A stretch of 64,000 bases of DNA from Tolypothrix sp. PCC 7712. Lineage in GTDB: Bacteria; Cyanobacteriota; Cyanobacteriia; Cyanobacteriales; Nostocaceae. The notes under the pieces were generated by a model. It saw only the letters and a program-made list of their open reading frames with translations. It ran no database searches and was not told the DNA's origin. This document shows positions 1-64,000 of the stretch, one piece after another. The translations under genes and the position numbers were made by a program. Each line of letters opens with the position of its first letter. The stretch's first letter is position 1. The stretch spans positions 2,170,001 to 2,234,000 of the forward strand of contig NZ_CP063785.1 of the NCBI RefSeq assembly GCF_025860405.1, in the 5' to 3' direction.

Positions 1-371
1 TATTTACTGAAAAAACCCAAACGATAAAGTATTTTAAATTACGTTATTTACTTATTTCAAAGTGTAAAAACCTCATGTTATACTTCATCGATTATGGTGA
101 GAATTATACTATTTGACTTTCCGGGTGCAATAAATGTATTATCCAAAATTCTGCAAAACTAAACTTGCACAATCTAAAGTTAGCATTCACAATGAGAATA
201 AAAGTAATTGCCTGCTAGTTATTAAGTATCATTTATTACAAAATATTCTAATCGAATGAGATAGATAAGACCTGTGCTAATTTTTATCTACGATACTAGC
301 AAGTAATTCTTGCCCAATAAATCCAGTGTTAAAGTTAGGCACTTTTTAACTTAATTACTCAAAATTAATTA
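1..371. other. AT-rich spacer at left edge
   Basis: I see no convincing ORF, RNA gene or strong hairpin in this AT-rich stretch. It should carry the promoter of the ScpA-like gene that starts at 372, but I could not pick a clear promoter. Confidence 0.5.
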
Positions 372-1202
372 ATGGATGCGTCCGAGCTATTAGAAACAAT
401 TACACTTCTGATCAAGCAAGCTGAACAAGGAGAAATTGATCCTTGGGATGTTCAGGTAATTGAGGTAATTGACCGTTATTTAGAACTAATGGCACCGCAG
501 GCCACAGCTAGAGGCTATGAAGCCGATTTATCTCAATCTGGACAAGCTTTTTTATCAGCATCAATGTTGGTGTTATTCAAAGCCAACACCTTGATGCAAT
601 TGCAATCAGCCGCAGATGAACAAGAACTGATACTTGATGACGCGCTGCTAGAAACCGAAAATGGGCTATTACACCCAGTTAATCGCCTGCCTTTAGAGCA
701 TCACTTGCGTCGTCGTCCAGCTGCAATGCCTCCGCCTAAACGTCGGGTAACTCTGCAAGAGTTAATTGACCAATTGCAGATCATGGCGAACCAGCTCAAA
801 CTTGTCCAAAAAACAAATAAACCAGTCCGTCCTCGCCGTCAGCCGACTGTGCAAAGTATGCGAGCCGCGCTAGAACTGGCACACCAAGAAAATTTGACGG
901 AAGTAGCTGGAGAACTAGAGCAAGTATTACAGCTGTCGGCACAAAAATTACATTTGGAACAAAATTATTTGAATTTGGAACAGCTTGTGGAGTTATGGGT
1001 CGAGAGTAAACAGCCATACCAAAATGGCTCTGCTCATACATCACCACATAGCCACTTAGTTAGCGTATTCTGGGCACTGCTACTGCTATCAGCTCAATCC
1101 AAAGTAGAGCTATTGCAAGAGGAGTTTTACCAAGAAATTAAAATTCGTTTACTAATAGATTCCGCGAACACTCACAAACCCGTGGAGCAGCCTATGAACT
1201 GA
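372..1202 (+). CDS. scpA: ScpA-like segregation and condensation protein
   Basis: This 276-residue protein looks like ScpA, the kleisin subunit that bridges SMC heads in the bacterial condensin complex and helps compact and segregate the chromosome. The N-terminal part has the kleisin pattern of an acidic helix followed by an IDPWDVQV-type motif near residues 22-29, then the SASMLVLFKANTLMQLQS helix around residues 62-80. The C-terminal winged-helix part is less clear. The length matches the family (about 250-280). No scpB or smc is adjacent in the window. The ATG at 372 is the first in-frame start and gives the expected N-terminus; no strong ribosome binding site is seen. The call is firm at family level. 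Confidence 0.85.
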   Translation: MDASELLETITLLIKQAEQGEIDPWDVQVIEVIDRYLELMAPQATARGYEADLSQSGQAFLSASMLVLFKANTLMQLQSAADEQELILDDALLETENGLLHPVNRLPLEHHLRRRPAAMPPPKRRVTLQELIDQLQIMANQLKLVQKTNKPVRPRRQPTVQSMRAALELAHQENLTEVAGELEQVLQLSAQKLHLEQNYLNLEQLVELWVESKQPYQNGSAHTSPHSHLVSVFWALLLLSAQSKVELLQEEFYQEIKIRLLIDSANTHKPVEQPMN

Positions 1203-1428
1203 GCAATATCTATCTACTTATTTAGATAATTTATAGACTACGGTGCCATCAAACCCAAAGTCTAGGTAAATTTAAAAAGTAAGCCATTGCTCGTTAAATG
1301 ACGATGTCGATAGATGCAAAAATCAGCAAATTCCCCTAATCTGTGCTATCAGGGATGAATAAAAACAATAAACCAATGAAGTATAACTTGTTGAAAGTAA
1401 ACTGGCTTGTGGTTGAGGAATAATCTTT

Positions 1429-2595
1429 ATGAAGGCGATGATTCTTGCAGCGGGTAAAGGTACTCGAGTCCGTCCGATTACCTATACAATCCCCAAACCG
1501 ATGATTCCTATACTGCAAAAACCAGTAATGGAATTTTTACTTGAACTGTTGCGTCAGCATGGCTTTGACCAAATTATGGTCAATGTGAGCCATTTAGCAG
1601 AGGAAATTGAAAACTATTTCCGTGATGGTCAGAGGTTTGGTGTACAAATTGCCTATTCCTTTGAAGGGCAAATTGTGGACGGTACACTGGTGGGGGAAGC
1701 AGTCGGATCTGCTGGCGGGATGCGGCGTATCCAAGACTTTTCACCGTTTTTCGATGATACTTTTGTGGTATTGTGCGGTGACGCTTTGATTGACTTAGAT
1801 TTAACTGAAGCAGTCAAGTGGCATCGAGCTAAAGGGTCGATCGCTACAATTATTACGAAATCTGTTCCCAAGGAAGAGGTTTCTAGCTATGGTGTCGTCG
1901 TGACTGACGACGATGGGCGTGTGAAAGCTTTCCAAGAAAAACCCTCCACCGAAGAAGCCCTCAGCACCAACATCAACACCGGGATTTACATTTTTGAACC
2001 GGAAGTATTTAAATATATTCCTTCTGGCATTGAGTACGACATTGGTAGTCAGCTATTCCCCAAACTGGTAGAAATTGGCGCGCCTTTCCATGCGATCGCA
2101 ATGGATTTTGAATGGGTAGATATTGGTAAAGTACCAGATTACTGGCGGGCGATTCGTGGTGTACTACTAGGTGAAATTAAAAACGTCCAAATCCCTGGAC
2201 ATGAGGTTGCACCTGGAATTTACACAGGCTTAAATGTTGCTGTCAATTGGGACAAAGTTGATATTACAGGCCCAGTTTACATTGGTGGCATGACCAGAAT
2301 TGAAGACGGCGCGAAAATCGTCGGCCCGGCGATGATTGGCCCCAATTGCTGGATTTGTAGCGGGGCGACAGTAGAGAACAGCGTGATTTTTGAATGGTCA
2401 CGCCTCGGCCCAGAAGTTCGCCTCATAGATAAATTAGTGTTTGGGCGTTATTGTGTCGATAAAACTGGAGCCACCATTGATGTCCAAGCAGCAGCCTTAG
2501 ACTGGCTGATCACTGATGCACGTCAATCCCCACCATCTCATACTCCAGTAGAAAGACAAGCGATCGCAGAATTGCTCAATACGACTGCTATTTAG
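1429..2595 (+). CDS. Nucleotide-sugar pyrophosphorylase (mannose-1-P guanylyltransferase / glucose-1-P nucleotidyltransferase type)
   Basis: The 388-residue protein transfers a nucleotidyl group to a sugar 1-phosphate, making an NDP-sugar for polysaccharide or glycan synthesis. The N-terminus carries the family signature LAAGKGTRVRPIT followed by PKPMIPI (residues 6-28), and the FVVLCGDALIDLD metal/sugar-binding region lies near residue 114. The C-terminal third (from about residue 265) has spaced small-hydrophobic repeats (IGGMTRIEDGAKIVGPAMIG) typical of a left-handed beta-helix. The sugar specificity cannot be read from sequence. The ATG at 1429 is preceded by GAGGA at suitable spacing. 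It is transcribed in the same direction as the ScpA-like gene, 226 bases downstream of it. Confidence 0.85.
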   Translation: MKAMILAAGKGTRVRPITYTIPKPMIPILQKPVMEFLLELLRQHGFDQIMVNVSHLAEEIENYFRDGQRFGVQIAYSFEGQIVDGTLVGEAVGSAGGMRRIQDFSPFFDDTFVVLCGDALIDLDLTEAVKWHRAKGSIATIITKSVPKEEVSSYGVVVTDDDGRVKAFQEKPSTEEALSTNINTGIYIFEPEVFKYIPSGIEYDIGSQLFPKLVEIGAPFHAIAMDFEWVDIGKVPDYWRAIRGVLLGEIKNVQIPGHEVAPGIYTGLNVAVNWDKVDITGPVYIGGMTRIEDGAKIVGPAMIGPNCWICSGATVENSVIFEWSRLGPEVRLIDKLVFGRYCVDKTGATIDVQAAALDWLITDARQSPPSHTPVERQAIAELLNTTAI

Positions 2596-2745
2596 GGGAT
2601 AGGGCATGGGGCATGGGGCATGGGGCATTGGTAATTGGTAATTGGGGTTTGTCATTTGTCATTCGTCATTCGTCATTTGCTGTTTGTTATTCCCCTTTTC
2701 CCTTTCCCCAATCCCCAATCCCTAGTCCCCAGTTCCCAACCCCTA
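2590..2745. repeat. Short tandem repeat cluster (CATGGGG, GGTAATT, GTCATTCGTCATT, CCCCAAT)
   Basis: Tandem and mixed 7-8 base units fill the spacer between the convergent nucleotidyltransferase and speA genes. The CATGGGG-type units start right at the stop codon of the first gene. This is the short tandemly repeated repetitive sequence type typical of heterocyst-forming cyanobacteria. Confidence 0.85.
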
Positions 2746-4761
2746 ACTATTCAAATACGTGTATCTTCTCAGACTTTGCTCGTAAGTTTGTAAGAGTCGC
2801 TGAGATTCTGCTAAGGTGATGCGCTTTTCCTCCAGGGCTTTTTCACAACGCTGGCGGATGTTTTCTACCATGTCTTCGGAATCGTACTGCACGTAGCTAA
2901 CTACTTCGCTCATGGTATCGCCTTTGACGACATGTTCAATTTGGTAACCTTTGGGGGTCAATTGAATGTGAACTGCGTTAGTATCGCCAAATAGGTTGTG
3001 TAAATTACCCATGATTTCTTGGTAGGCTCCACTGAGGAACATTCCCAAATAATAGGGTTCGCCTGGTTTAAAGGTGTGCAGTTCTAAAACAGATTTGACA
3101 TCACGCAAATCAATAAAGCGGTCAATTTTGCCATCGCTATCGCAGGTGAGGTCTGCCAAAATTCCCCGCCGAATTGGTTCTTCATCTAAACGGTGGATGG
3201 GCATAATCGGGAATAATTGATCAATCGCCCAGCAATCTGGTGCTGATTGAAACACCGATAAATTAGCGTAGTAGATGGAAGCCATGATTTTTTCTAGGTC
3301 TTCCAGTTCGTCTGGTACGTATTCCTGCTGTCTAGTGATGTTTAAAATTTTCTGACAACAAGCCCAGTAGAGACGTTCAGCTTTAGCCCGTTCTCTTAGG
3401 CGTAAAATACCCAAGTTGAAACGGCTGATAGCTTCTTCTTTAAATTGGGCTGCGTCGTGGTAAAACTCCTGATAATTTTCTTTGTTAATCGATTGGTAGG
3501 TTTCCCAGAGGTAATTAATAATTGGGGATTCGCCTTCTTGTGGCGGTTCTGGGGTATCGAGGGGGACATCGCTGGTACTGAGAACATCAAAAATCAATAC
3601 CGATTGATGAGATGCGATCGCTCTACCACTTTCACTAATCAGGGTAGGTACGGGAATTTGCCGTTCAGCACAGGTATCTTTTAACTCTGCCACGATGTCG
3701 TTGGCATAGTTTTGCATATTATAGTTTTTCGAGGCGTAGAAGTTGGTTTGGGAGCCATCATAATCTACACCCAAGCCGCCACCGACATCGAGATATTTCA
3801 TATCTGCCCCCAACATTGCCAACTCTACGTAAATGCGGCTGGCTTCTTGAATGGCATCTTTAATCACGTTAATGGCTGAAATCTGGGAGCCGATGTGGAA
3901 ATGCATCAACTGCAAGGAATCGAGCAAATCAGCTTCGCGTAACTTGTCAACCGCCTCAATCACCTCAGGCATAGTTAGACCAAATTTAGCGCGATCGCCA
4001 CTGGAACTACCCCAGCGTCCCATACCTTGGGTACTGAGTTTAGCTCTTACTCCTAAGATGGGTTTAATACCTAATTGACGGTTAGCGGCAATTACTAAAT
4101 CGACCTCTTCAATTTGTTCTAGGACAATAATTGGCGTTTGACCTAGCCTTTGAGCCAACATTGCCGTTTCGATGTATTCTTGGTCTTTGTAGCCGTTGCA
4201 AATTAATAATGCTCCTGGGGTATCCAAGATAGCCAGAGCAATCATTAATTCTGGCTTAGAGCCAGCTTCTAAACCAAATTGATGTGGCTTACCAAATCTG
4301 ACCAAATCCTCAATTAAATGGCGTTGCTGGTTACATTTAACAGGAAATACACCACGATAAACACCAGGATAGTTATAGCGAGCGATCGCCTTCGCAAAAC
4401 AAGCATTTAAACGCTCAATCCGGTCTTCCAAAATGTCTGAAAAGCGAATCAACATCGGCAGGCCTAAATTGCGCTGCTTCAAAGCGTTGACCAATTCAAA
4501 CAAATCCAAAGAACCACCGCGATCGCCTTTTGGGGAAACAGTGACATGACCAGCCGCGTTAATCGAAAAATAAGGTTGTCCCCAACCTTCAATTCGATAT
4601 AGCGCTTCGCTGTCCTCAATTTTCCAAGCGCGAGGCGAATCATCAGTGATAGTACTAGGCGCTAACAGCTTTTTTGGCTTATGGTTTTTCACTTCTGGTT
4701 TGTGTCCATTAGACGGCAGCTTAACTATCTCTTCAGATGTAGCAGTTGACTCAACACCCAT
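2743..4761 (-). CDS. speA: Biosynthetic arginine decarboxylase
   Basis: The 672-residue enzyme is a PLP-dependent fold-III decarboxylase that converts arginine to agmatine, the first step of polyamine synthesis in cyanobacteria. The PLP lysine is visible in VYRGVFPVKCNQQRHL (about residue 140). The FHIGSQ motif (about residue 291), LDVGGGLGVDYDGS (about residue 325) and a C-terminal CDSDGKID segment are the expected landmarks. The length fits the SpeA family (about 630-680). The ATG at 4761 gives an extra, low-complexity N-terminal segment of about 45 residues common in cyanobacterial copies. It is convergent with the upstream nucleotidyltransferase gene, and its C-terminal end touches the repeat cluster. 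Confidence 0.95.
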   Translation of the reverse strand: MGVESTATSEEIVKLPSNGHKPEVKNHKPKKLLAPSTITDDSPRAWKIEDSEALYRIEGWGQPYFSINAAGHVTVSPKGDRGGSLDLFELVNALKQRNLGLPMLIRFSDILEDRIERLNACFAKAIARYNYPGVYRGVFPVKCNQQRHLIEDLVRFGKPHQFGLEAGSKPELMIALAILDTPGALLICNGYKDQEYIETAMLAQRLGQTPIIVLEQIEEVDLVIAANRQLGIKPILGVRAKLSTQGMGRWGSSSGDRAKFGLTMPEVIEAVDKLREADLLDSLQLMHFHIGSQISAINVIKDAIQEASRIYVELAMLGADMKYLDVGGGLGVDYDGSQTNFYASKNYNMQNYANDIVAELKDTCAERQIPVPTLISESGRAIASHQSVLIFDVLSTSDVPLDTPEPPQEGESPIINYLWETYQSINKENYQEFYHDAAQFKEEAISRFNLGILRLRERAKAERLYWACCQKILNITRQQEYVPDELEDLEKIMASIYYANLSVFQSAPDCWAIDQLFPIMPIHRLDEEPIRRGILADLTCDSDGKIDRFIDLRDVKSVLELHTFKPGEPYYLGMFLSGAYQEIMGNLHNLFGDTNAVHIQLTPKGYQIEHVVKGDTMSEVVSYVQYDSEDMVENIRQRCEKALEEKRITLAESQRLLQTYEQSLRRYTYLNS

Positions 4762-4875
4762 TTATTCCTGACCTCTGTGTTTCACCCACGAATTTTCAAT
4801 TTAACGCATTCATTTGCGATCGCATATGCACCCAGAGATAATTTCTGAGATAAACTCTGATTGGTCAAGAGTCGT

Positions 4876-4965
4876 CTGTTACTTATCATTAGTCATTGGT
4901 CATTTGTCATTAGGGTCAAAATCCCTAAAGTATCAACAAATGACAAAGAACTAAGGACAAAGAAC
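4876..4965. repeat. TCATT/GTCATTAG short repeats upstream of ndk
   Basis: Repeated GTCATTAG/GTCATTGG/GTCATTTG units and a shorter opposite-strand group (CAAATGACAAAG) lie between the divergent speA and ndk genes. They leave little room for a promoter other than at 4966-5012. Confidence 0.7.
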
Positions 4966-5012
4966 AAAAGATAATTGATCTTGAAAAATTTATTAAGTTT
5001 TCGGAGATAGCT

Positions 5013-5462
5013 TTGGAACGCACATTTTTGGCAATTAAACCCGACGGCGTACAACGCGGACTAGTCAGCGAAATTATCGGTCGCTTTGAAAAAAAAGGCT
5101 TTACCCTCGTGGGTTTAAAGCTGCTTCACCCCAGTCGGGAATTAGCTGAACAACATTATGACGTTCACCGCGAAAGACCCTTCTTTGCAGGATTAGTTGA
5201 ATTTATCACCTCCGGCCCCGTAGTAGCGATGGTTTGGGAAGGTGAAGGCGTAATCGCCTCTGCAAGAAAGTTGATTGGTGCAACCAACCCCCTCAACGCC
5301 GAACCTGGAACCATTCGCGGCGATTTAGGGATCAACATTGGTCGCAACATCATCCACGGTTCCGATGCTCCGGAAACAGCTCAAAAAGAAGTTGCTCTGT
5401 GGTTTAAGGATGAAGAATTAGTTAACTGGAAACCAGAAGTAACTCCTTGGTTGCACGAGTAG
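5013..5462 (+). CDS. ndk: Nucleoside diphosphate kinase
   Basis: This 149-residue enzyme transfers the gamma phosphate between nucleoside triphosphates and diphosphates through a phosphohistidine. The protein starts [16 protein letters not shown] and contains the active-site His in [15 protein letters not shown] (about residue 115-129). The length is the standard one. The start is a TTG codon at 5013, supported by CGGAGAT eight bases upstream and by the canonical N-terminus; no ATG is available at this point. The stop is followed directly by G-rich short repeats. Confidence 0.97.
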
Positions 5463-5590
5463 GGAGTTAGGGATTGGGGATTGGGGATTGGGGATGAGGG
5501 GGAAAAGGGTAAAGGGGAAAGGGTAAAGGGGAAAGGGGAAAAGGAAAAAAAGGGAAATTATTATTACCCATTACCCATTACCCAATCCCC
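5462..5590. repeat. GGGGATT/AAAGGGG short tandem repeats
   Basis: GGGGATTGGGGATT units pass into GGTAAAGGGGAAAGGG purine-rich units and then CCCATTACCCATTACCC. They fill the whole spacer between the convergent ndk and TerC-like genes. Confidence 0.85.
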
Positions 5591-6315
5591 TACTTTGGTA
5601 CTTCAGTTTTTTCAGACAATTCTTGGGGTACTTCTATATTTGTGCGTTTGGAAAAGCCCCAAGCTAGGATCAGACCGATCGCAGTAATCATTAACCATTC
5701 GGGCGGAACTAAGCTATCGTTTACCACCTTCAATAACAGACGCAAACCTACAAATGCGACAGTTATATAGCCTGCGTCTTCTAGGTTTTCAAATTCGTCT
5801 AGCCAACGGATAAATAATTCCGCCATGAAGCGCAGGGTAATGATCCCAATGGTTGCACCTGTTAATACCAACCACCTTTCTTGAGAAACTGCGATCGCAG
5901 TTGTCACGCTATCTAAAGAAAATGCCATATCAGTAAAAGCTATTACTGGTATCGCTTGCCACAAAGAATTAAAACGCGGCCCGTGATGGTGATTCTCTTC
6001 ATCTGTTTCTTGGGATGTGAAGTGTTGGAATACTAGCCATAGTAGATAAGCCGCACCCAGAAGTTCAAATTGCCATAAATTTTGTACCCAGGTAGCTGTC
6101 AGAATTAATGTAATCCTGAGCACATAGGCAACAACTAATCCCAAGTTTAGCGCCTGTCGCTCAACTTTTTTATCTTCCAATCCTTGAGCGATCGCAGCGA
6201 GGGCGATCGCATTATCAGCAGATAGCACTGCTTCTAAAAACACCAGGATAAGCAGAACTATAGGAGCTTCAACGCTAAAGTGAAAATGAAGATAATCAAA
6301 AATTTTGTCTAGCAT
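5590..6315 (-). CDS. TerC family integral membrane protein
   Basis: The 241-residue protein belongs to the TerC/Alx membrane family, linked in other bacteria to metal (Mn) homeostasis and tellurite resistance. The hallmark is the acidic membrane motif FLEAVLSADNAIALAAIAQ at residues 27-45. A second half-repeat, AIPVIAFTDMAFSLDSVTTAIAV (about residues 120-142), also carries Asp in the membrane, so the pseudo-repeat architecture is intact. About seven hydrophobic segments are visible. ATG at 6315 gives an amphipathic N-terminus. The real substrate is unknown. Confidence 0.85.
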   Translation of the reverse strand: MLDKIFDYLHFHFSVEAPIVLLILVFLEAVLSADNAIALAAIAQGLEDKKVERQALNLGLVVAYVLRITLILTATWVQNLWQFELLGAAYLLWLVFQHFTSQETDEENHHHGPRFNSLWQAIPVIAFTDMAFSLDSVTTAIAVSQERWLVLTGATIGIITLRFMAELFIRWLDEFENLEDAGYITVAFVGLRLLLKVVNDSLVPPEWLMITAIGLILAWGFSKRTNIEVPQELSEKTEVPK

Positions 6316-6863
6316 TCCAAGTATCTCAAGCAGCGTAAATTAAAAATTAACAACAGCAACGAATTTCATCCTCTAAAGTGCAAGCAATTGCTACTTTTAT
6401 CCAGCTTAACTTGGCTGTGGTTGATTCTAAAAACTCTGGAATTGGCGCAATCACAGGGTAGTTAGAGTTTGTTGAGTGTAGCATGACACACCAGAAGTCT
6501 TAACATTCTCTTAAAAAAACTCTTGAGAAATCAAGTACGGAAATACCTAAATAAATTTCTATCACCCCACTTTTTGCAAAAAGCTAGGATCTAGGCAAGA
6601 AGTTTTTAGGACTTACGCAACTGATAGACTCATTTTCTGGTTTAAGAGTCAAGAGTCAAAGGTCAAGGGTCAAAAATTCAGGTTTTTTGGACTCTTGACA
6701 AACCTAAACGAAAAAAATATGACACTTGCGTAAGTCCTAGATATGACAAATCACAACCCGACACGCCGTCAAGATGACCGAAAGGGTTGAGAAATAGCAT
6801 TTCTCTAAGATTGTGACTGGTGGGAGGTATTACTATAAAAACAATACTTTAGGAATCTTAATA
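6316..6863. other. Spacer between divergent terC-like and hydrolase genes
   Basis: This 548-base spacer separates two divergent genes. It contains the MITE-like element at 6607-6739, with GTCAAGAGTCAAAGGTCAAGGGTCAA short repeats inside it. I see no ORF or RNA gene. Confidence 0.5.
6607..6739. mobile_element. MITE-like element, 14-bp perfect terminal inverted repeats
   Basis: The ends TAGGACTTACGCAA and TTGCGTAAGTCCTA are exact reverse complements and enclose about 105 bases without coding capacity. This looks like a non-autonomous transposable element. The interior contains heptameric GTCAAGG-like repeats. I see no clear target-site duplication. Confidence 0.6.
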
Positions 6864-7754
6864 ATGAATTTAACTACCCAACAGTTACCTTCAGCCACTT
6901 TAGAAAAATTCCTTTGGACTTGGCGGGGCTATAAAATTCAGTACACTGTCATGGGTACAGGAGAACCCCTAGTACTAGTACATGGCTTTGGCGCTTCGAT
7001 TGGACATTGGCGCAAAAATATTCCAGCTTTAGCAAAAGCAGGTTATCAAGTTTTCGCTGTAGATTTGTTGGGTTTTGGTGGTTCCGAAAAAGCACCAATT
7101 GATTACAGTTTGGAAATTTGGGTAGAACTGCTCAAAGATTTTTGGTATGCACACATCAATCAACCTGCCGTATTTATCGGTAACTCCATTGGTGCATTAA
7201 TCAGCTTAATGGTACTGGCAGAACATCCAGAAATGGCCGCAGGTGGTGTTTTAATTAACTCTGCTGGTGGTTTAAGCCATCGTCCCCATGAATTGAACCC
7301 ACCATTAAGGGTTGTGATGGCAGCATTTAATAAAGTAGTGCGATCGCCCCTCACAGGCAAGTTTGTCTTTAACCGCATCCGTCAAAAATCCCAAATTCGC
7401 CGCACACTTTATCAGGTTTATCGTAACCGGGAAGCTGTTACTGATGAATTAGTTGATTTACTTTATACTCCCGCTTGCGACCCTGGCGCGCAGAAAGTCT
7501 TTGCATCGATTCTTACAGCCCCTGCTGGGCCTACTCCTGGGGAACTTTTGCCTAAAGTTGAACGTCCTTTATTAGTAATTTGGGGTGCTGACGATCCTTG
7601 GACACCAATTACGGGGGCAAAGATTTACGAAGAAGCGCGTGAGAATGGTAAAGCCATCAAAGTTATCCCCATTCCCAACGCTGGTCATTGTCCTCATGAT
7701 GAAGTTCCAGATATTGTCAATTCCCAAATTGTGGATTGGCTAGCGCAAAGGTGA
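6864..7754 (+). CDS. Alpha/beta hydrolase
   Basis: This is an alpha/beta-hydrolase-fold protein of 296 residues from the ATG at 6864. VHGFGASIGHWRKNI is the oxyanion-hole loop, GNSIGALISL contains the nucleophile Ser in the G-x-S-x-G elbow, and NAGHCPHDE near the C-terminus provides the catalytic His. The acid is likely in WGADDPWTP. An upstream GTG at 6813 would add 17 unlikely residues (MTGGRYYYKNN...), so I chose the internal ATG. The substrate is unknown. Similar cyanobacterial proteins are often annotated as hydrolases of plastid-like pigment or lipid metabolism, which is not shown here. Confidence 0.85.
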   Translation: MNLTTQQLPSATLEKFLWTWRGYKIQYTVMGTGEPLVLVHGFGASIGHWRKNIPALAKAGYQVFAVDLLGFGGSEKAPIDYSLEIWVELLKDFWYAHINQPAVFIGNSIGALISLMVLAEHPEMAAGGVLINSAGGLSHRPHELNPPLRVVMAAFNKVVRSPLTGKFVFNRIRQKSQIRRTLYQVYRNREAVTDELVDLLYTPACDPGAQKVFASILTAPAGPTPGELLPKVERPLLVIWGADDPWTPITGAKIYEEARENGKAIKVIPIPNAGHCPHDEVPDIVNSQIVDWLAQR

Positions 7755-8099
7755 TGATTTCGCGCATGGGCATCTTTAGATGTCTATGCGCCTTTGTGAC
7801 AAGGTGCTATTAACTTGTTAGCAATCCACATCACTTCAAGAAGTCTGGAGTGTAAAGGATAAAGGATGAAACAAAATGCAAGTTATACCAATTTGAAAAA
7901 AGAATGCGACAGATAGTAGGGGCAAGGCAATGCCTTGCCCTCTAGAATATATTGATGTGTCGCCAACATTATTTGAATTGGTATTACATCTATGACGATT
8001 CATAGTCATAGTAGAGGTAATTTCACACTTCATACCTCATACTTCATCCTTTAGCCTTCAGCCTTCATTTGACCAAATTAAATTGTGTGGTAATTGTCT
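7755..8099. other. Spacer with MITE copy 1
   Basis: The 345-base spacer between the hydrolase and the kinase genes holds the 100-base inverted-repeat element at 7885-7984 plus CTTCATACTTCATCCTTTAG-type short repeats. I see no gene. Confidence 0.5.
7885..7984. mobile_element. MITE-like element, copy 1 (ATACCAATTTGA ends)
   Basis: The ends ATACCAATTTGAA and TTTGAATTGGTAT are imperfect inverted repeats. The centre holds a palindrome, GGGCAAGGCA/TGCCTTGCCC. A second copy of about 101 bases with the same ends and centre lies at 49058-49158, which makes this a dispersed non-autonomous element. Confidence 0.7.
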
Positions 8100-9158
8100 A
8101 TGGGGCTTGATGTGCAAAATGGATATCAAGGGAATGTTCCCGTCCATAAATATCCAGATTTTTCTCAGCAAGGCTATCAAGTTATCCGAGAACTAGGACG
8201 CAATCGACAAGCAGGACGTACTACGTATTTAGCTCATGCGCTTAAAACTGAGCAAAAAATCGTAATTAAAGAGTTCCGTTTTGCCCATGCGATTCCTGAT
8301 TCGTCAGTCGTAAAAGCTTATGAAAGTGAAATTGCAATTCTGCAACAAATAAATCATGCACGCGTTCCCCGCTATGTTGATTCTTTTGCAACACCAGCGG
8401 GTTTTTATATGTTGCAGGAATATAAAAATGCCCCTTCTTTAGCATCACAATACAGCTTTCATCCAGAAGAAATCAAAAAAATTGCTATCTCAGTATTAGA
8501 AATTTTGGTTGATTTACAAAAGCGAGTTTCTCCAATTATCCATCGGGATATAAAACCAGAAAATTTGTTAGTTGATCAGCAATTTAATGCTTATTTAGTT
8601 GATTTCGGTTTGGCTCGCAACAAAGGTGCAAAAATGACTCTCAGCAGTTTTGCTGTTGGCACACCAGGTTTTATGCCACCAGAAGAACAATTTGGATATC
8701 CCTTAACGGAGGCATCCGATTTATATAGTTTAGGAGCTACATTGATTTGCTTATTGACTAATACTCGTTCCGTAAATATTAGTCATTTAATTGATGATAA
8801 ATATCGCTTCAAGGTGCAAAAACTACTACCTCAAATCAACCCATACTTCAAGCGCTGGATAATGAAAATGGTAGAATATAAACGCCAGCATCGATATGCT
8901 AATGCAGCAGTTGCTTTAGAAGTATTAAAAACAATTCCAGTACTTGGTAATGCTACAGCTTGGGAAACTTTAGCAGCTACTATAAAGAGGAAAAAGAAAA
9001 TTTTTGTGTTGGGATTAGCAACTATTGGTACAATCGCTACTGCTGGGAAAACCTTAATAATAGCTCAATCAGAAAATATTCATAAGCAAACACTAGAAAC
9101 AAGAGAATGTCACGCATTTAATGCAATTGCTAGTTGTCTCAATAAACCTAACCATTAA
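8100..9158 (+). CDS. Membrane-anchored Ser/Thr protein kinase
   Basis: The 352-residue protein is a Hanks-type kinase. From the start at 8100, the glycine-rich loop region YQVIRELGRNRQAGRTTYLA, the ATP-binding Lys in IVIKEFRF, the catalytic loop IIHRDIKPENLLV, the metal-binding DFG in VDFGLARN, and GTPGFMPPEEQ are all intact. A hydrophobic segment, KIFVLGLATIGTIATAG (about residues 301-317), follows the kinase domain and should be a single membrane anchor, with a short 35-residue tail outside. The TTG at 8094 would add only two residues; the ATG at 8100 is preferred. It opens a run of signalling-type genes, but its targets are unknown. Confidence 0.9.
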   Translation: MGLDVQNGYQGNVPVHKYPDFSQQGYQVIRELGRNRQAGRTTYLAHALKTEQKIVIKEFRFAHAIPDSSVVKAYESEIAILQQINHARVPRYVDSFATPAGFYMLQEYKNAPSLASQYSFHPEEIKKIAISVLEILVDLQKRVSPIIHRDIKPENLLVDQQFNAYLVDFGLARNKGAKMTLSSFAVGTPGFMPPEEQFGYPLTEASDLYSLGATLICLLTNTRSVNISHLIDDKYRFKVQKLLPQINPYFKRWIMKMVEYKRQHRYANAAVALEVLKTIPVLGNATAWETLAATIKRKKKIFVLGLATIGTIATAGKTLIIAQSENIHKQTLETRECHAFNAIASCLNKPNH

Positions 9159-9182
9159 GAGACCATTGATAAAGTGAAACTT

Positions 9183-9334
9183 CTGTAGGGTGTGTTAGGC
9201 GCTGATTTCCAATATGATTTATCAAGAGAGAACTATCCTAGCGCCTAACGCACCATCCACGCGGCGGTGCGTTACGGCTAAATTTCATTGTCTCTCAGCT
9301 CGAAATCATTTCATAGCCGTAACACACCCTACAG
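9183..9334. mobile_element. MITE-like element, 15-bp perfect terminal inverted repeats
   Basis: CTGTAGGGTGTGTTA at the left end and TAACACACCCTACAG at the right end are exact reverse complements 152 bases apart. The interior has its own GCGCCTAACGCACC / GGTGCGTTACG inverted segments. Fragments of the same GGGTGCGTTAGGCGCAACGCACC type recur at 11191-11222 and 50107-50136. Confidence 0.65.
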
Positions 9335-9370
9335 ATAAATAGCACTTACTTTTAGTAAACATTGCTGCTC

Positions 9371-9403
9371 AGATCCCCGACTTTTTCAAAAAGTCGGGGA
9401 TCT
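9371..9403. repeat. Perfect palindrome (16-bp arms)
   Basis: The arms AGATCCCCGACTTTTT and AAAAAGTCGGGGATCT meet at a single C at 9387. The RNA would form a long hairpin with U/A near the loop rather than a U-tail, so this is more likely a dispersed palindromic repeat than a terminator. Confidence 0.6.
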
Positions 9404-9526
9404 AAAACCTGTTAAAGTAAGCGACATTTCACCCTACAATATATAATTTACTTCAGGTCAATAATACGCTGTTATAGTAAACTGCCTTTAGCAAATCAAC
9501 TTGCTTGCAGTAATTTTGACAGCGTT

Positions 9527-11188
9527 GTGAAGAAAATCCTGATTTTATCTGCTAATCCTACGAATACAGACAAACTACGCCTGGATGAAGAAGTGCGGGA
9601 AATTCAGGCTGGTTTGGAACGCGCCAGAAGCCGAGATCAGTTTGAAATTATCACGAAATGGGCAGTCAGAACTGATGATTTACGCCGTGCGCTTTTAGAT
9701 TATGAACCGGAGATAGTTCACTTTTCTGGGCATGGGGCTGGAAATCAAGGTTTGGCGTTGGAAAATAATGCTGGAGAAATTCAGTTAGTAAGTACGGCTG
9801 CGCTGGCAAGATTATTTAAATTATTTAGAAATCAAGTTGAGTGTGTGTTGTTGAATGCTTGTTATAGCGAAGTACAAGCTGTAGCGATTCATCAACATAT
9901 TGATTGTGTAGTGGGTATGAGTCAGGCAATTGGCGATCGCGCGGCGATTTAATTTGCTGTAGGCTTTTATGATGCACTGGGGGCCGATAGAACCTATGAG
10001 GAAGCTTATGAGTTTGGCTGTACTGCTATTGATTTAGAAAATATTCCTGAATCTGCAACTCCAGTATTAAAAACTAGGAATCATTTCCCAGGTAACTCAG
10101 AAACTAATGAAGGAATTTCTCAAAAATCAACACCGCAAGTAAAAGTCATCTCTCTAGAAAATCCTGAAGGACAAGTACCTCTAGATTCTGCTTTTTATGT
10201 TGAGCGTCCGCCAATCGAAACAGACTGTTATGAAACTATTCTCAAACCTGGGGCATTAATTAGGATTAAAGCGCCTCGACAGATGGGTAAAACTTCTTTG
10301 ATGACGCGTATTCTTCATCATGCTCATCAACATGATTATCAAAATGCATCTGTAAATTTTCAATCAGCCGATGCAGAATTTCTGAGTAGTTTAGATTTAT
10401 TTTTACAGTGGTTTTGTGCCAGTATTACTGATGAATTGAATATTCCAGTAAAGCTAGAGGATTATTGGAAAGGGGTTTTAGGTAGTAAGAATAAATGTAC
10501 AAATTACTTCCAACGCTATTTATTACCTGCAATTAATACTCCTATTGCTTTGGGTTTGGATGAAGTAGATGAAGTTTTCAAACATCCGATAATTGCGGCA
10601 GATTTTTTTGGATTGCTGCGGGCTTGGCATGAACGGTCAAAAAATGAAATAGTTTGGAAAAATCTTAGATTGGTGATTGCTCATTCTAAAGAAGTTTATA
10701 TTCCATTAAATATTAATCAGTCACCTTTTAATGTAGGTTTACCAATTGAATTACCAGATTTAAATTATTCACAAGTGCAAGATTTAGTCAAGCGTCACGG
10801 TATAAATTGGTCTGATTTACAGGTAGAGGAATTGAGAAAGTTGGTTGATGGTCATCCTTATTTAGTGAGGGTAGCACTTTATGAAATTGCTCGTTGTAGA
10901 ATTACACTGCCGAAACTACAGCAAATTGCCGCAACAGAAGAAGGGCCTTATAGCGATCATTTGCGCCGCCATTGGCTAAATTTGCAAACAGACGCAGAAT
11001 TATTAGCAGCAATTAAAGAAGTGGTGACAGCAGATGAGCCTGTAAATGTAGGCGTAGAAGCGGCGTTTAAACTTCGCAGTATGGGGTTAGTTAAATTTCA
11101 GGGGAATGATGTGATACCTTTGTGTGATTTATATAGGCAATATTTTTCTGCGCGCCTCGGTGTCAAGCCAGGAAATTCTCACAAATAA
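9527..11188 (+). pseudogene. CHAT-domain / AAA-like ATPase gene interrupted by an in-frame TAA
   Basis: The same reading frame runs from the GTG at 9527 to 11188 with one stop, TAA at 9950-9952. The first part (141 residues) is a CHAT caspase-like peptidase domain: KILILSANPTNTDKLRLDEEV, catalytic His in VHFSGHGAG and catalytic Cys in VLLNACYSE. After the stop the frame continues with FAVGFYDALGADRTYEEAYEFGCTA, the normal end of a CHAT domain, and then an AAA-like ATPase domain with the Walker A-like APRQMGKTSL and acidic LDEVDEVF. A single base change from GAA or CAA explains the stop. No good start codon exists between the stop and the ATG at 10283, which is inside the Walker A motif, so a separate functional ATPase is unlikely. 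Alternatives are stop readthrough or a sequencing error. Confidence 0.8.
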
Positions 11189-11190
11189 AA

Positions 11191-11222
11191 CAGTAGGGTG
11201 CGTTAGGCGCAACGCACCGTCA
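11191..11222. repeat. GGGTGCGTTAGGCGCAACGCACC hairpin fragment
   Basis: A short inverted repeat built from GGTGCGTT and AACGCACC, related to the MITE-like element at 9183-9334, follows the stop of the CHAT-AAA gene by two bases. It could end transcription but lacks a U-tract. Confidence 0.45.
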
Positions 11223-11279
11223 AAAATTCAAGGTTTGTACTATTTATATTTCTCCATTCCAGTAAACAGGAATATATCT

Positions 11280-11906
11280 ATGGTTCAGATTATTCAGGCA
11301 AAAGATGTCAGCCTCAATCAACTAATTGAGCAATTTAATTTACAACGTAATGATGATGAAAATTTCTTTGGTGAGTGGCGAGATAATTTACCAGAACTCA
11401 ATGAGTTAGAAAAGCAAAATGTCGCAGAAATTAAAGCTGAATATCAGCATTTATCTCGATATCCCATTTTAGAACCTGTAGTCAAAATGGTGGTACTTTC
11501 CCCACTATTGCGTCTAGCAGGTTTTTATCAACCACCTTTTTACATTGCTGCTGAGGAAGAAGTGGAAATTTCTTCGGAAGATGAAGGCACAATCATTCGA
11601 GGACGCATTGATATATTGGTATTTCATCCACCATTATGGGTGCTGGTAATTAAGGCAAAAAGAGCGCAATATTCTTTAACTGTTGCCATTCCCCAAGCAT
11701 TAGCTTATATGTTAGCTGATACCACTCCAGAAAAACCTGTTTTTGGCTTTGTCACTAATGGTAATGAATTTAGATTTATCAAACTGATCAAAGCTGAAAC
11801 TCCTCAATACGCTCTATCCGATTTCTTCGCTTTAGATAGCCGGGATGACCTTTATACTGTCATCAAAATATTAAAACGCCTAGCTGATTTAATTCGTAAT
11901 TCGTAG
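11280..11906 (+). CDS. PD-(D/E)XK nuclease-like protein (type I restriction R-subunit N-terminal type), probably inactive
   Basis: From the ATG at 11280 the protein has 208 residues. The fold signature is recognisable: FYIAAEEEVEISSEDE, then RGRIDILVFHPPLWVLVI, and a downstream FGFVTNGNEFRFI as in cyanobacterial HSDR-N-like proteins. In relatives the second catalytic motif reads VIESKR; here it reads VIKAKR, so the Glu of the E-x-K motif is replaced by Lys. The Asp in RIDIL and the second Lys remain. The longer ORF from 11124 overlaps the end of the previous frame and adds an unrelated N-terminus, so I reject it. The role is unknown and the protein may be a non-catalytic remnant. Confidence 0.6.
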   Translation: MVQIIQAKDVSLNQLIEQFNLQRNDDENFFGEWRDNLPELNELEKQNVAEIKAEYQHLSRYPILEPVVKMVVLSPLLRLAGFYQPPFYIAAEEEVEISSEDEGTIIRGRIDILVFHPPLWVLVIKAKRAQYSLTVAIPQALAYMLADTTPEKPVFGFVTNGNEFRFIKLIKAETPQYALSDFFALDSRDDLYTVIKILKRLADLIRNS

Positions 11907-11940
11907 GCATAGCTGGGCTAACCTACATCATTTACCAGAC

Positions 11941-11983
11941 AGTCAACAGTCAACCGTCAACCGTCAACCGTCAACCGTCAACC
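11941..11983. repeat. CAACCGT heptamer array just upstream of the AAA-WD40 gene
   Basis: Six tandem heptamers (AGTCAACAGTCAACCGTCAA and onward) end eight bases before the ATG at 11991. They occupy the position where the ribosome binding site would be, and no Shine-Dalgarno sequence is visible. Confidence 0.85.
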
Positions 11984-11990
11984 ATCCCTT

Positions 11991-14900
11991 ATGACAAAGT
12001 ACCAGTATCAAGTCGGGGGGAGTTTGCCCCAAGATGCGCCAACTTATGTCAGACGACAAGCTGACGATGACATCTATGAAGGCTTGACCCAGGGTGAGTT
12101 TTGTTATGTCCTCAATTCCCGGCAGATGGGCAAGTCTAGTTTGCGGGTGCAGGTGATGCAACGGTTACAAAATGAAGGCTTTGCCTGTGCGGTGATTGAT
12201 ATTACTTCTATTGGCACAGCAGATATTACCCCAGAACAGTGGTATGCAGGGGTGATTGATACCCTAGTGGGGAGTTTGGATCTTTATAACAGCTTTGATT
12301 TAGATACTTGGTGGACAGAGAATGGCTTGCTTTCCCCTGTGCAGCATTTGAGTAAGTTTATCGAAACGGTTTTACTCAAAATAATTACTGAGAAGATAGT
12401 AATTTTTATTGACGAAATTGACAGCATTCTCAGTCTTTCGTTCAACTTAGATGATTTTTTTGCCGTGATTCGCGATTGCTATAACCGCAGGGCTACCCAT
12501 GCAGATTATAATCGCCTGACTTTTGCTTTGATTGGGGTGTCTACCCCCTCAGACCTAATTCAAGATAAACGCCGCACTCCTTTTAATATTGGGCGGGCAA
12601 TTGATTTAACTGGCTTTCAACTCCATGAGGCGGAACCTTTGGCGCGGGGGTTGGCGGCGGAGGGTGATTCTGGGGAGTTGATGCGGGTGGTGTTGGCGTG
12701 GACGGGGGGACAGCCGTTTTTGACGCAGAAGGTTTGTAAGTTGGTGGTGGGATTGGGGAAGGGGGAAGGGGGAAACGGGGAAAGGGAGAAAGGGGAAGAA
12801 TCTAAAATCCAAAATCCAAAATCCAAAATTGAGGGGTTGGTTGAGGATTTGGTGAGGAGGCGGATTATTGAGAATTGGGAGGCGCAGGATGAGCCGGAGC
12901 ATTTGAAGACGATCCGGGACAGGATTATGGCGGGGGGGGAAGAGAAGGCTGGAAGGTTGTTGGCGTTGTGTCAGCAGATTTCGCAGCAGGGAGAGATAGC
13001 GGCTGATGATAGTGCTGAACAAACTGAGTTGCGGTTAACGGGTTTGGTGGTGAAGCGGGATGGGAAGCTGCGAATTTATAACCGGATTTATGCTGAGGTG
13101 TTTAAGCCGGAATGGAGTGAAAAGCTTTTGGCAAAGCTGCGCCCATATTCTGATGCTTTTAATGCTTGGGTGGAGTCGCAACAACAAGATGAGTCGCGGT
13201 TGTTGCGGGGAAAGACTTTGCAAGATGCTCAAGAATGGGCGACGGGTAAAAGTTTAAGCGATTTGGATTATCGGTTTTTGGCTGCTAGTCAGGAATTAGA
13301 AAAGCGTGATGTGCAAAGGCGGTTGGAGGCGGAAGAACAGGCGAAGCAAGTTTTGGCAGAGGCGAACCGCAAAGCTAATCGACGGATTCAAGTTGGTGCT
13401 GTGGTGCTGGGGTTGGCAATGGTGGGGGCAGCAGCATCGTTAATGTTGGCTCAATATCAATTAGGGCAAGCACGATTAGCTAGGACAGAAACGGATAAGG
13501 CTCAAACAGAGCTAAAAAAAGCGCAAACAGAAACAGAAACCACTAAGCAAGAGAATCAGCGCATATCGGTAGAGAATAAAAATTTATCAGCGCAAGCAGC
13601 ACAAGCACAACAAAATCTAAATAATGCAACTGCAAAGTTGAAAACTGCAAATGCCAAAGTGAATGAGGCACAGCAAAAAGTGACATTAGCGGAAAGCAAA
13701 GTGGAAGCAGCTAACGCCAAGGTTAGTCAAGCTGAGGGACAGGCAAAGGAAGCAGTTGAACAACGACAAGCAGCACAACAGCAGCGTGAAGAAGCTGTTG
13801 CAGGTTTAAATCGGGCTAGGGAAGAACAAAAGCAGGCGCAACAAGAATTACAAACTGCTAAAACTGCTCTGAATGCAGCCGTTAATGCCCGTGCAAAGGC
13901 AGATGAAGACCGAAAAATTGCTTTAAAAGCTACCCAATTAGAACAAGATGGAACAAATGCTTTGGGATTGTTTACATCTTCAAAGGAAATAGAGGGGCTA
14001 CTGTTAGCAATGCAGACTGGAAAAGAACTAAAAACTCTGGTAAAGAATAAAAAATCTTTAGCAGATTATCCTGCTTATAGCCCTTTGTTTAGTTTACAAA
14101 CCATTTTATTAAATATTCGCGAACAAAATCGCTTGGAAGGGCATAGCGATTATGTCAGAAGCGTCGTCTTCAGCCCCGATGGCAAAACTTTAGCTTCCGC
14201 CAGTCTTGACAAGACCATCAAATTGTGGAATCGGGACACAGGCAAAGAAATTTCTACCCTGACTGGGCATAGCGATTCGGTCATCAGCGTCGTCTTCAGC
14301 CCTGATGGTAAAACTATAGCTTCCGCCAGTGGTGACAAGACCATCAAATTGTGGAATCGGGACACAGGCAAAGAAATTTCCACCTTGACTGGGCATAGCA
14401 ATTCGGTCATCAGCGTCGTCTTCAGCCCCGATGGCAAAACTTTAGCTTCCGCCAGTCTTGACAAGACCATCAAATTGTGGAATCGGGACACAGGCAAAGA
14501 AATTTCCACCCTGACTGGGCATAGCGATTCGGTCATCAGCGTCGTCTTCAGCCCCGATGGTAAAACTTTAGCTTCCGCCAGTACTGACAACACCATCAAA
14601 TTGTGGAATCGGGACACAGGCAAAGAAATTTCTACCCTGACTGGGCATAGCGATTCGGTCATCAGCGTCGTCTTCAGCCCTGATGGTAAAACTATAGCTT
14701 CCGCCAGTGGTGACAAGACCATCAAATTGTGGAATCGGGACACAGGCAAAGAAATTTCCACCTTGACTGGGCATAGCAATTCGGTCATCAGCGTCGTCTT
14801 CAGCCCCGATGGCAAAACTTTAGCTTCCGCCAGTCTTGACAAGACCATCAAATTGTGGAATCGGGACACAGGCAAAGAAATTTCCACCCTGACTGGGCAT

Positions 14901-16343
14901 AGCGATTCGGTCATCAGCGTCGTCTTCAGCCCCGATGGTAAAACTTTAGCTTCCGCCAGTACTGACAACACCATCAAATTGTGGAATCGGGACACAGGCA
15001 AAGAAATTTTCACCCTGACTGGGCATAGCGATTATGTCATCAGCGTCGTCTTCAGCCCCGATGGCAAAACTTTAGCTTCCGCCAGTTGGGACAACACCAT
15101 CAAATTATGGAATCGGGGCACAGGCAAAGAAATTTCCACCCTGACTGGGCATAGCGATTATGTCAGAAGCGTCGTCTTCAGCCCCGATGGCAAAACTTTA
15201 GCTTCCGCCAGTGGTGACAACACCATCAAATTATGGAATCGGGGCACAGGCAAAGAAATTTCCACCCTGACTGGGCATAGCGATTATGTCATCAGCGTCG
15301 TCTTCAGCCCCGATGGCAAAACTTTAGCTTCCGCCAGTGGTGACAACACCATCAAATTGTGGAATCGGGACACAGGCAAAGAAATTTCCACCCTGACTGG
15401 GCATAGCTCATCGGTAAACAGCGTCGTCTTCAGCCTCAATGGCAAAACGTTAGCTTCCGCCAGTACTGATAACACCATCAAATTGTGGAATCGGGACACA
15501 GGCAAAGAAATTTCCACCCTGACTGGGCATAGCGATTCGGTCATCAGCGTCGTGTTCAGCCCCGATGGCAAAACTTTAGCTTCCGCTAGTGATGACAAGA
15601 CCATCCAATTGTGGAATCGGGACACAGGTAAAGAAATTTTCACCCTGACTGGGCATAGCGATTCGGTCTTCAGGGTCGTGTTCAGCCCCGATGGCAAAAC
15701 TTTAGCTTCCGCTAGTTGGGACAACACCATCAAATTGTGGAATTGGGAGACGGGCAAAGAAATTGCCACTCTCAATGGCCATAGCGATGGGGTCATGAGC
15801 ATCGTCTTCAGCCCCGATGGCAAAACTTTAGCTTCCGCTAGTGATGACAACACCATCAAATTGTGGAATCGGGAGACGGGCAAAGAAATTTCCACCCTGA
15901 CTGGGCATAGCAATTCGGTAAACAGCGTCGTGTTCAGCCCCGATGGTAAAACTTTAGCGTCCGCTAGTACTGACAAGACCATCAAATTGTGGAATCGGGA
16001 GATGGGCAAAGAAATTTCCACCCTGACTGGGCATAGCAATTCGGTAAACAGCGTCGTTTTTAGCCCCGATGGTAAAACTTTAGCTTCCGCCAGTGCTGAC
16101 AAGACCATCAAATTGTGGAATCGGGAGATGGGCAAAGAAATTTCCACCCTGACTGGGCATAGCAATTCGGTAAACAGCGTCGTTTTTAGCCCCGATGGTA
16201 AAACTTTAGCTTCCGCCAGTGCTGACAAGACCATCAAATTGTGGAATCTGAGTCTTGATGATTTATTAGCCCAGGGTTGCAGTTGGCTGAAGGGTTATTT
16301 GGTTAGCCATCCTGATGAGGCGAAGGTGTGTAAGGGAAGGTAG
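11991..16343 (+). CDS. AAA-like ATPase / coiled-coil / 17x WD40 repeat protein
   Basis: The 1450-residue protein is a STAND-like regulator. Residues 1-420 hold an AAA-like domain with Walker A-type [10 protein letters not shown], Walker B-type [11 protein letters not shown], and the [16 protein letters not shown] segment. Residues about 463-485 ([22 protein letters not shown]) form a membrane segment. Residues about 495-660 are a long Gln/Ala/Glu/Lys-rich coiled coil. Residues 717-1430 are 17 WD40 repeats of exactly 42 residues (GHSDx[34 protein letters not shown]). The repeats are nearly identical at DNA level. A repeat-derived insert sits in the ATPase region (12755-12829). ATG at 11991 is the only good start. 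It is probably a signal-scaffold NTPase; the ligand is unknown. Confidence 0.9.
12755..12829 (+). repeat. Short-repeat insert inside the AAA-WD40 gene
   Basis: GGGAAGGGGGAAGGGGG units followed by AATCCAAAATCCAAAATCC units lie in frame and are translated as a Gly/Glu/Lys stretch and then [11 protein letters not shown]. The same units occur in spacers at 16344-16380 and 21805-22030. The flanking protein sequence (KLVVG before, [15 protein letters not shown] after) looks normal. Confidence 0.75.
14139..16275 (+). repeat. 17 tandem 126-bp units encoding WD40 repeats
   Basis: Units of exactly 126 bases start at 14139. Units 2-4 (14265-14642) and 5-7 (14643-15020) are the same three variants in the same order and are almost identical, including silent choices, which points to a recent 378-base duplication. 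The high identity causes long open frames on the opposite strand that are not genes. Confidence 0.9.
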
Positions 16344-16454
16344 GGGAAGGGGGAAGGGGGAAAGGGGAAGGGGGGAAGGGCGATCATGTTCTATGAAAAT
16401 CAGTATAAATGTAGAGTAGAAGGGGAGTGATGAGTAATTTTAGGCTACGATTTG

Positions 16455-16680
16455 TGTTTTGAACGGGGAGTTTCTTGTTTGAAATGAGAATGTTCCTGTT
16501 TGGAAGGAGAATGTTCTTGTTTGGAATGAGAATGTTTCTGCTGGGAAGGAGAATGTTCTTGTTTGAAACGAGAATCTTTCTGTTTGGAATGAGAATGTTC
16601 TTGCTGGGAATGAGAGTGTTTCTGTTGTGAAGTCGGAGTTTCTTGTTTAGAAGGCGGAGTTTCCTGTTTTGAACGGAAAT
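16455..16680. repeat. 11 imperfect 21-bp tandem repeats
   Basis: Units resemble TGTTTGGAATGAGAATGTTCT, with TGCTGGGAAGGAG and TGTTTTGAACGG variants. The period is a multiple of three, and on the minus strand one frame is open through all units (heptapeptides of EHSHSKQ type, ending at the TAG at 16441-16443). That frame opens after a TGA and has no start codon, so I list it as a repeat and not as a gene. Confidence 0.8.
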
Positions 16681-16730
16681 TTTGTCAGCGCGAAGCTATG
16701 GGGAACATCAAAGACGTGATGAATCGAAAT

Positions 16731-16756
16731 TAGAGACGCGATGAATCGCGTCTCTA
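16731..16756. repeat. Palindromic hairpin TAGAGACGCGAT/ATCGCGTCTCTA
   Basis: Perfect 12-base arms are separated by GA. A related hairpin of the same style (TAGAGGCGTACA/TGTACGCCTCTA) lies at 59960-59985. The position between convergent stops would suit a terminator, but there is no U-tract. Confidence 0.6.
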
Positions 16757-16771
16757 CAAGGGGTGCTTGAA

Positions 16772-18484
16772 CTAAAATTGGCCTAGCTCTAAGTTGTAAT
16801 TAAGGCTGAAGAACCAACCATTAAAATCTATGTTGGGGGCGCTGGAACCGCCAAAGCTAACACCAGTCTGAAGGTTAAGATTGCTGTTTTTGGAGACTCG
16901 ATAGGTTAAATGCCCAAATAAGCGGTGAAATTGGTCTTCGCGGGCATCGGGACGATTGGTAAAATTTGACAGGTTGAACTGATAGTTAACCCCAACTTGT
17001 AGGGGTTTTTGTACGTAGTAGCTTAAAGATAACCACAAAGAGTTAATGATCCGACTACGGCTTTCTGGATCAGCAAAACTGACACTTAATCCATAGAAGC
17101 TATCGAGAAATAATTTGGAACTTAGGGGATCTCGTCGCCCTATAGCTAACCGGATGGAGTTTTCACTTAAAAAGCGATCGCCTGAGCTGAAGGTATCACT
17201 GTTGTTGGCGTAGAACAACATCTGATTACTCCACGCAATTTCTCCATACATCCGCCGTGATAGTTGTCGGTACAAACTCACGTTGAATCGCAACTGATTG
17301 TAATCATAAAGCGATTGATCGAAATAATGAATCTGGGTACCGTCAATAGAACCACTGATATAAGTTCTCGAACCTAAAGGAAAATATGCAGAGGCTAATG
17401 TCAGCCCATAAAAAATTAAGCTGTCTGGGATAGGGTCAATAGTTGAAGAAAAAATGTTATCCGTATAAAAGTAGCCCACACGAGCTTCTAGAACACCTAT
17501 AGGTTGAAACTGCGGTACTGGTTTTTCTATTGGTGTTGGTGGCTGTTGTTCTAATTGTGGTGGATCTTCTATTGTTCGTGGCTTCACCCGCAATCCCAAC
17601 TCTAAATTGTTCGTTTCAGATGGCGATTGTGTTTGCTGTTGCAATCTCTGTCTCAGCCTTTCTAATCTTTGAGAATAATTAGGCTGGCGAGTTTCTAAGA
17701 GTTGTTCTATTTGCGCTGGGGAAGGACTGGGAACAGTATTAGGTTGTACTTCTAATGGTGGTGGATCGTTCGGTGGCGGATTATTTGGTGGTGGATCATT
17801 TGGTGGCGGACTGTTTGGCGGTGGATCGTTCGGCGGTGGATTGTTCGGCGGATTATTTGGTGGTGGGGGATTTGAGGTATTGGGTGGTTGTTGATTGACT
17901 TGGGCTGTTACTTGTCCTGGTGCAGTAGATTTGGGTAATTGTTGTGAATATAAAACTTTTAAGTTACTTGGCTGTTGACACCAGTTGTCTTGACAGTTGA
18001 AATTGGGTTTCGCAGTTTCTACAGCAGAGTCAAGCAAGGATAACTGCAAAGAGTTATCAGATTTCAGAAATTTTTCTAAACAACTACTACTTTGATTTAA
18101 GTTCTGAATGTCAATCTGCCCAGAGAAGGATATTTTATGCGTTGACTTTGGTAACTTGTGAATTTTATCTATTGTTGCTAACGCTGCTAGTTGATTGTTA
18201 TTTGCATCTGGTTGCAGCAGTTCGCATTGCGGATTAGCAATTTGTGCGATCGCTAAAGATGTGACGTTTGATGCTACAGTTTTTGGCGGACTTAATTTAC
18301 TCGCTAAGTTCCCATGAGAACTTGCAGCCGATGCTCTACCTACCCTGATGCAATAAAAGTTTGCACCACCAATAGCTAACAAAACCGCAAATACAAAATT
18401 TTTCCAGCCCTTGGATTGCATCTTTGATGGCGTTGATCGCGTTTTCCCAACGTAGATCCAGAAGCTATCTCGGAAATTCCTCAT
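16772..18484 (-). CDS. Outer-membrane beta-barrel protein with Pro/Asn-rich linker
   Basis: The 570-residue protein has three parts. The N-terminus contains a signal-peptide-like segment (FVFAVLLAIGGANFYCIRVGRASA). A disordered middle includes a run of NPPPNDPPPNS-type repeats at about residues 205-240. The last roughly 240 residues (from VLEARVGYFYTDNIF) show alternating polar/aromatic strands ending in NYNLELGQF; the terminal Phe is the classical sorting signal of outer-membrane barrels. I chose the ATG at 18484. The TTG at 18496 and the ATG at 18421 (MQSKGWKNFVF, directly before the signal sequence) are alternatives, the latter quite plausible. It is divergent from the FecR-domain gene, whose product has a similar low-complexity style. 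Substrate or pore function is unknown. Confidence 0.7.
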   Translation of the reverse strand: MRNFRDSFWIYVGKTRSTPSKMQSKGWKNFVFAVLLAIGGANFYCIRVGRASAASSHGNLASKLSPPKTVASNVTSLAIAQIANPQCELLQPDANNNQLAALATIDKIHKLPKSTHKISFSGQIDIQNLNQSSSCLEKFLKSDNSLQLSLLDSAVETAKPNFNCQDNWCQQPSNLKVLYSQQLPKSTAPGQVTAQVNQQPPNTSNPPPPNNPPNNPPPNDPPPNSPPPNDPPPNNPPPNDPPPLEVQPNTVPSPSPAQIEQLLETRQPNYSQRLERLRQRLQQQTQSPSETNNLELGLRVKPRTIEDPPQLEQQPPTPIEKPVPQFQPIGVLEARVGYFYTDNIFSSTIDPIPDSLIFYGLTLASAYFPLGSRTYISGSIDGTQIHYFDQSLYDYNQLRFNVSLYRQLSRRMYGEIAWSNQMLFYANNSDTFSSGDRFLSENSIRLAIGRRDPLSSKLFLDSFYGLSVSFADPESRSRIINSLWLSLSYYVQKPLQVGVNYQFNLSNFTNRPDAREDQFHRLFGHLTYRVSKNSNLNLQTGVSFGGSSAPNIDFNGWFFSLNYNLELGQF

Positions 18485-18822
18485 TATAAATATCAAATTT
18501 CCGATTAACTCGTCCCTGATGTTTACTTCTCGTACTGAAAAGTCTTAATCAATATTAGAAATTACTATATATGATATTTGTACTGCTTCAACCACTAAAG
18601 TAGAAACATTAAATTTTATTATGTATTTAAGTATTAATGTATTAAGTTTAAAATAAGGATGATAAAGTTTCCACGCATTTTATTAAAATACACTGACTAA
18701 GCTTCGCTGGATTGAATACTTTAATTGAAAAAGTATAAATAATAACCTCATAAATAGAATCTCAACCCAGAATTTATTTTTACCAATAACAGTATTAATT
18801 AATACTTCTGAGTCTCGAAACT
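18485..18822. promoter_or_regulatory. Divergent promoter region, beta-barrel and FecR-domain genes
   Basis: This AT-rich 338-base spacer lies between two divergent starts and must hold both promoters. I see no clear palindromic operator or strong consensus promoter. Confidence 0.4.
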
Positions 18823-21537
18823 ATGCTGCAAAAATTTTTACCACTTTTAGTGATTGGTGTGTGGGGAGCGATCGCCTTGCCTTTGTCAGGGCGGGCCAAT
18901 GCAACAATTCCTCTCACCAGAGCTGAGATTCAGGAATTGCGTAACTTAGTACAGCTAATTCCCCGAAATAGCCCTAAGAAGCGTCCAGCGCGCAAATCCG
19001 ATGCGATGATTCCTGGTGATGGTTTATCCACTGGTAGAAAGTCCCTTGCAGATTTACGTTTCAATGATGGCTCTCTAGCAAGGATTGGAGAACAAGCAGT
19101 ATTTCAGTTTTTACCGAAAACGCGCAATTTTCGACTCTCCAATGGCACAGTATTATTACTGATTCCACCTGGTAGGGGGCAAACACGGATACAAACACCC
19201 AATGCAGCAGCAGCAATTCGGGGTTCAGCATTATTTGTCCGTTATGACGAACAAACCGACACGACAATTGTCGGTGCGCTTACCAATAGCGGGATAGAAG
19301 TATCTAATAAAGCTTCTCAAAGTCAGGTGCTAGAAGCCGGGCAACTGATGGTAATTGTTAAAGGTAGATTTCAAGGTTTATACGATTTTGACCTGAGAAA
19401 TTTTTATGAAACTAGTGATTTAGTTCGAGGGCTTGATTTAACTAGACAGAATCTTGCACCAACACCAGACCCTGCGATCGCCAGCGTTCAAGCTGAAACT
19501 GCAGCTGCTGTAGCTACACAGACACCACTTAAAGGCGAGGGAGTTGTCGAAAATCCCTCATTTTTACAGCTAACAGCTAGTTCTTCCAATTCTGCCAATC
19601 AAGATTCTGCCTCCGAAGATAGTAAAAGCGAAACTAGCAGCGCAACTAATAGCGAAACTGATAAAAAAGGGTCTTCATTAAACGGAAGCCAAGAAAGTCT
19701 GCCAGTAGAATCCATTGTGGACAATGGGCAAACTCAATCAGATGAGCAAGTACGTAATAATACTGATACTACTCAAAAACCACCAATTCCAGATAATGGT
19801 GGTAACCCCCCTGTAATTGATGATGGTGGCGGGAACCCACCGAAACCAGATGATGGCGGGAATCCACCTGTAATTGATGATGGCGGCGGGAACCCACCGA
19901 AACCAGATGATGGTGGGAATCCACCTGTAATTGATGATGGTGGCGGGAACCCACCGAAACCAGATGATGGCGGGAATCCACCTGTAATTGATGATGGCGG
20001 CGGGAACCCACCGAAACCAGATGATGGCGGGAACCCACCTGTAATTGATGATGGCGGCGGGAACCCACCGAAACCAGATGATGGCGGGAATCCACCTGTA
20101 ATTGATGATGGCGGCGGGAACCCACCGAAACCAGATGATGGCGGGAATCCACCTGTAATTGATGATGGCGGCGGAAATCCACCGAAACCAGATGATGGCG
20201 GGAACCCACCTGTAATTGATGATGGTGGCGGGAACCCACCAAAACCAGATGATGGCGGGAACCCACCGAAACCAGATGATGGCGGAAATCCACCGAAACC
20301 AGATGATGGCGGGAATCCACCTGTAATTGATGATGGCGGCGGGAACCCACCGAAACCAGATGATGGCGGGAATCCACCTGTAATTGATGATGGCGGCGGA
20401 AATCCACCGAAACCAGATGATGGCGGCAATAGACCACCCCATAATGGCGGCAATAGACCTCCTCATGATGGCGGTAATAGACCTCCCCATGATGGCGGCA
20501 ATAGACCTCCTCATGATGGCGGTAATAAACCACCTAATGATGGCGGAGTCAAACCACCCAATACTGGCGGCGGTAATAAACCACCCAATACTGGCGGTAA
20601 TAAACCGCCTAATGATGGTGGTAATAAACCACCCAATACGGGTGGTTATAAACCACCCACACCTAGTGGCGGCACAACACCTCCCAATACTGGCGGCACA
20701 ACACCTCCCAATACTGGCGGCACAACACCTCCCAATGCTGGCGGCACAACACCTCCCAATACTGGCGGCACAACACCTCCCAATACTGGCGGCACAACAC
20801 CTCCCAATACTGGCGGCACAACACCTCCCAATACTGGCGGCACAACACCTCCCAATACTGGCGGCACAACACCTCCCAATACTGGCGGCACAACACCTCC
20901 CAATACTGGCGGCACAACACCTCCCAATACTGGTGGCACAACACCTCCCAATACTGGTGGCACAACACCTCCCAATACTGGTGGCACAACACCTCCCAAT
21001 ACTGGTGGCACAACACCTCCCAATACTGGTGGCACAACACCTCCCAATGCTGGCGGCACAACACCTCCTAATACTGGCGGGATAACACCGCCCAATACTG
21101 GCGGGATAACACCTCCCAATGCTGGCGGCACAACACCTCCTAATACTGGCGGGATAACACCTCCCAATGCTGGTGGGATAACACCACCTAATACAGGTGG
21201 CACAACACCACCTAATACAGGTGGGATAACACCGCCCAATACTGGCGGGATAACACCGCCCAATACTGGTGAAGGTATAACACTGCCCACACCTAGTAGC
21301 GGGATAACATCACCTAATGATGGAGCAGTCAAACCACCCACACCTGGTGAAGGTATAACACCACCTACACCTAGTGGCGGGACAACACCACCTACACCTA
21401 GTGGCGGGACAACGCTACCTACACCTGGTGAAGGTATAACACCACCTACACCTAGTGGCGGGACAACACCACCTACACCTGATGGCGGGACAACGCCACC
21501 TACACCTGATGGCGGGACAACGCCAACCCCCCAATGA
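18823..21537 (+). CDS. FecR-domain secreted protein with long Pro/Gly/Asn/Asp repeat tail
   Basis: The 904-residue protein starts with a signal peptide (MLQKFLPLLVIGVWGAIALPLSG, cleavage near ANA). Residues about 45-180 match a FecR domain: GDGLSTGRKSLADLRFNDGSLARIGE, FRLSNGTVLLLIPPGRGQTRIQTPNAAAAIRGSALFV, then LEAGQLMVIVKG. After a Ser/Asn/Glu-rich linker come about ten 19-residue units NPPVIDDGGGNPPKPDDGG (19810-20430), then more than 20 heptads TPPNTGG (20668-21260), then TPPTPSGG variants. The tail should be extended and surface-exposed or cell-wall spanning. The reading frame ends at TGA 21535-21537, right after a run of six C; deleting one C would extend the protein by about 23 residues. 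A terminator follows at 21656. Confidence 0.8.
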   Translation: MLQKFLPLLVIGVWGAIALPLSGRANATIPLTRAEIQELRNLVQLIPRNSPKKRPARKSDAMIPGDGLSTGRKSLADLRFNDGSLARIGEQAVFQFLPKTRNFRLSNGTVLLLIPPGRGQTRIQTPNAAAAIRGSALFVRYDEQTDTTIVGALTNSGIEVSNKASQSQVLEAGQLMVIVKGRFQGLYDFDLRNFYETSDLVRGLDLTRQNLAPTPDPAIASVQAETAAAVATQTPLKGEGVVENPSFLQLTASSSNSANQDSASEDSKSETSSATNSETDKKGSSLNGSQESLPVESIVDNGQTQSDEQVRNNTDTTQKPPIPDNGGNPPVIDDGGGNPPKPDDGGNPPVIDDGGGNPPKPDDGGNPPVIDDGGGNPPKPDDGGNPPVIDDGGGNPPKPDDGGNPPVIDDGGGNPPKPDDGGNPPVIDDGGGNPPKPDDGGNPPVIDDGGGNPPKPDDGGNPPVIDDGGGNPPKPDDGGNPPKPDDGGNPPKPDDGGNPPVIDDGGGNPPKPDDGGNPPVIDDGGGNPPKPDDGGNRPPHNGGNRPPHDGGNRPPHDGGNRPPHDGGNKPPNDGGVKPPNTGGGNKPPNTGGNKPPNDGGNKPPNTGGYKPPTPSGGTTPPNTGGTTPPNTGGTTPPNAGGTTPPNTGGTTPPNTGGTTPPNTGGTTPPNTGGTTPPNTGGTTPPNTGGTTPPNTGGTTPPNTGGTTPPNTGGTTPPNTGGTTPPNTGGTTPPNTGGTTPPNAGGTTPPNTGGITPPNTGGITPPNAGGTTPPNTGGITPPNAGGITPPNTGGTTPPNTGGITPPNTGGITPPNTGEGITLPTPSSGITSPNDGAVKPPTPGEGITPPTPSGGTTPPTPSGGTTLPTPGEGITPPTPSGGTTPPTPDGGTTPPTPDGGTTPTPQ
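19800..21260 (+). repeat. 57-bp and 21-bp coding tandem repeats in the FecR-domain gene
   Basis: The first block has 57-base units (about ten, 19800-20430) and the second has 21-base units (from about 20668). Both periods are multiples of three, so copy number can change without a frameshift. Long open frames on other strands and frames here are side effects of the periodicity. Confidence 0.9.
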
Positions 21538-21655
21538 TGGTGTAAATACTCCACCAAAAACCGATGGTAAACCTTCCAAATCACCAGCAATCACAAATAC
21601 TTAAAAATATGAAGTTGCCTACATAACAAAGCAACTTGAGTTAATTAACTGAGTA

Positions 21656-21703
21656 AAATCTAGGGAAAGCCATCTTTATATCCGGCTTTCCCTAGATTTT
21701 TTT
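21656..21703 (+). terminator. Rho-independent terminator after the FecR-domain gene
   Basis: AAATCTAGGGAAAGCC pairs with GGCTTTCCCTAGATTT across an 11-12 base loop and is followed by TTTT. This is the clearest intrinsic terminator in the window. It supports the view that transcription of the repeat protein ends here, whichever C-terminal frame is used. Confidence 0.85.
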
Positions 21704-21804
21704 GGCATTAATTTAAATGTATATTTCAATACAAAAATTGCTGCAAATAGTTATAAACAGTACTGCTATCAAAAACTAGGTATTGTTGCTAGTGATAGTT
21801 AACG

Positions 21805-22030
21805 AATTTTGGATTTTAGATTTTGGATTTTAGATTTTGGATTTTGGATTGACCCCGACCACAAGGGTGCAGGGCTTAAGGATTTTAAATTTTGGCTTTT
21901 GGATTTTGGATTTGTTCCGCCACGCCACTTCTCTCAAGTCGGGAAACCCGCCCACGAGAGTGGCTCCACTAGGAACGGGGCATGAACCAAAAAATCTAAA
22001 ATCGGCAATCTAAAATCTAAAATTGGCACG
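21805..22030. repeat. TTTTGGATTTTAGA / AAAATCTAAAATC short repeats
   Basis: Heptamer-like GATTTTG/GATTTTA units flank an unrelated GC-rich stretch containing CAAGTCGGGAAACCCGCCCA at about 21937. The same AATCCAA units appear inside the AAA-WD40 gene at 12800-12829. Confidence 0.8.
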
Positions 22031-22165
22031 GTTAAGCATCTGCTAGCGCTAGATTAAATCAAGTACAGGACTTACATGGGTTAGCTTAATATCTTTTTTA
22101 GTTAAATTTAATCTGCCGTGTAAGTTTTTGGAAGTTTAATTGTTGCAACAGAGATAAATAAATTT

Positions 22166-23545
22166 ATGACTTTTGATTACGATCTATTTGTCATTGGTGC
22201 TGGTTCTGGAGGTTTAGCAGCTTCTAAACGAGCAGCTAGCTACGGCGCAAAAGTAGCGATCGCAGAACATGATTTAGTCGGCGGAACTTGTGTGATTCGC
22301 GGTTGCGTTCCCAAAAAGCTCATGGTCTACGGTTCTCATTTTCCCGCACTGTTCAGTGATGCGGCTGGCTATGGCTGGAAAGTCGGTGATGCTCAATTAG
22401 ACTGGGAACATTTCATTACTTCTATAGATAAGGAAGTCAAGCGGCTATCTCAACTTCATATCAGCTTTTTAGAAAAAGCTGGTGTCACACTAATTCCTGG
22501 TCGAGCTAGTTTCGTAGACACCCATACTGTAGAAGTTGGCGATCGCAAAATTACAGCAGACAAAATTTTAATTGCTGTGGGTGGAAAGCCTCTCAAACCA
22601 GATGTACCAGGGATAGAATACGCGATTACCTCTAACGAAATTTTTCTCCTCAAAGAACAACCAAAGCATATAGCAATTATTGGTGGTGGTTACATCGGTA
22701 CGGAATTTGCTGCGATTATGCGGGGTTTAGGTTGCCAAGTTACACAAATTAATCGCCAAAACCAGATTTTGGCAGGTTTTGATGAAGATATCCGTACTAG
22801 TATTCAAGAAGGAATGAGCAACCACGGCATTCGCATGATTCCGAATACCTTGGTAACAGCCGTTGAGCCTGTACCAGAAGGATTAAAGTTGTCTTTATCT
22901 GGCGAAAATCAAGAACCAGTGATTGCTGATGTATTTTTAGCCGCAACTGGTCGAGTTCCGAATGTAGATGGACTGAGTTTAGAACATGCTGGAATTGAAA
23001 TTGTCGCCAGTGCTGAAGAAGGACATGGATATGGAACAGCAAAGGCGATCGCAGTTAATAAATATAGTCAAACTAGTCAACCCAATATTTTTGCGGTTGG
23101 CGATGTCACAGATAGGTTAAATTTAACACCAGTTGCTATTGGAGAAGGCCGGGCTTTTGCGGATAGTGAATTTGGCAATAACCGCCGCGAGTTTAGTCAT
23201 CACAATGTACCTACAGCTATATTTTCCAATCCGGAAGCGGCTACTGTGGGGTTAACGGAAGCTGAGGCTAAGGCAAAACTCGGTGATGATGGCGTGACAA
23301 TTTTTCGTAGCCGTTTCCGCCCTATGTACTACAGTTTAACGGGTGCCCAAGAAAGAACCATGATGAAGCTGGTAGTCGATGCCAAAACTGACCAAGTTCT
23401 AGGCGCTCACATGGTGGGAGACTATGCAGCAGAAATCATTCAAGGTATAGCGATCGCTGTCAAAATGGGCGCAACGAAAAAAGACTTTGATGCTACCGTG
23501 GGGATACATCCCTCCGCCGCCGAAGAATTTGTCACAATGCGATAA
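22166..23545 (+). CDS. gor: Glutathione reductase (NADPH)
   Basis: The 459-residue flavoenzyme reduces oxidised glutathione with NADPH. The FAD-binding GAGSGGLAASKRAA is at residues 12-25. The redox-active disulfide is in GGTCVIRGCVPKKLMVYG, where the IRG spacing is the variant I associate with cyanobacterial enzymes. The NAD(P) fold IIGGGYIGTEFAAIMRGLGCQV follows at about residue 171, FAVGDVTDRLNLTPVAI is the second FAD motif, and the interface His-Glu pair sits in VGIHPSAAEEFVTMR at the C-terminus. Length and start (ATG 22166) are standard. Confidence 0.95.
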   Translation: MTFDYDLFVIGAGSGGLAASKRAASYGAKVAIAEHDLVGGTCVIRGCVPKKLMVYGSHFPALFSDAAGYGWKVGDAQLDWEHFITSIDKEVKRLSQLHISFLEKAGVTLIPGRASFVDTHTVEVGDRKITADKILIAVGGKPLKPDVPGIEYAITSNEIFLLKEQPKHIAIIGGGYIGTEFAAIMRGLGCQVTQINRQNQILAGFDEDIRTSIQEGMSNHGIRMIPNTLVTAVEPVPEGLKLSLSGENQEPVIADVFLAATGRVPNVDGLSLEHAGIEIVASAEEGHGYGTAKAIAVNKYSQTSQPNIFAVGDVTDRLNLTPVAIGEGRAFADSEFGNNRREFSHHNVPTAIFSNPEAATVGLTEAEAKAKLGDDGVTIFRSRFRPMYYSLTGAQERTMMKLVVDAKTDQVLGAHMVGDYAAEIIQGIAIAVKMGATKKDFDATVGIHPSAAEEFVTMR

Positions 23546-23598
23546 GTTTGATACAGGCGCGATCGCGTCTGTATTGAAAATCCTGGCTGAGTTGAATT

Positions 23599-24252
23599 TT
23601 GAATCACTTTATTTACTTACATGGTTTTGCTTCTAGCCCTCATTCTGCCAAAGCCAAAGATATTAGCGATCGCTTTGCTCAAATCGGTATCAAACTTACA
23701 ATTCCCGATTTGAATGCAGGCGATTTTTCTCACCTGACAATTACTCGTCAGATCAATCAAGTTGCAGCAGAATTTCCAACTGATTCTGCACCAGTAACGC
23801 TGATTGGTTCGAGTTTGGGTGGTTTAACTGCTGCTCATTTAGGGCAAAAATATTCCCAAGTGCAAAGTTTGGTTTTATTAGCACCAGCTTTCGGTTTTTT
23901 ATCTCACTGGTTACCCAAGCTAGGAGATGAACAGGTACAGCGTTGGCAACAAGAAAAATATCTCATGGTTGATCATTATGGGGAAAAGCGATCGCTACCT
24001 TTAAGTTACGAGTTCGTTACAGATGCCCAGCAATATCAAGAAGCGGTTTTACAACGCCCCATTCCTACCCTCATTTTGCATGGCACAAATGATGAAGTCA
24101 TTCCCATCACAGCCAGCCGTGAATTTGCAATATCTCGTCCTTGGGTGAATTTAGTAGAACTGGACAGCGATCATGCTCTAGGAAACGTCATGGCAGAAAT
24201 ATGGCAAGCAATTCACCTCTTCTGCCAGTTACCCGGCAGCTGTAAAATATGA
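23599..24252 (+). CDS. YqiA/UPF0227-like esterase
   Basis: The 217-residue protein is a small alpha/beta hydrolase. It begins NHFIYLHGFASSPHSAKAKDI, has the nucleophile elbow LIGSSLGGLTAAHLG, a LILHGTNDEVIPI acid loop, and a final His in ELDSDHALGN. This pattern matches the YqiA esterase family, including the short length. The start is a TTG at 23599, which gives the expected N-terminus, and no ATG is available nearby. It lies 53 bases after the glutathione reductase gene and may be cotranscribed with it. The substrate is unknown. Confidence 0.8.
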   Translation: MNHFIYLHGFASSPHSAKAKDISDRFAQIGIKLTIPDLNAGDFSHLTITRQINQVAAEFPTDSAPVTLIGSSLGGLTAAHLGQKYSQVQSLVLLAPAFGFLSHWLPKLGDEQVQRWQQEKYLMVDHYGEKRSLPLSYEFVTDAQQYQEAVLQRPIPTLILHGTNDEVIPITASREFAISRPWVNLVELDSDHALGNVMAEIWQAIHLFCQLPGSCKI

Positions 24253-24279
24253 ACTTCTCACATTAATTTAATTAATATC

Positions 24280-24352
24280 ATTAGTCATTTCTCCTGAGTC
24301 TTTTACTAATGACTAATGACTAATGACTAATGACCAATGACTCTTGACTACA
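24280..24352. repeat. GACTAAT / TTAGTCATT short repeats upstream of hisC
   Basis: ATTAGTCATTTCTCC is followed by a GACTAATGACTAATGACTAA array that reaches within a few bases of the hisC ATG. Confidence 0.7.
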
Positions 24353-24356
24353 AACT

Positions 24357-25505
24357 ATGCTTCCCTTCATCCGTTCAGATTTAGCGCAATTCACCGCTTA
24401 CAAACCCCATCCCAGCAGCGATAACGCCGAAGCAGTCGAGACAAAATTTGATCGACTAGATACTAATGAAAGTCCTGACGATTTGCCGCCAGAGTTAAAA
24501 GAAAAGCTAGCTTGGACTTATCAGCAAGTAATTGAAACAAATCGTTACCCAGATGGGGGACATGAAACACTCAAACAAGCGATCGCGCAATATGTGAATG
24601 AGTCTGCAGCCCTTTCATCATCGCCAATTACCTCTGGCAATATTTCTGTAGGTAATGGTTCTGATGAATTAATTCGTTCTTTATTAATCGCTACTTGTTT
24701 GGGTGGAGAAGGAAGTATTTTAGTTGCCAATCCCACGTTCTCGATGTACGCGATTTTGGCAAAAACTTTGGGTATTCCTGTTGTAGAAGTGGGTAGGAAT
24801 GACAATAATTTTGAAATAGATTTACCAGTCGCACAAGCCGCGATCGCTCAAACTCAAAACCCACCAATTCGGGTGGTGTTTGTAGTACATCCCAATTCCC
24901 CAACTGCTAATTGTTTGACTGCGGCAGAGTTAGCATGGTTAAGAAGTCTCAGCACAGATATTTTAGTAGTAATTGATGAGGCTTACTTTGAATTTAGCCA
25001 GACTAGTTTGGTGGGAGAATTAGCACAACGTCCTAACTGGGTGATACTGCGGACTTTTTCCAAGGCTTTTCGGTTAGCAGCTTTGCGTGTGGGTTATTGT
25101 GTCGCTCATCCAGAGGCGATCGCTATTTTAGAAAAAGTCCGCTTACCCTACAATCTTCCCAGTTTTTCTATCGCCGCCGCATTACTAGCTTTGCAAAACC
25201 GCCAGCTTTTACTCAATTCAATTGCCCAAACCTTGACTGAACGCGATCAACTGATCGCAGCTTTAAAACAATATCCCAATTTACAAGTTACAGCCAGTGA
25301 CGCTAACTTTATTTACCTGCGTGTGACTTCAAATGACAGCAATTCCCAAGCGACTGCTTTAAACAGTATTCATCAGCAATTGCGTAACTCTGGCACACTT
25401 GTACGGCTGTTAAACGGAGGATTACGAATTACTATCGGCTCAAAAGCAGAAAACGCCCGTACCCTCAATCGGCTACAGGCTGCTGTGGCAAATCTTCATT
25501 TTTAA
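24357..25505 (+). CDS. hisC: Histidinol-phosphate aminotransferase
   Basis: The 382-residue enzyme is a fold-type-I PLP aminotransferase of the HisC family and acts in histidine synthesis. Visible landmarks are [11 protein letters not shown] and [18 protein letters not shown] near the N-terminus, [23 protein letters not shown], and the PLP-Lys motif [17 protein letters not shown] (about residues 225-241). [17 protein letters not shown] contains the C-terminal substrate-binding Arg. ATG at 24357. Paralogues acting on aromatic amino acids exist, so the exact substrate is inferred. Confidence 0.88.
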
Positions 25506-25517
25506 ACAATAATGTAC

Positions 25518-26072
25518 TTAGTAATTAAATCTACTGTCTAATTCACTGCCCAAACGTCTTACTACTCCTACAGTTTGTGGGAGTACACCTACTAAAAGGG
25601 CAAAGGTAACATCTGGTATTTGAGCTACTGTTTCCGGTGGAAAGTACTGTTCAAATTGATCGAGAATCTTTTGAACTCTTTGTTGTGGAACTGGGTTTTC
25701 TGTAATTTGTTTAATTAAGCGAATCCATTGCCGCCTAATTAAATAAGCTTTCTGACGTTCCTCATAAGATTCAGCAGTTAATAAAGATAAATTTCCAATT
25801 GGTAGTACGCTTTGGCAATCACAATCATATTCTCCTCCAACAGCTGCCCCAGGCCCAGCAAACTCTGCATGGTAGCGCTTATAGAGAATTAAACCATTTC
25901 GTTTCCGACTGTTGACTATGAAAACTTTTCCAGTACGTAGCAGGGTGAGGATATCCGAGCCTTGCGATTGCTCAGTTCCATCAGGCATGACAATATGGTC
26001 AAGGACACTGGTGTCAGGAGAATAGGTTGATACCATAGCAATCTGATAGCGTCGGCGTTGTTCGCTATCCAT
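25518..26072 (-). CDS. Conserved protein of unknown function
   Basis: I do not recognise this 184-residue protein. It is soluble, with a Cys pair in GGEYDCDCQSVLP (about residues 79-91), a basic-aromatic segment AYLIRRQWIRLIKQI (about 109-123), and an amphipathic C-terminal helix region TVAQIPDVTFALLVGVLPQTVGVVRR. The composition looks like a regular cytoplasmic protein. It is convergent with hisC, with 12 bases between the stops. ATG at 26072. Confidence 0.7.
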   Translation of the reverse strand: MDSEQRRRYQIAMVSTYSPDTSVLDHIVMPDGTEQSQGSDILTLLRTGKVFIVNSRKRNGLILYKRYHAEFAGPGAAVGGEYDCDCQSVLPIGNLSLLTAESYEERQKAYLIRRQWIRLIKQITENPVPQQRVQKILDQFEQYFPPETVAQIPDVTFALLVGVLPQTVGVVRRLGSELDSRFNY

Positions 26073-26751
26073 GTTTTCTCAGATTTGCGAATAATTGAGT
26101 AGTAGTATGCACTGAAAACACGAACTTGCTGTTAAAGCAAAGTTAATTTTTGATTTTTCTTATTATCAAGAATTTTATGGTCAATTTGGCTAAGATAGCA
26201 ATAATTAGATCGGTCTGAGCAATTAATTACTCATATTTTATGAGATTTAACTGGATTTGTCTCTCACTAAAGTGTATTTTTTTTTAAAGTTTTTATAAAG
26301 ATCAATCTCTTAAATACAAAGTTATTATGAGGAATTAATGATTTAATATAGTGTCTTTTATGGAAAAAAATATCGTTTTTGTTATGTATATATTTGAAAA
26401 TATTTATTGTTATTTTTAGATAAAAAGTAAATTAAAAAATTGATATATTAGCCAATATTAATGTTTTTAAATTTGAATAAATTAGTTGGAATAATAAATA
26501 TTGATAAAATTTTATTGGGTTGATTAATTGTAAATCTAGCAATTTTGCATCGGCCATGAGACTGATTACATATAGTAACACAGCATTGTGGATGTCTGAA
26601 CTGTTAATCTCACTCAGCCAAGAAGGTTAAATATTTAAAATTTACAAGCAAAGACAATTTCAAATTACAGATATACAAATCTAGAAAATTGTTTGGGAAG
26701 ATTATTTAGGTTAGAAATGACATCCTTTAATTAATAATTTAGATGCATGAT
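26073..26751. other. AT-rich spacer
   Basis: This 679-base spacer is very AT-rich, with long A/T runs around 26270-26520. I found no ORF, tRNA or strong hairpin. It should include the promoter of the 184-residue unknown gene transcribed leftward. Confidence 0.5.
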
Positions 26752-27429
26752 TTACAGCATAAAATTATTTTTTAGATGCTTGTGCAATAATATTTGACTT
26801 GAGTATTTAGGAAAGAATAGATTCCAGTGAGATTCAACTTTATGTACCTGATACCCTAGCTTTAAATAAAGCTGTCTTGCTTGATGATTTCGTTCCAGAA
26901 CATGGAGATATAAATCCTGAAACCCCCACTCCTGGCAGACTTTTTCACAGTTGGTTAGTAGGCTAGAGGCTACACCATGCCTACGGTATTGTGGGCTAAC
27001 AGCTAAATTTGACAGGTAAGGAAAACTTTTCCCCGTTTGCGTCCATGCATCACTAAAACGTACAGCGAGTTCTACTGTTCCTACAAGATTATTAACACCT
27101 TTAGTAGTATCAATAGCAACTAAACAAACGTGATGAGGTAAAGGAGAAGCTAGGCGCTGCTTCAAGTCTTCATAAATTCCCAGACGTATTAATGGAAACG
27201 CCCATCCCCAAAAACCATTTTGAGAGTGAAAGCTTTCAGTAATAATTTGAGCAACACTATAGAGATCGGCAGATGTTGCAGCACGGATTTGGAATTGTCG
27301 CTCAGACTGATCGGCGACAACCGTTACAGGCTCTTGGTGATATGAGTGGAAAAACCAGGATGTCAAGGCTAGTTTAGTATTTATGGGATTCAACGAAAAT
27401 TTTTTCAAGTATCCTAATACACCGTACAA
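26752..27429 (-). CDS. GNAT family N-acetyltransferase
   Basis: The 225-residue ORF has a GNAT domain from about residue 46: FQIRAATSADLYSVAQIITESF, then LVGTVELAVRF, the acetyl-CoA loop NLAVSPQYRRHGVASSLLTNCEKVCQ (Q/RxxGxG/A pattern), and LHVLERNHQARQLYLKLGY. The acceptor is unknown. The start is uncertain: TTG at 27429 is the only candidate that leaves a complete domain with a preceding region, and no internal ATG exists before the domain. Confidence 0.8.
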   Translation of the reverse strand: MYGVLGYLKKFSLNPINTKLALTSWFFHSYHQEPVTVVADQSERQFQIRAATSADLYSVAQIITESFHSQNGFWGWAFPLIRLGIYEDLKQRLASPLPHHVCLVAIDTTKGVNNLVGTVELAVRFSDAWTQTGKSFPYLSNLAVSPQYRRHGVASSLLTNCEKVCQEWGFQDLYLHVLERNHQARQLYLKLGYQVHKVESHWNLFFPKYSSQILLHKHLKNNFML

Positions 27430-28535
27430 AATTTGTGAACAACATTCAGATACTCAGATCATCAAGCAACAAACAGCAAAGTCTTGTTGAGAAACAGACA
27501 GAGAGTCCTATTGCTTTAATTAATTGTTGTACACCTTGATATAGATGATATAGAGTACTTGGGTGATTTTTCAAGCTGAGAAAGTAGTTGGCTAGGTTTT
27601 GGGTAATCTATTGACAGGTTAAACTATTTCTCCCAATGATGACTACTGATAATTTCCTCCTTCTGCCCATCTGTATTTTGTTTTTTTCTCAAGCTACAAG
27701 CAACGAAGCAGACATTTATTGAGATGAGAGACAACAACCAAATTCTTGGTTATGAGAATGGATAAGTTTGGCAGAGCAGCCTTTGCGAATGTTGGGAAAA
27801 GCAATGGGTCTTGGGAGTGCTATGAGTGGAATAGTCTTAAAGATTGCCTTTGTGGTTAGTGCAAGTCGCTCAATTGATTCCCAACATCCGATTTATCTGT
27901 GGGTTTGCGCCCTCAGCTACCTTTAAGCTTGTGACTCACACAACATTTCTGCGATGGGTGTCAGACTATACAGGTATTCAGCTAGAAGATGAACTAGTTC
28001 AGATAATCTCCTCAGTTGAGGTTTCTCAATCATAACTATGGAAGATTATTGGTGTAACAGATTACATTAGAAGAAATTGTTTGTCTAATTGTATACTTAG
28101 CGGTTACGTCTGAATTGTTGCCATAGTTTTTGACTCTAGCATGATTAGCATAAATAAAATTTACTGACAAGTGTTAGTGTCACTGCTGCAACGGGAAAAC
28201 TTAATATGCAGCTACAGATGGATTTTTGAGCCAGCCTTGAGCGCTGTATGTGTTTAGTATTTTCACAGTTCTCGCCGGAGGTGAGGGAAGATTTGGCAGC
28301 TATCAATTCTGTAAGACCAAAACTAAATATCAAAGTAATTATCTTGCTTGAGAGCAAATCGCAATCTTTACAAGCCATTGAGGTCAATTACAGTGAGTAA
28401 ATACTTTCACAATCAGCACTCATGTAGCCAAATAGCCTTATTGGTCACAATGCTCTGCTCTTACCTGACTCAGAAACATCCCTGTCTGATCAGATTATTC
28501 TTTATCCAACTGCCGTTGCAGCAGGAAAGCGGTGC
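27430..28535. other. Long spacer upstream of cyaC with possible gene remnants
   Basis: This 1106-base spacer separates divergent genes. A 63-residue frame, 27844-28035 (TTG start), includes a protein-like stretch FLRWVSDYTGIQLEDELVQI, and an overlapping frame upstream reads like a short hydrophobic protein (AMGLGSAMSGIVLKIAFVVSA). They overlap in different frames, so a frameshifted remnant is possible, but I recognise no family. Confidence 0.35.
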
Positions 28536-31500
28536 ATGAAATCCCAACAAGCAAACAGTAAGCCGAAAATATTGGTTGTCGATGATGAGCCAGACAACCT
28601 TGACTTGCTTTACCGCACCTTTTATCGCGAATACAAGGTGCTAAGGGCAACTTCTGGTCCTGCCGCTTTGGATCTACTGGCACAAGAAGGAGAGGTCTCT
28701 GTGATCATCTCCGATCAGCGAATGCCAATCATGAGCGGTACAGAATTTTTAAGCCTGACAGCCACTCAATATCCAGATATTATCCGGATAATCTTAACTG
28801 GCTACACTGATGTCGAAGACTTAGTGGAAGCCATCAATGCTGGTAAAGTCTTCAAATATGTCACTAAACCCTGGGAAGCGGAAGAACTTAAAGGCGTGGT
28901 ACGCCAGGCCTTGGATACTCACAATGTTCTCAAAGCCCGTACCCGCGAACTGACGCGTACACTCCGTCAAGAATCACTGCTGAACACTGTCACGAATACA
29001 ATTCGTAGTGCTTTAGACTATCGGCAAATTTTACAAACAATTGTCGATACAGTGGGCCATATGTTGGAAGTGGATGTGTGTCTGTTACGTCCTTTCCAAG
29101 ATGGGCAGTTGGTAGATGAAGGATTTATTTACCAGAAAGCGGCTCAAGAAGAAGCAAGCGAAGCAGAGAAAGAACAGGAAGAGCAATCGAATGAAATAGT
29201 AAAATCTTCCTCATCTTCTTTTCCTTCGTCATCTCTGTTGGCGGAGACAGTCTGGGAAACCCGCGAAGTTCAAGTTATTCATAATGTAGAAGATGATGAA
29301 CGAATTCAGGGCAATACTCCTGAACTGGAACAACGTAGTGCAGCTTTTTTAGCAGCTAATATCTGCTCTAGTTTAGTTGTGCCGTTGATTTGCCAACAAG
29401 AACTCATGGCAGTGCTAGCCCTGCACCAATGCTCTCAGTCTCGGATTTGGAGAGAAGAGGAAGTGCAGTTGGTGTTGATGGTAGCGGATCAGGCAGCATT
29501 GGCTTTATCTCAAGCTTATACCTATGAACAAGTACGCGCTCTGGCTAAACGAGAGTCCCTAATTAATACAATTACTACGGCAATTCGCTCTAGCTTAGAT
29601 CCTCAAGATATCTTTGCGGCTATTACCGAACAATTAGGACAGGCTTTACAAGTCAATGGCTGTATTTTATCTTTATGGACTGAAGAAGATGAATTTGTTG
29701 AATGCGTAGGACTGTATGACAGTTCTCAATATTTAGAACATACTCTGAAATCAGCCCAGGAAACAGCCTTAAATCATAATCATCACCGTATAAATCAGGA
29801 ATTACCTCATTCTCAAGCGCCAATTAAGCATAATCCCATCCTCCAAGAGATTTTGCGGACACAAGAGCCAGTGGTAATTACTGATATGAGCAACTGTGCT
29901 GATGAAATTAAGGGCTTTGATTTGCCGTTGAAAAAGCCAGCGCGATCGCTAATGATTGTTCCCTTATTAGCGGATGGTAAGTGTATTGGTAGTATTACGC
30001 TGCGTGAAGGTAGCAAAACCCGCCGATGGTTATCTTCGGAAATCCAGCTAGCCAAAGCGGTGGCTGCTCAAGCAGCGATCGCAGTGCAACAATCGCGTCT
30101 CTATCAAAAGACACGTGACCAAGCAGAGCGCTTATTACAATTAGATAAACAAAAAACTGAATTTTTCCAAAATATTTCCCATGAGTTCCGCACTCCCATT
30201 ACCTTAATTCAAGGGCCTTTAGAATCAGCCGTAAATAATGGTGATGGATTATCTTACGCCCAAAGTGCGATCGCTTTGCGTAACTCGCGGCGATTGCTAA
30301 GACTAGTAAATCAACTACTAGATCTGCAACGCTTAGATGCAGGGAGGATGCAGCCAAGTTTCCGTCCTTGTGATTTGGTCGATTTCGTCAACCAAATAGT
30401 AGAATCTTTTCGCCCTTACTGTGAGAAAAAGGGACTGCATCTAGTCTCGGAATTGGGTCAATGTTCTCAAGTTTACTTAGATATAGAAAAATTTGATAAG
30501 GTCGTTTACAACCTACTATCAAATGCCATGAAGTTTACTCCCGAAGGCGGGACGATTACCATCAGGCTCATATCTCAAGATGATAGTTGCATATTACAAG
30601 TACAAGATACTGGAATTGGTATAGTTAAAGAACAAATTCCCCATCTGTTTGAGCGCTTCCGCCAAGCTGAAGGCTCAGAAAACCGTTCCTATGAAGGTAG
30701 TGGTTTAGGTTTAGCTTTGGTCAAAGAATTGGTCGAATTGCATGGGGGGCAAATAACTGTAGAATCTGTGTACGGTCAAGGTACAACCTTTACACTATGG
30801 CTGTTAACTGGTAATAGTCACTTACCTACACAGCAAATACAGGAAACCCCAGCAGAACTGAATACTAGCCGCGCCACTGTGGAATTGGCTGATTTAGAAT
30901 TAGTCGAGCCAACCCCAGAAAGTATTGAAAGCTTGCCGAAAGAATTAGTACCTACCCCTGATAACCCAGAGTCTCAAGGGTATAAGGATAGTAGTCTGTT
31001 GAATAGCAGTCACTCAATTTTAGTTGTTGATGACAATCCAGATTTACGAACCTACGTATCTGAAATTATTCGCAGTAATGGCTACCAAGTACATACAGCC
31101 CGTAATGGTGCCGAAGGATTTAAAATAGCCCAAAAAATTGCACCCAGCTTAATCATTACGGACTTAATGATGCCTTTGGTGACAGGATTACAGATGATTC
31201 AGATGATCCGCAGTGAGGAGAATTTGAAAGGAACACCGATCATTCTGCTCACCGCCAAAGTAGATGAAGAAACCCGGATTGCGGGGACAGAACATGGTGC
31301 AGATGCTTATTTAGCTAAACCATTTAATGACAGGGAACTTCTGGCAGAAGTCAGGAACCTCTTAGCATTGAAAGAAAATGAGCGCCGGGTTATGGAGTTA
31401 AATACCTACCTGACGGAGTCAGTACTCAAGCGCTTTTTGCCGCCTGTTTTGGTGAAAAAAGCTGCTATGGGAGATTTAACCTTGGATTTACGTCCAGAAC

Positions 31501-32090
31501 CACGCTTAATTACAGTGTTATTTAGCGACATAGTAGGTTTTACTCAGCTAGCAAATACTCTCAGATCTCGAAGAGTAGCAGAGTTGCTAAATGAATATTT
31601 GGAAGCCATGACCAAGACTGTGTTTGACAATGGTGGCACTGTGGATAAATTTATGGGAGATGCCATCTTAGCTTTATATGGAGCGCCAGAAGAATTAACT
31701 CCTAATGAACAAGTACGTCGTGCCATTAATACAGCCAGAGCAATGCATAGCTCATTAGATGAGTTGAATCGGCGCTGGCAAGAACAAGGCATATTTGATG
31801 CTAACGGACATACTGGTGTCAAATTCCGTTGTGGTATTCACCAAGGTACTGCGGTTGTGGGTATGTTTGGCAGTGCCGAACGTGCTGACTATACTGCTAT
31901 TGGGCCCAGTGTGAATATTGCTGCTAGATTGCAAGCTGCTGCTATTCCCGGTACTATTTTAGTCTCTGCTGCTGTGGCAGATTATTTAAAAGATGAAGAA
32001 ATTACTAAAGTCAGCCCCTTAGAACTTAAAGGAGTAGACGAAACCGTTCTGACTTTTGCTGTTAGATCGGAAATTATGGCTAATCGCTGA
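28536..32090 (+). CDS. cyaC: CyaC-like hybrid sensor kinase / adenylate cyclase
   Basis: The 1184-residue protein joins two-component signalling to cAMP synthesis. Domains in order: REC1 (residues about 12-128, VVDDEPDNLDLLY and ISDQRMP), two GAF domains (about 150-330 and 345-520), HisKA with phospho-His in NISHEFRTPITLI (about 549), HATPase with the N box LLSNAMKF and DTGIGI, REC2 (about 826-945, VVDDNPDLRTY and ITDLMMP), and a class III cyclase (from about 985) with metal Asp in LFSDIVGFT, Lys in DKFMGD and Thr in DYTAIGPSVN. The Lys/Thr pair fits ATP-using class IIIb cyclases. The architecture matches cyanobacterial CyaC. ATG at 28536 (MKSQQANSKPKILVVDDE). The GAF ligand is unknown; I see no obvious bilin-binding Cys. 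Confidence 0.9.
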   Translation: MKSQQANSKPKILVVDDEPDNLDLLYRTFYREYKVLRATSGPAALDLLAQEGEVSVIISDQRMPIMSGTEFLSLTATQYPDIIRIILTGYTDVEDLVEAINAGKVFKYVTKPWEAEELKGVVRQALDTHNVLKARTRELTRTLRQESLLNTVTNTIRSALDYRQILQTIVDTVGHMLEVDVCLLRPFQDGQLVDEGFIYQKAAQEEASEAEKEQEEQSNEIVKSSSSSFPSSSLLAETVWETREVQVIHNVEDDERIQGNTPELEQRSAAFLAANICSSLVVPLICQQELMAVLALHQCSQSRIWREEEVQLVLMVADQAALALSQAYTYEQVRALAKRESLINTITTAIRSSLDPQDIFAAITEQLGQALQVNGCILSLWTEEDEFVECVGLYDSSQYLEHTLKSAQETALNHNHHRINQELPHSQAPIKHNPILQEILRTQEPVVITDMSNCADEIKGFDLPLKKPARSLMIVPLLADGKCIGSITLREGSKTRRWLSSEIQLAKAVAAQAAIAVQQSRLYQKTRDQAERLLQLDKQKTEFFQNISHEFRTPITLIQGPLESAVNNGDGLSYAQSAIALRNSRRLLRLVNQLLDLQRLDAGRMQPSFRPCDLVDFVNQIVESFRPYCEKKGLHLVSELGQCSQVYLDIEKFDKVVYNLLSNAMKFTPEGGTITIRLISQDDSCILQVQDTGIGIVKEQIPHLFERFRQAEGSENRSYEGSGLGLALVKELVELHGGQITVESVYGQGTTFTLWLLTGNSHLPTQQIQETPAELNTSRATVELADLELVEPTPESIESLPKELVPTPDNPESQGYKDSSLLNSSHSILVVDDNPDLRTYVSEIIRSNGYQVHTARNGAEGFKIAQKIAPSLIITDLMMPLVTGLQMIQMIRSEENLKGTPIILLTAKVDEETRIAGTEHGADAYLAKPFNDRELLAEVRNLLALKENERRVMELNTYLTESVLKRFLPPVLVKKAAMGDLTLDLRPEPRLITVLFSDIVGFTQLANTLRSRRVAELLNEYLEAMTKTVFDNGGTVDKFMGDAILALYGAPEELTPNEQVRRAINTARAMHSSLDELNRRWQEQGIFDANGHTGVKFRCGIHQGTAVVGMFGSAERADYTAIGPSVNIAARLQAAAIPGTILVSAAVADYLKDEEITKVSPLELKGVDETVLTFAVRSEIMANR

Positions 32091-32164
32091 GAGTAGACTG
32101 GATTTTAAAGCGTTAATTTAGTAAAGAGTAAGAGCGCCCTATCAAATCCAGTTTAAAATTTCCT

Positions 32165-33265
32165 ATGACACCATCGGTTGCAGATAAAACTTCATCTTCA
32201 GTCAAGGTATGGAGACGACATACAGACCCACCTAGTTTTTGGGTTGCAGTCGTCATAGGTTCCTTGAGCCTACATTTGCTAGCCTTCTGGCTGATTCGCT
32301 CCTACCAGTCTAGTTTATTGTGGCGGCAGCAAAGCAAAGCTGCAATTCCCGTTGAGGTGATAGAAATTGCTTCGCAGCCGAAATCAAAAGCAAAAACTAC
32401 AACAAGAATAAAAGCTGTTAATTCTCAAACAAAACCAGTATCTACAAATCAAAAATTACAACCAAAAAATTCTTCCAAACCAGTAGTAGTTCAAGCCAAT
32501 AGGTTAGCCAAAAACTCAAGTCCTACTGTCCCAGATCAAAATGCTGTAGCTTTTGCTGAACAACAGCAACGCGAACTCGCTGAACAGCGTCAACGCCTAT
32601 TAGCCGAGCAACAGCAGCGTGAACTCGCTGAACAACGCCAACGTCAATTAGCTGAACAACAGCAGCGTGAACTCGCTGAACAACGCCAACGTCAATTAGC
32701 TGAACAACAGCAACGCGAACTCGCTGAACAACGTCAACGCCAATTAGCTGAACAACAGCAACGCGAACTCGCTGAACAACGTCAACGCCAATTAGCTGAA
32801 CAGCAGCAACGCGAACTCGCCGAACAACAGCAACGTGAGAACTTAGGTAGTCCTAATAACCCCGAATCACCTTCTACCCCCTCTAATACAGCAGGTGGAA
32901 GTTTAGTTGCAAGTGTAATTGGAGAACCTCAACAGGAAGATAGAGGTATAATTGCTCACCCTGCTAAAATTAAACCTAGCAACCAGCCATTTAGAAAAGG
33001 TCTGGAATACGTAAAGTACATAGAAAAAAAAATTGGCGAGCCTGTAGAAGTGACAGCGCTATTAACAATTTCAGAGAAGGGTAAACTGGAGATGGTTACT
33101 GTCAAAGATACAAGCATTTCCGCAGAAGAGAAAAGCTACTATGAAGACTTTTTAGCCAGTCAAGTATTAAATAACTGGGAATTTGAACCTGCTTATGACA
33201 ACGATCCCAACGATCCCAAGCCTAGTAATCTGATAGTACGTATCCGACTACAGCCGCTACCTTAA
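32165..33265 (+). CDS. TonB-like energy transducer with Gln/Glu/Arg-rich repeats
   Basis: The 366-residue protein has an N-terminal membrane segment (FWVAVVIGSLSLHLLAFWLI, about residues 21-40) followed by a Lys/Thr-rich stretch. Next comes a long charged helix of 16-residue units QQQRELAEQRQRQLAE (about residues 133-222), and a C-terminal domain (LEYVKYIEKKIGEPVEVTALLTISEKGKLEMVTVKDT...VLNNWEFEPAY) that matches the TonB C-terminal fold. The long helix would span the periplasm. The gene starts 75 bases after cyaC, on the same strand, so cotranscription is likely. No ExbB/ExbD is nearby. TolA is an alternative name for the same architecture. Confidence 0.7.
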   Translation: MTPSVADKTSSSVKVWRRHTDPPSFWVAVVIGSLSLHLLAFWLIRSYQSSLLWRQQSKAAIPVEVIEIASQPKSKAKTTTRIKAVNSQTKPVSTNQKLQPKNSSKPVVVQANRLAKNSSPTVPDQNAVAFAEQQQRELAEQRQRLLAEQQQRELAEQRQRQLAEQQQRELAEQRQRQLAEQQQRELAEQRQRQLAEQQQRELAEQRQRQLAEQQQRELAEQQQRENLGSPNNPESPSTPSNTAGGSLVASVIGEPQQEDRGIIAHPAKIKPSNQPFRKGLEYVKYIEKKIGEPVEVTALLTISEKGKLEMVTVKDTSISAEEKSYYEDFLASQVLNNWEFEPAYDNDPNDPKPSNLIVRIRLQPLP

Positions 33266-33322
33266 TTTATTAAGGCTTGAATTGTGAATACTGCTGTGCT
33301 ATAATATTAAAGTTGGAAATTT

Positions 33323-33393
33323 GCGGGCGTAGTTTAGTGGTAAAACTATAGCCTTCCAAGCTATTAATGCGGGTTCGATTCCCGCCGCCCGCT
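33323..33393 (+). tRNA. tRNA-Gly (anticodon UCC)
   Basis: A 71-base cloverleaf is complete. The acceptor stem GCGGGCG pairs with CGCCCGC, the D-arm is GTTTAGTGGTAAAAC, and the anticodon stem ATAGC/GCTAT closes the loop CTTCCAA with anticodon TCC. The T-arm is GCGGGTTCGATTCCCGC. The discriminator base is T and CCA is not encoded. It decodes GGA (and by wobble GGG). Confidence 0.95.
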
Positions 33394-33577
33394 TTAAAGG
33401 TAAGATTCTTGTACAGCTTTCAGGCTTTGCATAGTTTGGCAAATTTTGAACCGCATAGGTCAACTAAAAGGCTCTTACTATTCGCGCAGCGTCTCCACAG
33501 CAGAAGGAGAAGGAGAAAGCTACGCACAGTGAGAGCATTACCAAAGCGTATTTGCTAATAACTTATGCAATTATGTC

Positions 33578-34129
33578 TCAGTTATTGTGAGAAACTGGAG
33601 TTTTTAAGACGCTGGGTATAGCTGCAATGACTCTCTCAGCGATTTGTTCTGGTGTTTCACCTTCATTAATAGTGATTTGCAAATCTGCTTGGGAATAAAG
33701 TGGTTGTCGTTGTTCGAGAAGCGATCGCAATTTTGCTCTGGGGTCAACATCATGCAACAATGGCCTTGTATCATCGGCTTGCAATCGGCTGTAAAGTAAA
33801 TCTACTGGCGCATCTAGCCAAACAATCAAACCGTGGTGCAGGTAACTCCAGTTTTCTTGGCGCGTAACTATACCGCCACCAGTTGCGATCGCTAATTTTG
33901 TAAAAGAACACACTTGTGATAAGACATCGCTTTCCAACTGACGAAAGGCTGCTTCTCCTGACTCAGCAAATAGTTGATTAATAGATTTTCCCCCTACTTG
34001 AACAATGACATCGTCAGTATCTACAAATCCATAACCTAGATGCTTGGCTAATAAGCGTCCTACTGTCGTCTTCCCACTACCCATCATCCCAATTAAATAC
34101 AGGTTAACCCCTTGTAATAAACTACTCAC
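33578..34129 (-). CDS. aroK: Shikimate kinase
   Basis: The 183-residue enzyme phosphorylates shikimate in chorismate synthesis. It shows the P-loop LIGMMGSGKTTVGRLLA (residues 12-28), DTDD, the shikimate-binding ATGGGIV motif, and the LID segment RLQADDTRPLLHD. The start is GTG at 34129, which gives the standard N-terminus. The length is normal. Confidence 0.95.
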   Translation of the reverse strand: MSSLLQGVNLYLIGMMGSGKTTVGRLLAKHLGYGFVDTDDVIVQVGGKSINQLFAESGEAAFRQLESDVLSQVCSFTKLAIATGGGIVTRQENWSYLHHGLIVWLDAPVDLLYSRLQADDTRPLLHDVDPRAKLRSLLEQRQPLYSQADLQITINEGETPEQIAERVIAAIPSVLKTPVSHNN

Positions 34130-34189
34130 TAGTTGCTGCGCTCCAATTATCAGTTATGAGTTGTCTTAACTCCTCACTTTATCAGGAGA

Positions 34190-34330
34190 TTGGGGGTTGG
34201 GGATGGGGACTGGGGACTGGGGACTGGGGACTGGGGATGGTGACTGGGGACTGAGAAAAAGCAGGGTAGCAGGGGGAAAAATAACAAACACTAATTACCA
34301 ATTACTCATTACCAAATGACAAATACCAAA
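34190..34330. repeat. GGGGACT heptamers and TTACCAATTACTCATT units
   Basis: Consecutive GGGGACTGGGGACTGGGGAC heptamers (STRR type) are followed by ACCAATTACTCATTACCAAA units. They fill the spacer between aroK and the STAND ATPase gene. Confidence 0.85.
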
Positions 34331-34337
34331 TCCCGAA

Positions 34338-35930
34338 TCACAAATTTAAATCTCCATTGAGGCAATTATCTCTGATAAAATTTTTTAAGTTTTCTGTCAA
34401 AATTGTCTGACTCATACTTAAGTAGCTATCTTTGCCGCGAGTTAAATTTAAGTTTTCCTCAATTAATCGTTCAACTAGATACTCAATTAAAACTGGACTC
34501 AGGGAAAAGCGAGATGCTTGTTTTTCGATGAGCGATCGCTTCTGTAATAATTCCATTGCCTCTAAGATTAATCTTTGGGAAGTCAGAGGTGATAATCCTG
34601 GTAATACTGTATCTTTTTGTAACTGTCTGATAGATACAAAGCTGGGGTGGAGAGATAGCCAGTACAACAGGTATTTTTCTATTTGCGATAAGCGGTGGAA
34701 TTGTTGATCTAAAATAGCTCGTATTTCCCCAAAAATTACTGTTTCCTGGGCTAGAAACTCAGATATATTGCCAGCAAATAATTCTTGAATAGTGGTTGCT
34801 GCTAATTTAATAAATAATGGATTTCCTGCATACCGTTCTAGTAATGCACTACATTCATCTGATGTAGATTTATGAGTTAAGCCTTTGGCTTTGAGTATTA
34901 ATATACTTTCTTGCTGAGTCAAACCACTTAATTTAACAGAACGAATTGGTAATCTTTCCCCTTCTATGGCAGCAATTTCTTGAGGCTTTTCTCTACTATT
35001 CAAGACCACACAACTTTGATGTTCTATATCTCCTAATCTTTTAATTAACTCTCCATAACCTTGATATTCCTGACGATATCGAATTTGAGATATCTGGGAA
35101 TTATGATTATTTTTTATACCTGCACTACTTGCTAAAATCGCATCCCAATTATCGAATACAATCAGACATCGACAAGCGCGTAAAGCATCTAAGAATTGCC
35201 AAATTTTACTTTCTAGGGTTTCTGGAATATTTTGATGAGAATTTGGTGAGATAACTTGAATTAGCTGTTCCAAGAGTACCTCTACAGGAGGAGCAAAATT
35301 GAGCGATCGCCAAATTACATATTCAAATTTCTCCTGAATGTCTTCTACTAGTTTGACGGAAAACGCAGTTTTACCAATTCCACCCATACCCAATATGGTG
35401 ACTAACCGACAGCGGTCATGCAAAATCCATGCTGGAACTTGCGTTAGTTCTTGCGTTCTTCCGTGGAACATAGTAGTATTTATGACTGCATCACTATGTT
35501 GTGTCAGTGTAGATTTATCTGCTGATAAATCGAAATCTCTGTCTCTATTTGTTTTTATAGAACTAATTACTGGTTGTAAGTGAAACCAACCTTTTTTATA
35601 ACCAGCTTTTTCTAGCAACTGAGTCACCCGACTCCAGGTTTTAACTTTGACAGAATCACCCGCCTGGTTACTCAGCATTTCTTCTATATATTTATATAAT
35701 CCGTTAGATAGATAAACTCTAACAGTACTGCTACTTCCACTTTGGTAAACTACTTTGGCAATTTCTGCTGGACTACAACCACAAAGCAAACCTCGTAGAA
35801 ATTTCTTCTCTACAGGTGTCAAAGCTTTTCCTTTAGCTGATGCCAAATCTACGTATAATTTTTCTAACTCCCAATAATTTTTAGCTTCGATAAAATCGTC
35901 TTCCATTCGAGCAGAACCATCGGTTGCCAT
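34338..35930 (-). CDS. NB-ARC-type STAND NTPase with N-terminal DNA-binding-like domain
   Basis: The 530-residue protein is a STAND regulator without a visible C-terminal repeat sensor. The N-terminal part (about residues 15-95) contains a helix-rich domain with GLLCGCSPAEIAKVVYQSGSSSTVRVYLSN, which resembles a LuxR-like helix-turn-helix. The NB-ARC ATPase has Walker A VTILGMGGIGKTAFSVKL (about 181-198), Walker B RCLIVFDNWDAIL, and the VVLNSREKP sensor region. A winged-helix-like segment follows to the end. Most relatives continue into WD40 or TPR repeats; this one stops. ATG at 35930; the ATG at 35906 is an alternative. The trigger is unknown. Confidence 0.75.
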   Translation of the reverse strand: MATDGSARMEDDFIEAKNYWELEKLYVDLASAKGKALTPVEKKFLRGLLCGCSPAEIAKVVYQSGSSSTVRVYLSNGLYKYIEEMLSNQAGDSVKVKTWSRVTQLLEKAGYKKGWFHLQPVISSIKTNRDRDFDLSADKSTLTQHSDAVINTTMFHGRTQELTQVPAWILHDRCRLVTILGMGGIGKTAFSVKLVEDIQEKFEYVIWRSLNFAPPVEVLLEQLIQVISPNSHQNIPETLESKIWQFLDALRACRCLIVFDNWDAILASSAGIKNNHNSQISQIRYRQEYQGYGELIKRLGDIEHQSCVVLNSREKPQEIAAIEGERLPIRSVKLSGLTQQESILILKAKGLTHKSTSDECSALLERYAGNPLFIKLAATTIQELFAGNISEFLAQETVIFGEIRAILDQQFHRLSQIEKYLLYWLSLHPSFVSIRQLQKDTVLPGLSPLTSQRLILEAMELLQKRSLIEKQASRFSLSPVLIEYLVERLIEENLNLTRGKDSYLSMSQTILTENLKNFIRDNCLNGDLNL

Positions 35931-36397
35931 TAGCGTTATTTATGTAATTTATGTAACTAAGGCAATATACTAACGATTCTTCTATGAAATCGGATTAAAT
36001 TAACGATAAATTTATAACGAATTTAATAACATTCGTTAGGTGACTTAGCGGTTCTTGCTTGGTTATCTTTAGGCTTAACTGAAATTTAATAAAGATTGTT
36101 TGAAACTTTAAGCGCACAAATACTGTCAAACTAAATAGCTAAGAATGTCTTTCGTGGAGCGATTTTATTTAACCATAATACTGTGTTTTTAGTAGCACAG
36201 CGTAAGCATTCTCAGATTGAGTTCTTACAAGCTTTCTTCTCTCAATTTAGCAGACAAAGGTGTAAATGATGACTTACTTTCCAAAAAAAATTATACAAAA
36301 AACTTTTGCCAACTTAATACTTTAGTCACAAAAACTACTGTAAAGCTCATCTGAGTCAGTCCAGAGAAATCAAAGTGGTATGTATGAGGTGCGAACC
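35931..36397. other. AT-rich spacer between divergent genes
   Basis: This 467-base spacer separates the STAND ATPase gene from the small gene at 36398. I see no RNA gene, strong hairpin or repeat. Both promoters must lie here. Confidence 0.5.
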
Positions 36398-36592
36398 ATG
36401 ACTCGAATTCGTGACGTTGTGCAAAAAGCTTTAGCAAGTGGTTATTTAACTGTAGAGGCAGAAAATCAATTAAGACATCTGTTGACCACTCGGTATGATT
36501 TGGAAGATTTTAACGCTTTCATGACTTTGCAGGAAGCCGCTATGAATGGAAATGTCAAGCAGGAGTCCCGTGAGCGTTGCGGTATTAAGTAG
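36398..36592 (+). CDS. Small conserved protein, 64 residues
   Basis: From the ATG at 36398 the protein is MTRIRDVVQKALASGYLTVE... through NQLRHLLTTRYDLEDFNAFMTLQEA. It is a small helical soluble protein that I cannot name, though it looks like a conserved cyanobacterial family. GAGGTG seven to eight bases upstream supports this start over the ATG at 36380. It is convergent with the LapA-like gene. Confidence 0.65.
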   Translation: MTRIRDVVQKALASGYLTVEAENQLRHLLTTRYDLEDFNAFMTLQEAAMNGNVKQESRERCGIK

Positions 36593-36599
36593 TAGTCAG

Positions 36600-36712
36600 C
36601 AATTAGGAAATTTGTCTTGGGTGTTGGGTGTTTGGTAATGGGTAATTGGTAATTGGTAAGAAAAATTTCTTCTTCATCTCCCTTATCCCCAGTCCCCAGT
36701 CCCCTATCCCTA
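36600..36712. repeat. GGTAATTGGTAATT and CCCCAGT short repeats
   Basis: GGGTGTTTGGTAATGGGTAATTGG units are followed by CCCCAGTCCCCAGTCCCC units between two convergent genes. Confidence 0.8.
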
Positions 36713-37414
36713 CTTCCGGGGACGCTCATTCTCATCTTGGAAATCATCTTCGTCCTCAAAGAAGCTCCAATCATCGTCATCATCATTCGCTTGATTAGTA
36801 GTCGGAGGTTGATAGGGGGGAATGATGACTCGGTAATCCGCATCGTAAATCGATTCAGTCTTTCCTACTGACGTATTTTTGGGGTCGCGGTAGTTGTAGG
36901 AATACACTGAACCAGATTGAGAAGAACTTTGCGGTTGTTGCGGACGTTCGTAGGTTTTATAGTCGTCATCATCTTGAGCTTGCTGTCTTGTTTGAGATGC
37001 TTCCCTCGGGTTCTGCTCAAAATTCCAGTCATCATTTTGATTATTTGTATTCCAGTCGTCAAATTCATCGCTGGAAGTATTTGCGGTTTTGCTAGCTGGC
37101 GGTGGCGTACTAGCTGGGGGAGGAGTAGGTTCTTTTCTAAAGGTAGTTTTATTACGCGCTGAGGTAGTAGCTGATTTAAAGCGTGTTTGACGTGGTTGTC
37201 TGACAAAATAATTTGATATTTTAAACAAACTGGTAATGAATACAGATGTTAAAGCTCCGGCTGCAGTGGCGAACAACATCCACATCGCCAGTGGTAATGC
37301 TTGAGTCCGCATACCCAAAAATACTAACGATATAGCAGGTGTCCAATTTTGGGTTAACAACAGCGTTAGTCCCCCCAAGATAGCCACTAGCAGAATTAAG
37401 CGAATTACATTCAT
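36710..37414 (-). CDS. LapA/DUF1049-like membrane protein with acidic tail
   Basis: The 234-residue protein has two membrane segments in its first 70 residues (LILLVAILGGLTLLLTQNW and ALPLAMWMLFATAAGALTSVFI), an arrangement like LapA/DUF1049 proteins. A long disordered Pro/Gln/Asn/Asp-rich cytoplasmic tail follows and ends in a strongly acidic stretch (DDDDDWSFFEDEDD). The function is unknown. It is the last gene of a leftward run after rnr and ubiX. Confidence 0.65.
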   Translation of the reverse strand: MNVIRLILLVAILGGLTLLLTQNWTPAISLVFLGMRTQALPLAMWMLFATAAGALTSVFITSLFKISNYFVRQPRQTRFKSATTSARNKTTFRKEPTPPPASTPPPASKTANTSSDEFDDWNTNNQNDDWNFEQNPREASQTRQQAQDDDDYKTYERPQQPQSSSQSGSVYSYNYRDPKNTSVGKTESIYDADYRVIIPPYQPPTTNQANDDDDDWSFFEDEDDFQDENERPRK

Positions 37415-37429
37415 AGAAATTTAGTAAAG

Positions 37430-37498
37430 GATTAAAGATAAAGGATGAAGGATAAAGCAGAAGAATTACTTCATACTTCATACTTCATACTTCATACT
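37430..37498. repeat. CTTCATACTTCATACTTCAT short repeats
   Basis: Tandem TTCATAC octamer-like units and AAGGATAAAGGATGAAGGAT units fill the spacer between ubiX and the LapA-like gene. Confidence 0.75.
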
Positions 37499-38119
37499 TT
37501 AACGGTGGCCTTGCCATCGCTGAATGGGAATGCAGTCAATATCAAGCTGATCTAAAACACGGGCTACGACAAAATCAACTAAATCTTCAATGGTTTGGGG
37601 TTGATGATACCAAGCAGGAATGGCTGGAACAACTCTGACTCCAGCTTCAGCCAAAGTGGTTAAGTTACGCAGGTGAATCAAACTAAAAGGAGTTTCCCGG
37701 GGCACAATTACCAACTTTCGACCTTCTTTGAGCTGGACATCAGCTGCCCGTTCTAGTAAATCGGAACTCAAGCCGACTGCGAGTTTAGCTACGGTACTCA
37801 TGCTACATGGCATCACAATCATGCCCAAAGTCCGAAAGGAACCGCTAGCAATTCCAGCCCCCACATCGCTCCAAGGATGGCAGTAGAGTTGACCAGAGTT
37901 GCTTACACCAGCTTGCTCGCGCCAGAATTTTTCTTGAGCAGCTGGTTCTGCCGGCATCCGAATATCCTGTTCAGATTGCCAAACCATGTAAGTAGATTTA
38001 GAAGCCACCAGTTCAATTTGATAGTTTGCTGCTAGCAGATATTTCAAAGCACGAACGGCGTAAATCAGACCGGATGCGCCTGATACGCCTAAAATCAAAG
38101 GATAAGTATTATTAGACAC
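37499..38119 (-). CDS. ubiX: Flavin prenyltransferase UbiX
   Basis: The 206-residue enzyme prenylates FMN to make the cofactor of UbiD-type decarboxylases, used in plastoquinone-type quinone synthesis. Signatures: LILGVSGASGLIYAVRALKYLL (residues 8-29), GSFRTLGMIVMPCSMSTVAKLAVGLSSDLLERAADVQLKEGRKLVIVPRETP, and PAIPAWYHQPQTIEDLVDFVVARVLDQL. The start is GTG at 38119. It lies 16 bases after the RNase gene, so the two are probably cotranscribed. Confidence 0.93.
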   Translation of the reverse strand: MSNNTYPLILGVSGASGLIYAVRALKYLLAANYQIELVASKSTYMVWQSEQDIRMPAEPAAQEKFWREQAGVSNSGQLYCHPWSDVGAGIASGSFRTLGMIVMPCSMSTVAKLAVGLSSDLLERAADVQLKEGRKLVIVPRETPFSLIHLRNLTTLAEAGVRVVPAIPAWYHQPQTIEDLVDFVVARVLDQLDIDCIPIQRWQGHR

Positions 38120-38135
38120 TTTGGCTTAAAATTAT

Positions 38136-40490
38136 TTACTCATCCTCTCCGTAAGGGTCTAAGTCATCGGGATCGAGATGGTTTGATAAATAAATGTCTG
38201 ATAAATCCTCATTTGGAACACTGACATCTAAGCCTTTGGCTACACCATCACTACCAACTGTGACTAAATCAATTTGCTGACGGTAATAATCGACACTCTT
38301 GACTTGTACAGAGACGCGATCGCCTAATCTGTAAGAAGCACGATTTTTGCGTCCAAACAAAGCTTGTTGTCTGGCGCGGTATTCGTACCAGTCGTCTTTG
38401 AGGGAACTAACATGTACTAATCCCTCAACGCGCAGTGGTATACCTAAATGACCGCTAGCTGCAACTTCCGCTGCGGGAACTTCGATTTCTACAAAGAAAC
38501 CGTAAGACTGCACACCAGTAATTACGCCCTGAAAAACTTGACCGATGCGTTGTTTCATCAGTTGGGCTTTTTGCAGTCCAGCTAAATCTGCTTCGGCTTC
38601 TTGAACTTCTTTTTCTCTGTCGTTAATTTGGATAATGACCCGCGTTAAATCGCTTTGCAGTTCTTGTTGTAATTCTGGGGGTAAAACATTCCAATTAATT
38701 TCTATATGAGAAGAAGAGTGACGCAGGTTGATACGTTCTTTCACCCGAGTATTGCGGCGATCGCGCCCGTGTTCCAGCAACGAATAATACACTCGCTGTA
38801 ACAGCAAATCGGGGTATCGTCGCAAGGGGGCTGTAAAGTGGAGATATTGCGGTAAAGCCAAGCCAAAGTGGGGCCCTTTGGTAGTAGTGTAACTCGATGG
38901 CTTCAGGGTATCTTGCAACAAGTAGGTCAAAACTTGCTCCGATGCAGATTCCACAAAAGCCCTAGTTAAATGTTGATAATCTAGGGGCTGGATATCTACT
39001 TCTGGTTCTAGCGCCAGTTCCACACCCAAATTAATCGCCAATTTCAGCATTTCTTGGACATCTTCAGCATCCGGTGTACCTTGGACGCGCCAAATCGCGG
39101 GTACTCCCAGGGCGCTAAAGTGAGTAGCTGTTAGTTGATTGACCAACAGTACCAACTCGGTTAACAGCGAATGTACAGGTAAATCATTGACTACCACAGC
39201 ACCCAAAATTCCCTCATCGTAGTAGGGATTTTGATTAGGCGGCAAATTTAACTGTAAGCTACCGCGAGCCAAACGCACCTGTTTCACCGCTTTCCGTAAC
39301 GCTTCTAGGTCTTGTAGAGTTTGGACAACCTGCTCAGATTGCTTGTGAGAATCACCATTGAGAACGGCTTCGGCTTGTTGTTTATTCAGGGCGGTATCTA
39401 CCTGAATCACGCTGGGTTGAATTTCCCAGTCTATGACTTCGCCGGATTTGGGGTCGATATTAATTAAAAATGATAGGGTTAAGCGATCGCTTCCCGCGAC
39501 TAAAGAACAGCGATCAGCCACCGCATCTGGGAACATCGGTAGTACTAATTCTCCCAGATACACAGACCGCCCGCGCCTCAGGGCTTCCCGGTCGAGTGCT
39601 TCATCTGGCTGAACATAGTGAGATACATCGCTAATATGTACCCCCAAACGCCAAGCACCATTAGCGGTTTTTTCCAAACTAAAGGCATTTTCTACGACTT
39701 TGGGATCTCCATTAGCGCCTGCGATCGTCAGGGTAAACAAACTGCGTAAATCTAGCCGATTTTTCAAGTCGGCTTTTAATAGTCTTTTTGGTAACTTGGT
39801 AGCAGCTTCGGCTACTGTCTCAGAGAAATTACGGGCTAAATCATGTTTACAAGTAACCAAATCGATATCAGCCGCCGCTTCTGCATCACTTCCCAAGATT
39901 TGCACCACCCGACCCAGTGGCGGATATTGTGCTAAGGGGTAACGTAGTACTTCTACATGGGCTAGGTGATCGAGGGCCTCTTCTAATTTCATGCCGTTTG
40001 TTTGCAGTTTCAATTCAAACAGCAAGCGATCATCAAGAGGAACTGCGCGAAAGCCGCTTTCTACTTGCTTAATCCGGGCCAGTAAAGTGTGATTTGAGCG
40101 TTCGAGAATCAGCTTCACCTCGCCTTCTGGGGAGCGACGACGGCTACCTTCTTTGAGGACTCTGACCAAAACGCGATCGCCATTCCACGCATTACTGAGA
40201 TGGCTTTCACGAATGTAAATATCCTCAGCGCCTTCTACATCTTGAATTGCGAAGCAAAAACCCTTACTAGAACAGCGGAGTTTGGCTTCAATCAACCCTT
40301 CTTCAGTCACCCGGCGATATTTGCCCCGTTCTTTGACTAAAATTCCGATTTTTTCTAAGATGTCTAGAGCAATGTGAAGTTTTTGTAAACTATTTTCATC
40401 CTCGCAGCCAAGTTTCTTTTCCAAAACTTTACGAGCTACCAATTTATCATCGGTGAAATTGGCAAGGAGTGTAGCGATTGAAAATTCCAT
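38136..40490 (-). CDS. rnr: RNase R/RNase II family exoribonuclease
   Basis: The 784-residue protein is a 3'-to-5' exoribonuclease. The N-terminal winged-helix and cold-shock-like parts are followed by the RNB domain with RLGVHISDVSHYV, LDREALRRGRSVYLGELVLPMFP, and the RYPDLLLQRVYYSL segment. The C-terminal S1 RNA-binding domain starts near GQVFQGVITGVQSYGFFVEI. The length fits RNase R/VacB of cyanobacteria. The tail is acidic (DPDDLDPYGEDE). ATG at 40490. I use the symbol rnr for the family; distinguishing it from rnb is not certain. Confidence 0.92.
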   Translation of the reverse strand: MEFSIATLLANFTDDKLVARKVLEKKLGCEDENSLQKLHIALDILEKIGILVKERGKYRRVTEEGLIEAKLRCSSKGFCFAIQDVEGAEDIYIRESHLSNAWNGDRVLVRVLKEGSRRRSPEGEVKLILERSNHTLLARIKQVESGFRAVPLDDRLLFELKLQTNGMKLEEALDHLAHVEVLRYPLAQYPPLGRVVQILGSDAEAAADIDLVTCKHDLARNFSETVAEAATKLPKRLLKADLKNRLDLRSLFTLTIAGANGDPKVVENAFSLEKTANGAWRLGVHISDVSHYVQPDEALDREALRRGRSVYLGELVLPMFPDAVADRCSLVAGSDRLTLSFLINIDPKSGEVIDWEIQPSVIQVDTALNKQQAEAVLNGDSHKQSEQVVQTLQDLEALRKAVKQVRLARGSLQLNLPPNQNPYYDEGILGAVVVNDLPVHSLLTELVLLVNQLTATHFSALGVPAIWRVQGTPDAEDVQEMLKLAINLGVELALEPEVDIQPLDYQHLTRAFVESASEQVLTYLLQDTLKPSSYTTTKGPHFGLALPQYLHFTAPLRRYPDLLLQRVYYSLLEHGRDRRNTRVKERINLRHSSSHIEINWNVLPPELQQELQSDLTRVIIQINDREKEVQEAEADLAGLQKAQLMKQRIGQVFQGVITGVQSYGFFVEIEVPAAEVAASGHLGIPLRVEGLVHVSSLKDDWYEYRARQQALFGRKNRASYRLGDRVSVQVKSVDYYRQQIDLVTVGSDGVAKGLDVSVPNEDLSDIYLSNHLDPDDLDPYGEDE

Positions 40491-41589
40491 GCAGTGAACC
40501 GACCTTTGGTCAAAACATCATTTTTCTTTTAATCTGTTGTTTCCTGTATACCCTCACGGACTACAGATACGAGCTAGAAACTAAATACCCGCAAGCAGGG
40601 ATTCTGAAGTTCCAAGGGAAGGAGCCGACTCACCCTGCGAAAAGGCGCAGAAGTGACTACATTCTCACTGCACGACAATCTCAGAATTCGTCTGCGGTTG
40701 AGTTCCTTCATCCAGCCCAACGGACAAAGCACGCCTGATCGGATTTTGCCCCATGAGGTAGTTACGCGACCGGTTTTTGAGATGCTTGGTTGTGAGAACT
40801 CTCCATGCTGCTCAAAAACGCTATGCAGGGGAACAGGTGTTTAATTGTCTAGACTGAAGGTACTTTTACAGCATGAGAATCTGATTTTTACCTAGGAGAA
40901 ACTGCCGATAAACCCAATTTTCCCACATGTAGAATCGGTAACAATTAGGTAAGCAGCTTAAGATACAGTGAGGGCGAACCTTATCTTCATTATTGTAGAT
41001 TTAGAGCGCACTTCCAGAAAATAGTTCTGCATATCGAATTGGGTAATTAGTATAGCATTGAAGGCGATCCTACTCAGATTTTGCTATCAGTAGCTTAAAA
41101 TTTTCTCGCAAAAGAGCTACTGCGACAATCAAGGCCCAGGAGTCAGGTGCCAATACTACTTTGATCCATAAGCATATGGCAAAGTACGCGATCGCCAGCT
41201 TTTCACTCCAGACTAATGAGTTGATAAGTTTTGTGGAAAGAAGATGTCGATTTGCGATCGCTCAGTACGTAGTCAGCACTTAAGCCTGAGATATTTCTCA
41301 TCGACTAACTACATATTTCTGAAGATTTTTTGAGTGCAATACTAGTACAGTAGCCAGAAATAAAGCTACTATTCAAAATAGGCAAAAGCTTATTTAATCA
41401 GCTTTTTGACTTTTTAATGCCTAATAGTGACACTAGTACATTACTGGAGAAATCAACAGAGCATCTGACAAAGTCTCATCAATTCAAAATACAATTCTTG
41501 TGACTTTTACTCACTCTTTAGCGGTACTAGCTTGTATACATAGGTAGTATCAACCCCCTTTATTCAACAGTCTTAAAATTGGTGGCATT
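40491..41589. other. Long spacer of mixed composition
   Basis: This 1.1-kb spacer lies between divergent genes. From about 40540 to 40860 it is more GC-rich and complex than other spacers, with small inverted segments, but I could not match it to RNase P RNA, tmRNA, 6S or SRP RNA. Short ORFs inside it are not convincing. The remainder (40860-41589) is AT-rich without repeats. Confidence 0.4.
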
Positions 41590-42465
41590 ATGATGTTGGC
41601 TCAATTCCAGAGCTTGTATCCCAAAGGTAGTATTATTTCTGAGTTAGTGCAAATTTTTCAAGGAAAATATATTGTCCGTGTTAGTGTCCAAATCGAAGGC
41701 GTAACCCGCACGACTGGTTTAGCCGCAGCAGAAACCATCGAAGCCGCCGAAGATAATGCCAGAAATCGGGCATTAATGGTTTTAGGGACAGAAAACGCGC
41801 CTCAGGAAACGGTGGTAACTGCTCCACCTCCCGCATCGCCGTTGCCAGATCATCCTGACTTGAACAAAGCTAGTAAGTTTAATGAGTCGCCTTATTCTCC
41901 TAGCAAAGAACCAGACTTTGGCAGTAGTCAGTGGTCAGTACCCAGTAGCAAAGAAGTATCAATACTGGCTGATCATGGACAGCATAACCAACCAGATAAA
42001 CTTACCACTGACATTCGCAGCGCTAGTAAATCCGATACTTACAGCCCAGAATTCGGTCAACCTTTACCGATAAATACTGAGTTAGAAGCCCAGTTTGATA
42101 CCCCAGGCGATTTAGACATTACATCTAGCAACGAGCCAGAAATTTTACCTTTACCAGACATTACCCCTAGTAATGTGAAACCCTTTACCCCTCGCAGTTA
42201 CAGTTCCTCTGAAGATGTGGGAACGCCGACAGTAACAACAGGGAAGAAAAGGAAGAAAAGTGAACCCGTAGATTTATCTGATGTGATTGCCAAAACTGAT
42301 GTCGAACTTCAGCGCTTAGGCTGGACACCAGAACAAGGAAGGGAGCATTTAATTAAAACCTATGGTAAGCGCGGGCGGACTTTGCTGACTGAAGATGAAT
42401 TGCACGGATTTCTCCAATACTTAGAATCTCAACCCACACCAAAAGATCCGTTAATGGGATTTTGA
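41590..42465 (+). CDS. Conserved cyanobacterial protein, dsRBD/Rad52-like N-terminus
   Basis: I cannot assign a function to this 291-residue protein. Residues 1-66 (YIVRVSVQIEGVTRTTGLAAAETIEAAEDNARNRALMVLG) form a small alpha-beta module like the double-stranded-RNA-binding or Rad52-type folds. Residues about 70-215 are Pro/Ser-rich and disordered. A basic GKKRKKSEP patch precedes the C-terminal helical domain (DVIAKTDVELQRLGWTPEQGREHLIKTYGKRGRTLLTEDELHGFLQYLE), which resembles a nucleic-acid-binding helical domain. Two ATGs in tandem at 41590 and 41593 can serve as start. Confidence 0.7.
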   Translation: MMLAQFQSLYPKGSIISELVQIFQGKYIVRVSVQIEGVTRTTGLAAAETIEAAEDNARNRALMVLGTENAPQETVVTAPPPASPLPDHPDLNKASKFNESPYSPSKEPDFGSSQWSVPSSKEVSILADHGQHNQPDKLTTDIRSASKSDTYSPEFGQPLPINTELEAQFDTPGDLDITSSNEPEILPLPDITPSNVKPFTPRSYSSSEDVGTPTVTTGKKRKKSEPVDLSDVIAKTDVELQRLGWTPEQGREHLIKTYGKRGRTLLTEDELHGFLQYLESQPTPKDPLMGF

Positions 42466-42625
42466 TGGGTTTGTCATTTGTCTTTTGTCCTTTGTTATTA
42501 ATAAATACCCCCCTTAACTTTCCTTCCTGAGTGGTGAAGAGGTTTGAAGGGGGGTTTTGATTAATGGGATCACCGAAGGTACATCACCACTAGTCAATTA
42601 CAACAAATGACTAATGACCAATGAT
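42466..42625. repeat. TTTGTCA/ACTAATGACC short repeats and hairpin
   Basis: GTCATTTGTCTTTTGTCC units and an ACTAATGACCAATGATCAAT array flank an inverted segment, ACCCCCCTTAACTTTCC...GGAGGGG-like (CCCCCCTT at about 42511, AAGGGGGG at about 42549). The hairpin CCCCCCTT/AAGGGGGG with TTTTG downstream could terminate the gene at 41590. Confidence 0.6.
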
Positions 42626-42631
42626 CAATGA

Positions 42632-43237
42632 CTAAACAACAGCCATTGGACGGCTACCTGCGGAATGACGGTCAATAACCTGGTCAATTAAACCATAGTC
42701 TCTCGCTTCCTCTGGGGACATAAAGAAGTCGCGTTCAGTATCTTCCGCAATGCGCTCAAGTGGTTGACCTGTATGTTCGGCTAAATAATCGTTTAGCCGT
42801 CGCTTGTGATATAAAATTTCCCGCGCTTGAATTTCAATATCAGTTGCTTGACCCTGCGCGCCACCTAAAGGTTGATGAATCATAATCCGAGAATGGGGTA
42901 GACTCATCCGCTTACCCTTAGTACCTGCACTGAGCAGAAAAGCGCCCATGCTGGCAGCTAATCCGGTACAAATGGTACAGACATCAGGGCGAATATGCTT
43001 CATAGTATCAAAAATGCCCATACCAGCAGTTACCGAACCGCCTGGAGAGTTGATGTACAAATAAATATCTTTCTCCGGGTCTTCAGCATCTAAAAACAGT
43101 AGTTGGGCAACAATCAAGTTCGCTATGGAGTTATCAACCTGTTGTCCTAAAAAGATAATCCGTTCACGCAATAGACGTGAGTAGATATCAAAGGCGCGTT
43201 CGCCGCGACCCGATTGTTCAATGACTATAGGAATCAT
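42632..43237 (-). CDS. clpP: ATP-dependent Clp protease proteolytic subunit
   Basis: The 201-residue serine protease forms the proteolytic core used by ClpX/ClpC. The catalytic Ser is in [13 protein letters not shown], the His in [15 protein letters not shown], and the Asp in [21 protein letters not shown]. The length and start (ATG 43237) are standard. Cyanobacteria have several clpP paralogues; which one this is cannot be said from the sequence alone. It stands alone here. Confidence 0.95.
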
Positions 43238-43287
43238 GCAGCCTACTTGTAGCTATTTAAATCCATTTTATCGAGCGCAACGGCTAA

Positions 43288-43442
43288 TTGTTGGGATTTG
43301 GGGTTTGTCATTTGTCATTTGTTATTTGTCATTTGGTAATTGGTAATTGGTAATTGGTAATAGGGGTTTGTCATTTGTCATTTGTACCCCTCATCTCCCA
43401 GTCCCCAATCCCTAATCCCCAGCCCCCAATCCCTAGTCCCTT
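43288..43442. repeat. TTTGTCATTTGTTA, GGTAATT and CCCCAAT short repeats
   Basis: Three kinds of heptamer-like units follow each other upstream of clpP, ending with CCCCAATCCCTAATCCCCAG. The clpP promoter must be between 43238 and 43288 or within this array. Confidence 0.85.
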
Positions 43443-43504
43443 CTACCGGGCACTTTTTTTCACGGTATGAGTCTGAATACTTATCCCGTAATCACGCTCA
43501 CCAA

Positions 43505-43588
43505 CCCTAAAATATCAGGGTGTGCTGCAAAACCTTTGTAGCATGGTGTTCGCAGTCATCAACACTTCCACCTAGTTGGTGGTTTTTT
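43505..43588 (+). ncRNA. Candidate small RNA: three consecutive hairpins with U-tail
   Basis: Three hairpins line up on the plus strand: CCCT/AGGG (43505-43520), GCTGCAAA/TTTGTAGC with one G-U pair (43524-43542), and CCACC-TAGTT-GGTGG followed by six T (43568-43588). The last has the form of an intrinsic terminator, but no ORF precedes it, which suggests a short independent transcript. I see no match to Yfr1. Confidence 0.4.
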
Positions 43589-43718
43589 GTCAGGTGTTGG
43601 TAACATTTTCAACTTTTTTTAATATTGCTATCGGCAATTATCCGGAATATTTACTAAATTCCGGTAATGCAATAGTACGGGGTGTAGTTAGAGTAACTAA
43701 TTCTGTCGAGAAACGGAT

Positions 43719-43862
43719 GCTGTTGGCGAAATATAACTTAATACTTTAAAGCCCCAAAAAACCTAATTTTTTCGTAGGTAAGTTTGGCAAAGGGAAACCC
43801 AAGATCTTTAGAAACGACGGGTTTCTCGTTAATTGCAGTGTTAAGAAATAATTCGCCAACAG
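43719..43862 (+). ncRNA. Candidate structured leader RNA of the 51-residue ORF
   Basis: CTGTTGGCGAA (43720-43730) and TTCGCCAACAG (43852-43862) are perfect 11-base complements that close a domain. Inside are ACCTA/TAGGT (43761-43779) and GAAACCC/GGGTTTC (43794-43825) hairpins, so the RNA would form a multi-branch junction. The structure ends 36 bases before the ATG at 43899. It could be a regulatory leader or riboswitch-like element; I recognise no known class. Confidence 0.4.
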
Positions 43863-43898
43863 TATCAGAAACGCTGTCCACCGAAAGGGAGACCTGCC

Positions 43899-44054
43899 AT
43901 GCTGGAAAAACTTGTGCAAGCCGCCATTATCACTTTCATACTCCACCTAATAGCAGGAATTAACCCAAATACTAGAGTTGAGACAAAAGCAGCCATGCCT
44001 ATGTCGGAAACACCAGCTTCAATTGTCAGCTTACTGTTTCCCTCTGGGCGCTAA
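43899..44054 (+). CDS. Small hydrophobic protein, 51 residues
   Basis: The ORF is too short for most gene finders. It starts MLEKLVQAAIITFILHLIAG, where the first 20 residues are an amphipathic or membrane helix, and continues with a polar linker ending SIVSLLFPSGR. The ribosome binding site AAGGGAGA is placed well before the ATG at 43899, and a strong terminator follows at 44142. This supports a real small membrane-associated protein. The function is unknown. Confidence 0.6.
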   Translation: MLEKLVQAAIITFILHLIAGINPNTRVETKAAMPMSETPASIVSLLFPSGR

Positions 44055-44384
44055 GAAGATTTTGTGAATTACTACGTACTGGTTTCGCATTCTCTACACT
44101 TTTTGCTTCTTGACTTCAGTCACTACTATTACTGCTATGAAGTTACCCCTTTAACCAATCTCGCTAATGCTGGATATTGTTAAAGGGGTAATTTGTCTTT
44201 ATCCATAATTTTTGGCTTTCGAGTGTAAGAGTGTTTTCCGATACAATTTCGCAATCATAATTCATAGAGCGATCGCACTACAATCCGCTTGCGCGATTTT
44301 GAGGATGAATGTTGCCCCTAGCTCGTAGAATTTTCTGGTTTCGGCACGATTACCTCGGCTGACATACTAAAATCACTAAAGCTA
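44055..44384. other. Spacer between the 51-residue ORF and the 2TM-beta operon
   Basis: The 330-base spacer holds the hairpin 44142-44192 and is otherwise unique sequence with two GCGATCGC-like sites. I see no gene. Confidence 0.5.
44142..44200 (+). terminator. Strong hairpin terminator
   Basis: GTTACCCCTTTAAC (44142-44155) pairs with GTTAAAGGGGTAAT (44179-44192) and is followed by TTGTCTTT. It lies between the plus-strand small gene and the minus-strand 2TM-beta operon and may serve both directions. Confidence 0.65.
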
Positions 44385-44849
44385 TTATGAATCGGCTGCT
44401 ATTATTCTCAGATTTATGTTTAAATCATAGTAAATCCCGTGTCCCGCATATAGAAAATCTATGGTTTCTATATACAATATTCTGTAAACAAGAAGCTTGA
44501 TTTGCATTGACAAGACAGCAGGGCCAAATGGAACTAAATAAACTTTTTTCCAGGGTTTCGATTTAAGTTTTTTAGCAACTCCAATTAGTATTTGATTAAA
44601 CTCTTTTTCCACAATTTCTTTAGAACTAAAATCAATATTTCCTCTAGAAGCCACATAAACTTCACCATGATTATGGTCAGGTGAATTGGGATGCACACCT
44701 TCATTAACTATAATTGTCAAAACATCTTGCTCTTCATTTTTATTAATAAGATTTACAATCTCTTTTTTGAAATTTTCATTTCCCAACTTTTGCAGACAAT
44801 CTTTAACTAATTTCTCAATTTGTTCATCCATAATTGGATTTACTGACAC
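44385..44849 (-). CDS. Unknown 154-residue partner of the 2TM-beta effector
   Basis: I do not recognise the family. An N-terminal helical part (about 8-40) is followed by a likely Rossmann-like alpha/beta part: DVLTIIVNEG (42-51), a His/Asn-rich loop HPNSPDHNHGEVYVAS, a helix, then KKVYLVPFGPAVLSMQIKLL (101-120) and ETIDFLYAGHGIYYD. The second half is reminiscent of SAVED/CARF-type ligand-sensor folds, which is inference only. No catalytic motif of CD-NTases or of mCpol is visible. Start: GTG at 44849 (TAGTG overlap with the previous stop, one shared base) or ATG at 44831. The overlap implies translational coupling. Confidence 0.7.
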   Translation of the reverse strand: MSVNPIMDEQIEKLVKDCLQKLGNENFKKEIVNLINKNEEQDVLTIIVNEGVHPNSPDHNHGEVYVASRGNIDFSSKEIVEKEFNQILIGVAKKLKSKPWKKVYLVPFGPAVLSMQIKLLVYRILYIETIDFLYAGHGIYYDLNINLRIIAADS

Positions 44850-45457
44850 TATTTTCGCTTTACCATTTTTTCAAAATAGATTTCACCGTAAGCATCGCGC
44901 TCTTTCTCTGTATAGTAATAACCCCTTTGTTCTTTATCAACTTTATCATCATCAATCTTTATATCTAGCCTTGTTACTCCATAATGTCTACTGATTACTC
45001 CTTGTGGTGATCTGTATTCAGAAAGATACTCATAGTTTAGATGAAAACAAGCAGGATCGACCATTTCAAATGCAGCCATAAGAGAAATGCTTTTAGCGTG
45101 TGGAGTTTCTAGTCGAATGCGAATATTAGAATAAGTTTGATATATCGTGATTGTAGCTGGAATTTTTTGTTGCGGTTGTTTAGAGCTAATAATATATCCA
45201 TTCCATTTCCCACTCAAGTTAGGTATCTTAATGATTCCAGTTTTGTAAAATAGGCTCCATTTCCAAAGGAAGTGATCAAAAAGTAGGAAAAGTAAACCAA
45301 ATATGGCTAAACTTGATGGTGCAATTAAGGGAATACTTATTAAATTTGATGCTTGGCTAACCCAACCTACAAGAACTGGACTTAAACCTCCACTCAAAAA
45401 TGCTAGAGAGTAATAAATCTTTTTTCTGTCATGACTAATGACTGTATATTCGTGCAT
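44849..45457 (-). CDS. 2TM-beta effector-like membrane protein (Cap15/OptE type)
   Basis: The 202-residue protein has two N-terminal membrane segments (residues about 16-34 and 42-65), a short linker, and a beta-rich domain. Landmarks match the SMODS-associated 2TM-beta family: IPNLSGKWNGY (78-88), ATITIYQTYSNIRIRLET (101-118), LNYEYLSEY, HYGVTRLDI (159-167) and GYYYTEKERDAYGEIYFEK (179-197). Relatives are effectors of CBASS (Cap15) and Panoptes (OptE) that sense cyclic nucleotides and damage the inner membrane on phage attack. The first gene of a two-gene operon; ATG at 45457. No CD-NTase or mCpol is nearby. The family call is by eye and should be checked. Confidence 0.65.
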   Translation of the reverse strand: MHEYTVISHDRKKIYYSLAFLSGGLSPVLVGWVSQASNLISIPLIAPSSLAIFGLLFLLFDHFLWKWSLFYKTGIIKIPNLSGKWNGYIISSKQPQQKIPATITIYQTYSNIRIRLETPHAKSISLMAAFEMVDPACFHLNYEYLSEYRSPQGVISRHYGVTRLDIKIDDDKVDKEQRGYYYTEKERDAYGEIYFEKMVKRK

Positions 45458-45638
45458 ACCTATATCTAGAAATCAAACTGCCCAAACTTATAAAATCTGT
45501 GTGATTATTCTAACTTCTACTCTAGGTCGTCGGTATTGATAAACTCTGATTATGCTCAACCCCCTATTAATGTTGTTTTTTCACTCAGGCTTTGGAACGA
45601 TAGACTGAGCAAAGAAGGCAACTCACTCCCATCTGCTC

Positions 45639-47717
45639 ATGACTAATCGTCTTGTTGAAGCTAAGAGTCTCTATCTCCGCAAACACGCTGAGAACCCTAT
45701 CGATTGGTGGCCTTGGTGTGATGACGCACTAGCAACTGCCAAGGAAAAGAATCTACCTATCTTTCTTTCAATTGGCTACTCTAGTTGTCACTGGTGTACT
45801 GTCATGGAAGGTGAGGCTTTTTCTGACCTAGCTATTGCTGAATATATGAATGCTAATTTCCTCCCCATCAAAGTAGATAGGGAAGAAAGACCGGATATCG
45901 ACAGCATTTATATGCAAGCTTTGCAAATGATGAGTGGTCAGGGAGGATGGCCATTAAATGCATTTCTCTCTCCCGATGATTTGGTGCCGTTTTATGCTGG
46001 TACTTATTTTCCTTTAGAACCGCGTTATGGTCGTCCGGGGTTTTTGCAAGTTTTACAAGCAATTCGGCGCTACTACGATACAGAAAAAAATGATTTACAG
46101 CAACGCAAAGCTGTAATTACCGAAGCCCTCCTGACTTCGGCTGTGTTGCAAGATGGTACAGGTGGGGATGTTGCAGAAAATGAATTACTCCGCAAAGGTT
46201 GGGAAACTTGCACTGCAATAATTAGCCCTAACCCATCAGGGAATAGTTTCCCGATGATTCCCTATGGCGAATTAGCATTACGTTTAAATCGGTTAAATTT
46301 TCCATCGCGCTATGATGGCGCACAAGTTGTTACTCAGCGTGGGCTAGATTTATCGTTAGGCGGGATTTTTGACCATGTGGCTGGTGGTTTCCACCGTTAT
46401 ACTGTTGACCCTACATGGACAGTACCGCATTTTGAAAAGATGCTCTACGACAATGGTCAAATTGTGGAGTATTTAGCGAATTTATGGAGTGCAGGAGTAG
46501 AAGAACCAGCATTTGAGAGAGCGATCGCCAAAACTGTACAATGGCTCTCTAGGGAAATGACTGCTGCTGAAGGTTATTTCTACGCCGCCCAAGATGCTGA
46601 TAGTTTCACCAACTCCACAGCAGTAGAGCCAGAGGAAGGCGCATTTTACGTTTGGAGTTACAGGGAACTAGAAGAACTACTTACAGATGAGGAACTCGCA
46701 GAATTACAACAAGAATTTACAGTTAGCGCTAATGGTAACTTTGAAGGGCAGATTGTGTTGCAAAGGCGACATCCAGGGAAACTGAGTGATACCTTAGAAA
46801 TCTCTCTACATAAGTTATTTACTGCTAGATACGGCGTAAATGCTGAATCATTAGATACTTTCCCCCCTGCACGCAATAACCAAGAAGCCAAAACCACAAA
46901 TTGGCCGGGACGCATTCCCTCAGTCACAGATACAAAGATGATTGTGGCTTGGAATAGCTTAATGATTTCTGGTTTAGCAAGGGCTGCGGGAGTATTTCAA
47001 CAAGCATCATATTTGGAAATAGCAGCAAAAGCGGCAAACTTCATTCTGGTGCATCAGTTCGTTGATGGGCGTTTTCACCGACTGAATTATGACAATCAAC
47101 CCCATCTGCTAGCGCAGTCTGAAGATTACGCGTTTTTTATTAAAGCGCTACTAGATTTACACCAAGCTTCTTTGGGGATGGGAAATGTATCTTCCCCCGC
47201 ATTTTGGTTAGAAAAAGCGATCGCACTGCAAGATGAATTCAACGAATTTCTCTGGAGTGTAGAATTAGGCGGCTTCTACAACGCCGCAATTGATGCGAGT
47301 CAAGATTTAATTGTCCGCGAACGCAGTTATGCAGATAATGCTACACCCTCAGCCAACGGTATTGCGATCGCTAATCTTGTCCGTCTCACTTTACTTACTG
47401 ATAATCTGGACTATCTAAATTTAGCCGAACAAGGTTTAAAAGCCTTTCGGAGTGTGATGAGTAGTGCTACTCAAGCTTGTCCCAGTTTATTTACAGCTTT
47501 AGATTGGTATCGAAATTCGACTTTGATTCGCACTACCAATACTGAACATATCAAGTCTTTAATTCCCAAGCATTTGCCTACAGTGGTGTTTGCAGCAGCA
47601 TCAAATTTGCCAGACAACAGCATTGCCTTAGTTTGCCAAGGTTTGAAATGCCTTGCACCAGCAGAAAGCGTAGAACAAATGTGGCAACAAGTGCAGCAGA
47701 GTCAGAGTAGGGGATAG
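45639..47717 (+). CDS. Thioredoxin-domain DUF255 / YyaL-like protein
   Basis: The 692-residue protein has an N-terminal thioredoxin-like domain with SIGYSSCHWCTVMEGEAF (CxxC at about residues 49-52) and NANFLPIKVDREERPDID. It is followed by a long (alpha/alpha)6-barrel-like region (GIFDHVAGGFHRYTVDPTWTVPHFEKMLYDN, YFYAAQDADS) related to N-acylglucosamine 2-epimerase folds. This is the conserved YyaL/SPATA20 family, found in all domains of life. The function is not established. ATG at 45639. The distal end runs into short repeats. Confidence 0.9.
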   Translation: MTNRLVEAKSLYLRKHAENPIDWWPWCDDALATAKEKNLPIFLSIGYSSCHWCTVMEGEAFSDLAIAEYMNANFLPIKVDREERPDIDSIYMQALQMMSGQGGWPLNAFLSPDDLVPFYAGTYFPLEPRYGRPGFLQVLQAIRRYYDTEKNDLQQRKAVITEALLTSAVLQDGTGGDVAENELLRKGWETCTAIISPNPSGNSFPMIPYGELALRLNRLNFPSRYDGAQVVTQRGLDLSLGGIFDHVAGGFHRYTVDPTWTVPHFEKMLYDNGQIVEYLANLWSAGVEEPAFERAIAKTVQWLSREMTAAEGYFYAAQDADSFTNSTAVEPEEGAFYVWSYRELEELLTDEELAELQQEFTVSANGNFEGQIVLQRRHPGKLSDTLEISLHKLFTARYGVNAESLDTFPPARNNQEAKTTNWPGRIPSVTDTKMIVAWNSLMISGLARAAGVFQQASYLEIAAKAANFILVHQFVDGRFHRLNYDNQPHLLAQSEDYAFFIKALLDLHQASLGMGNVSSPAFWLEKAIALQDEFNEFLWSVELGGFYNAAIDASQDLIVRERSYADNATPSANGIAIANLVRLTLLTDNLDYLNLAEQGLKAFRSVMSSATQACPSLFTALDWYRNSTLIRTTNTEHIKSLIPKHLPTVVFAAASNLPDNSIALVCQGLKCLAPAESVEQMWQQVQQSQSRG

Positions 47718-47868
47718 GGATTGGGGACTGGGGACTGGGGACTGGGGACTGGGGACTGGGGACTGGGGATGAGGGAGATGAGGGAGATGAGGGAGATGAG
47801 GGAGATGAGGGAGATGAGGGAGATGAGGGAGATGAGGGAGATGAGGGGGATGAGGGAGAGATAATAAA
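47705..47868. repeat. GGGGACT heptamers followed by a GAGGGAGAT 9-bp array
   Basis: GGGGACTGGGGACTGGGGAC heptamers (47720-47768) pass into about ten tandem GAGGGAGAT nonamers (47769-47860). The nonamer array recurs at 61146-61180 and, in reverse orientation, at 61664-61735. Confidence 0.9.
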
Positions 47869-47901
47869 TGTCTAATACAAAAAACCAAACAACAAACACC
47901 A

Positions 47902-48582
47902 ATGCCCCATGCCCCATGCCCAAACACCAACTTAACAGCAATTGTGCTTGCGGGTGGTCAAAGTGCGCGGATGGGTGAAGATAAAGCTTTGCTCAAAATT
48001 CAAGGAATACCTTTGTTAGAGCGTGTTTGTACCATTGCTCAAGCTTGTGCTGATACCGTTTATATAGTTACTCCCTGGCCAGAACGCTATCAAAACTTGC
48101 TTCTCCCTGATTGTAAATTCATCCAAGAATCCCCCTCATCCCCAGTACCCAGTCCCCAGTACCCAGTCCCCAGTACCCAATCTCCAATCCCCAGTCCCCA
48201 GTCCCCAATCCCCAACCCTCAACCCCACGGCCCCTTAATCGGATTTGCTCAAGGACTAGCGCAGGTGCACACAGATTGGGTGTTGCTGCTGGCTTGCGAT
48301 TTGCCCAGGTTAAGGGTTGAGGTGCTGCAAGAGTGGATAGCTAGATTAGATACTGTGGGGGATGATGCGATCGCAGCTTTGGCTCATCATGCTAAAGGAT
48401 GGGAACCTCTTTGTGGTTTTTATCGCCAAAGATGTTTACCGCAACTCTTAGAGTTTATCAATCAAGGCGGGCGTTCATTTCAACAGTGGTTGAAGCAAAA
48501 TTCTGTGCAAGTTTTGCCTTTGCTGGAACCAGAAATGCTGTTTAACTGTAATACTCCAGAAGATTTGTGGAAAGTTAACTAA
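47902..48582 (+). CDS. mobA: Molybdenum cofactor guanylyltransferase with repeat insert
   Basis: The 226-residue enzyme adds GMP to molybdopterin. The N-terminal nucleotide-binding loop is VLAGGQSARMGEDKALLKI, followed by VYIVTPWPERY, and after the insert GPLIGFAQGL, LLACDLPRLR and LCGFYRQRCLPQL, all as in MobA. A 33-residue stretch of SPVPSPQ-type repeats (48130-48228) sits between VYIVTPWPERY...KFIQE and GPLIG; it is the translated CCCCAGT/CCCCAAT repeat. The only in-frame start, ATG at 47902, comes from a CCCCATG short repeat, and I see no ribosome binding site. Activity with the insert is plausible because it falls in a surface loop. Confidence 0.85.
   Translation: MPHAPCPNTNLTAIVLAGGQSARMGEDKALLKIQGIPLLERVCTIAQACADTVYIVTPWPERYQNLLLPDCKFIQESPSSPVPSPQYPVPSTQSPIPSPQSPIPNPQPHGPLIGFAQGLAQVHTDWVLLLACDLPRLRVEVLQEWIARLDTVGDDAIAALAHHAKGWEPLCGFYRQRCLPQLLEFINQGGRSFQQWLKQNSVQVLPLLEPEMLFNCNTPEDLWKVN
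48130..48228 (+). repeat. CCCCAGT/CCCCAAT repeat insert inside mobA
   Basis: The 99-base stretch of CCCCAGTACCCAGTCCCCAG type is a multiple of three and keeps the frame open. Spacers at 34190-34330, 36600-36712 and 61230-61310 carry the same units in one or the other orientation. Confidence 0.9.
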
Positions 48583-49197
48583 ATTACCATGTGCGTGATA
48601 GCTGCTTCTTTGTTCCCACACTCTTGATGAATGTGAAGTATAAAGTATAAAAATCTCTACCTTCTATAGCAGAAATCAAGACTTGATGAAGTATTTTTTT
48701 AAGTAAAATAATTTACTATAAACTATCTATGATTTCTAAATATTTGTTCTTGTATGAACAATATTTTAACTACTAATTAACCTATATTAAATATAGTATT
48801 TCTCAATAAACCTTGTATAGTTACTGGCGAGTAGCACTGTCACACCTGATTCAGGATTTTTGGCTAGTGTTATTACTCGTCTTTTTTTATTTAAACTAAA
48901 ATGTATAATACATTACAGAAATCTTGATAAGATATTGCTTCCATCTATCTTAATTTATAAGATATATAATTTGCATCTATAGATTTAATTGAATTTTGCA
49001 TAGTAAATGTAAAATTATTTACTAAGAATATAATTCTCATTAATTTAGGACTGACTCATACCAATTTGAAAAAAGAATGCGACAGATTGTAGGGGCTAGG
49101 CATTGCCTTGCCCTCTAGAATATTATTGATTGATCGCAAAGATTATTTGATTTGGTATAAGTTATTTAAACCCCAATATAATTACTCAGGATTCATA
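48583..49197. other. AT-rich spacer with MITE copy 2
   Basis: The 615-base spacer is very AT-rich. The 101-base inverted-repeat element lies at 49058-49158, ending 39 bases before the lipoprotein ATG. I see no gene. Confidence 0.5.
49058..49158. mobile_element. MITE-like element, copy 2 (ATACCAATTTGA ends)
   Basis: This copy shares ATACCAATTTGAAAAAAGAA, GCGACAGAT-GTAGGGGC and CCTTGCCCTCTAGAATAT with copy 1 at 7885-7984 and ends TTTGATTTGGTAT. The first bases of the spurious longer ORF for the downstream lipoprotein come from this element. Confidence 0.7.
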
Positions 49198-50097
49198 ATG
49201 CTTCGTCGTTGGATATTATCTACTTTAGCAATTTTACTAAGTATCTTTTTGTTTGCTTGTAACTCTGCAAATATTCAGCAGCCATTGGATAAATCAACTG
49301 CTAACTCTAATTCTCAAGCGTTAGCAAAAGTATCAGCAAAAAGGGTTGTGGCGCTATCTTCATTATCTGCTGATATTATTTATCAACTTGATAAAACTAA
49401 ATTAGTAGGTATTACTGGTAGCAAATTATTTAAAGATGACCCCAATTTTGCTAATATTCCCCGTGTGAGTGAAGGTCAAACTCCTCCTAATTTGGAAAAA
49501 ATTATTGCCTTGCAACCAGATTTAGTAATTGGTGCAGAAGGATTTTCTAATCAGCCAATTGAGAAACTCAAGCAACTAGGAATTTCTACTATTCTTACTC
49601 AAGTTAATAGTTGGGAATCTCTAGAAAAATTGACACAGAAACTTGCTGAGTTAATTGATGTAGATTCTCAGCCTTTATTAAATCGCTACAAAAGCTTTTT
49701 AGCAGATAAACCAACTCATAATCCTTCAACTTTAGTGCTTGTTAGCCGTCAACCAATTTTAGCTCCAAATAAAAATAGTTGGGCTGGAGATTTACTTGCC
49801 AAATTTGATGCCAAAAACTTAGTTGCAGACTTTCAGGGTAAAAGTCCCATTGGCGGGTATGTGACGCTTTCGGCTGAAAAAGTATTGGAAGCAAATCCAG
49901 ATGTTTTAATTGTTGTGAATAGTACAGACCCTCAGCTTTTAGAGTCTTTAAAAAAAGAAGCTTTTTGGCAGCAATTACAAGCCACTAAAAATAATCGAGT
50001 TTATAGTTTTGATTATTATGGTTTGGTGAATCCTGGGAGTATAGATGCAATTCAAAAGGCTTGTCAGAAACTCACACAAGTTTTATCTTCATCATGA
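49198..50097 (+). CDS. FecB/BtuF-like periplasmic-binding lipoprotein
   Basis: The 299-residue protein begins MLRRWILSTLAILLSIFLFACNS, a signal peptide with lipobox LFAC. The mature part is a class III substrate-binding protein with RVVALSSLSADIIYQLDKT, LEKIIALQPDLVIGAEGF and NPGSIDAIQKACQKL, as in binding proteins for siderophores, haem or cobalamin. No permease or ATPase gene is adjacent. The ATG at 49198 gives the signal peptide; the upstream ATG at 49108 lies inside the MITE-like element and would add 30 non-signal residues, so it is rejected. Confidence 0.85.
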   Translation: MLRRWILSTLAILLSIFLFACNSANIQQPLDKSTANSNSQALAKVSAKRVVALSSLSADIIYQLDKTKLVGITGSKLFKDDPNFANIPRVSEGQTPPNLEKIIALQPDLVIGAEGFSNQPIEKLKQLGISTILTQVNSWESLEKLTQKLAELIDVDSQPLLNRYKSFLADKPTHNPSTLVLVSRQPILAPNKNSWAGDLLAKFDAKNLVADFQGKSPIGGYVTLSAEKVLEANPDVLIVVNSTDPQLLESLKKEAFWQQLQATKNNRVYSFDYYGLVNPGSIDAIQKACQKLTQVLSSS

Positions 50098-50103
50098 ATT
50101 ATT

Positions 50104-50140
50104 GATGGTGCGTTACAAGTAGCGCTAACGCACCCGACTT
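50104..50140. terminator. GGTGCGTTA/TAACGCACC hairpin between convergent genes
   Basis: GGTGCGTTA and TAACGCACC form a 9-base stem followed by CGACTTTTTATT on the plus strand. It lies between the stops of the convergent lipoprotein and FTR1 genes and probably terminates the lipoprotein transcript. The sequence is related to the inner part of the element at 9183-9334. Confidence 0.5.
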
Positions 50141-50141
50141 T

Positions 50142-51089
50142 TTATTGTACAGAGCGCAAATTCTTAGTAGCTGGAGCAGAAGAATTACCTGTGATACTGC
50201 GGAAGTAAAGACCACCAACTGTCAACAAAAATGTTAAATAGCCTACTGCTTGCACAAGATAGAGATTGTCTCTATAGCCAAACAAAGACTTGAGAATAAT
50301 GCCGGGGAATTGTTCATCGGGCAAGATTTTAGAAGTATTTAAAACCATTGGCCCTAAAATGCAAGAGTGAATTTTAGTAAAGCGTTCGTAATAAAAACAA
50401 AGGCTTTCTGTAGCGCGACTGCTGAGTGCTAAATTAGCAATGCCATCGTCAAAATGTTTCAATGCAGAAACTACTAATCCAGCAACTATCAAAACTAATA
50501 AAACGCCCATAACTTGGAAAAATTGGCGAATATTAATTTTGACACCCCATTTAAACAAGAGTACGCCAATCACTACTGCTGATAATAAGCCACCAAGGGC
50601 ACCCAAGGCAGGCATAAATCCTTGTTGAAAATTAGCAGCAATAAATAAAACAGTTTCAAAACCTTCGCGAATTACAGCCACCAAAATTAATGTAAAAACA
50701 CCCCAACCTGCATTTGAGTTTTGTGTTAGTGCTTCAGTAACAGCACCCTCAACGGTAGCTTTCATAAATCTGGCTTGTTTCGTCATCCAGATGAGCATCC
50801 AACTGAGCATGACTATTGCCAAAACACTAAAGGTGCCTTCCATTATTGGCTCAACTACCGAAGTATATTGAGGATTAATTGCGCCTAATATTTGAATTAA
50901 CCAAGTAAAAATTACACCTATAAGCGCGCTTAAAACAACACCAACACCAACACCCGCATATACCCAAGAATTGAGTCGAGATTGTTTAGCTTTTTTCAAC
51001 AAAGCCAGCACAATTCCCACTACGAGAGCAGCTTCTACTCCTTCTCTGAGCGTAATTACAAAAGTAGGTAAAGCAGTACTAAAATTCAT
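50142..51089 (-). CDS. FTR1-family iron permease
   Basis: The 315-residue membrane protein resembles Ftr1/EfeU, which moves oxidised iron across the membrane. The first REGxE motif is in FVITLREGVEAALVVGIVLALL and the second in VIREGFETVLFIA. About seven membrane helices are visible. It is the last gene of a leftward group with a ferritin-like protein, an HHH lipoprotein and a multicopper oxidase; in yeast the Ftr1 partner is also a multicopper oxidase. ATG at 51089. Confidence 0.9.
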   Translation of the reverse strand: MNFSTALPTFVITLREGVEAALVVGIVLALLKKAKQSRLNSWVYAGVGVGVVLSALIGVIFTWLIQILGAINPQYTSVVEPIMEGTFSVLAIVMLSWMLIWMTKQARFMKATVEGAVTEALTQNSNAGWGVFTLILVAVIREGFETVLFIAANFQQGFMPALGALGGLLSAVVIGVLLFKWGVKINIRQFFQVMGVLLVLIVAGLVVSALKHFDDGIANLALSSRATESLCFYYERFTKIHSCILGPMVLNTSKILPDEQFPGIILKSLFGYRDNLYLVQAVGYLTFLLTVGGLYFRSITGNSSAPATKNLRSVQ

Positions 51090-51200
51090 TGTTTGTCCTT
51101 TGTCCTCTCTTACAAAGTTCTGATTGGAGGAAACCTCCGCTCAGACTTCGCGCTTTGTCATTAGTCCTTAGTAATACTAATGACTAATGACTAACGATAA

Positions 51201-51635
51201 TTAACTGAAATCGCGTAACATTTTCTTCAATTCAAGATTATGCATCTCTTCTTGACCAATCATGCCACGGGCAAACTCTTCTAAATAAATGCTGGCATTT
51301 GTGACAGTATCTAAAAGAGCCTTATATAAATCTAGCGCTTTCTTTTCGTGGGATAAGCTTTCTGCCAAGATATCTTTGACTGAATGCTTGTAGGTTTCTT
51401 CCATTGGGGCGATTTTCAATGAAGGATGTCCATCTAAACCCGTCAGAATTTCTCCTACTTGTTGAGCATGAAGTAACGATTCACTAGCTTGTGCTTTGAA
51501 AAAAGCCACGATTGGTAAGCGATTAGGGCCAGTTACCATCAGGGAATAATGTGTATAACGCACTACTCCTGCTAGTTCAAATTCCATGATGGCATTGAGT
51601 AGATCAATGGTCTTTTTTTGGTCAAGTTCTTGCAT
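51201..51635 (-). CDS. Bacterioferritin-like ferritin
   Basis: The 144-residue protein is a four-helix ferritin-like protein. It has the pattern of iron ligands in FELAGVVRYTHYSLMV, ASESLLHAQQVGEIL, SHEKKALDLY and IGQEEMHNLELKKML. It should store or detoxify iron. It is 112 bases upstream of FTR1 on the same strand. ATG at 51635. The size is slightly smaller than classical bacterioferritin (about 155). Confidence 0.8.
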   Translation of the reverse strand: MQELDQKKTIDLLNAIMEFELAGVVRYTHYSLMVTGPNRLPIVAFFKAQASESLLHAQQVGEILTGLDGHPSLKIAPMEETYKHSVKDILAESLSHEKKALDLYKALLDTVTNASIYLEEFARGMIGQEEMHNLELKKMLRDFS

Positions 51636-51683
51636 CAGTTGTTAATTTCAGCAAAGGTTACGAATGTAGAGTAATGAGAAATA

Positions 51684-51747
51684 AGTTAGAAGTTATACTC
51701 TTCTGAAGTGTTAAAAGTTGAAACGAGCTTCACTTTTAACTTCTAAA
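51684..51747. repeat. Inverted repeat TTAGAAGTTA/TAACTTCTAA
   Basis: Outer arms TTAGAAGTTA and TAACTTCTAA enclose further complementary pieces (AAGTGTTAAAAGTT / CTTCACTTTTAACT). It lies between the lipoprotein and ferritin genes and may modulate or terminate readthrough. Confidence 0.45.
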
Positions 51748-51809
51748 TATTTCCTCACTATTCACTCATTTTAAACTCGTCTATCTACATCTGTGATCCG
51801 GCAGAATTG

Positions 51810-52850
51810 CTATTGTTGTGCTTGGGTGCTAGTTTTGTCAATCACTATTTGCGAGTTTTGCTCAATGGTTTTGATTAGCTTGGTGACATCTTCCGGCGTT
51901 TTCACTGGGGTTGCTGGTGGGATGGCTGCGGGCCAAACTTTGACTAAGTCAGCAAAACTTGCTTCTATTGCCTTATTGGCTTCTGGGCTGGTTTGGGCTA
52001 CCTGGCTAGCAATGCTTTTGTACAAGTCATCGGCGTAGACGACAAAGCCACGAGAATCTTGATATTCAATGGCTGCGGCTATTTTACCATTGGCGATCGC
52101 AGCTCCATATTCTGAGTTGGCTGCATCCAATAAGCCGTTAATTACCTGGAGTACGAATCCTGGCTTGGAACGTTGCGCTTCTGGTAAAGTTGCGATCGCG
52201 CCATCTACGGCTTGCACAGAAGTAGTAAAATCTGTTTTCAGTTTGGGATTCTTGGGATTAGATTTGACTAAATCTTGTAAACTCACCAAAGTAGTCTTAA
52301 ATTCTTTAACCTTGCGTTCGTTTAATTGCTCTTCCACATCAACATAAATTTCCTCAACTGGATGTCCAATATGAGGTTCCGCCTGTTTGGGTTGATTTTG
52401 ATCTAAAAGTTCTTTTGCTACTAACAGATGTCCCTTCATTAACCCTAATTTGGTCATGTAATCAACATCTTTCGGCTCACCTGTGAGTACGACTTCTTGC
52501 ACAGTTACCATATCTTTGATTTGGTCAAACTGTTCTTGATTAATTACCTTTTTACTTACCAAATCCTCTGGAGTTGCATAGGGACGGCTGGCTTGAATTT
52601 TGTTTGATAACGCCGACACACCTAGCTTGGCTTCAAATTTATCTAACTCCGACAAGATAGCAGTGTTGATATTAATTTTTGCTTTACTACCATGATTGCT
52701 ATGGCTTCCTGTTTCCGTCACTTGGGTAGTGGAGCTAGTTGCAACTGCTGCAGGTGCATTACTAGCAGTTGGCGTAGTATTATTACAAGAACTGAGAGAA
52801 ACAATAGCACAAGCGGCAACGGCCAAACAGACATAGCGCAATTTAATCAT
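51810..52850 (-). CDS. Lipoprotein with helix-hairpin-helix domain, iron-locus associated
   Basis: From the ATG at 52850 the protein has 346 residues: MIKLRYVCLAVAACAIVSLSSCNN, a signal peptide with lipobox LSSC. A ComEA-like helix-hairpin-helix domain follows (ININTAILSELDKFEAKLGV...IQASRPYATPEDLVSKKVINQEQFDQIKDMV). The remaining 220 residues are helical, with HIGHPVEEIYVDVEEQL, and could bind metal through His/Glu. GGAG seven bases before the ATG supports this start over the TTG at 52874. The function is unknown; the position between ferritin and a multicopper oxidase suggests a role in iron handling. Confidence 0.7.
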   Translation of the reverse strand: MIKLRYVCLAVAACAIVSLSSCNNTTPTASNAPAAVATSSTTQVTETGSHSNHGSKAKININTAILSELDKFEAKLGVSALSNKIQASRPYATPEDLVSKKVINQEQFDQIKDMVTVQEVVLTGEPKDVDYMTKLGLMKGHLLVAKELLDQNQPKQAEPHIGHPVEEIYVDVEEQLNERKVKEFKTTLVSLQDLVKSNPKNPKLKTDFTTSVQAVDGAIATLPEAQRSKPGFVLQVINGLLDAANSEYGAAIANGKIAAAIEYQDSRGFVVYADDLYKSIASQVAQTSPEANKAIEASFADLVKVWPAAIPPATPVKTPEDVTKLIKTIEQNSQIVIDKTSTQAQQ

Positions 52851-52983
52851 TTTGGCTCCTAAAAAGTTTTTCAACCAATGATTTCATGAGTTCCAGGTAT
52901 GATTAGGAACTATTGATATTCTTTGTTATTAGGTATGATTTTTATTCAATATTCCAAAACCCTGATGCCATCATTCAAGATTA

Positions 52984-53973
52984 CTAAATCACTTCAAATA
53001 CACCCATACAACCGTTTTCTGCGATCGCATCTTGATGGGGATGGAACATATACTTCCCTGGATAGCGAAATGCAAATTCTAAGATGTGCCTTTCCGCTAC
53101 ACCCATCGTGATCACATCAGCTTTCTCGCTAGGAGTCATCGTCATGCCAGTACGATAGACATTAAAGAAGTTGGCATGAAGATGAAATGTCACGGCTGGA
53201 TCGTATTCAATGATGTTGAGGACATAAAGCCGAATTAACTGATCTTTGTAAATTCGGATGGGATTGTCCATGTAGTGGTGAGGCAAACCATTGAAAGCGT
53301 AATATTCATTCCGGCTATCATCATTAATGTCATACCCAGCCATGACCAACACAATTTCATCGGCTGGCGGACGGGGTTTTGGGGGATCGATGATAAACAT
53401 CCCATATAATCCCTTAGCAATGTGACGAGTAACAGGCTCAATATGGCAGTGATATAAATGAACGCCGTAGGGTTCAGCATCAAATTCATAAATTGTCGCA
53501 CTCCCATTACTCACAGGGCGAATACCATCCATATCTGATGAATGAACCCCATGAAAGTGTAAAGAGTGGGAATGTCCTGCCTTATTGAGAAATAATATCC
53601 GTACTCGTTCGCCTTGTTTGGCTCTTAGTGTTGGCCCTGGTATGTGACCGTTTAAATCCCAGATGTTATAGGAAACAGCACTATTAAGCTGAATGACAGA
53701 AGTACCTGCAGTTAACTGAAACTCTCGGATAGTGCGTCCATTTTCTTTTTTCAACGTCCCATAATCGAAATTTCTTAGCATCTTCATGGGCTGAGTAACG
53801 CCTTCAGATGCAGCAATTTCCAGGGGTGGCACTTTGACGATTGACTGACTATTGACACTCGTTGCGTGCCATAACGCTGCTGCTCCCGCCACACAAGTGC
53901 CACCTAAACCCAGCTTCAGTAACTGACGACGGCTCCAAAGTTGTTCTTTTGCCAAAGCTAAGTTGTTGGGCAT
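52984..53973 (-). CDS. Two-domain multicopper oxidase with Tat signal
   Basis: The 329-residue protein carries a Tat signal (SRRQLLKLGLGGTCVAGAAA, residues 14-33) and two cupredoxin domains. All four His-x-His copper motifs are visible: SHSLHFHGVHSSDMDG, VHLYHCHIEPVTRHI, AVTFHLHANFF and KYMFHPHQDAI. The type 1 copper Cys is only in domain 1 (HCH); domain 2 has HPH instead. This differs from bacterial small laccases, where the type 1 site lies in the last domain. With FTR1 downstream, ferroxidase activity is the likely role. ATG at 53973. Confidence 0.85.
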   Translation of the reverse strand: MPNNLALAKEQLWSRRQLLKLGLGGTCVAGAAALWHATSVNSQSIVKVPPLEIAASEGVTQPMKMLRNFDYGTLKKENGRTIREFQLTAGTSVIQLNSAVSYNIWDLNGHIPGPTLRAKQGERVRILFLNKAGHSHSLHFHGVHSSDMDGIRPVSNGSATIYEFDAEPYGVHLYHCHIEPVTRHIAKGLYGMFIIDPPKPRPPADEIVLVMAGYDINDDSRNEYYAFNGLPHHYMDNPIRIYKDQLIRLYVLNIIEYDPAVTFHLHANFFNVYRTGMTMTPSEKADVITMGVAERHILEFAFRYPGKYMFHPHQDAIAENGCMGVFEVI

Positions 53974-54793
53974 GACATTAAATAACGGTTAGCGCTAGAA
54001 TAGAATGTTGCAAAAGATTTGCAATTACTCTTGGTATATTAGAGTGATTAAGAATTATTGTCAATAAATTTATAAATATTTCCTGAGTGAGAATTGCCTC
54101 CACTTTTTGTGTGGATGTCAAGATTTTTTGACTTTTAGCTATAGATAAATAGGCGGTAGCAAAAACGCAAAATAGTTTGTGTCATACCAGTGAATTGCTA
54201 TGCAGCACTCAATTAGCCAACATTAATAAGTTAAATTTTATTAATAAAAATCAAAATATATTTAGAAAATTATTTTTATAATTCCCCATGATTTTTAACT
54301 GATTAACTTCTCAAAAATTTGCTCACTAGGTATTATTAAATACTATGGCTGCGAAAAGTAGCAAATTTAGTGATGAGACAGAATTAAATCTCACTAATTT
54401 GTCTTATGAGAATTCTGGGCTATAAAGATAAATTTATTTTTAGCCTTCGGTTTTTCCCGTAGATAGATATCAAATTAATTTGCGTCTAAAAATAGATAAA
54501 TATGAATATTCGTCAATTTACTAAAAGCCTAAACACTAGTCCTAGCAGCTAGTAACATTGCATTTTCGCTAATTTTACTATGTAATCTAAAAATAAAATT
54601 AATAAAAGTTGATATATTAAAAAATAAGTATATTATTTAACGCATATTTTATTGTCAATCTGTCGAAAGTATCAGGATAAAATCCCCCAATAGGGCATTG
54701 TAAAAAGGGTAAGTTTTCTGCTTTTTATTAATTTAATGCCGCAATTACATTAAGTAATTTGTGTGAATCAAAACATCATACACGGGGCAAATC
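53974..54793. other. AT-rich spacer between divergent iron and cobalt/nickel loci
   Basis: This 820-base spacer is strongly AT-rich and holds both divergent promoters. I looked for a cobalamin riboswitch upstream of cbiM and saw none. No ORF, RNA or strong repeat stands out. Confidence 0.5.
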
Positions 54794-55717
54794 ATGCACA
54801 TTCCTGATGGATTTGTTTCTATACCCGTAGCAGGGGCTACTGGTGTAGCGAGTGCGGCAGCACTCTTGATTGCATTGAGGCGATCGCAAGACGCTTTTGG
54901 GGTTCGCCGCGCTCCAGTACTGGGTTTAACTACAGCTTTTATTTTTGCTGCCCAGATGATTAACTTCCCTGTCGCCGGGGGGACTAGTGGACATTTATTA
55001 GGAGGAACCTTAGCAGCAGTTATTTTAGGTAGTCCTTGGGCTGGGGCATTATGCATCGCGACGGTCTTAATTATCCAAGCGGTGTTGTTTGCCGATGGCG
55101 GAATTACAGCCTTAGGTGCAAATATTTTGAATATGGCCTTTATTGGCGTTTGGGTGGGTTGGGGGTTAACTCAAACTTTGCAAAGACTTTTAGGAGGGTC
55201 GAGACAACGCTTACCTTTAGCAGCTGGGATTGCAGCCGGTGTGAGCGTAGTAGTAGCAGCTATAGCTTGTGCCTTGGAGTTAGCTATTTCTGGAACTGCA
55301 CCGGTAGCTATAGTTTTACCAGCCATGACAGGTACTCATATTCTGATTGGCATTGGTGAAGGGCTAATTACTGGTAGCGTGTTAGTTTACCTCGCTAGAC
55401 AGAGACCGGATTTATTACCTGGGGAACAGCAGCAATTTCGAGGTTGGTCAATACCAGTTGTTACTATTTTTTTAGTAGCCGGTGTACTATCACTTTTTGC
55501 CTCAGCTTGGCCAGATGGCTTAGAAAGAGTTGCCGAGAACTTAGGCTTTATCAATTTATCCGACAAAGTACGGGTAATTGTGCCTACACCTTTAGCTGAT
55601 TACGGTATCCAGGGTTTGGGAACCATTGGCACCAGTATTGCGGGACTTGTGGGAGCTGCTGTTTGCTTTGCTGTCGCCTTTGGCATAGCCAAGGTGGTGA
55701 GACCGAATAATGCTTAA
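54794..55717 (+). CDS. cbiM: ECF cobalt/nickel transporter substrate-specific component (CbiM, fused N-like part)
   Basis: The 307-residue membrane protein begins MHIPDGFVSIPVAGATG; the N-terminal Met-His-x-x-Asp metal-binding site is the hallmark of CbiM/NikM. Several helices follow (INFPVAGGTSGHLLGG...). The C-terminal part from about residue 212 contains WPDGLERVAENLGF and a last helix, as in CbiMN/NikMN fusions. Cobalt or nickel cannot be decided. It overlaps cbiQ by 8 bases and opens a three-gene operon. ATG at 54794. Confidence 0.92.
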   Translation: MHIPDGFVSIPVAGATGVASAAALLIALRRSQDAFGVRRAPVLGLTTAFIFAAQMINFPVAGGTSGHLLGGTLAAVILGSPWAGALCIATVLIIQAVLFADGGITALGANILNMAFIGVWVGWGLTQTLQRLLGGSRQRLPLAAGIAAGVSVVVAAIACALELAISGTAPVAIVLPAMTGTHILIGIGEGLITGSVLVYLARQRPDLLPGEQQQFRGWSIPVVTIFLVAGVLSLFASAWPDGLERVAENLGFINLSDKVRVIVPTPLADYGIQGLGTIGTSIAGLVGAAVCFAVAFGIAKVVRPNNA

Positions 55718-56375
55718 CATCTCCCTACCATTACGTCTGCAACTGTCGCTGATAATTGTCATCGGCGCAGCCTTATTAAAGCATCATGCTTGGCCTTACT
55801 TGGCTGTGTATGGTGCGATCGCATTTTTTTGGGCCTGGTTGTTGCGCGTACATCTTCCTCATCTGGGAAAGTTACTCGGTACGGAATTGCTGTTTTTATC
55901 CTTGCTGGCTTTACCTTTAGGGTGGGAACGGGCAAGCTTTTTGCTGGTTCGTTCTGTAATCTGTTTAATTGCTATGAATAGTTTCTTGTTAACTTTACCT
56001 GCTCATAGCTTTGGCATTGCCCTAAAAAGTTTACCGTTACCATTACCTTTAAAGGAGAATTTGCTATTAGCTGGACAATACCTAGAAATTTTATTGTCAG
56101 AAGTCACAAGAATGCAGCGTAGCGCTCAACTACGCGGTCTCAATGGTTCTGCTGGCTGGCTGCGCTACGCCAGTGCGTCCATGATTGGAGCCTTATATCT
56201 CCGGAGCTTAGAACGGGCAGAACGAGTTTACACCGCAATGATCGCTCGTGGTTACAACGGTCAGTTACCAATAGACTCAACATTAAGACCAAAAGAGCGT
56301 GTTGCTTTATTAGCAGCTTGTGCGATCGCGGCTTGTTTAACCATTAGTTCCTACCAGTTAACAGTCAACAGTTAA
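55710..56375 (+). CDS. cbiQ: ECF transporter transmembrane component CbiQ
   Basis: The 221-residue protein is the T-component that couples the substrate-binding component to the ATPase. It has several membrane helices and the A/S-x-x-x-R-G coupling motifs in MQRSAQLRGLNG and ARGYNG. Start ATG 55710 overlaps cbiM. Length fits the family (about 220-250). Confidence 0.88.
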   Translation: MLNISLPLRLQLSLIIVIGAALLKHHAWPYLAVYGAIAFFWAWLLRVHLPHLGKLLGTELLFLSLLALPLGWERASFLLVRSVICLIAMNSFLLTLPAHSFGIALKSLPLPLPLKENLLLAGQYLEILLSEVTRMQRSAQLRGLNGSAGWLRYASASMIGALYLRSLERAERVYTAMIARGYNGQLPIDSTLRPKERVALLAACAIAACLTISSYQLTVNS

Positions 56376-56430
56376 CAGTTAACTATTAACTGTTAGTAAC
56401 AGCGCAGTTGTGAATTTCGAGTTGTGAATT

Positions 56431-57195
56431 TTGAAATCTTTAACATCTAATCCCCAATCTCCAACCCATCACCCTCACCCAGCTGCGGTAGAGGTGGAAA
56501 ACTTGGTATATGCCTATCCCAATCAAGAACCAGTATTGCGCGATATTTCTTTTACATTAAAAGCAGGCGATCGCGTGGCTTTGATGGGAGCCACTGGTTC
56601 AGGAAAAAGCACTTTGCTAGAGAATCTTATCGGCTTAAAACAACTACAAAGCGGGAGAATTTGCATCAATGGCATTCCCGTAGAACCTAAAACTCTATCC
56701 CAAGTGCGTCGTCAAATCGGCTTTGCTTTTCAAGATGCCAACGACCAATTATTTATGCCCACCATCTTAGAAGATATTACGTTTGGGCCGCGTAATTATG
56801 GTGTTTCCCCAGCATTAGCAATTGATCGGGCGCGCCAGCTGTTAGCCGATTTTGGCTTAGAAGCCTATGCCAACCGTTCCGCTCATCAACTTTCTGGCGG
56901 ACAAAGACGCTTGGCGGCTCTCGCCGCAATTTTAGCTCTAGAGCCGGCAATTTTGATTTTAGATGAACCTACTAACGGTCTCGATCCAGCATGGCGGCGG
57001 CATTTAGCACAGGTGTTATTAAAATTGCCAGTAAAGGTAATATTAATTGCCTCCCATGACCTCCATTGGTTGGGTAAAGTTACTCAGCGCGCTTTGGTAC
57101 TGGCTGGAGGTCAGATTCCCATAGACAGGGAGATTCAGCCACTTTTAAAAGATGGGGATACCTTAGATCGGTTAGGTTTACCAGTAGATTGGTAA
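56431..57195 (+). CDS. cbiO: ECF transporter ATP-binding component CbiO
   Basis: The 254-residue ATPase has Walker A MGATGSGKSTLL, Q-loop FAFQDANDQLFMPT, signature LSGGQRRLAAL, Walker B AILILDEPTNGLDP and the switch His in ASHDLHWL. It energises the CbiMQ transporter. The start is a TTG at 56431, 55 bases after cbiQ and just after a short repeat patch (GTTAACAGTTAACTATTAAC). The first 20 residues are low-complexity. Another start, such as the GTG codons after it, would still include the full ATPase domain. Confidence 0.9.
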   Translation: MKSLTSNPQSPTHHPHPAAVEVENLVYAYPNQEPVLRDISFTLKAGDRVALMGATGSGKSTLLENLIGLKQLQSGRICINGIPVEPKTLSQVRRQIGFAFQDANDQLFMPTILEDITFGPRNYGVSPALAIDRARQLLADFGLEAYANRSAHQLSGGQRRLAALAAILALEPAILILDEPTNGLDPAWRRHLAQVLLKLPVKVILIASHDLHWLGKVTQRALVLAGGQIPIDREIQPLLKDGDTLDRLGLPVDW

Positions 57196-57299
57196 TTCAC
57201 TAATTAAAGCGGGATGTAGTTATTCCCGCTTTTTGTTGTTAAGTCTAATTGAGGATTGGAAAACAGTCCCTAGCCCTTAGCCCCTAGTCCAGTAACGTA

Positions 57300-57342
57300 G
57301 TGAATTGACACTCCCACGGCTTGAAGCCGTGGGATTCTTGGT
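57300..57342. other. TnpB-element right end with terminal hairpin / likely omega-RNA 3' part
   Basis: CCCACGGCTT and AAGCCGTGGG (57313-57333) form the end hairpin typical of IS200/IS605-type elements, just beyond the tnpB stop codon on the minus strand. The 3' part of the guide (omega) RNA should be here; the exact border near GTGTCAATTC is inferred. Confidence 0.55.
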
Positions 57343-58530
57343 TCACTGAGCCAACTTATCTGAACCTGTTACCAGATCCAAACAGAGGTCGTTCTCTCCC
57401 CAAGCGTTAGATCCGACGTGTCCCGTCGTACTTAATCCCTTAGCCAAAATATTCAGTGCTGCATTTTCGTCTCGGTCTAAAACAGTTCCACAGTGGGGAC
57501 ATTCATGGGTTCTGGTTGACAAAGTTTTGACAACAGTTTCTCCACAATTAGAACAGTTTTGACTTGTCCAATGTGGTGGTACAGCAACAGTTATCTTGCC
57601 GTATACCTTGCCAAAATATTCAAGCCAACACCGGAACTGATACCACGACGCATCACTAATACTTTTGGCTAATTTGTGGTTTTTAACCATGTTCCGCACC
57701 TGCAAGTCTTCATAGACAACCACGTCGTTAGACTGGATTACGCACCTTGCTAACTTCACAGCAAAGTCTTTGCGCTGTCTACTAACTTTCAAGTGTTTTC
57801 TTGCTAGTTTATTTCTAGCTTTTTTGTAGTTATTGGATTGGGGATTACCTTTCTTAAACTTTTTAGAAACCCGTTTTTGCAGGCGTTTTAATGCTTTTTC
57901 GGATCTCCTCAAAAATCTAGGATTTTCTACTTTATCTCCATTGGAATCGGTGTAGAAGTGGTTTAAACCAACATCTAGTCCAATAACTTTTTTGCTTGGT
58001 TCTACTTTAATTTCTCGGTCAACAGCAATACAAAATTGGGCGTAGTAACCATCTGCACGTTTCACCAATCGGACACGTTTAATATCTTTGATTTGATAAA
58101 AATGTAGGTCATGAGTTCCAACTAATTTGAGTTTTCCAATTTCAAAACCGTCAGTCAGAGTGAGATGTTTTCTATCTTCTGACAACTTCCATCCTGTGGT
58201 TTTGTACTCCACGGAATGTCCGCGTTTTTTGAAGTTCGGGAAACCCTTCTTGCCTGGAACTTTTTTCTTGCAGTTGCTATAAAACCGAGAAATTGCAGCC
58301 CAAGCCCTATCTGCTGATGCCTGCCTTGCCATTGAGTTGAGCTTGTTTGCCCATTCAAAGTTAGCGGCTAGTTCTTTACAGAATGCGCTTAAATCGTACT
58401 TGCCAACTTTTGGGTTATCCATCCAGTAGCGAACACAAGAATTACGGACAAACAAAGCAGTCCTGATTGCTTCATCAATCAGATTGAACTGCTGCTGTTT
58501 GCCCTTTAACTTGAACTCGTATACTAGCAA
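57343..58530 (-). CDS. tnpB: TnpB RNA-guided endonuclease (IS200/IS605 family)
   Basis: The 395-residue protein is a full-length TnpB. RuvC-like catalytic residues are in VIGLDVGLNHF (Asp, about residue 190), VVVYEDLQVRNM (Glu, about 272) and GTVLDRDENAALNILA (Asp, about 353). The zinc-ribbon Cys pairs are in TSQNCSNCGE and HECPHCGTV. No tnpA (Y1 transposase) is adjacent, so the element cannot move by itself and may be maintained for another reason. ATG at 58530. The next gene starts only 54 bases away, divergently. Confidence 0.93.
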   Translation of the reverse strand: MLVYEFKLKGKQQQFNLIDEAIRTALFVRNSCVRYWMDNPKVGKYDLSAFCKELAANFEWANKLNSMARQASADRAWAAISRFYSNCKKKVPGKKGFPNFKKRGHSVEYKTTGWKLSEDRKHLTLTDGFEIGKLKLVGTHDLHFYQIKDIKRVRLVKRADGYYAQFCIAVDREIKVEPSKKVIGLDVGLNHFYTDSNGDKVENPRFLRRSEKALKRLQKRVSKKFKKGNPQSNNYKKARNKLARKHLKVSRQRKDFAVKLARCVIQSNDVVVYEDLQVRNMVKNHKLAKSISDASWYQFRCWLEYFGKVYGKITVAVPPHWTSQNCSNCGETVVKTLSTRTHECPHCGTVLDRDENAALNILAKGLSTTGHVGSNAWGENDLCLDLVTGSDKLAQ

Positions 58531-58583
58531 TCGATAACCTCTTACGCTACAATATCAGCATAACATATTTCAGAGGATTAAAT

Positions 58584-58808
58584 ATGGGTTGGTTTTCTTG
58601 GGGCGGAACTAGCAACGAAATGGGCGAGTATTTGCCAGATGATGAAGCCACCTTGCAGGAAGGTAGCGAGATTATCGAGGCTAAAAACAAGGAGTCGGCA
58701 AGAGAAGAATGCAAGGATGTAGCGTCGCAGTATGACGCGGTTTCTTCAGATGTAGAAGAAACCGACCAGGATAATACATGGAATTGCAAATTTAAGTTTT
58801 GGGGTTAA
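58584..58808 (+). CDS. Small acidic protein of unknown function
   Basis: I do not recognise this 74-residue protein. It starts MGWFSWGGTSNEMGEYLPDD, is rich in Glu/Asp/Ser and ends WNCKFKFWG. The ATG at 58584 follows CAGAGGA at 7 bases. It is four bases upstream of the next gene, so they form an operon. The conserved-looking Trp/Gly ends suggest a real protein, not a shadow. Confidence 0.65.
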   Translation: MGWFSWGGTSNEMGEYLPDDEATLQEGSEIIEAKNKESAREECKDVASQYDAVSSDVEETDQDNTWNCKFKFWG

Positions 58809-58812
58809 ACCG

Positions 58813-59229
58813 ATGATGAATCCTGTAGTCAAGGACTCATGGAAAGGAGATCCACCAAGGCTTTATGTGATAGCTGAACCGTTACCAAATGCTCCTCATG
58901 TCCGCCTTTCCGGTGGTGGCGTAGCCGATATGCCACTAGATGAATATTTAAATACCCTGCAAAAAAATTATGATAACCAATCAGGTAAATTTTTTGCTTA
59001 CGTCAAGGGTGGAAACAAAGAAGAGGCGGATACATTCACCTTACAAGCTTGGGATGTATACACCTCTCCTACTTCATGCTATGAAGCACTAATCCATCTT
59101 TATTATGCGCCAATCAATGAGTATCTTTGCCTCAAAAAACATTTAGGCGAAAAGTGGGCGCAAAAATATTTAGATGAGTCCGAGAAAAGGGAAGCGGCTA
59201 TCAACGCCCTAACCACAGCTTTACACTGA
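58813..59229 (+). CDS. Unknown protein, second gene of the operon
   Basis: I do not recognise this 138-residue protein. It has a mixed alpha/beta look with PPRLYVIAEPLPNAPHVRLSGGGVADMPLDEY, FFAYVKGGN and a helical C-terminus LCLKKHLGEKWAQKYLDESEKREAAI. A terminator-like hairpin follows at 59305. The two genes could be a small regulator/enzyme pair or a toxin-antitoxin-like module; nothing in the sequence decides this. Confidence 0.65.
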   Translation: MMNPVVKDSWKGDPPRLYVIAEPLPNAPHVRLSGGGVADMPLDEYLNTLQKNYDNQSGKFFAYVKGGNKEEADTFTLQAWDVYTSPTSCYEALIHLYYAPINEYLCLKKHLGEKWAQKYLDESEKREAAINALTTALH

Positions 59230-59304
59230 AAAACGACACTGCACCTTTAGGTGCTTCTCTTCGAGACGCTCCGCGAACGCATTCATCCCACCCCTGAAGG
59301 ACAT

Positions 59305-59340
59305 AAAACCCTGAAAATCCAAAAAATTTTCAGGGTTTTA
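59305..59340 (+). terminator. Rho-independent terminator
   Basis: AAAACCCTGAAAAT pairs with ATTTTCAGGGTTTTA across a short CCAAAAA loop. It ends the 58584-59229 operon. Confidence 0.75.
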
Positions 59341-59443
59341 TTGGTGGGCTTTCTGCTCTAATACCTGTAACCGATTTAAGTCACAACAAGATTGTGGCAA
59401 TATTGGGTACTATTATTGGGATTTTACTGCTAGTGGTGGGTTA

Positions 59444-59923
59444 ATGTTTATTTTACGTAAATATACTGTTATTGTTCCTGTTAGCTTGACTATTGCGTTG
59501 TTGATGGCTGGATGCAATGAGAATAAAGCTTCTCAATGCCAGCGACTAATTCAAGCAGTCAATGAAGGTAATTCTCTGATTGATAAGAAAAAAGGACAGC
59601 AAGTAATTACCAGCGTGCAACTATCTAAAGATTTACAAGCTGTCACTAAATCTATAGAAGACTTAAACTTAAAAGATCCCAAGTTACAAGAATTTCAAGG
59701 CAAATTTGCTCAGGTGTTCCGGAATTTAAGTCAAGCGATCGCCAAAGCAGCTCAAGCGCTTGGTTCAGCTAAAAATGCCGAAGCCTCAGAAGCTGGTAGA
59801 GAAAAGCTGCAAAAAGCCAGAACACAAATTGACACAGCGTTAACAGCCGCAGCTAAAACTGCTGGTAAGGAATCTGATAAGTTAGTAGGCGACCTGAATA
59901 AATACTGTAGTCAGCCCGAGTAA
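59444..59923 (+). CDS. Lipoprotein, unknown function
   Basis: The 159-residue protein has a lipoprotein signal (MFILRKYTVIVPVSLTIALLMAGC, lipobox LMAGC). The mature part has three Cys-containing ends (NENKASQC...NKYCSQPE), so a disulfide is possible, with helical Ala/Lys/Gln-rich sequence between them. ATG at 59444. I cannot name the family. Confidence 0.7.
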   Translation: MFILRKYTVIVPVSLTIALLMAGCNENKASQCQRLIQAVNEGNSLIDKKKGQQVITSVQLSKDLQAVTKSIEDLNLKDPKLQEFQGKFAQVFRNLSQAIAKAAQALGSAKNAEASEAGREKLQKARTQIDTALTAAAKTAGKESDKLVGDLNKYCSQPE

Positions 59924-60489
59924 TTAATTTTTCATTTTTCACGTAACAGCTTACCTTGGTAGAGGCGTACATTTGTACGCCTCTACAGTCATTTTATGTG
60001 TGGCATTTATTTTGCACAATGTTATGAGGGCTACAACTGTGCGCCATGATAATAGTCTCTAAATCTTTTTGGCGTAGCCTTTCGTAAATAAGGTGGAATC
60101 TGCTGTATCTAGAAATAGAAGCTTTTTAATATGTATTTATTCTTAAAAAAATGTGCTTTTTATAACTACTGGTTTTGATAAATACTTCAGATTTGCCACT
60201 CATGTTTTTCTGGTTATACTAGTGGACTAGTCCAATTAATAACTAAATGAGACGTTAGTGGCACTGGCAACACCTCATATCTAAGTTAAAATTACTCTGT
60301 AATTTCTTCATTCAATACCCTGTATTTATTTATTACAAAGAAAATTACCTTGTTTGGGGTTTCAATAAATAGATTTCATGAGGCTGGGGCATAAAACCCT
60401 TTTCATCTTGAGAATAGTGACAATCACTCAATTAATTTATCAGTATAGAAACAAATCCAAGTTAATTAAACGATTGCGAGATAGTACTT
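59924..60489. other. Spacer with hairpin 59960-59985
   Basis: This 566-base AT-rich spacer contains the palindromic hairpin TAGAGGCGTACA/TGTACGCCTCTA at 59960-59985 and nothing else I can support. It should include the promoter of the DUF1361 gene. Confidence 0.5.
59960..59985. repeat. Palindromic hairpin TAGAGGCGTACA/TGTACGCCTCTA
   Basis: Perfect 12-base arms are separated by TT. It belongs to the same style as 16731-16756. It is downstream of the lipoprotein gene and could end its transcript, though no T-run follows. Confidence 0.55.
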
Positions 60490-61146
60490 ATGAAAACAGA
60501 ATTAGTTGAATTGCTCATCAAACTAGTGCATGTCTTACGAATTAACATGAAATGGATGACCTGGAATCTCTTTCTAGCTTTCATCCCATTGGCTTTGAGC
60601 GTTTGGCTATTTCGCAGAAATCGCGGTAGAAGTTGGGTTTGGTGGCTAGGATTTCTAGTTTTCTATGCTTTTCTACCAAATGCGCCCTATTTATTAACAG
60701 ATGTCATTCACTTGATAGATGATATCCGCACCATTCAATCAGTGTGGATGATTACTTTAGTATTAATTCCGCTCTATATTTTAGTAATTTTCGCTGGATT
60801 TGAAGCTTACGTCCTATCTTTAATTAATTTAGGCTACTATTTACACCGAATTGGCAAAAGCCAGTGGATTTTATGGGTTGAGTTGATTACCCATGCACTA
60901 TCTGCTGTTGGTATTTACTGGGGAAGGTTCCTGCGTTTCAATAGTTGGGATTTTATTACACAGCCAGATGCATTACTTACCAAAGGTGCAGAGGAAATTT
61001 TAGGTAAACAGCCCTTAGTCATTATTGCCATCACTTTTGTAATCCTGATAGGTTTGTACGCCATCATGAAACGAGTAACTTTAGGCTGGGTTCAACAACG
61101 GAATATCCCTATACCCATGAATTCGCAACAGACTAAAAATGGATGA
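60490..61146 (+). CDS. DUF1361 integral membrane protein
   Basis: The 218-residue protein has about six membrane segments and the DUF1361 pattern: FIPLALSVWLF, FLPNAPYLLTDVIHL (about residues 63-77), YILVIFAGFEAYVLSL, and GIYWGRFLRFNSWD (about 138-151). The function is unknown. ATG at 60490. The stop lies inside a GATGAGGGA repeat array. Confidence 0.85.
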   Translation: MKTELVELLIKLVHVLRINMKWMTWNLFLAFIPLALSVWLFRRNRGRSWVWWLGFLVFYAFLPNAPYLLTDVIHLIDDIRTIQSVWMITLVLIPLYILVIFAGFEAYVLSLINLGYYLHRIGKSQWILWVELITHALSAVGIYWGRFLRFNSWDFITQPDALLTKGAEEILGKQPLVIIAITFVILIGLYAIMKRVTLGWVQQRNIPIPMNSQQTKNG

Positions 61147-61310
61147 GGAAGATGAGGGAGATGAGGGAGATGAGGGAGCAGAGGAGGAATTCCCATTACT
61201 CATTACCCATTACTCATTACTCATTACTCATTACTCATTACCCAGTCCCCAATCCCCAATCCCCATTACCCCTTATCCCCAGAGGGGGCCCCGAGTTCCC
61301 CAATCCCCCA
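61140..61310. repeat. GAGGGAGAT nonamers, TTACTCATTA units and CCCCAAT heptamers
   Basis: Three repeat types follow in a row directly after the DUF1361 stop. The GAGGGAGAT nonamers match those at 47769-47860. Confidence 0.9.
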
Positions 61311-61389
61311 TAAAATATACTCCCCCTGTAAGTCCACAGAAAGATGAAACTTTACCCTCCTTGACGTGAAATAAGTCCAGATTCAAGGA

Positions 61390-61590
61390 TTGTGGCTGCA
61401 AAGGCTGCATCAAAAAAAAGATGAAATCAGTGGTAAAGGATTCCTCGCCGCCTACCTAGCAGATAAATATATGCTCGGTCAAGGACAACAAGGCTGGCAA
61501 CAAGTACAGCAAGCTTACAAAAAAAGCGATCGCAACCAATTTTTCACAGAATTACGCAAGTTTTTACGTGAGACAGGGTATATAAAATAG
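61390..61590 (+). CDS. Small basic protein, 66 residues
   Basis: I do not recognise this 66-residue protein. The ORF from TTG at 61390 reads through GKGFLAAYLADKYMLGQGQQGWQQVQQAYK to LRKFLRETGYIK, which looks like a real helical domain. No ATG is in frame; an upstream TAA at 61372 limits the N-terminus to this TTG or a few codons before. It sits between two repeat arrays. Confidence 0.5.
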   Translation: MWLQRLHQKKDEISGKGFLAAYLADKYMLGQGQQGWQQVQQAYKKSDRNQFFTELRKFLRETGYIK

Positions 61591-61594
61591 GGCA

Positions 61595-61745
61595 TGGGGC
61601 ATTGGGCATTGGGCATTGGGGATGGGGTAATGGGTAATTGGTAATTGGTAATGGGAATTCCTTCCTCATCTCCCTCATCTCCCTCATCTCCCTCATCTCC
61701 CTCATCTCCCTCATCTCCCTCATCTCCCTCATCTCCCCCTGCCCT
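61595..61745. repeat. GGGCATTGGGCATT units and TCTCCCTCA nonamer array
   Basis: GGGCATTGGGCATTGGGGAT and GGTAATTGG units are followed by about eight TCTCCCTCA nonamers (reverse of GAGGGAGAT) ending at the C-terminus of the PEP synthase-like gene. Confidence 0.9.
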
Positions 61746-61751
61746 CTTGCC

Positions 61752-64000
61752 TCATTCCGTCAACTGCCGGCGTGCGGCTTCTAAAATCAGGCGGTGTTCT
61801 GCACGGGCGATCGCGTCGTAGGTGCGGCTTACTGCTTCTGGTTCTACGGAAATGGCTGTGATGCCCCAGCGCACTAGATGATCGATGATTTCTGGATAAG
61901 TCACTGGGGCTTGACCGCAGATGGCACAAGGAATTCCGGCATTTTTCGCCATTTCTATGAGTTGAGCGATCGCATTCATCACTGCGGGTTGGAGTTCGTT
62001 AAATACTCGCGCTAGCTGTTGTTGCTCTCGATCTACTCCGAGTAGCAGTTGCGTGAGGTCATTTGTGCCAATGGAAATACCATTTACTCCCGCTTTCACA
62101 TATTCTGGTAGTAAAAATAGTACGCTGGGTACTTCTGCCATCATCCACAATTGAAACTGCGGCTGTTGGGTTAATCCGGCTTGCTCTACTTTGTGGCGAC
62201 AAAAGGTAAATTCTTCTACACTCCGAACAAAGGGCAACAAAAGGTTAATGTTGTTGTAACCAGCTTTTTGCACTGTTGCTAAAGCATTCAGTTCTAATTC
62301 AAAGACTGCAGGATTGAGTAAATAGCTAAATATTCCGCGTTCGCCCAAAATTGATTTTGGTGAAGATTGCTGCTGATTGGGGAAGGATGGTAATTCGTGC
62401 GATCGCCAATCTAAAGAGCGGTAAAATACTGGCCGCGGCGCAAAGCCACGAGCAAATTGCATAATCTGCTCAGTCCATAATTCTAATAATTCTGCCTGTC
62501 GCTGATCTGCTAGCCAGCTACTAGGATGCTCGCCTGAGAGGATATTAAGTATCATCAATTCTGAGCGTAATAACCCTACTCCATCTACAGGCAAATTTTG
62601 CACTTGCTCTATGAGGTTAGGCTGGCTGAGATTGAGTAATAACTGAGTAGCAATTAGCGGTTTGGCTGACGCAAAACCAGAATCAGGAGATTCCCAGGAA
62701 TTGGTATTGGTAGGCGAGGACATGGAAGAATGCAGGTAATTGAGTTCTAAAGCCTCTGCTGAACCCCATTTTGACTGAACTTCTTCTAGGGCTACATCTG
62801 CTTTGACGCGATAAACTTCTGCGCGATCGCCATCTAATATCAGTTTTTCACCGTTTTGGATTAAAGCGGTGACATCTGTAGCACTGACAACTGCGGGGAT
62901 ACCCAATTCCCTAGCTAGGATTGCGGCATGGCTCGTCAATCCTCCTTGCTCCGTGATAATACCTTTAATTTGTTGCAATAAAGGTAACCAATTAGGCTTG
63001 ATAGAGCGAGCAACTAAAATCGCTCCTTGGGGTAGTTTTTCTGGTTGAAATTGGGAATTAGCAACGACATAGGCAGTTGCAGTGACACGTCCCCTCGCTG
63101 CCCCTAATCCTTTGATGATGTGTACATTAGGGATGGCAGATTGGGGGGATTTAACTTGTGTTAAGTAAAGCTTAGGGGTGGGATTTGCCTGCAAAATCGT
63201 CCATTTCACAGAAAAATGTTTACCGAATTCACCCACAAGTTGACTGGCTAAATCTATCACTTGTGGCAGGTATTCTTTTGGTAAGGCGTATTGTTTTTGT
63301 TGGTTTTCTGCCAGTAAATAGGTGTTTAAAGCTGTATCATCCGCGATTAGGACAGAATCTGGTAATGCTTGCCATTCATCTGTACTACCTGGTGCGTCAA
63401 CACCATAAGCCAAAATTTTATTGCCGAGGTGTTTCTCGAGCAGTTTGCCTGTATCTGGTTGAATATAGTAGACATCTGGCTGAACTTCACCATTAGCGAT
63501 CGCTACTTCTAATCCACAAGTAGCAGTGATTTCCCACGCAGATGTATTCGCATTAATTGAACCACTGGCAATGGCATTGCGAACTGGTTGCACTAAAACT
63601 GCTAAATTAACTTGTTGCAGGTTAATTCCTGCTTGCTGCCAATATAGTAGACTTCTGGCTCGAAATAACTGACTCCAAGTTTGCTTTAATGCTTTGGCGA
63701 TCGCATCTTGATCGGATTGGCAAAAAATTGACTCTAGCAACCCAGAAATCTTACCAACTTGCTTGTTATTATTTGGCACCGTTAGGCTAGGGCGCAAAAT
63801 TAGATAGCCACTTTCCCATTCTCTTGCAGCTTTGAAAAGCTTACTCATCCATGACGATGGTACAGTGGCAGCAATAATTTCCTGACGCAAACGCCCTGCT
63901 ACCTGCTGGAGTTGTCGCCAATTACCAACATCTAGGTGCAAAGAAGAATATGGCAAATCAGCGACTAATGACTCTGAACTATTGAGAGTTTCTAAGAATT
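61752..64000 (-). CDS. PEP synthase/PPDK-like protein, 5' end outside window
   Basis: The frame is open to the right edge, so the N-terminus is missing; the TTG at 63956 (MPYSSLHLD) is only a local start. The visible 749 or so residues cover a degenerate ATP-grasp-like part, the swivelling phosphohistidine domain with GGLTSHAAILARELGIPAVV, and the PEP-binding TIM barrel (GERGIFSYLLNPAVFELEL, MAEVPSVLFLLPEYV, IGTNDLTQLLLGVDRE, CGQAPVTYPEIIDHLVRWGI). Where the ATP-binding VRSSAxxED motif is expected the protein reads LILRPSLTVPNNN, so ATP-dependent activity is doubtful. It may be a regulatory or specialised relative of PpsA. Confidence 0.75.
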   Translation of the reverse strand, partial: FLETLNSSESLVADLPYSSLHLDVGNWRQLQQVAGRLRQEIIAATVPSSWMSKLFKAAREWESGYLILRPSLTVPNNNKQVGKISGLLESIFCQSDQDAIAKALKQTWSQLFRARSLLYWQQAGINLQQVNLAVLVQPVRNAIASGSINANTSAWEITATCGLEVAIANGEVQPDVYYIQPDTGKLLEKHLGNKILAYGVDAPGSTDEWQALPDSVLIADDTALNTYLLAENQQKQYALPKEYLPQVIDLASQLVGEFGKHFSVKWTILQANPTPKLYLTQVKSPQSAIPNVHIIKGLGAARGRVTATAYVVANSQFQPEKLPQGAILVARSIKPNWLPLLQQIKGIITEQGGLTSHAAILARELGIPAVVSATDVTALIQNGEKLILDGDRAEVYRVKADVALEEVQSKWGSAEALELNYLHSSMSSPTNTNSWESPDSGFASAKPLIATQLLLNLSQPNLIEQVQNLPVDGVGLLRSELMILNILSGEHPSSWLADQRQAELLELWTEQIMQFARGFAPRPVFYRSLDWRSHELPSFPNQQQSSPKSILGERGIFSYLLNPAVFELELNALATVQKAGYNNINLLLPFVRSVEEFTFCRHKVEQAGLTQQPQFQLWMMAEVPSVLFLLPEYVKAGVNGISIGTNDLTQLLLGVDREQQQLARVFNELQPAVMNAIAQLIEMAKNAGIPCAICGQAPVTYPEIIDHLVRWGITAISVEPEAVSRTYDAIARAEHRLILEAARRQLTE

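Follow-up and report, generated by a model that had tools for sequence, protein, structure and literature searches.

STRR (short tandemly repeated repetitive) sequences occur in heterocystous cyanobacteria, including inside the RNase P RNA gene, and there, as in the mobA gene of Tolypothrix sp. PCC 7712 described here, 7-nt repeats are tolerated within a functional gene; mobA, however, is protein-coding, so that growth of its repeat is limited by the reading frame. Rickettsial palindromic elements are inserted in frame in proteins. In these proteins, as in MobA, a dispersed DNA element is translated as a tolerated insert, whereas the insert in mobA is a tandem array with no inverted repeat reported within the loop itself. 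G-quadruplex-forming GGGGA(C/T)T heptamers have been described in Nostoc sp. PCC 7120 (89 arrays, 68% of them intergenic; Rehm et al., 2015, PMC4692102), and hence intragenic heptamer arrays were already known. Judged from the accessible passages of that paper, the unit of the mobA loop is the same as the complement of the Nostoc heptamer, and is likewise dispersed and mixed in its C/T units, while growth in frame within the loop of an enzyme, a composite with the repeat GATGAGGG and a displaced start codon are not described there. Rehm-type repeats have at least two GGGGAYT units and are dispersed genome-wide, and the present repeat, with six units in the loop, is of this type; the mobA-loop array is a putative G-quadruplex former. 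Another paper (PMC4874684) deals with excised elements, and its accessible passages do not mention heptamers. A literature search on insertions in MobA, start-codon repeats, the nonamer, in-frame and small dispersed elements, coding-region heptamers and STRR sequences, covering titles and the openings of abstracts, with subscription papers mostly outside it, found no description of the mobA loop case or of the GATGAGGG composite.

Results

The mobA gene and the need for its product

The window (the whole stretch of 64,000 nt that was analysed) contains the gene and the loop features listed here.

47902 to 48582, plus strand: mobA, molybdenum cofactor guanylyltransferase of the NF002741/PRK02726 type, an ORF of 226 aa identified by profile searches
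48130 to 48228, plus strand: loop built of repeats, residues 77-109 (SPSSPVPSPQYPVPSTQSPIPSPQSPIPNPQPH), flanked by strand 71-75/E76 and GPL110-112, with no predicted secondary structure
48139 to 48215, plus strand: heptamer array CCCCAGT/CCCCAAT/ACCCAGT of period 7 within the loop, the G-rich strand being the template strand
48130 to 48143, plus strand: nonamer-type loop start TCCCCCTCATCCCC, reverse complement of the GATGAGGG repeat

The mobA ORF scored 304.8 bits against NF002741 (cut-off 179), with residues 9-224 on profile positions 6-193, i.e. 216 residues over 188 positions or about 28 extra residues, and 128 bits against PF12804 (cut-off 27). It was below the cut-off of another MobA equivalog model, TIGR02665 molyb_mobA (107.7 vs 151.85 bits), and was not assigned to it. 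In an alignment of 49 of the 59 available distinct proteins, which served for both motifs and model, L16, A17, G18, G19, S21, R23, M24, G25, D27 and K28 of LAGGxSxRMGxDK and C132, D133 and L134 of CDLP were invariant, and P135 was present in at least 90%; these two membership motifs were our own choice. The AlphaFold2 model (mean pLDDT 88.7) had E. coli MobA as its best match in the PDB (1h4d, E 5.3e-14), and 1h4d and 1e5k ranked at the top with TM by target of 0.81 and 0.83. Transfer of GMP to molybdopterin is the predicted catalytic role of the protein, which is presumably catalytically competent.

Two molybdopterin oxidoreductases with PF00384, a class that uses MGD, are encoded in the genome, and on this basis MobA probably has client enzymes. 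One (L083) had its best scores with formate dehydrogenase alpha (535 bits) and NasC nitrate reductase (505 bits), both under cut-off, and the other (L084) was over the FdhF/YdeP cut-off (677.5 vs 582). The search of the same genome for mobA gave one match at E 1e-20 or better and no second mobA, and the other listed match (E 1.9e-9, residues 71-113, with stops inside) is weak and due to the repeat. The idea that a second mobA is the functional copy, which would have told against the original prediction, was therefore rejected.

A repeat-built loop before the GPL motif

An in-frame insert of 33 residues had been predicted from the sequence, and exactly 33 codons (99 nt), stop-free, lie between E76 and GPL. 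Tandem Repeats Finder reported period 7 at 48139-48214, with 10.9 copies, 84% matches and the unit TCCCCAG. The period-7 autocorrelation of the loop was 0.76. Base shuffling (5000 rounds) never gave more than 0.54, and 5000 synonymous recodings that followed mobA codon usage never more than 0.60, and the periodicity is therefore far beyond chance and beyond the requirement of the peptide. Six CCCCART units, i.e. GGGGAYT-type units on the minus strand, were located at 48140-48209. The proposed make-up of CCCCAGT/CCCCAAT thus applies to most of the loop but not to its first codons, TCCCCCTCATCC, which correspond to the reverse complement of another repeat, the 9-nt GATGAGGG. The peptide had been read as a Ser-Pro-x repeat; its actual period is seven residues, S-P-Q-S-P-V/I-P, arising from 21 nt. 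In the AlphaFold2 model, residues 81-110 had block-mean pLDDT of 65-68 and no secondary structure. The heptamer array has no stop codon in any frame of either strand and cycles as P-Q-S-P-V-P-S or G-T-G-D-W-G-L, so such arrays can enter ORFs.

Loop length within and beyond the genus

The mobA gene was present in 8/8 congeneric genomes, with repeat-like loops of 33 (Tolypothrix sp. PCC 7712), 38, 28, 19, 43, 39, 8 and 11 aa. The comparison with close strains that had been suggested as a check thus revealed a trait common to the genus, beside a core (178 codons compared) that is indel-free and, as judged from dN/dS of 0.10-0.19 in 7/7 comparisons with this genome, is under purifying selection. 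An insert unique to Tolypothrix sp. PCC 7712 was rejected, because all eight congeners have repeat-like loops: a genomic repeat does form most of the loop, as the claim of a short repeat invading an enzyme gene implied, but the event belongs to the level of genus or subclade and not to this strain alone.

At least three CCCCART units were found in the loops of 4/8 congeners, and most of the loops show nonamer-type TCATCC units. This genome and G005 have the variant units CCCCAGTACCCAGT in common, and their loops differ by 42 nt, i.e. six heptamers or 14 residues. The core gene tree placed G002 and G003 together and left G000 (this genome), G005 and G007 unresolved (branch supports concerned 0.07-0.80), and it fits both a scenario in which heptamers would have been gained once and then lost in G007 and one in which they would have been gained twice. 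The upstream flanking gene was recovered for a tree in 2/11 genomes only.

A mobA match was obtained in 205/217 genomes of the family. The loci of 103 of these were examined, and 97 were parsed (8 of the genus and 89 others), 6 being missed by the motif rule; the first 43 were the best matches, with a bias toward long loops, and 60 more were taken from further down the match listing. In this sample, which is not an unbiased loop-length distribution, the 89 parsed loops outside the genus had a median of 11 aa (range 4-44, usually 4-14), and 6/89 had at least 28 aa. A preceding strand directly adjacent to GPL, supposed to be normal in the original prediction, is thus not the usual state of relatives, which have a loop of about 4-14 residues. 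Since a loop of 4-14 residues is already present in most relatives outside the genus, the 99 nt represent the whole loop and not all of it gain; the net gain would be roughly 19-29 residues. None of the 89 parsed MobA loops from other genera contained at least three CCCCART units, and the insert as a general feature of MobA, which would have spoken against a repeat invasion, was rejected for the heptamer, though not for loop length itself. Long loops (36-44 aa) without the CCCCART heptamer occur in other genera, so loop growth does not always need the heptamer. The mobA loop of one further genome (G130, L079) includes CCCCCCTTTACAAGGGGGG, which looks palindromic and belongs to a different type of repeat.

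The heptamer elsewhere in the genome

The heptamer pattern CCCCARTCCCCARTCCCC had 531 + 476 = 1007 matches in the 10.1-Mb genome, and its reversed control had 0. A sample of 1.264 Mb (the window and 60 stretches of 20 kb) contained 52 arrays of at least three heptamer units, 9/52 being inside ORFs by our own rule (flanks of at least 25 aa on both sides of the array and at least 100 aa outside it). Six of these nine had a Pfam match, namely mobA, cobN (three arrays), a Mur-ligase-type protein and a 2Fe-2S protein with a score just below the cut-off (24.1 vs 24.8), and the remaining 3/9 were in ORFs without Pfam match; the arrays of the Mur-ligase-type and 2Fe-2S genes are near the N-terminus. 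MobA is therefore one of several array-bearing enzymes, and cobN is the more striking. The latter (1319 aa, L121:2586-6542, i.e. G000:C1:5652586-5656542) has heptamer-type inserts at three sites, all in frame and with both orientations represented (WGLGTGDWGLGTGD..., GDWGLGTGDWVLGIGD... and NPQYPVPSTQSPVPP). Their lengths vary at the first two sites among the congeners that the motif matched, which were not all of them. Long tandem arrays with units of 126 nt and mostly 24-57 nt, all multiples of three, were also seen at 14139-16248 and 19789-21525 of the window.

Polar composite and inverted upstream array

Two further arrays precede the gene.

47705 to 47779, plus strand: G-rich array ahead of the gene, with 85% complementarity to 48129-48203 over 75 nt, the two forming inverted arms 349 nt apart
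47768 to 47859, plus strand: upstream array of about 10 nonamers, GATGAGGGA, placed after the heptamers, which is also the polar order of the loop when reverse-complemented

On the G-rich strand, heptamers were followed by GATGAGGG in 20/20 adjacent pairs under a symmetric rule (1.264 Mb), and the reverse order was found in 0. Our first order patterns, applied to eight genomes, had given 536 vs 32 matches, almost all of them from five of these genomes, in counts where matches overlap within arrays and two patterns are slightly asymmetric; a pattern artefact was rejected on the symmetric result of 20 vs 0. The mobA loop has the same composite order on the minus strand (G000:C1:2218133-2218157 minus). 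The GGGGAYT-GATGAGGG composite (e.g. 47722-47859 of the window) is abundant in 5/8 congeners and nearly absent in three.

The loop repeat might have been copied from, or be kept similar to, the array upstream of its own gene, by template switching or gene conversion between the inverted arms. Such local inverted copying is compatible with the account preferred below and would name its seeding step; we regard it as possible but rather unlikely. In its favour, the two arms have the same polar composite order over their 75 nt. That inverted pairs are commonplace was rejected, since the 83 heptamer clusters of the 1.264 Mb formed three inverted pairs within 1 kb, the mobA pair included; among the 100 listed of 166 composite matches in this genome, inspected by eye, the opposite-strand pairs less than 1 kb apart were the mobA pair and 2520408/2521245. 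When the reverse complement of the loop was compared with the upstream 400 nt of 97 genomes, its own upstream ranked first in this genome (48.5 vs 43.5 for the best of the 96 others), in G006 (28 vs 24) and, outside the genus, in G039 (29.5 vs 18), and for loops of at least 20 aa it was in the top four in 7/19 inverted vs 2/19 direct comparisons. A 19-mer common to loop and upstream in G006 has 10 genomic copies, two of which are the inverted mobA pair, 367 nt apart; by our own estimate the chance of any two of ten lying within 400 nt is about 0.004. In the same genome (L014), the loop mirrors about 41 nt of its own upstream in inverted form, including GTGTGGG outside the plain unit. However, G002 and G003 have heptamer loops without a matching upstream array (their own upstreams scored 13, and 18 and 19 of the 96 other upstreams did at least as well), and own-upstream matches in G004 and G007 were not above shuffles. 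Loop and upstream could also draw independently on one genome-wide repeat pool, and the test was chosen after the mobA pair had been seen.

Start codon region

The beginning of the gene is also affected by heptamers.

47868 to 47870, plus strand: displaced start codon ATG, aligned with the starts of G005 and G007, out of the mobA frame and opening a frame of 36 residues to the stop
47893 to 47920, plus strand: 28-nt insertion with ATGCCCC heptamers, from the alignment with G005 and G007, exact placement ambiguous

The ATG at 47868, which stands after the purine run GAGGGAGAG, is out of frame because of the 28-nt insertion, a conclusion that might have to be revised if the A6 run close by (47879-47884) contained a base error. 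In the insertion and the next bases, ATGs at 47902, 47909 and 47916 lie in consecutive heptamers and thus in three different frames; the one at 47902, within the repeat, is the only ATG there in the mobA frame, and ORF calling (first ATG, GTG or TTG after a stop) also put the start at 47902.

Gain or loss of heptamers might therefore shift the ATG at 47868 into or out of the mobA frame and make expression phase-variable between strong and weak initiation. We consider this improbable. The ATG with which G005 and G007 start is indeed out of frame here, and the three successive ATGs cover all frames, but the repeat consists of two ATGCCCC units and one degenerate unit, so little slippage is expected, and no polymorphism was visible from one genome per species. 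The A6 run leaves room for a base-calling error whose correction would restore the frame, and 47902 may initiate well enough. It is slightly less probable still that the composite is one polar element which, spreading partly by local inverted copying, rebuilt both the start and the loop of mobA and made molybdenum-cofactor supply switchable by slippage.

Discussion

The mobA loop is a real, well-supported and in kind ordinary case of tolerated repeat growth within a protein. Its sequence and frame, the genus-wide length variation, the conserved core, the predicted disorder and the dispersed repeat were observed directly, and the account that we consider very probable as a whole is that of a tolerant loop which was seeded by a dispersed composite repeat, is resized by slippage and has no function of its own. 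The segment before GPL would be a surface loop tolerant of length change, and it would have received the composite of the genome (heptamers and 9-nt unit, C-rich on the sense strand), perhaps by copying from a nearby or a distant array. Slippage would then have altered the copy number, as the one clear congener pair (this genome vs G005) suggests. With a unit of 7 nt, the frame would survive only a net gain or loss of three units (21 nt, 7 residues), or changes that compensate one another, and selection for an intact enzyme would eliminate the out-of-frame lengths. The insert would be a flexible Pro/Ser/Gln loop which probably has no function of its own, and its growth is most likely harmless rather than the source of a new function.

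An adaptive loop, in which the Pro/Ser-rich peptide binds a partner such as nitrate reductase or MoeA, or acts as a gate to the GTP site, might be suggested by the location directly before the conserved GPL motif and by the recurrence of long loops in several genera, but it is very unlikely, since neither peptide nor length is conserved even within the genus (8-43 aa) and the nucleotide sequence resembles the genomic repeat more closely than the peptide requires. Repeats are error-prone in sequencing and assembly, but the ORF is intact and seven other assemblies have in-frame repeat-like loops at the same site, so an assembly or annotation artefact deserves hardly any credence.

The comparative series (8-43 residues at one site beside a fixed core) makes it possible to ask what length of unstructured insert is tolerated next to the active site of an enzyme, and by what route dispersed tandem repeats come to be translated. 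The polar order of the composite, together with the inverted upstream partner, provides a testable handle on the spread and role of cyanobacterial repeats, which the accessible passages of PMC4692102 leave open.
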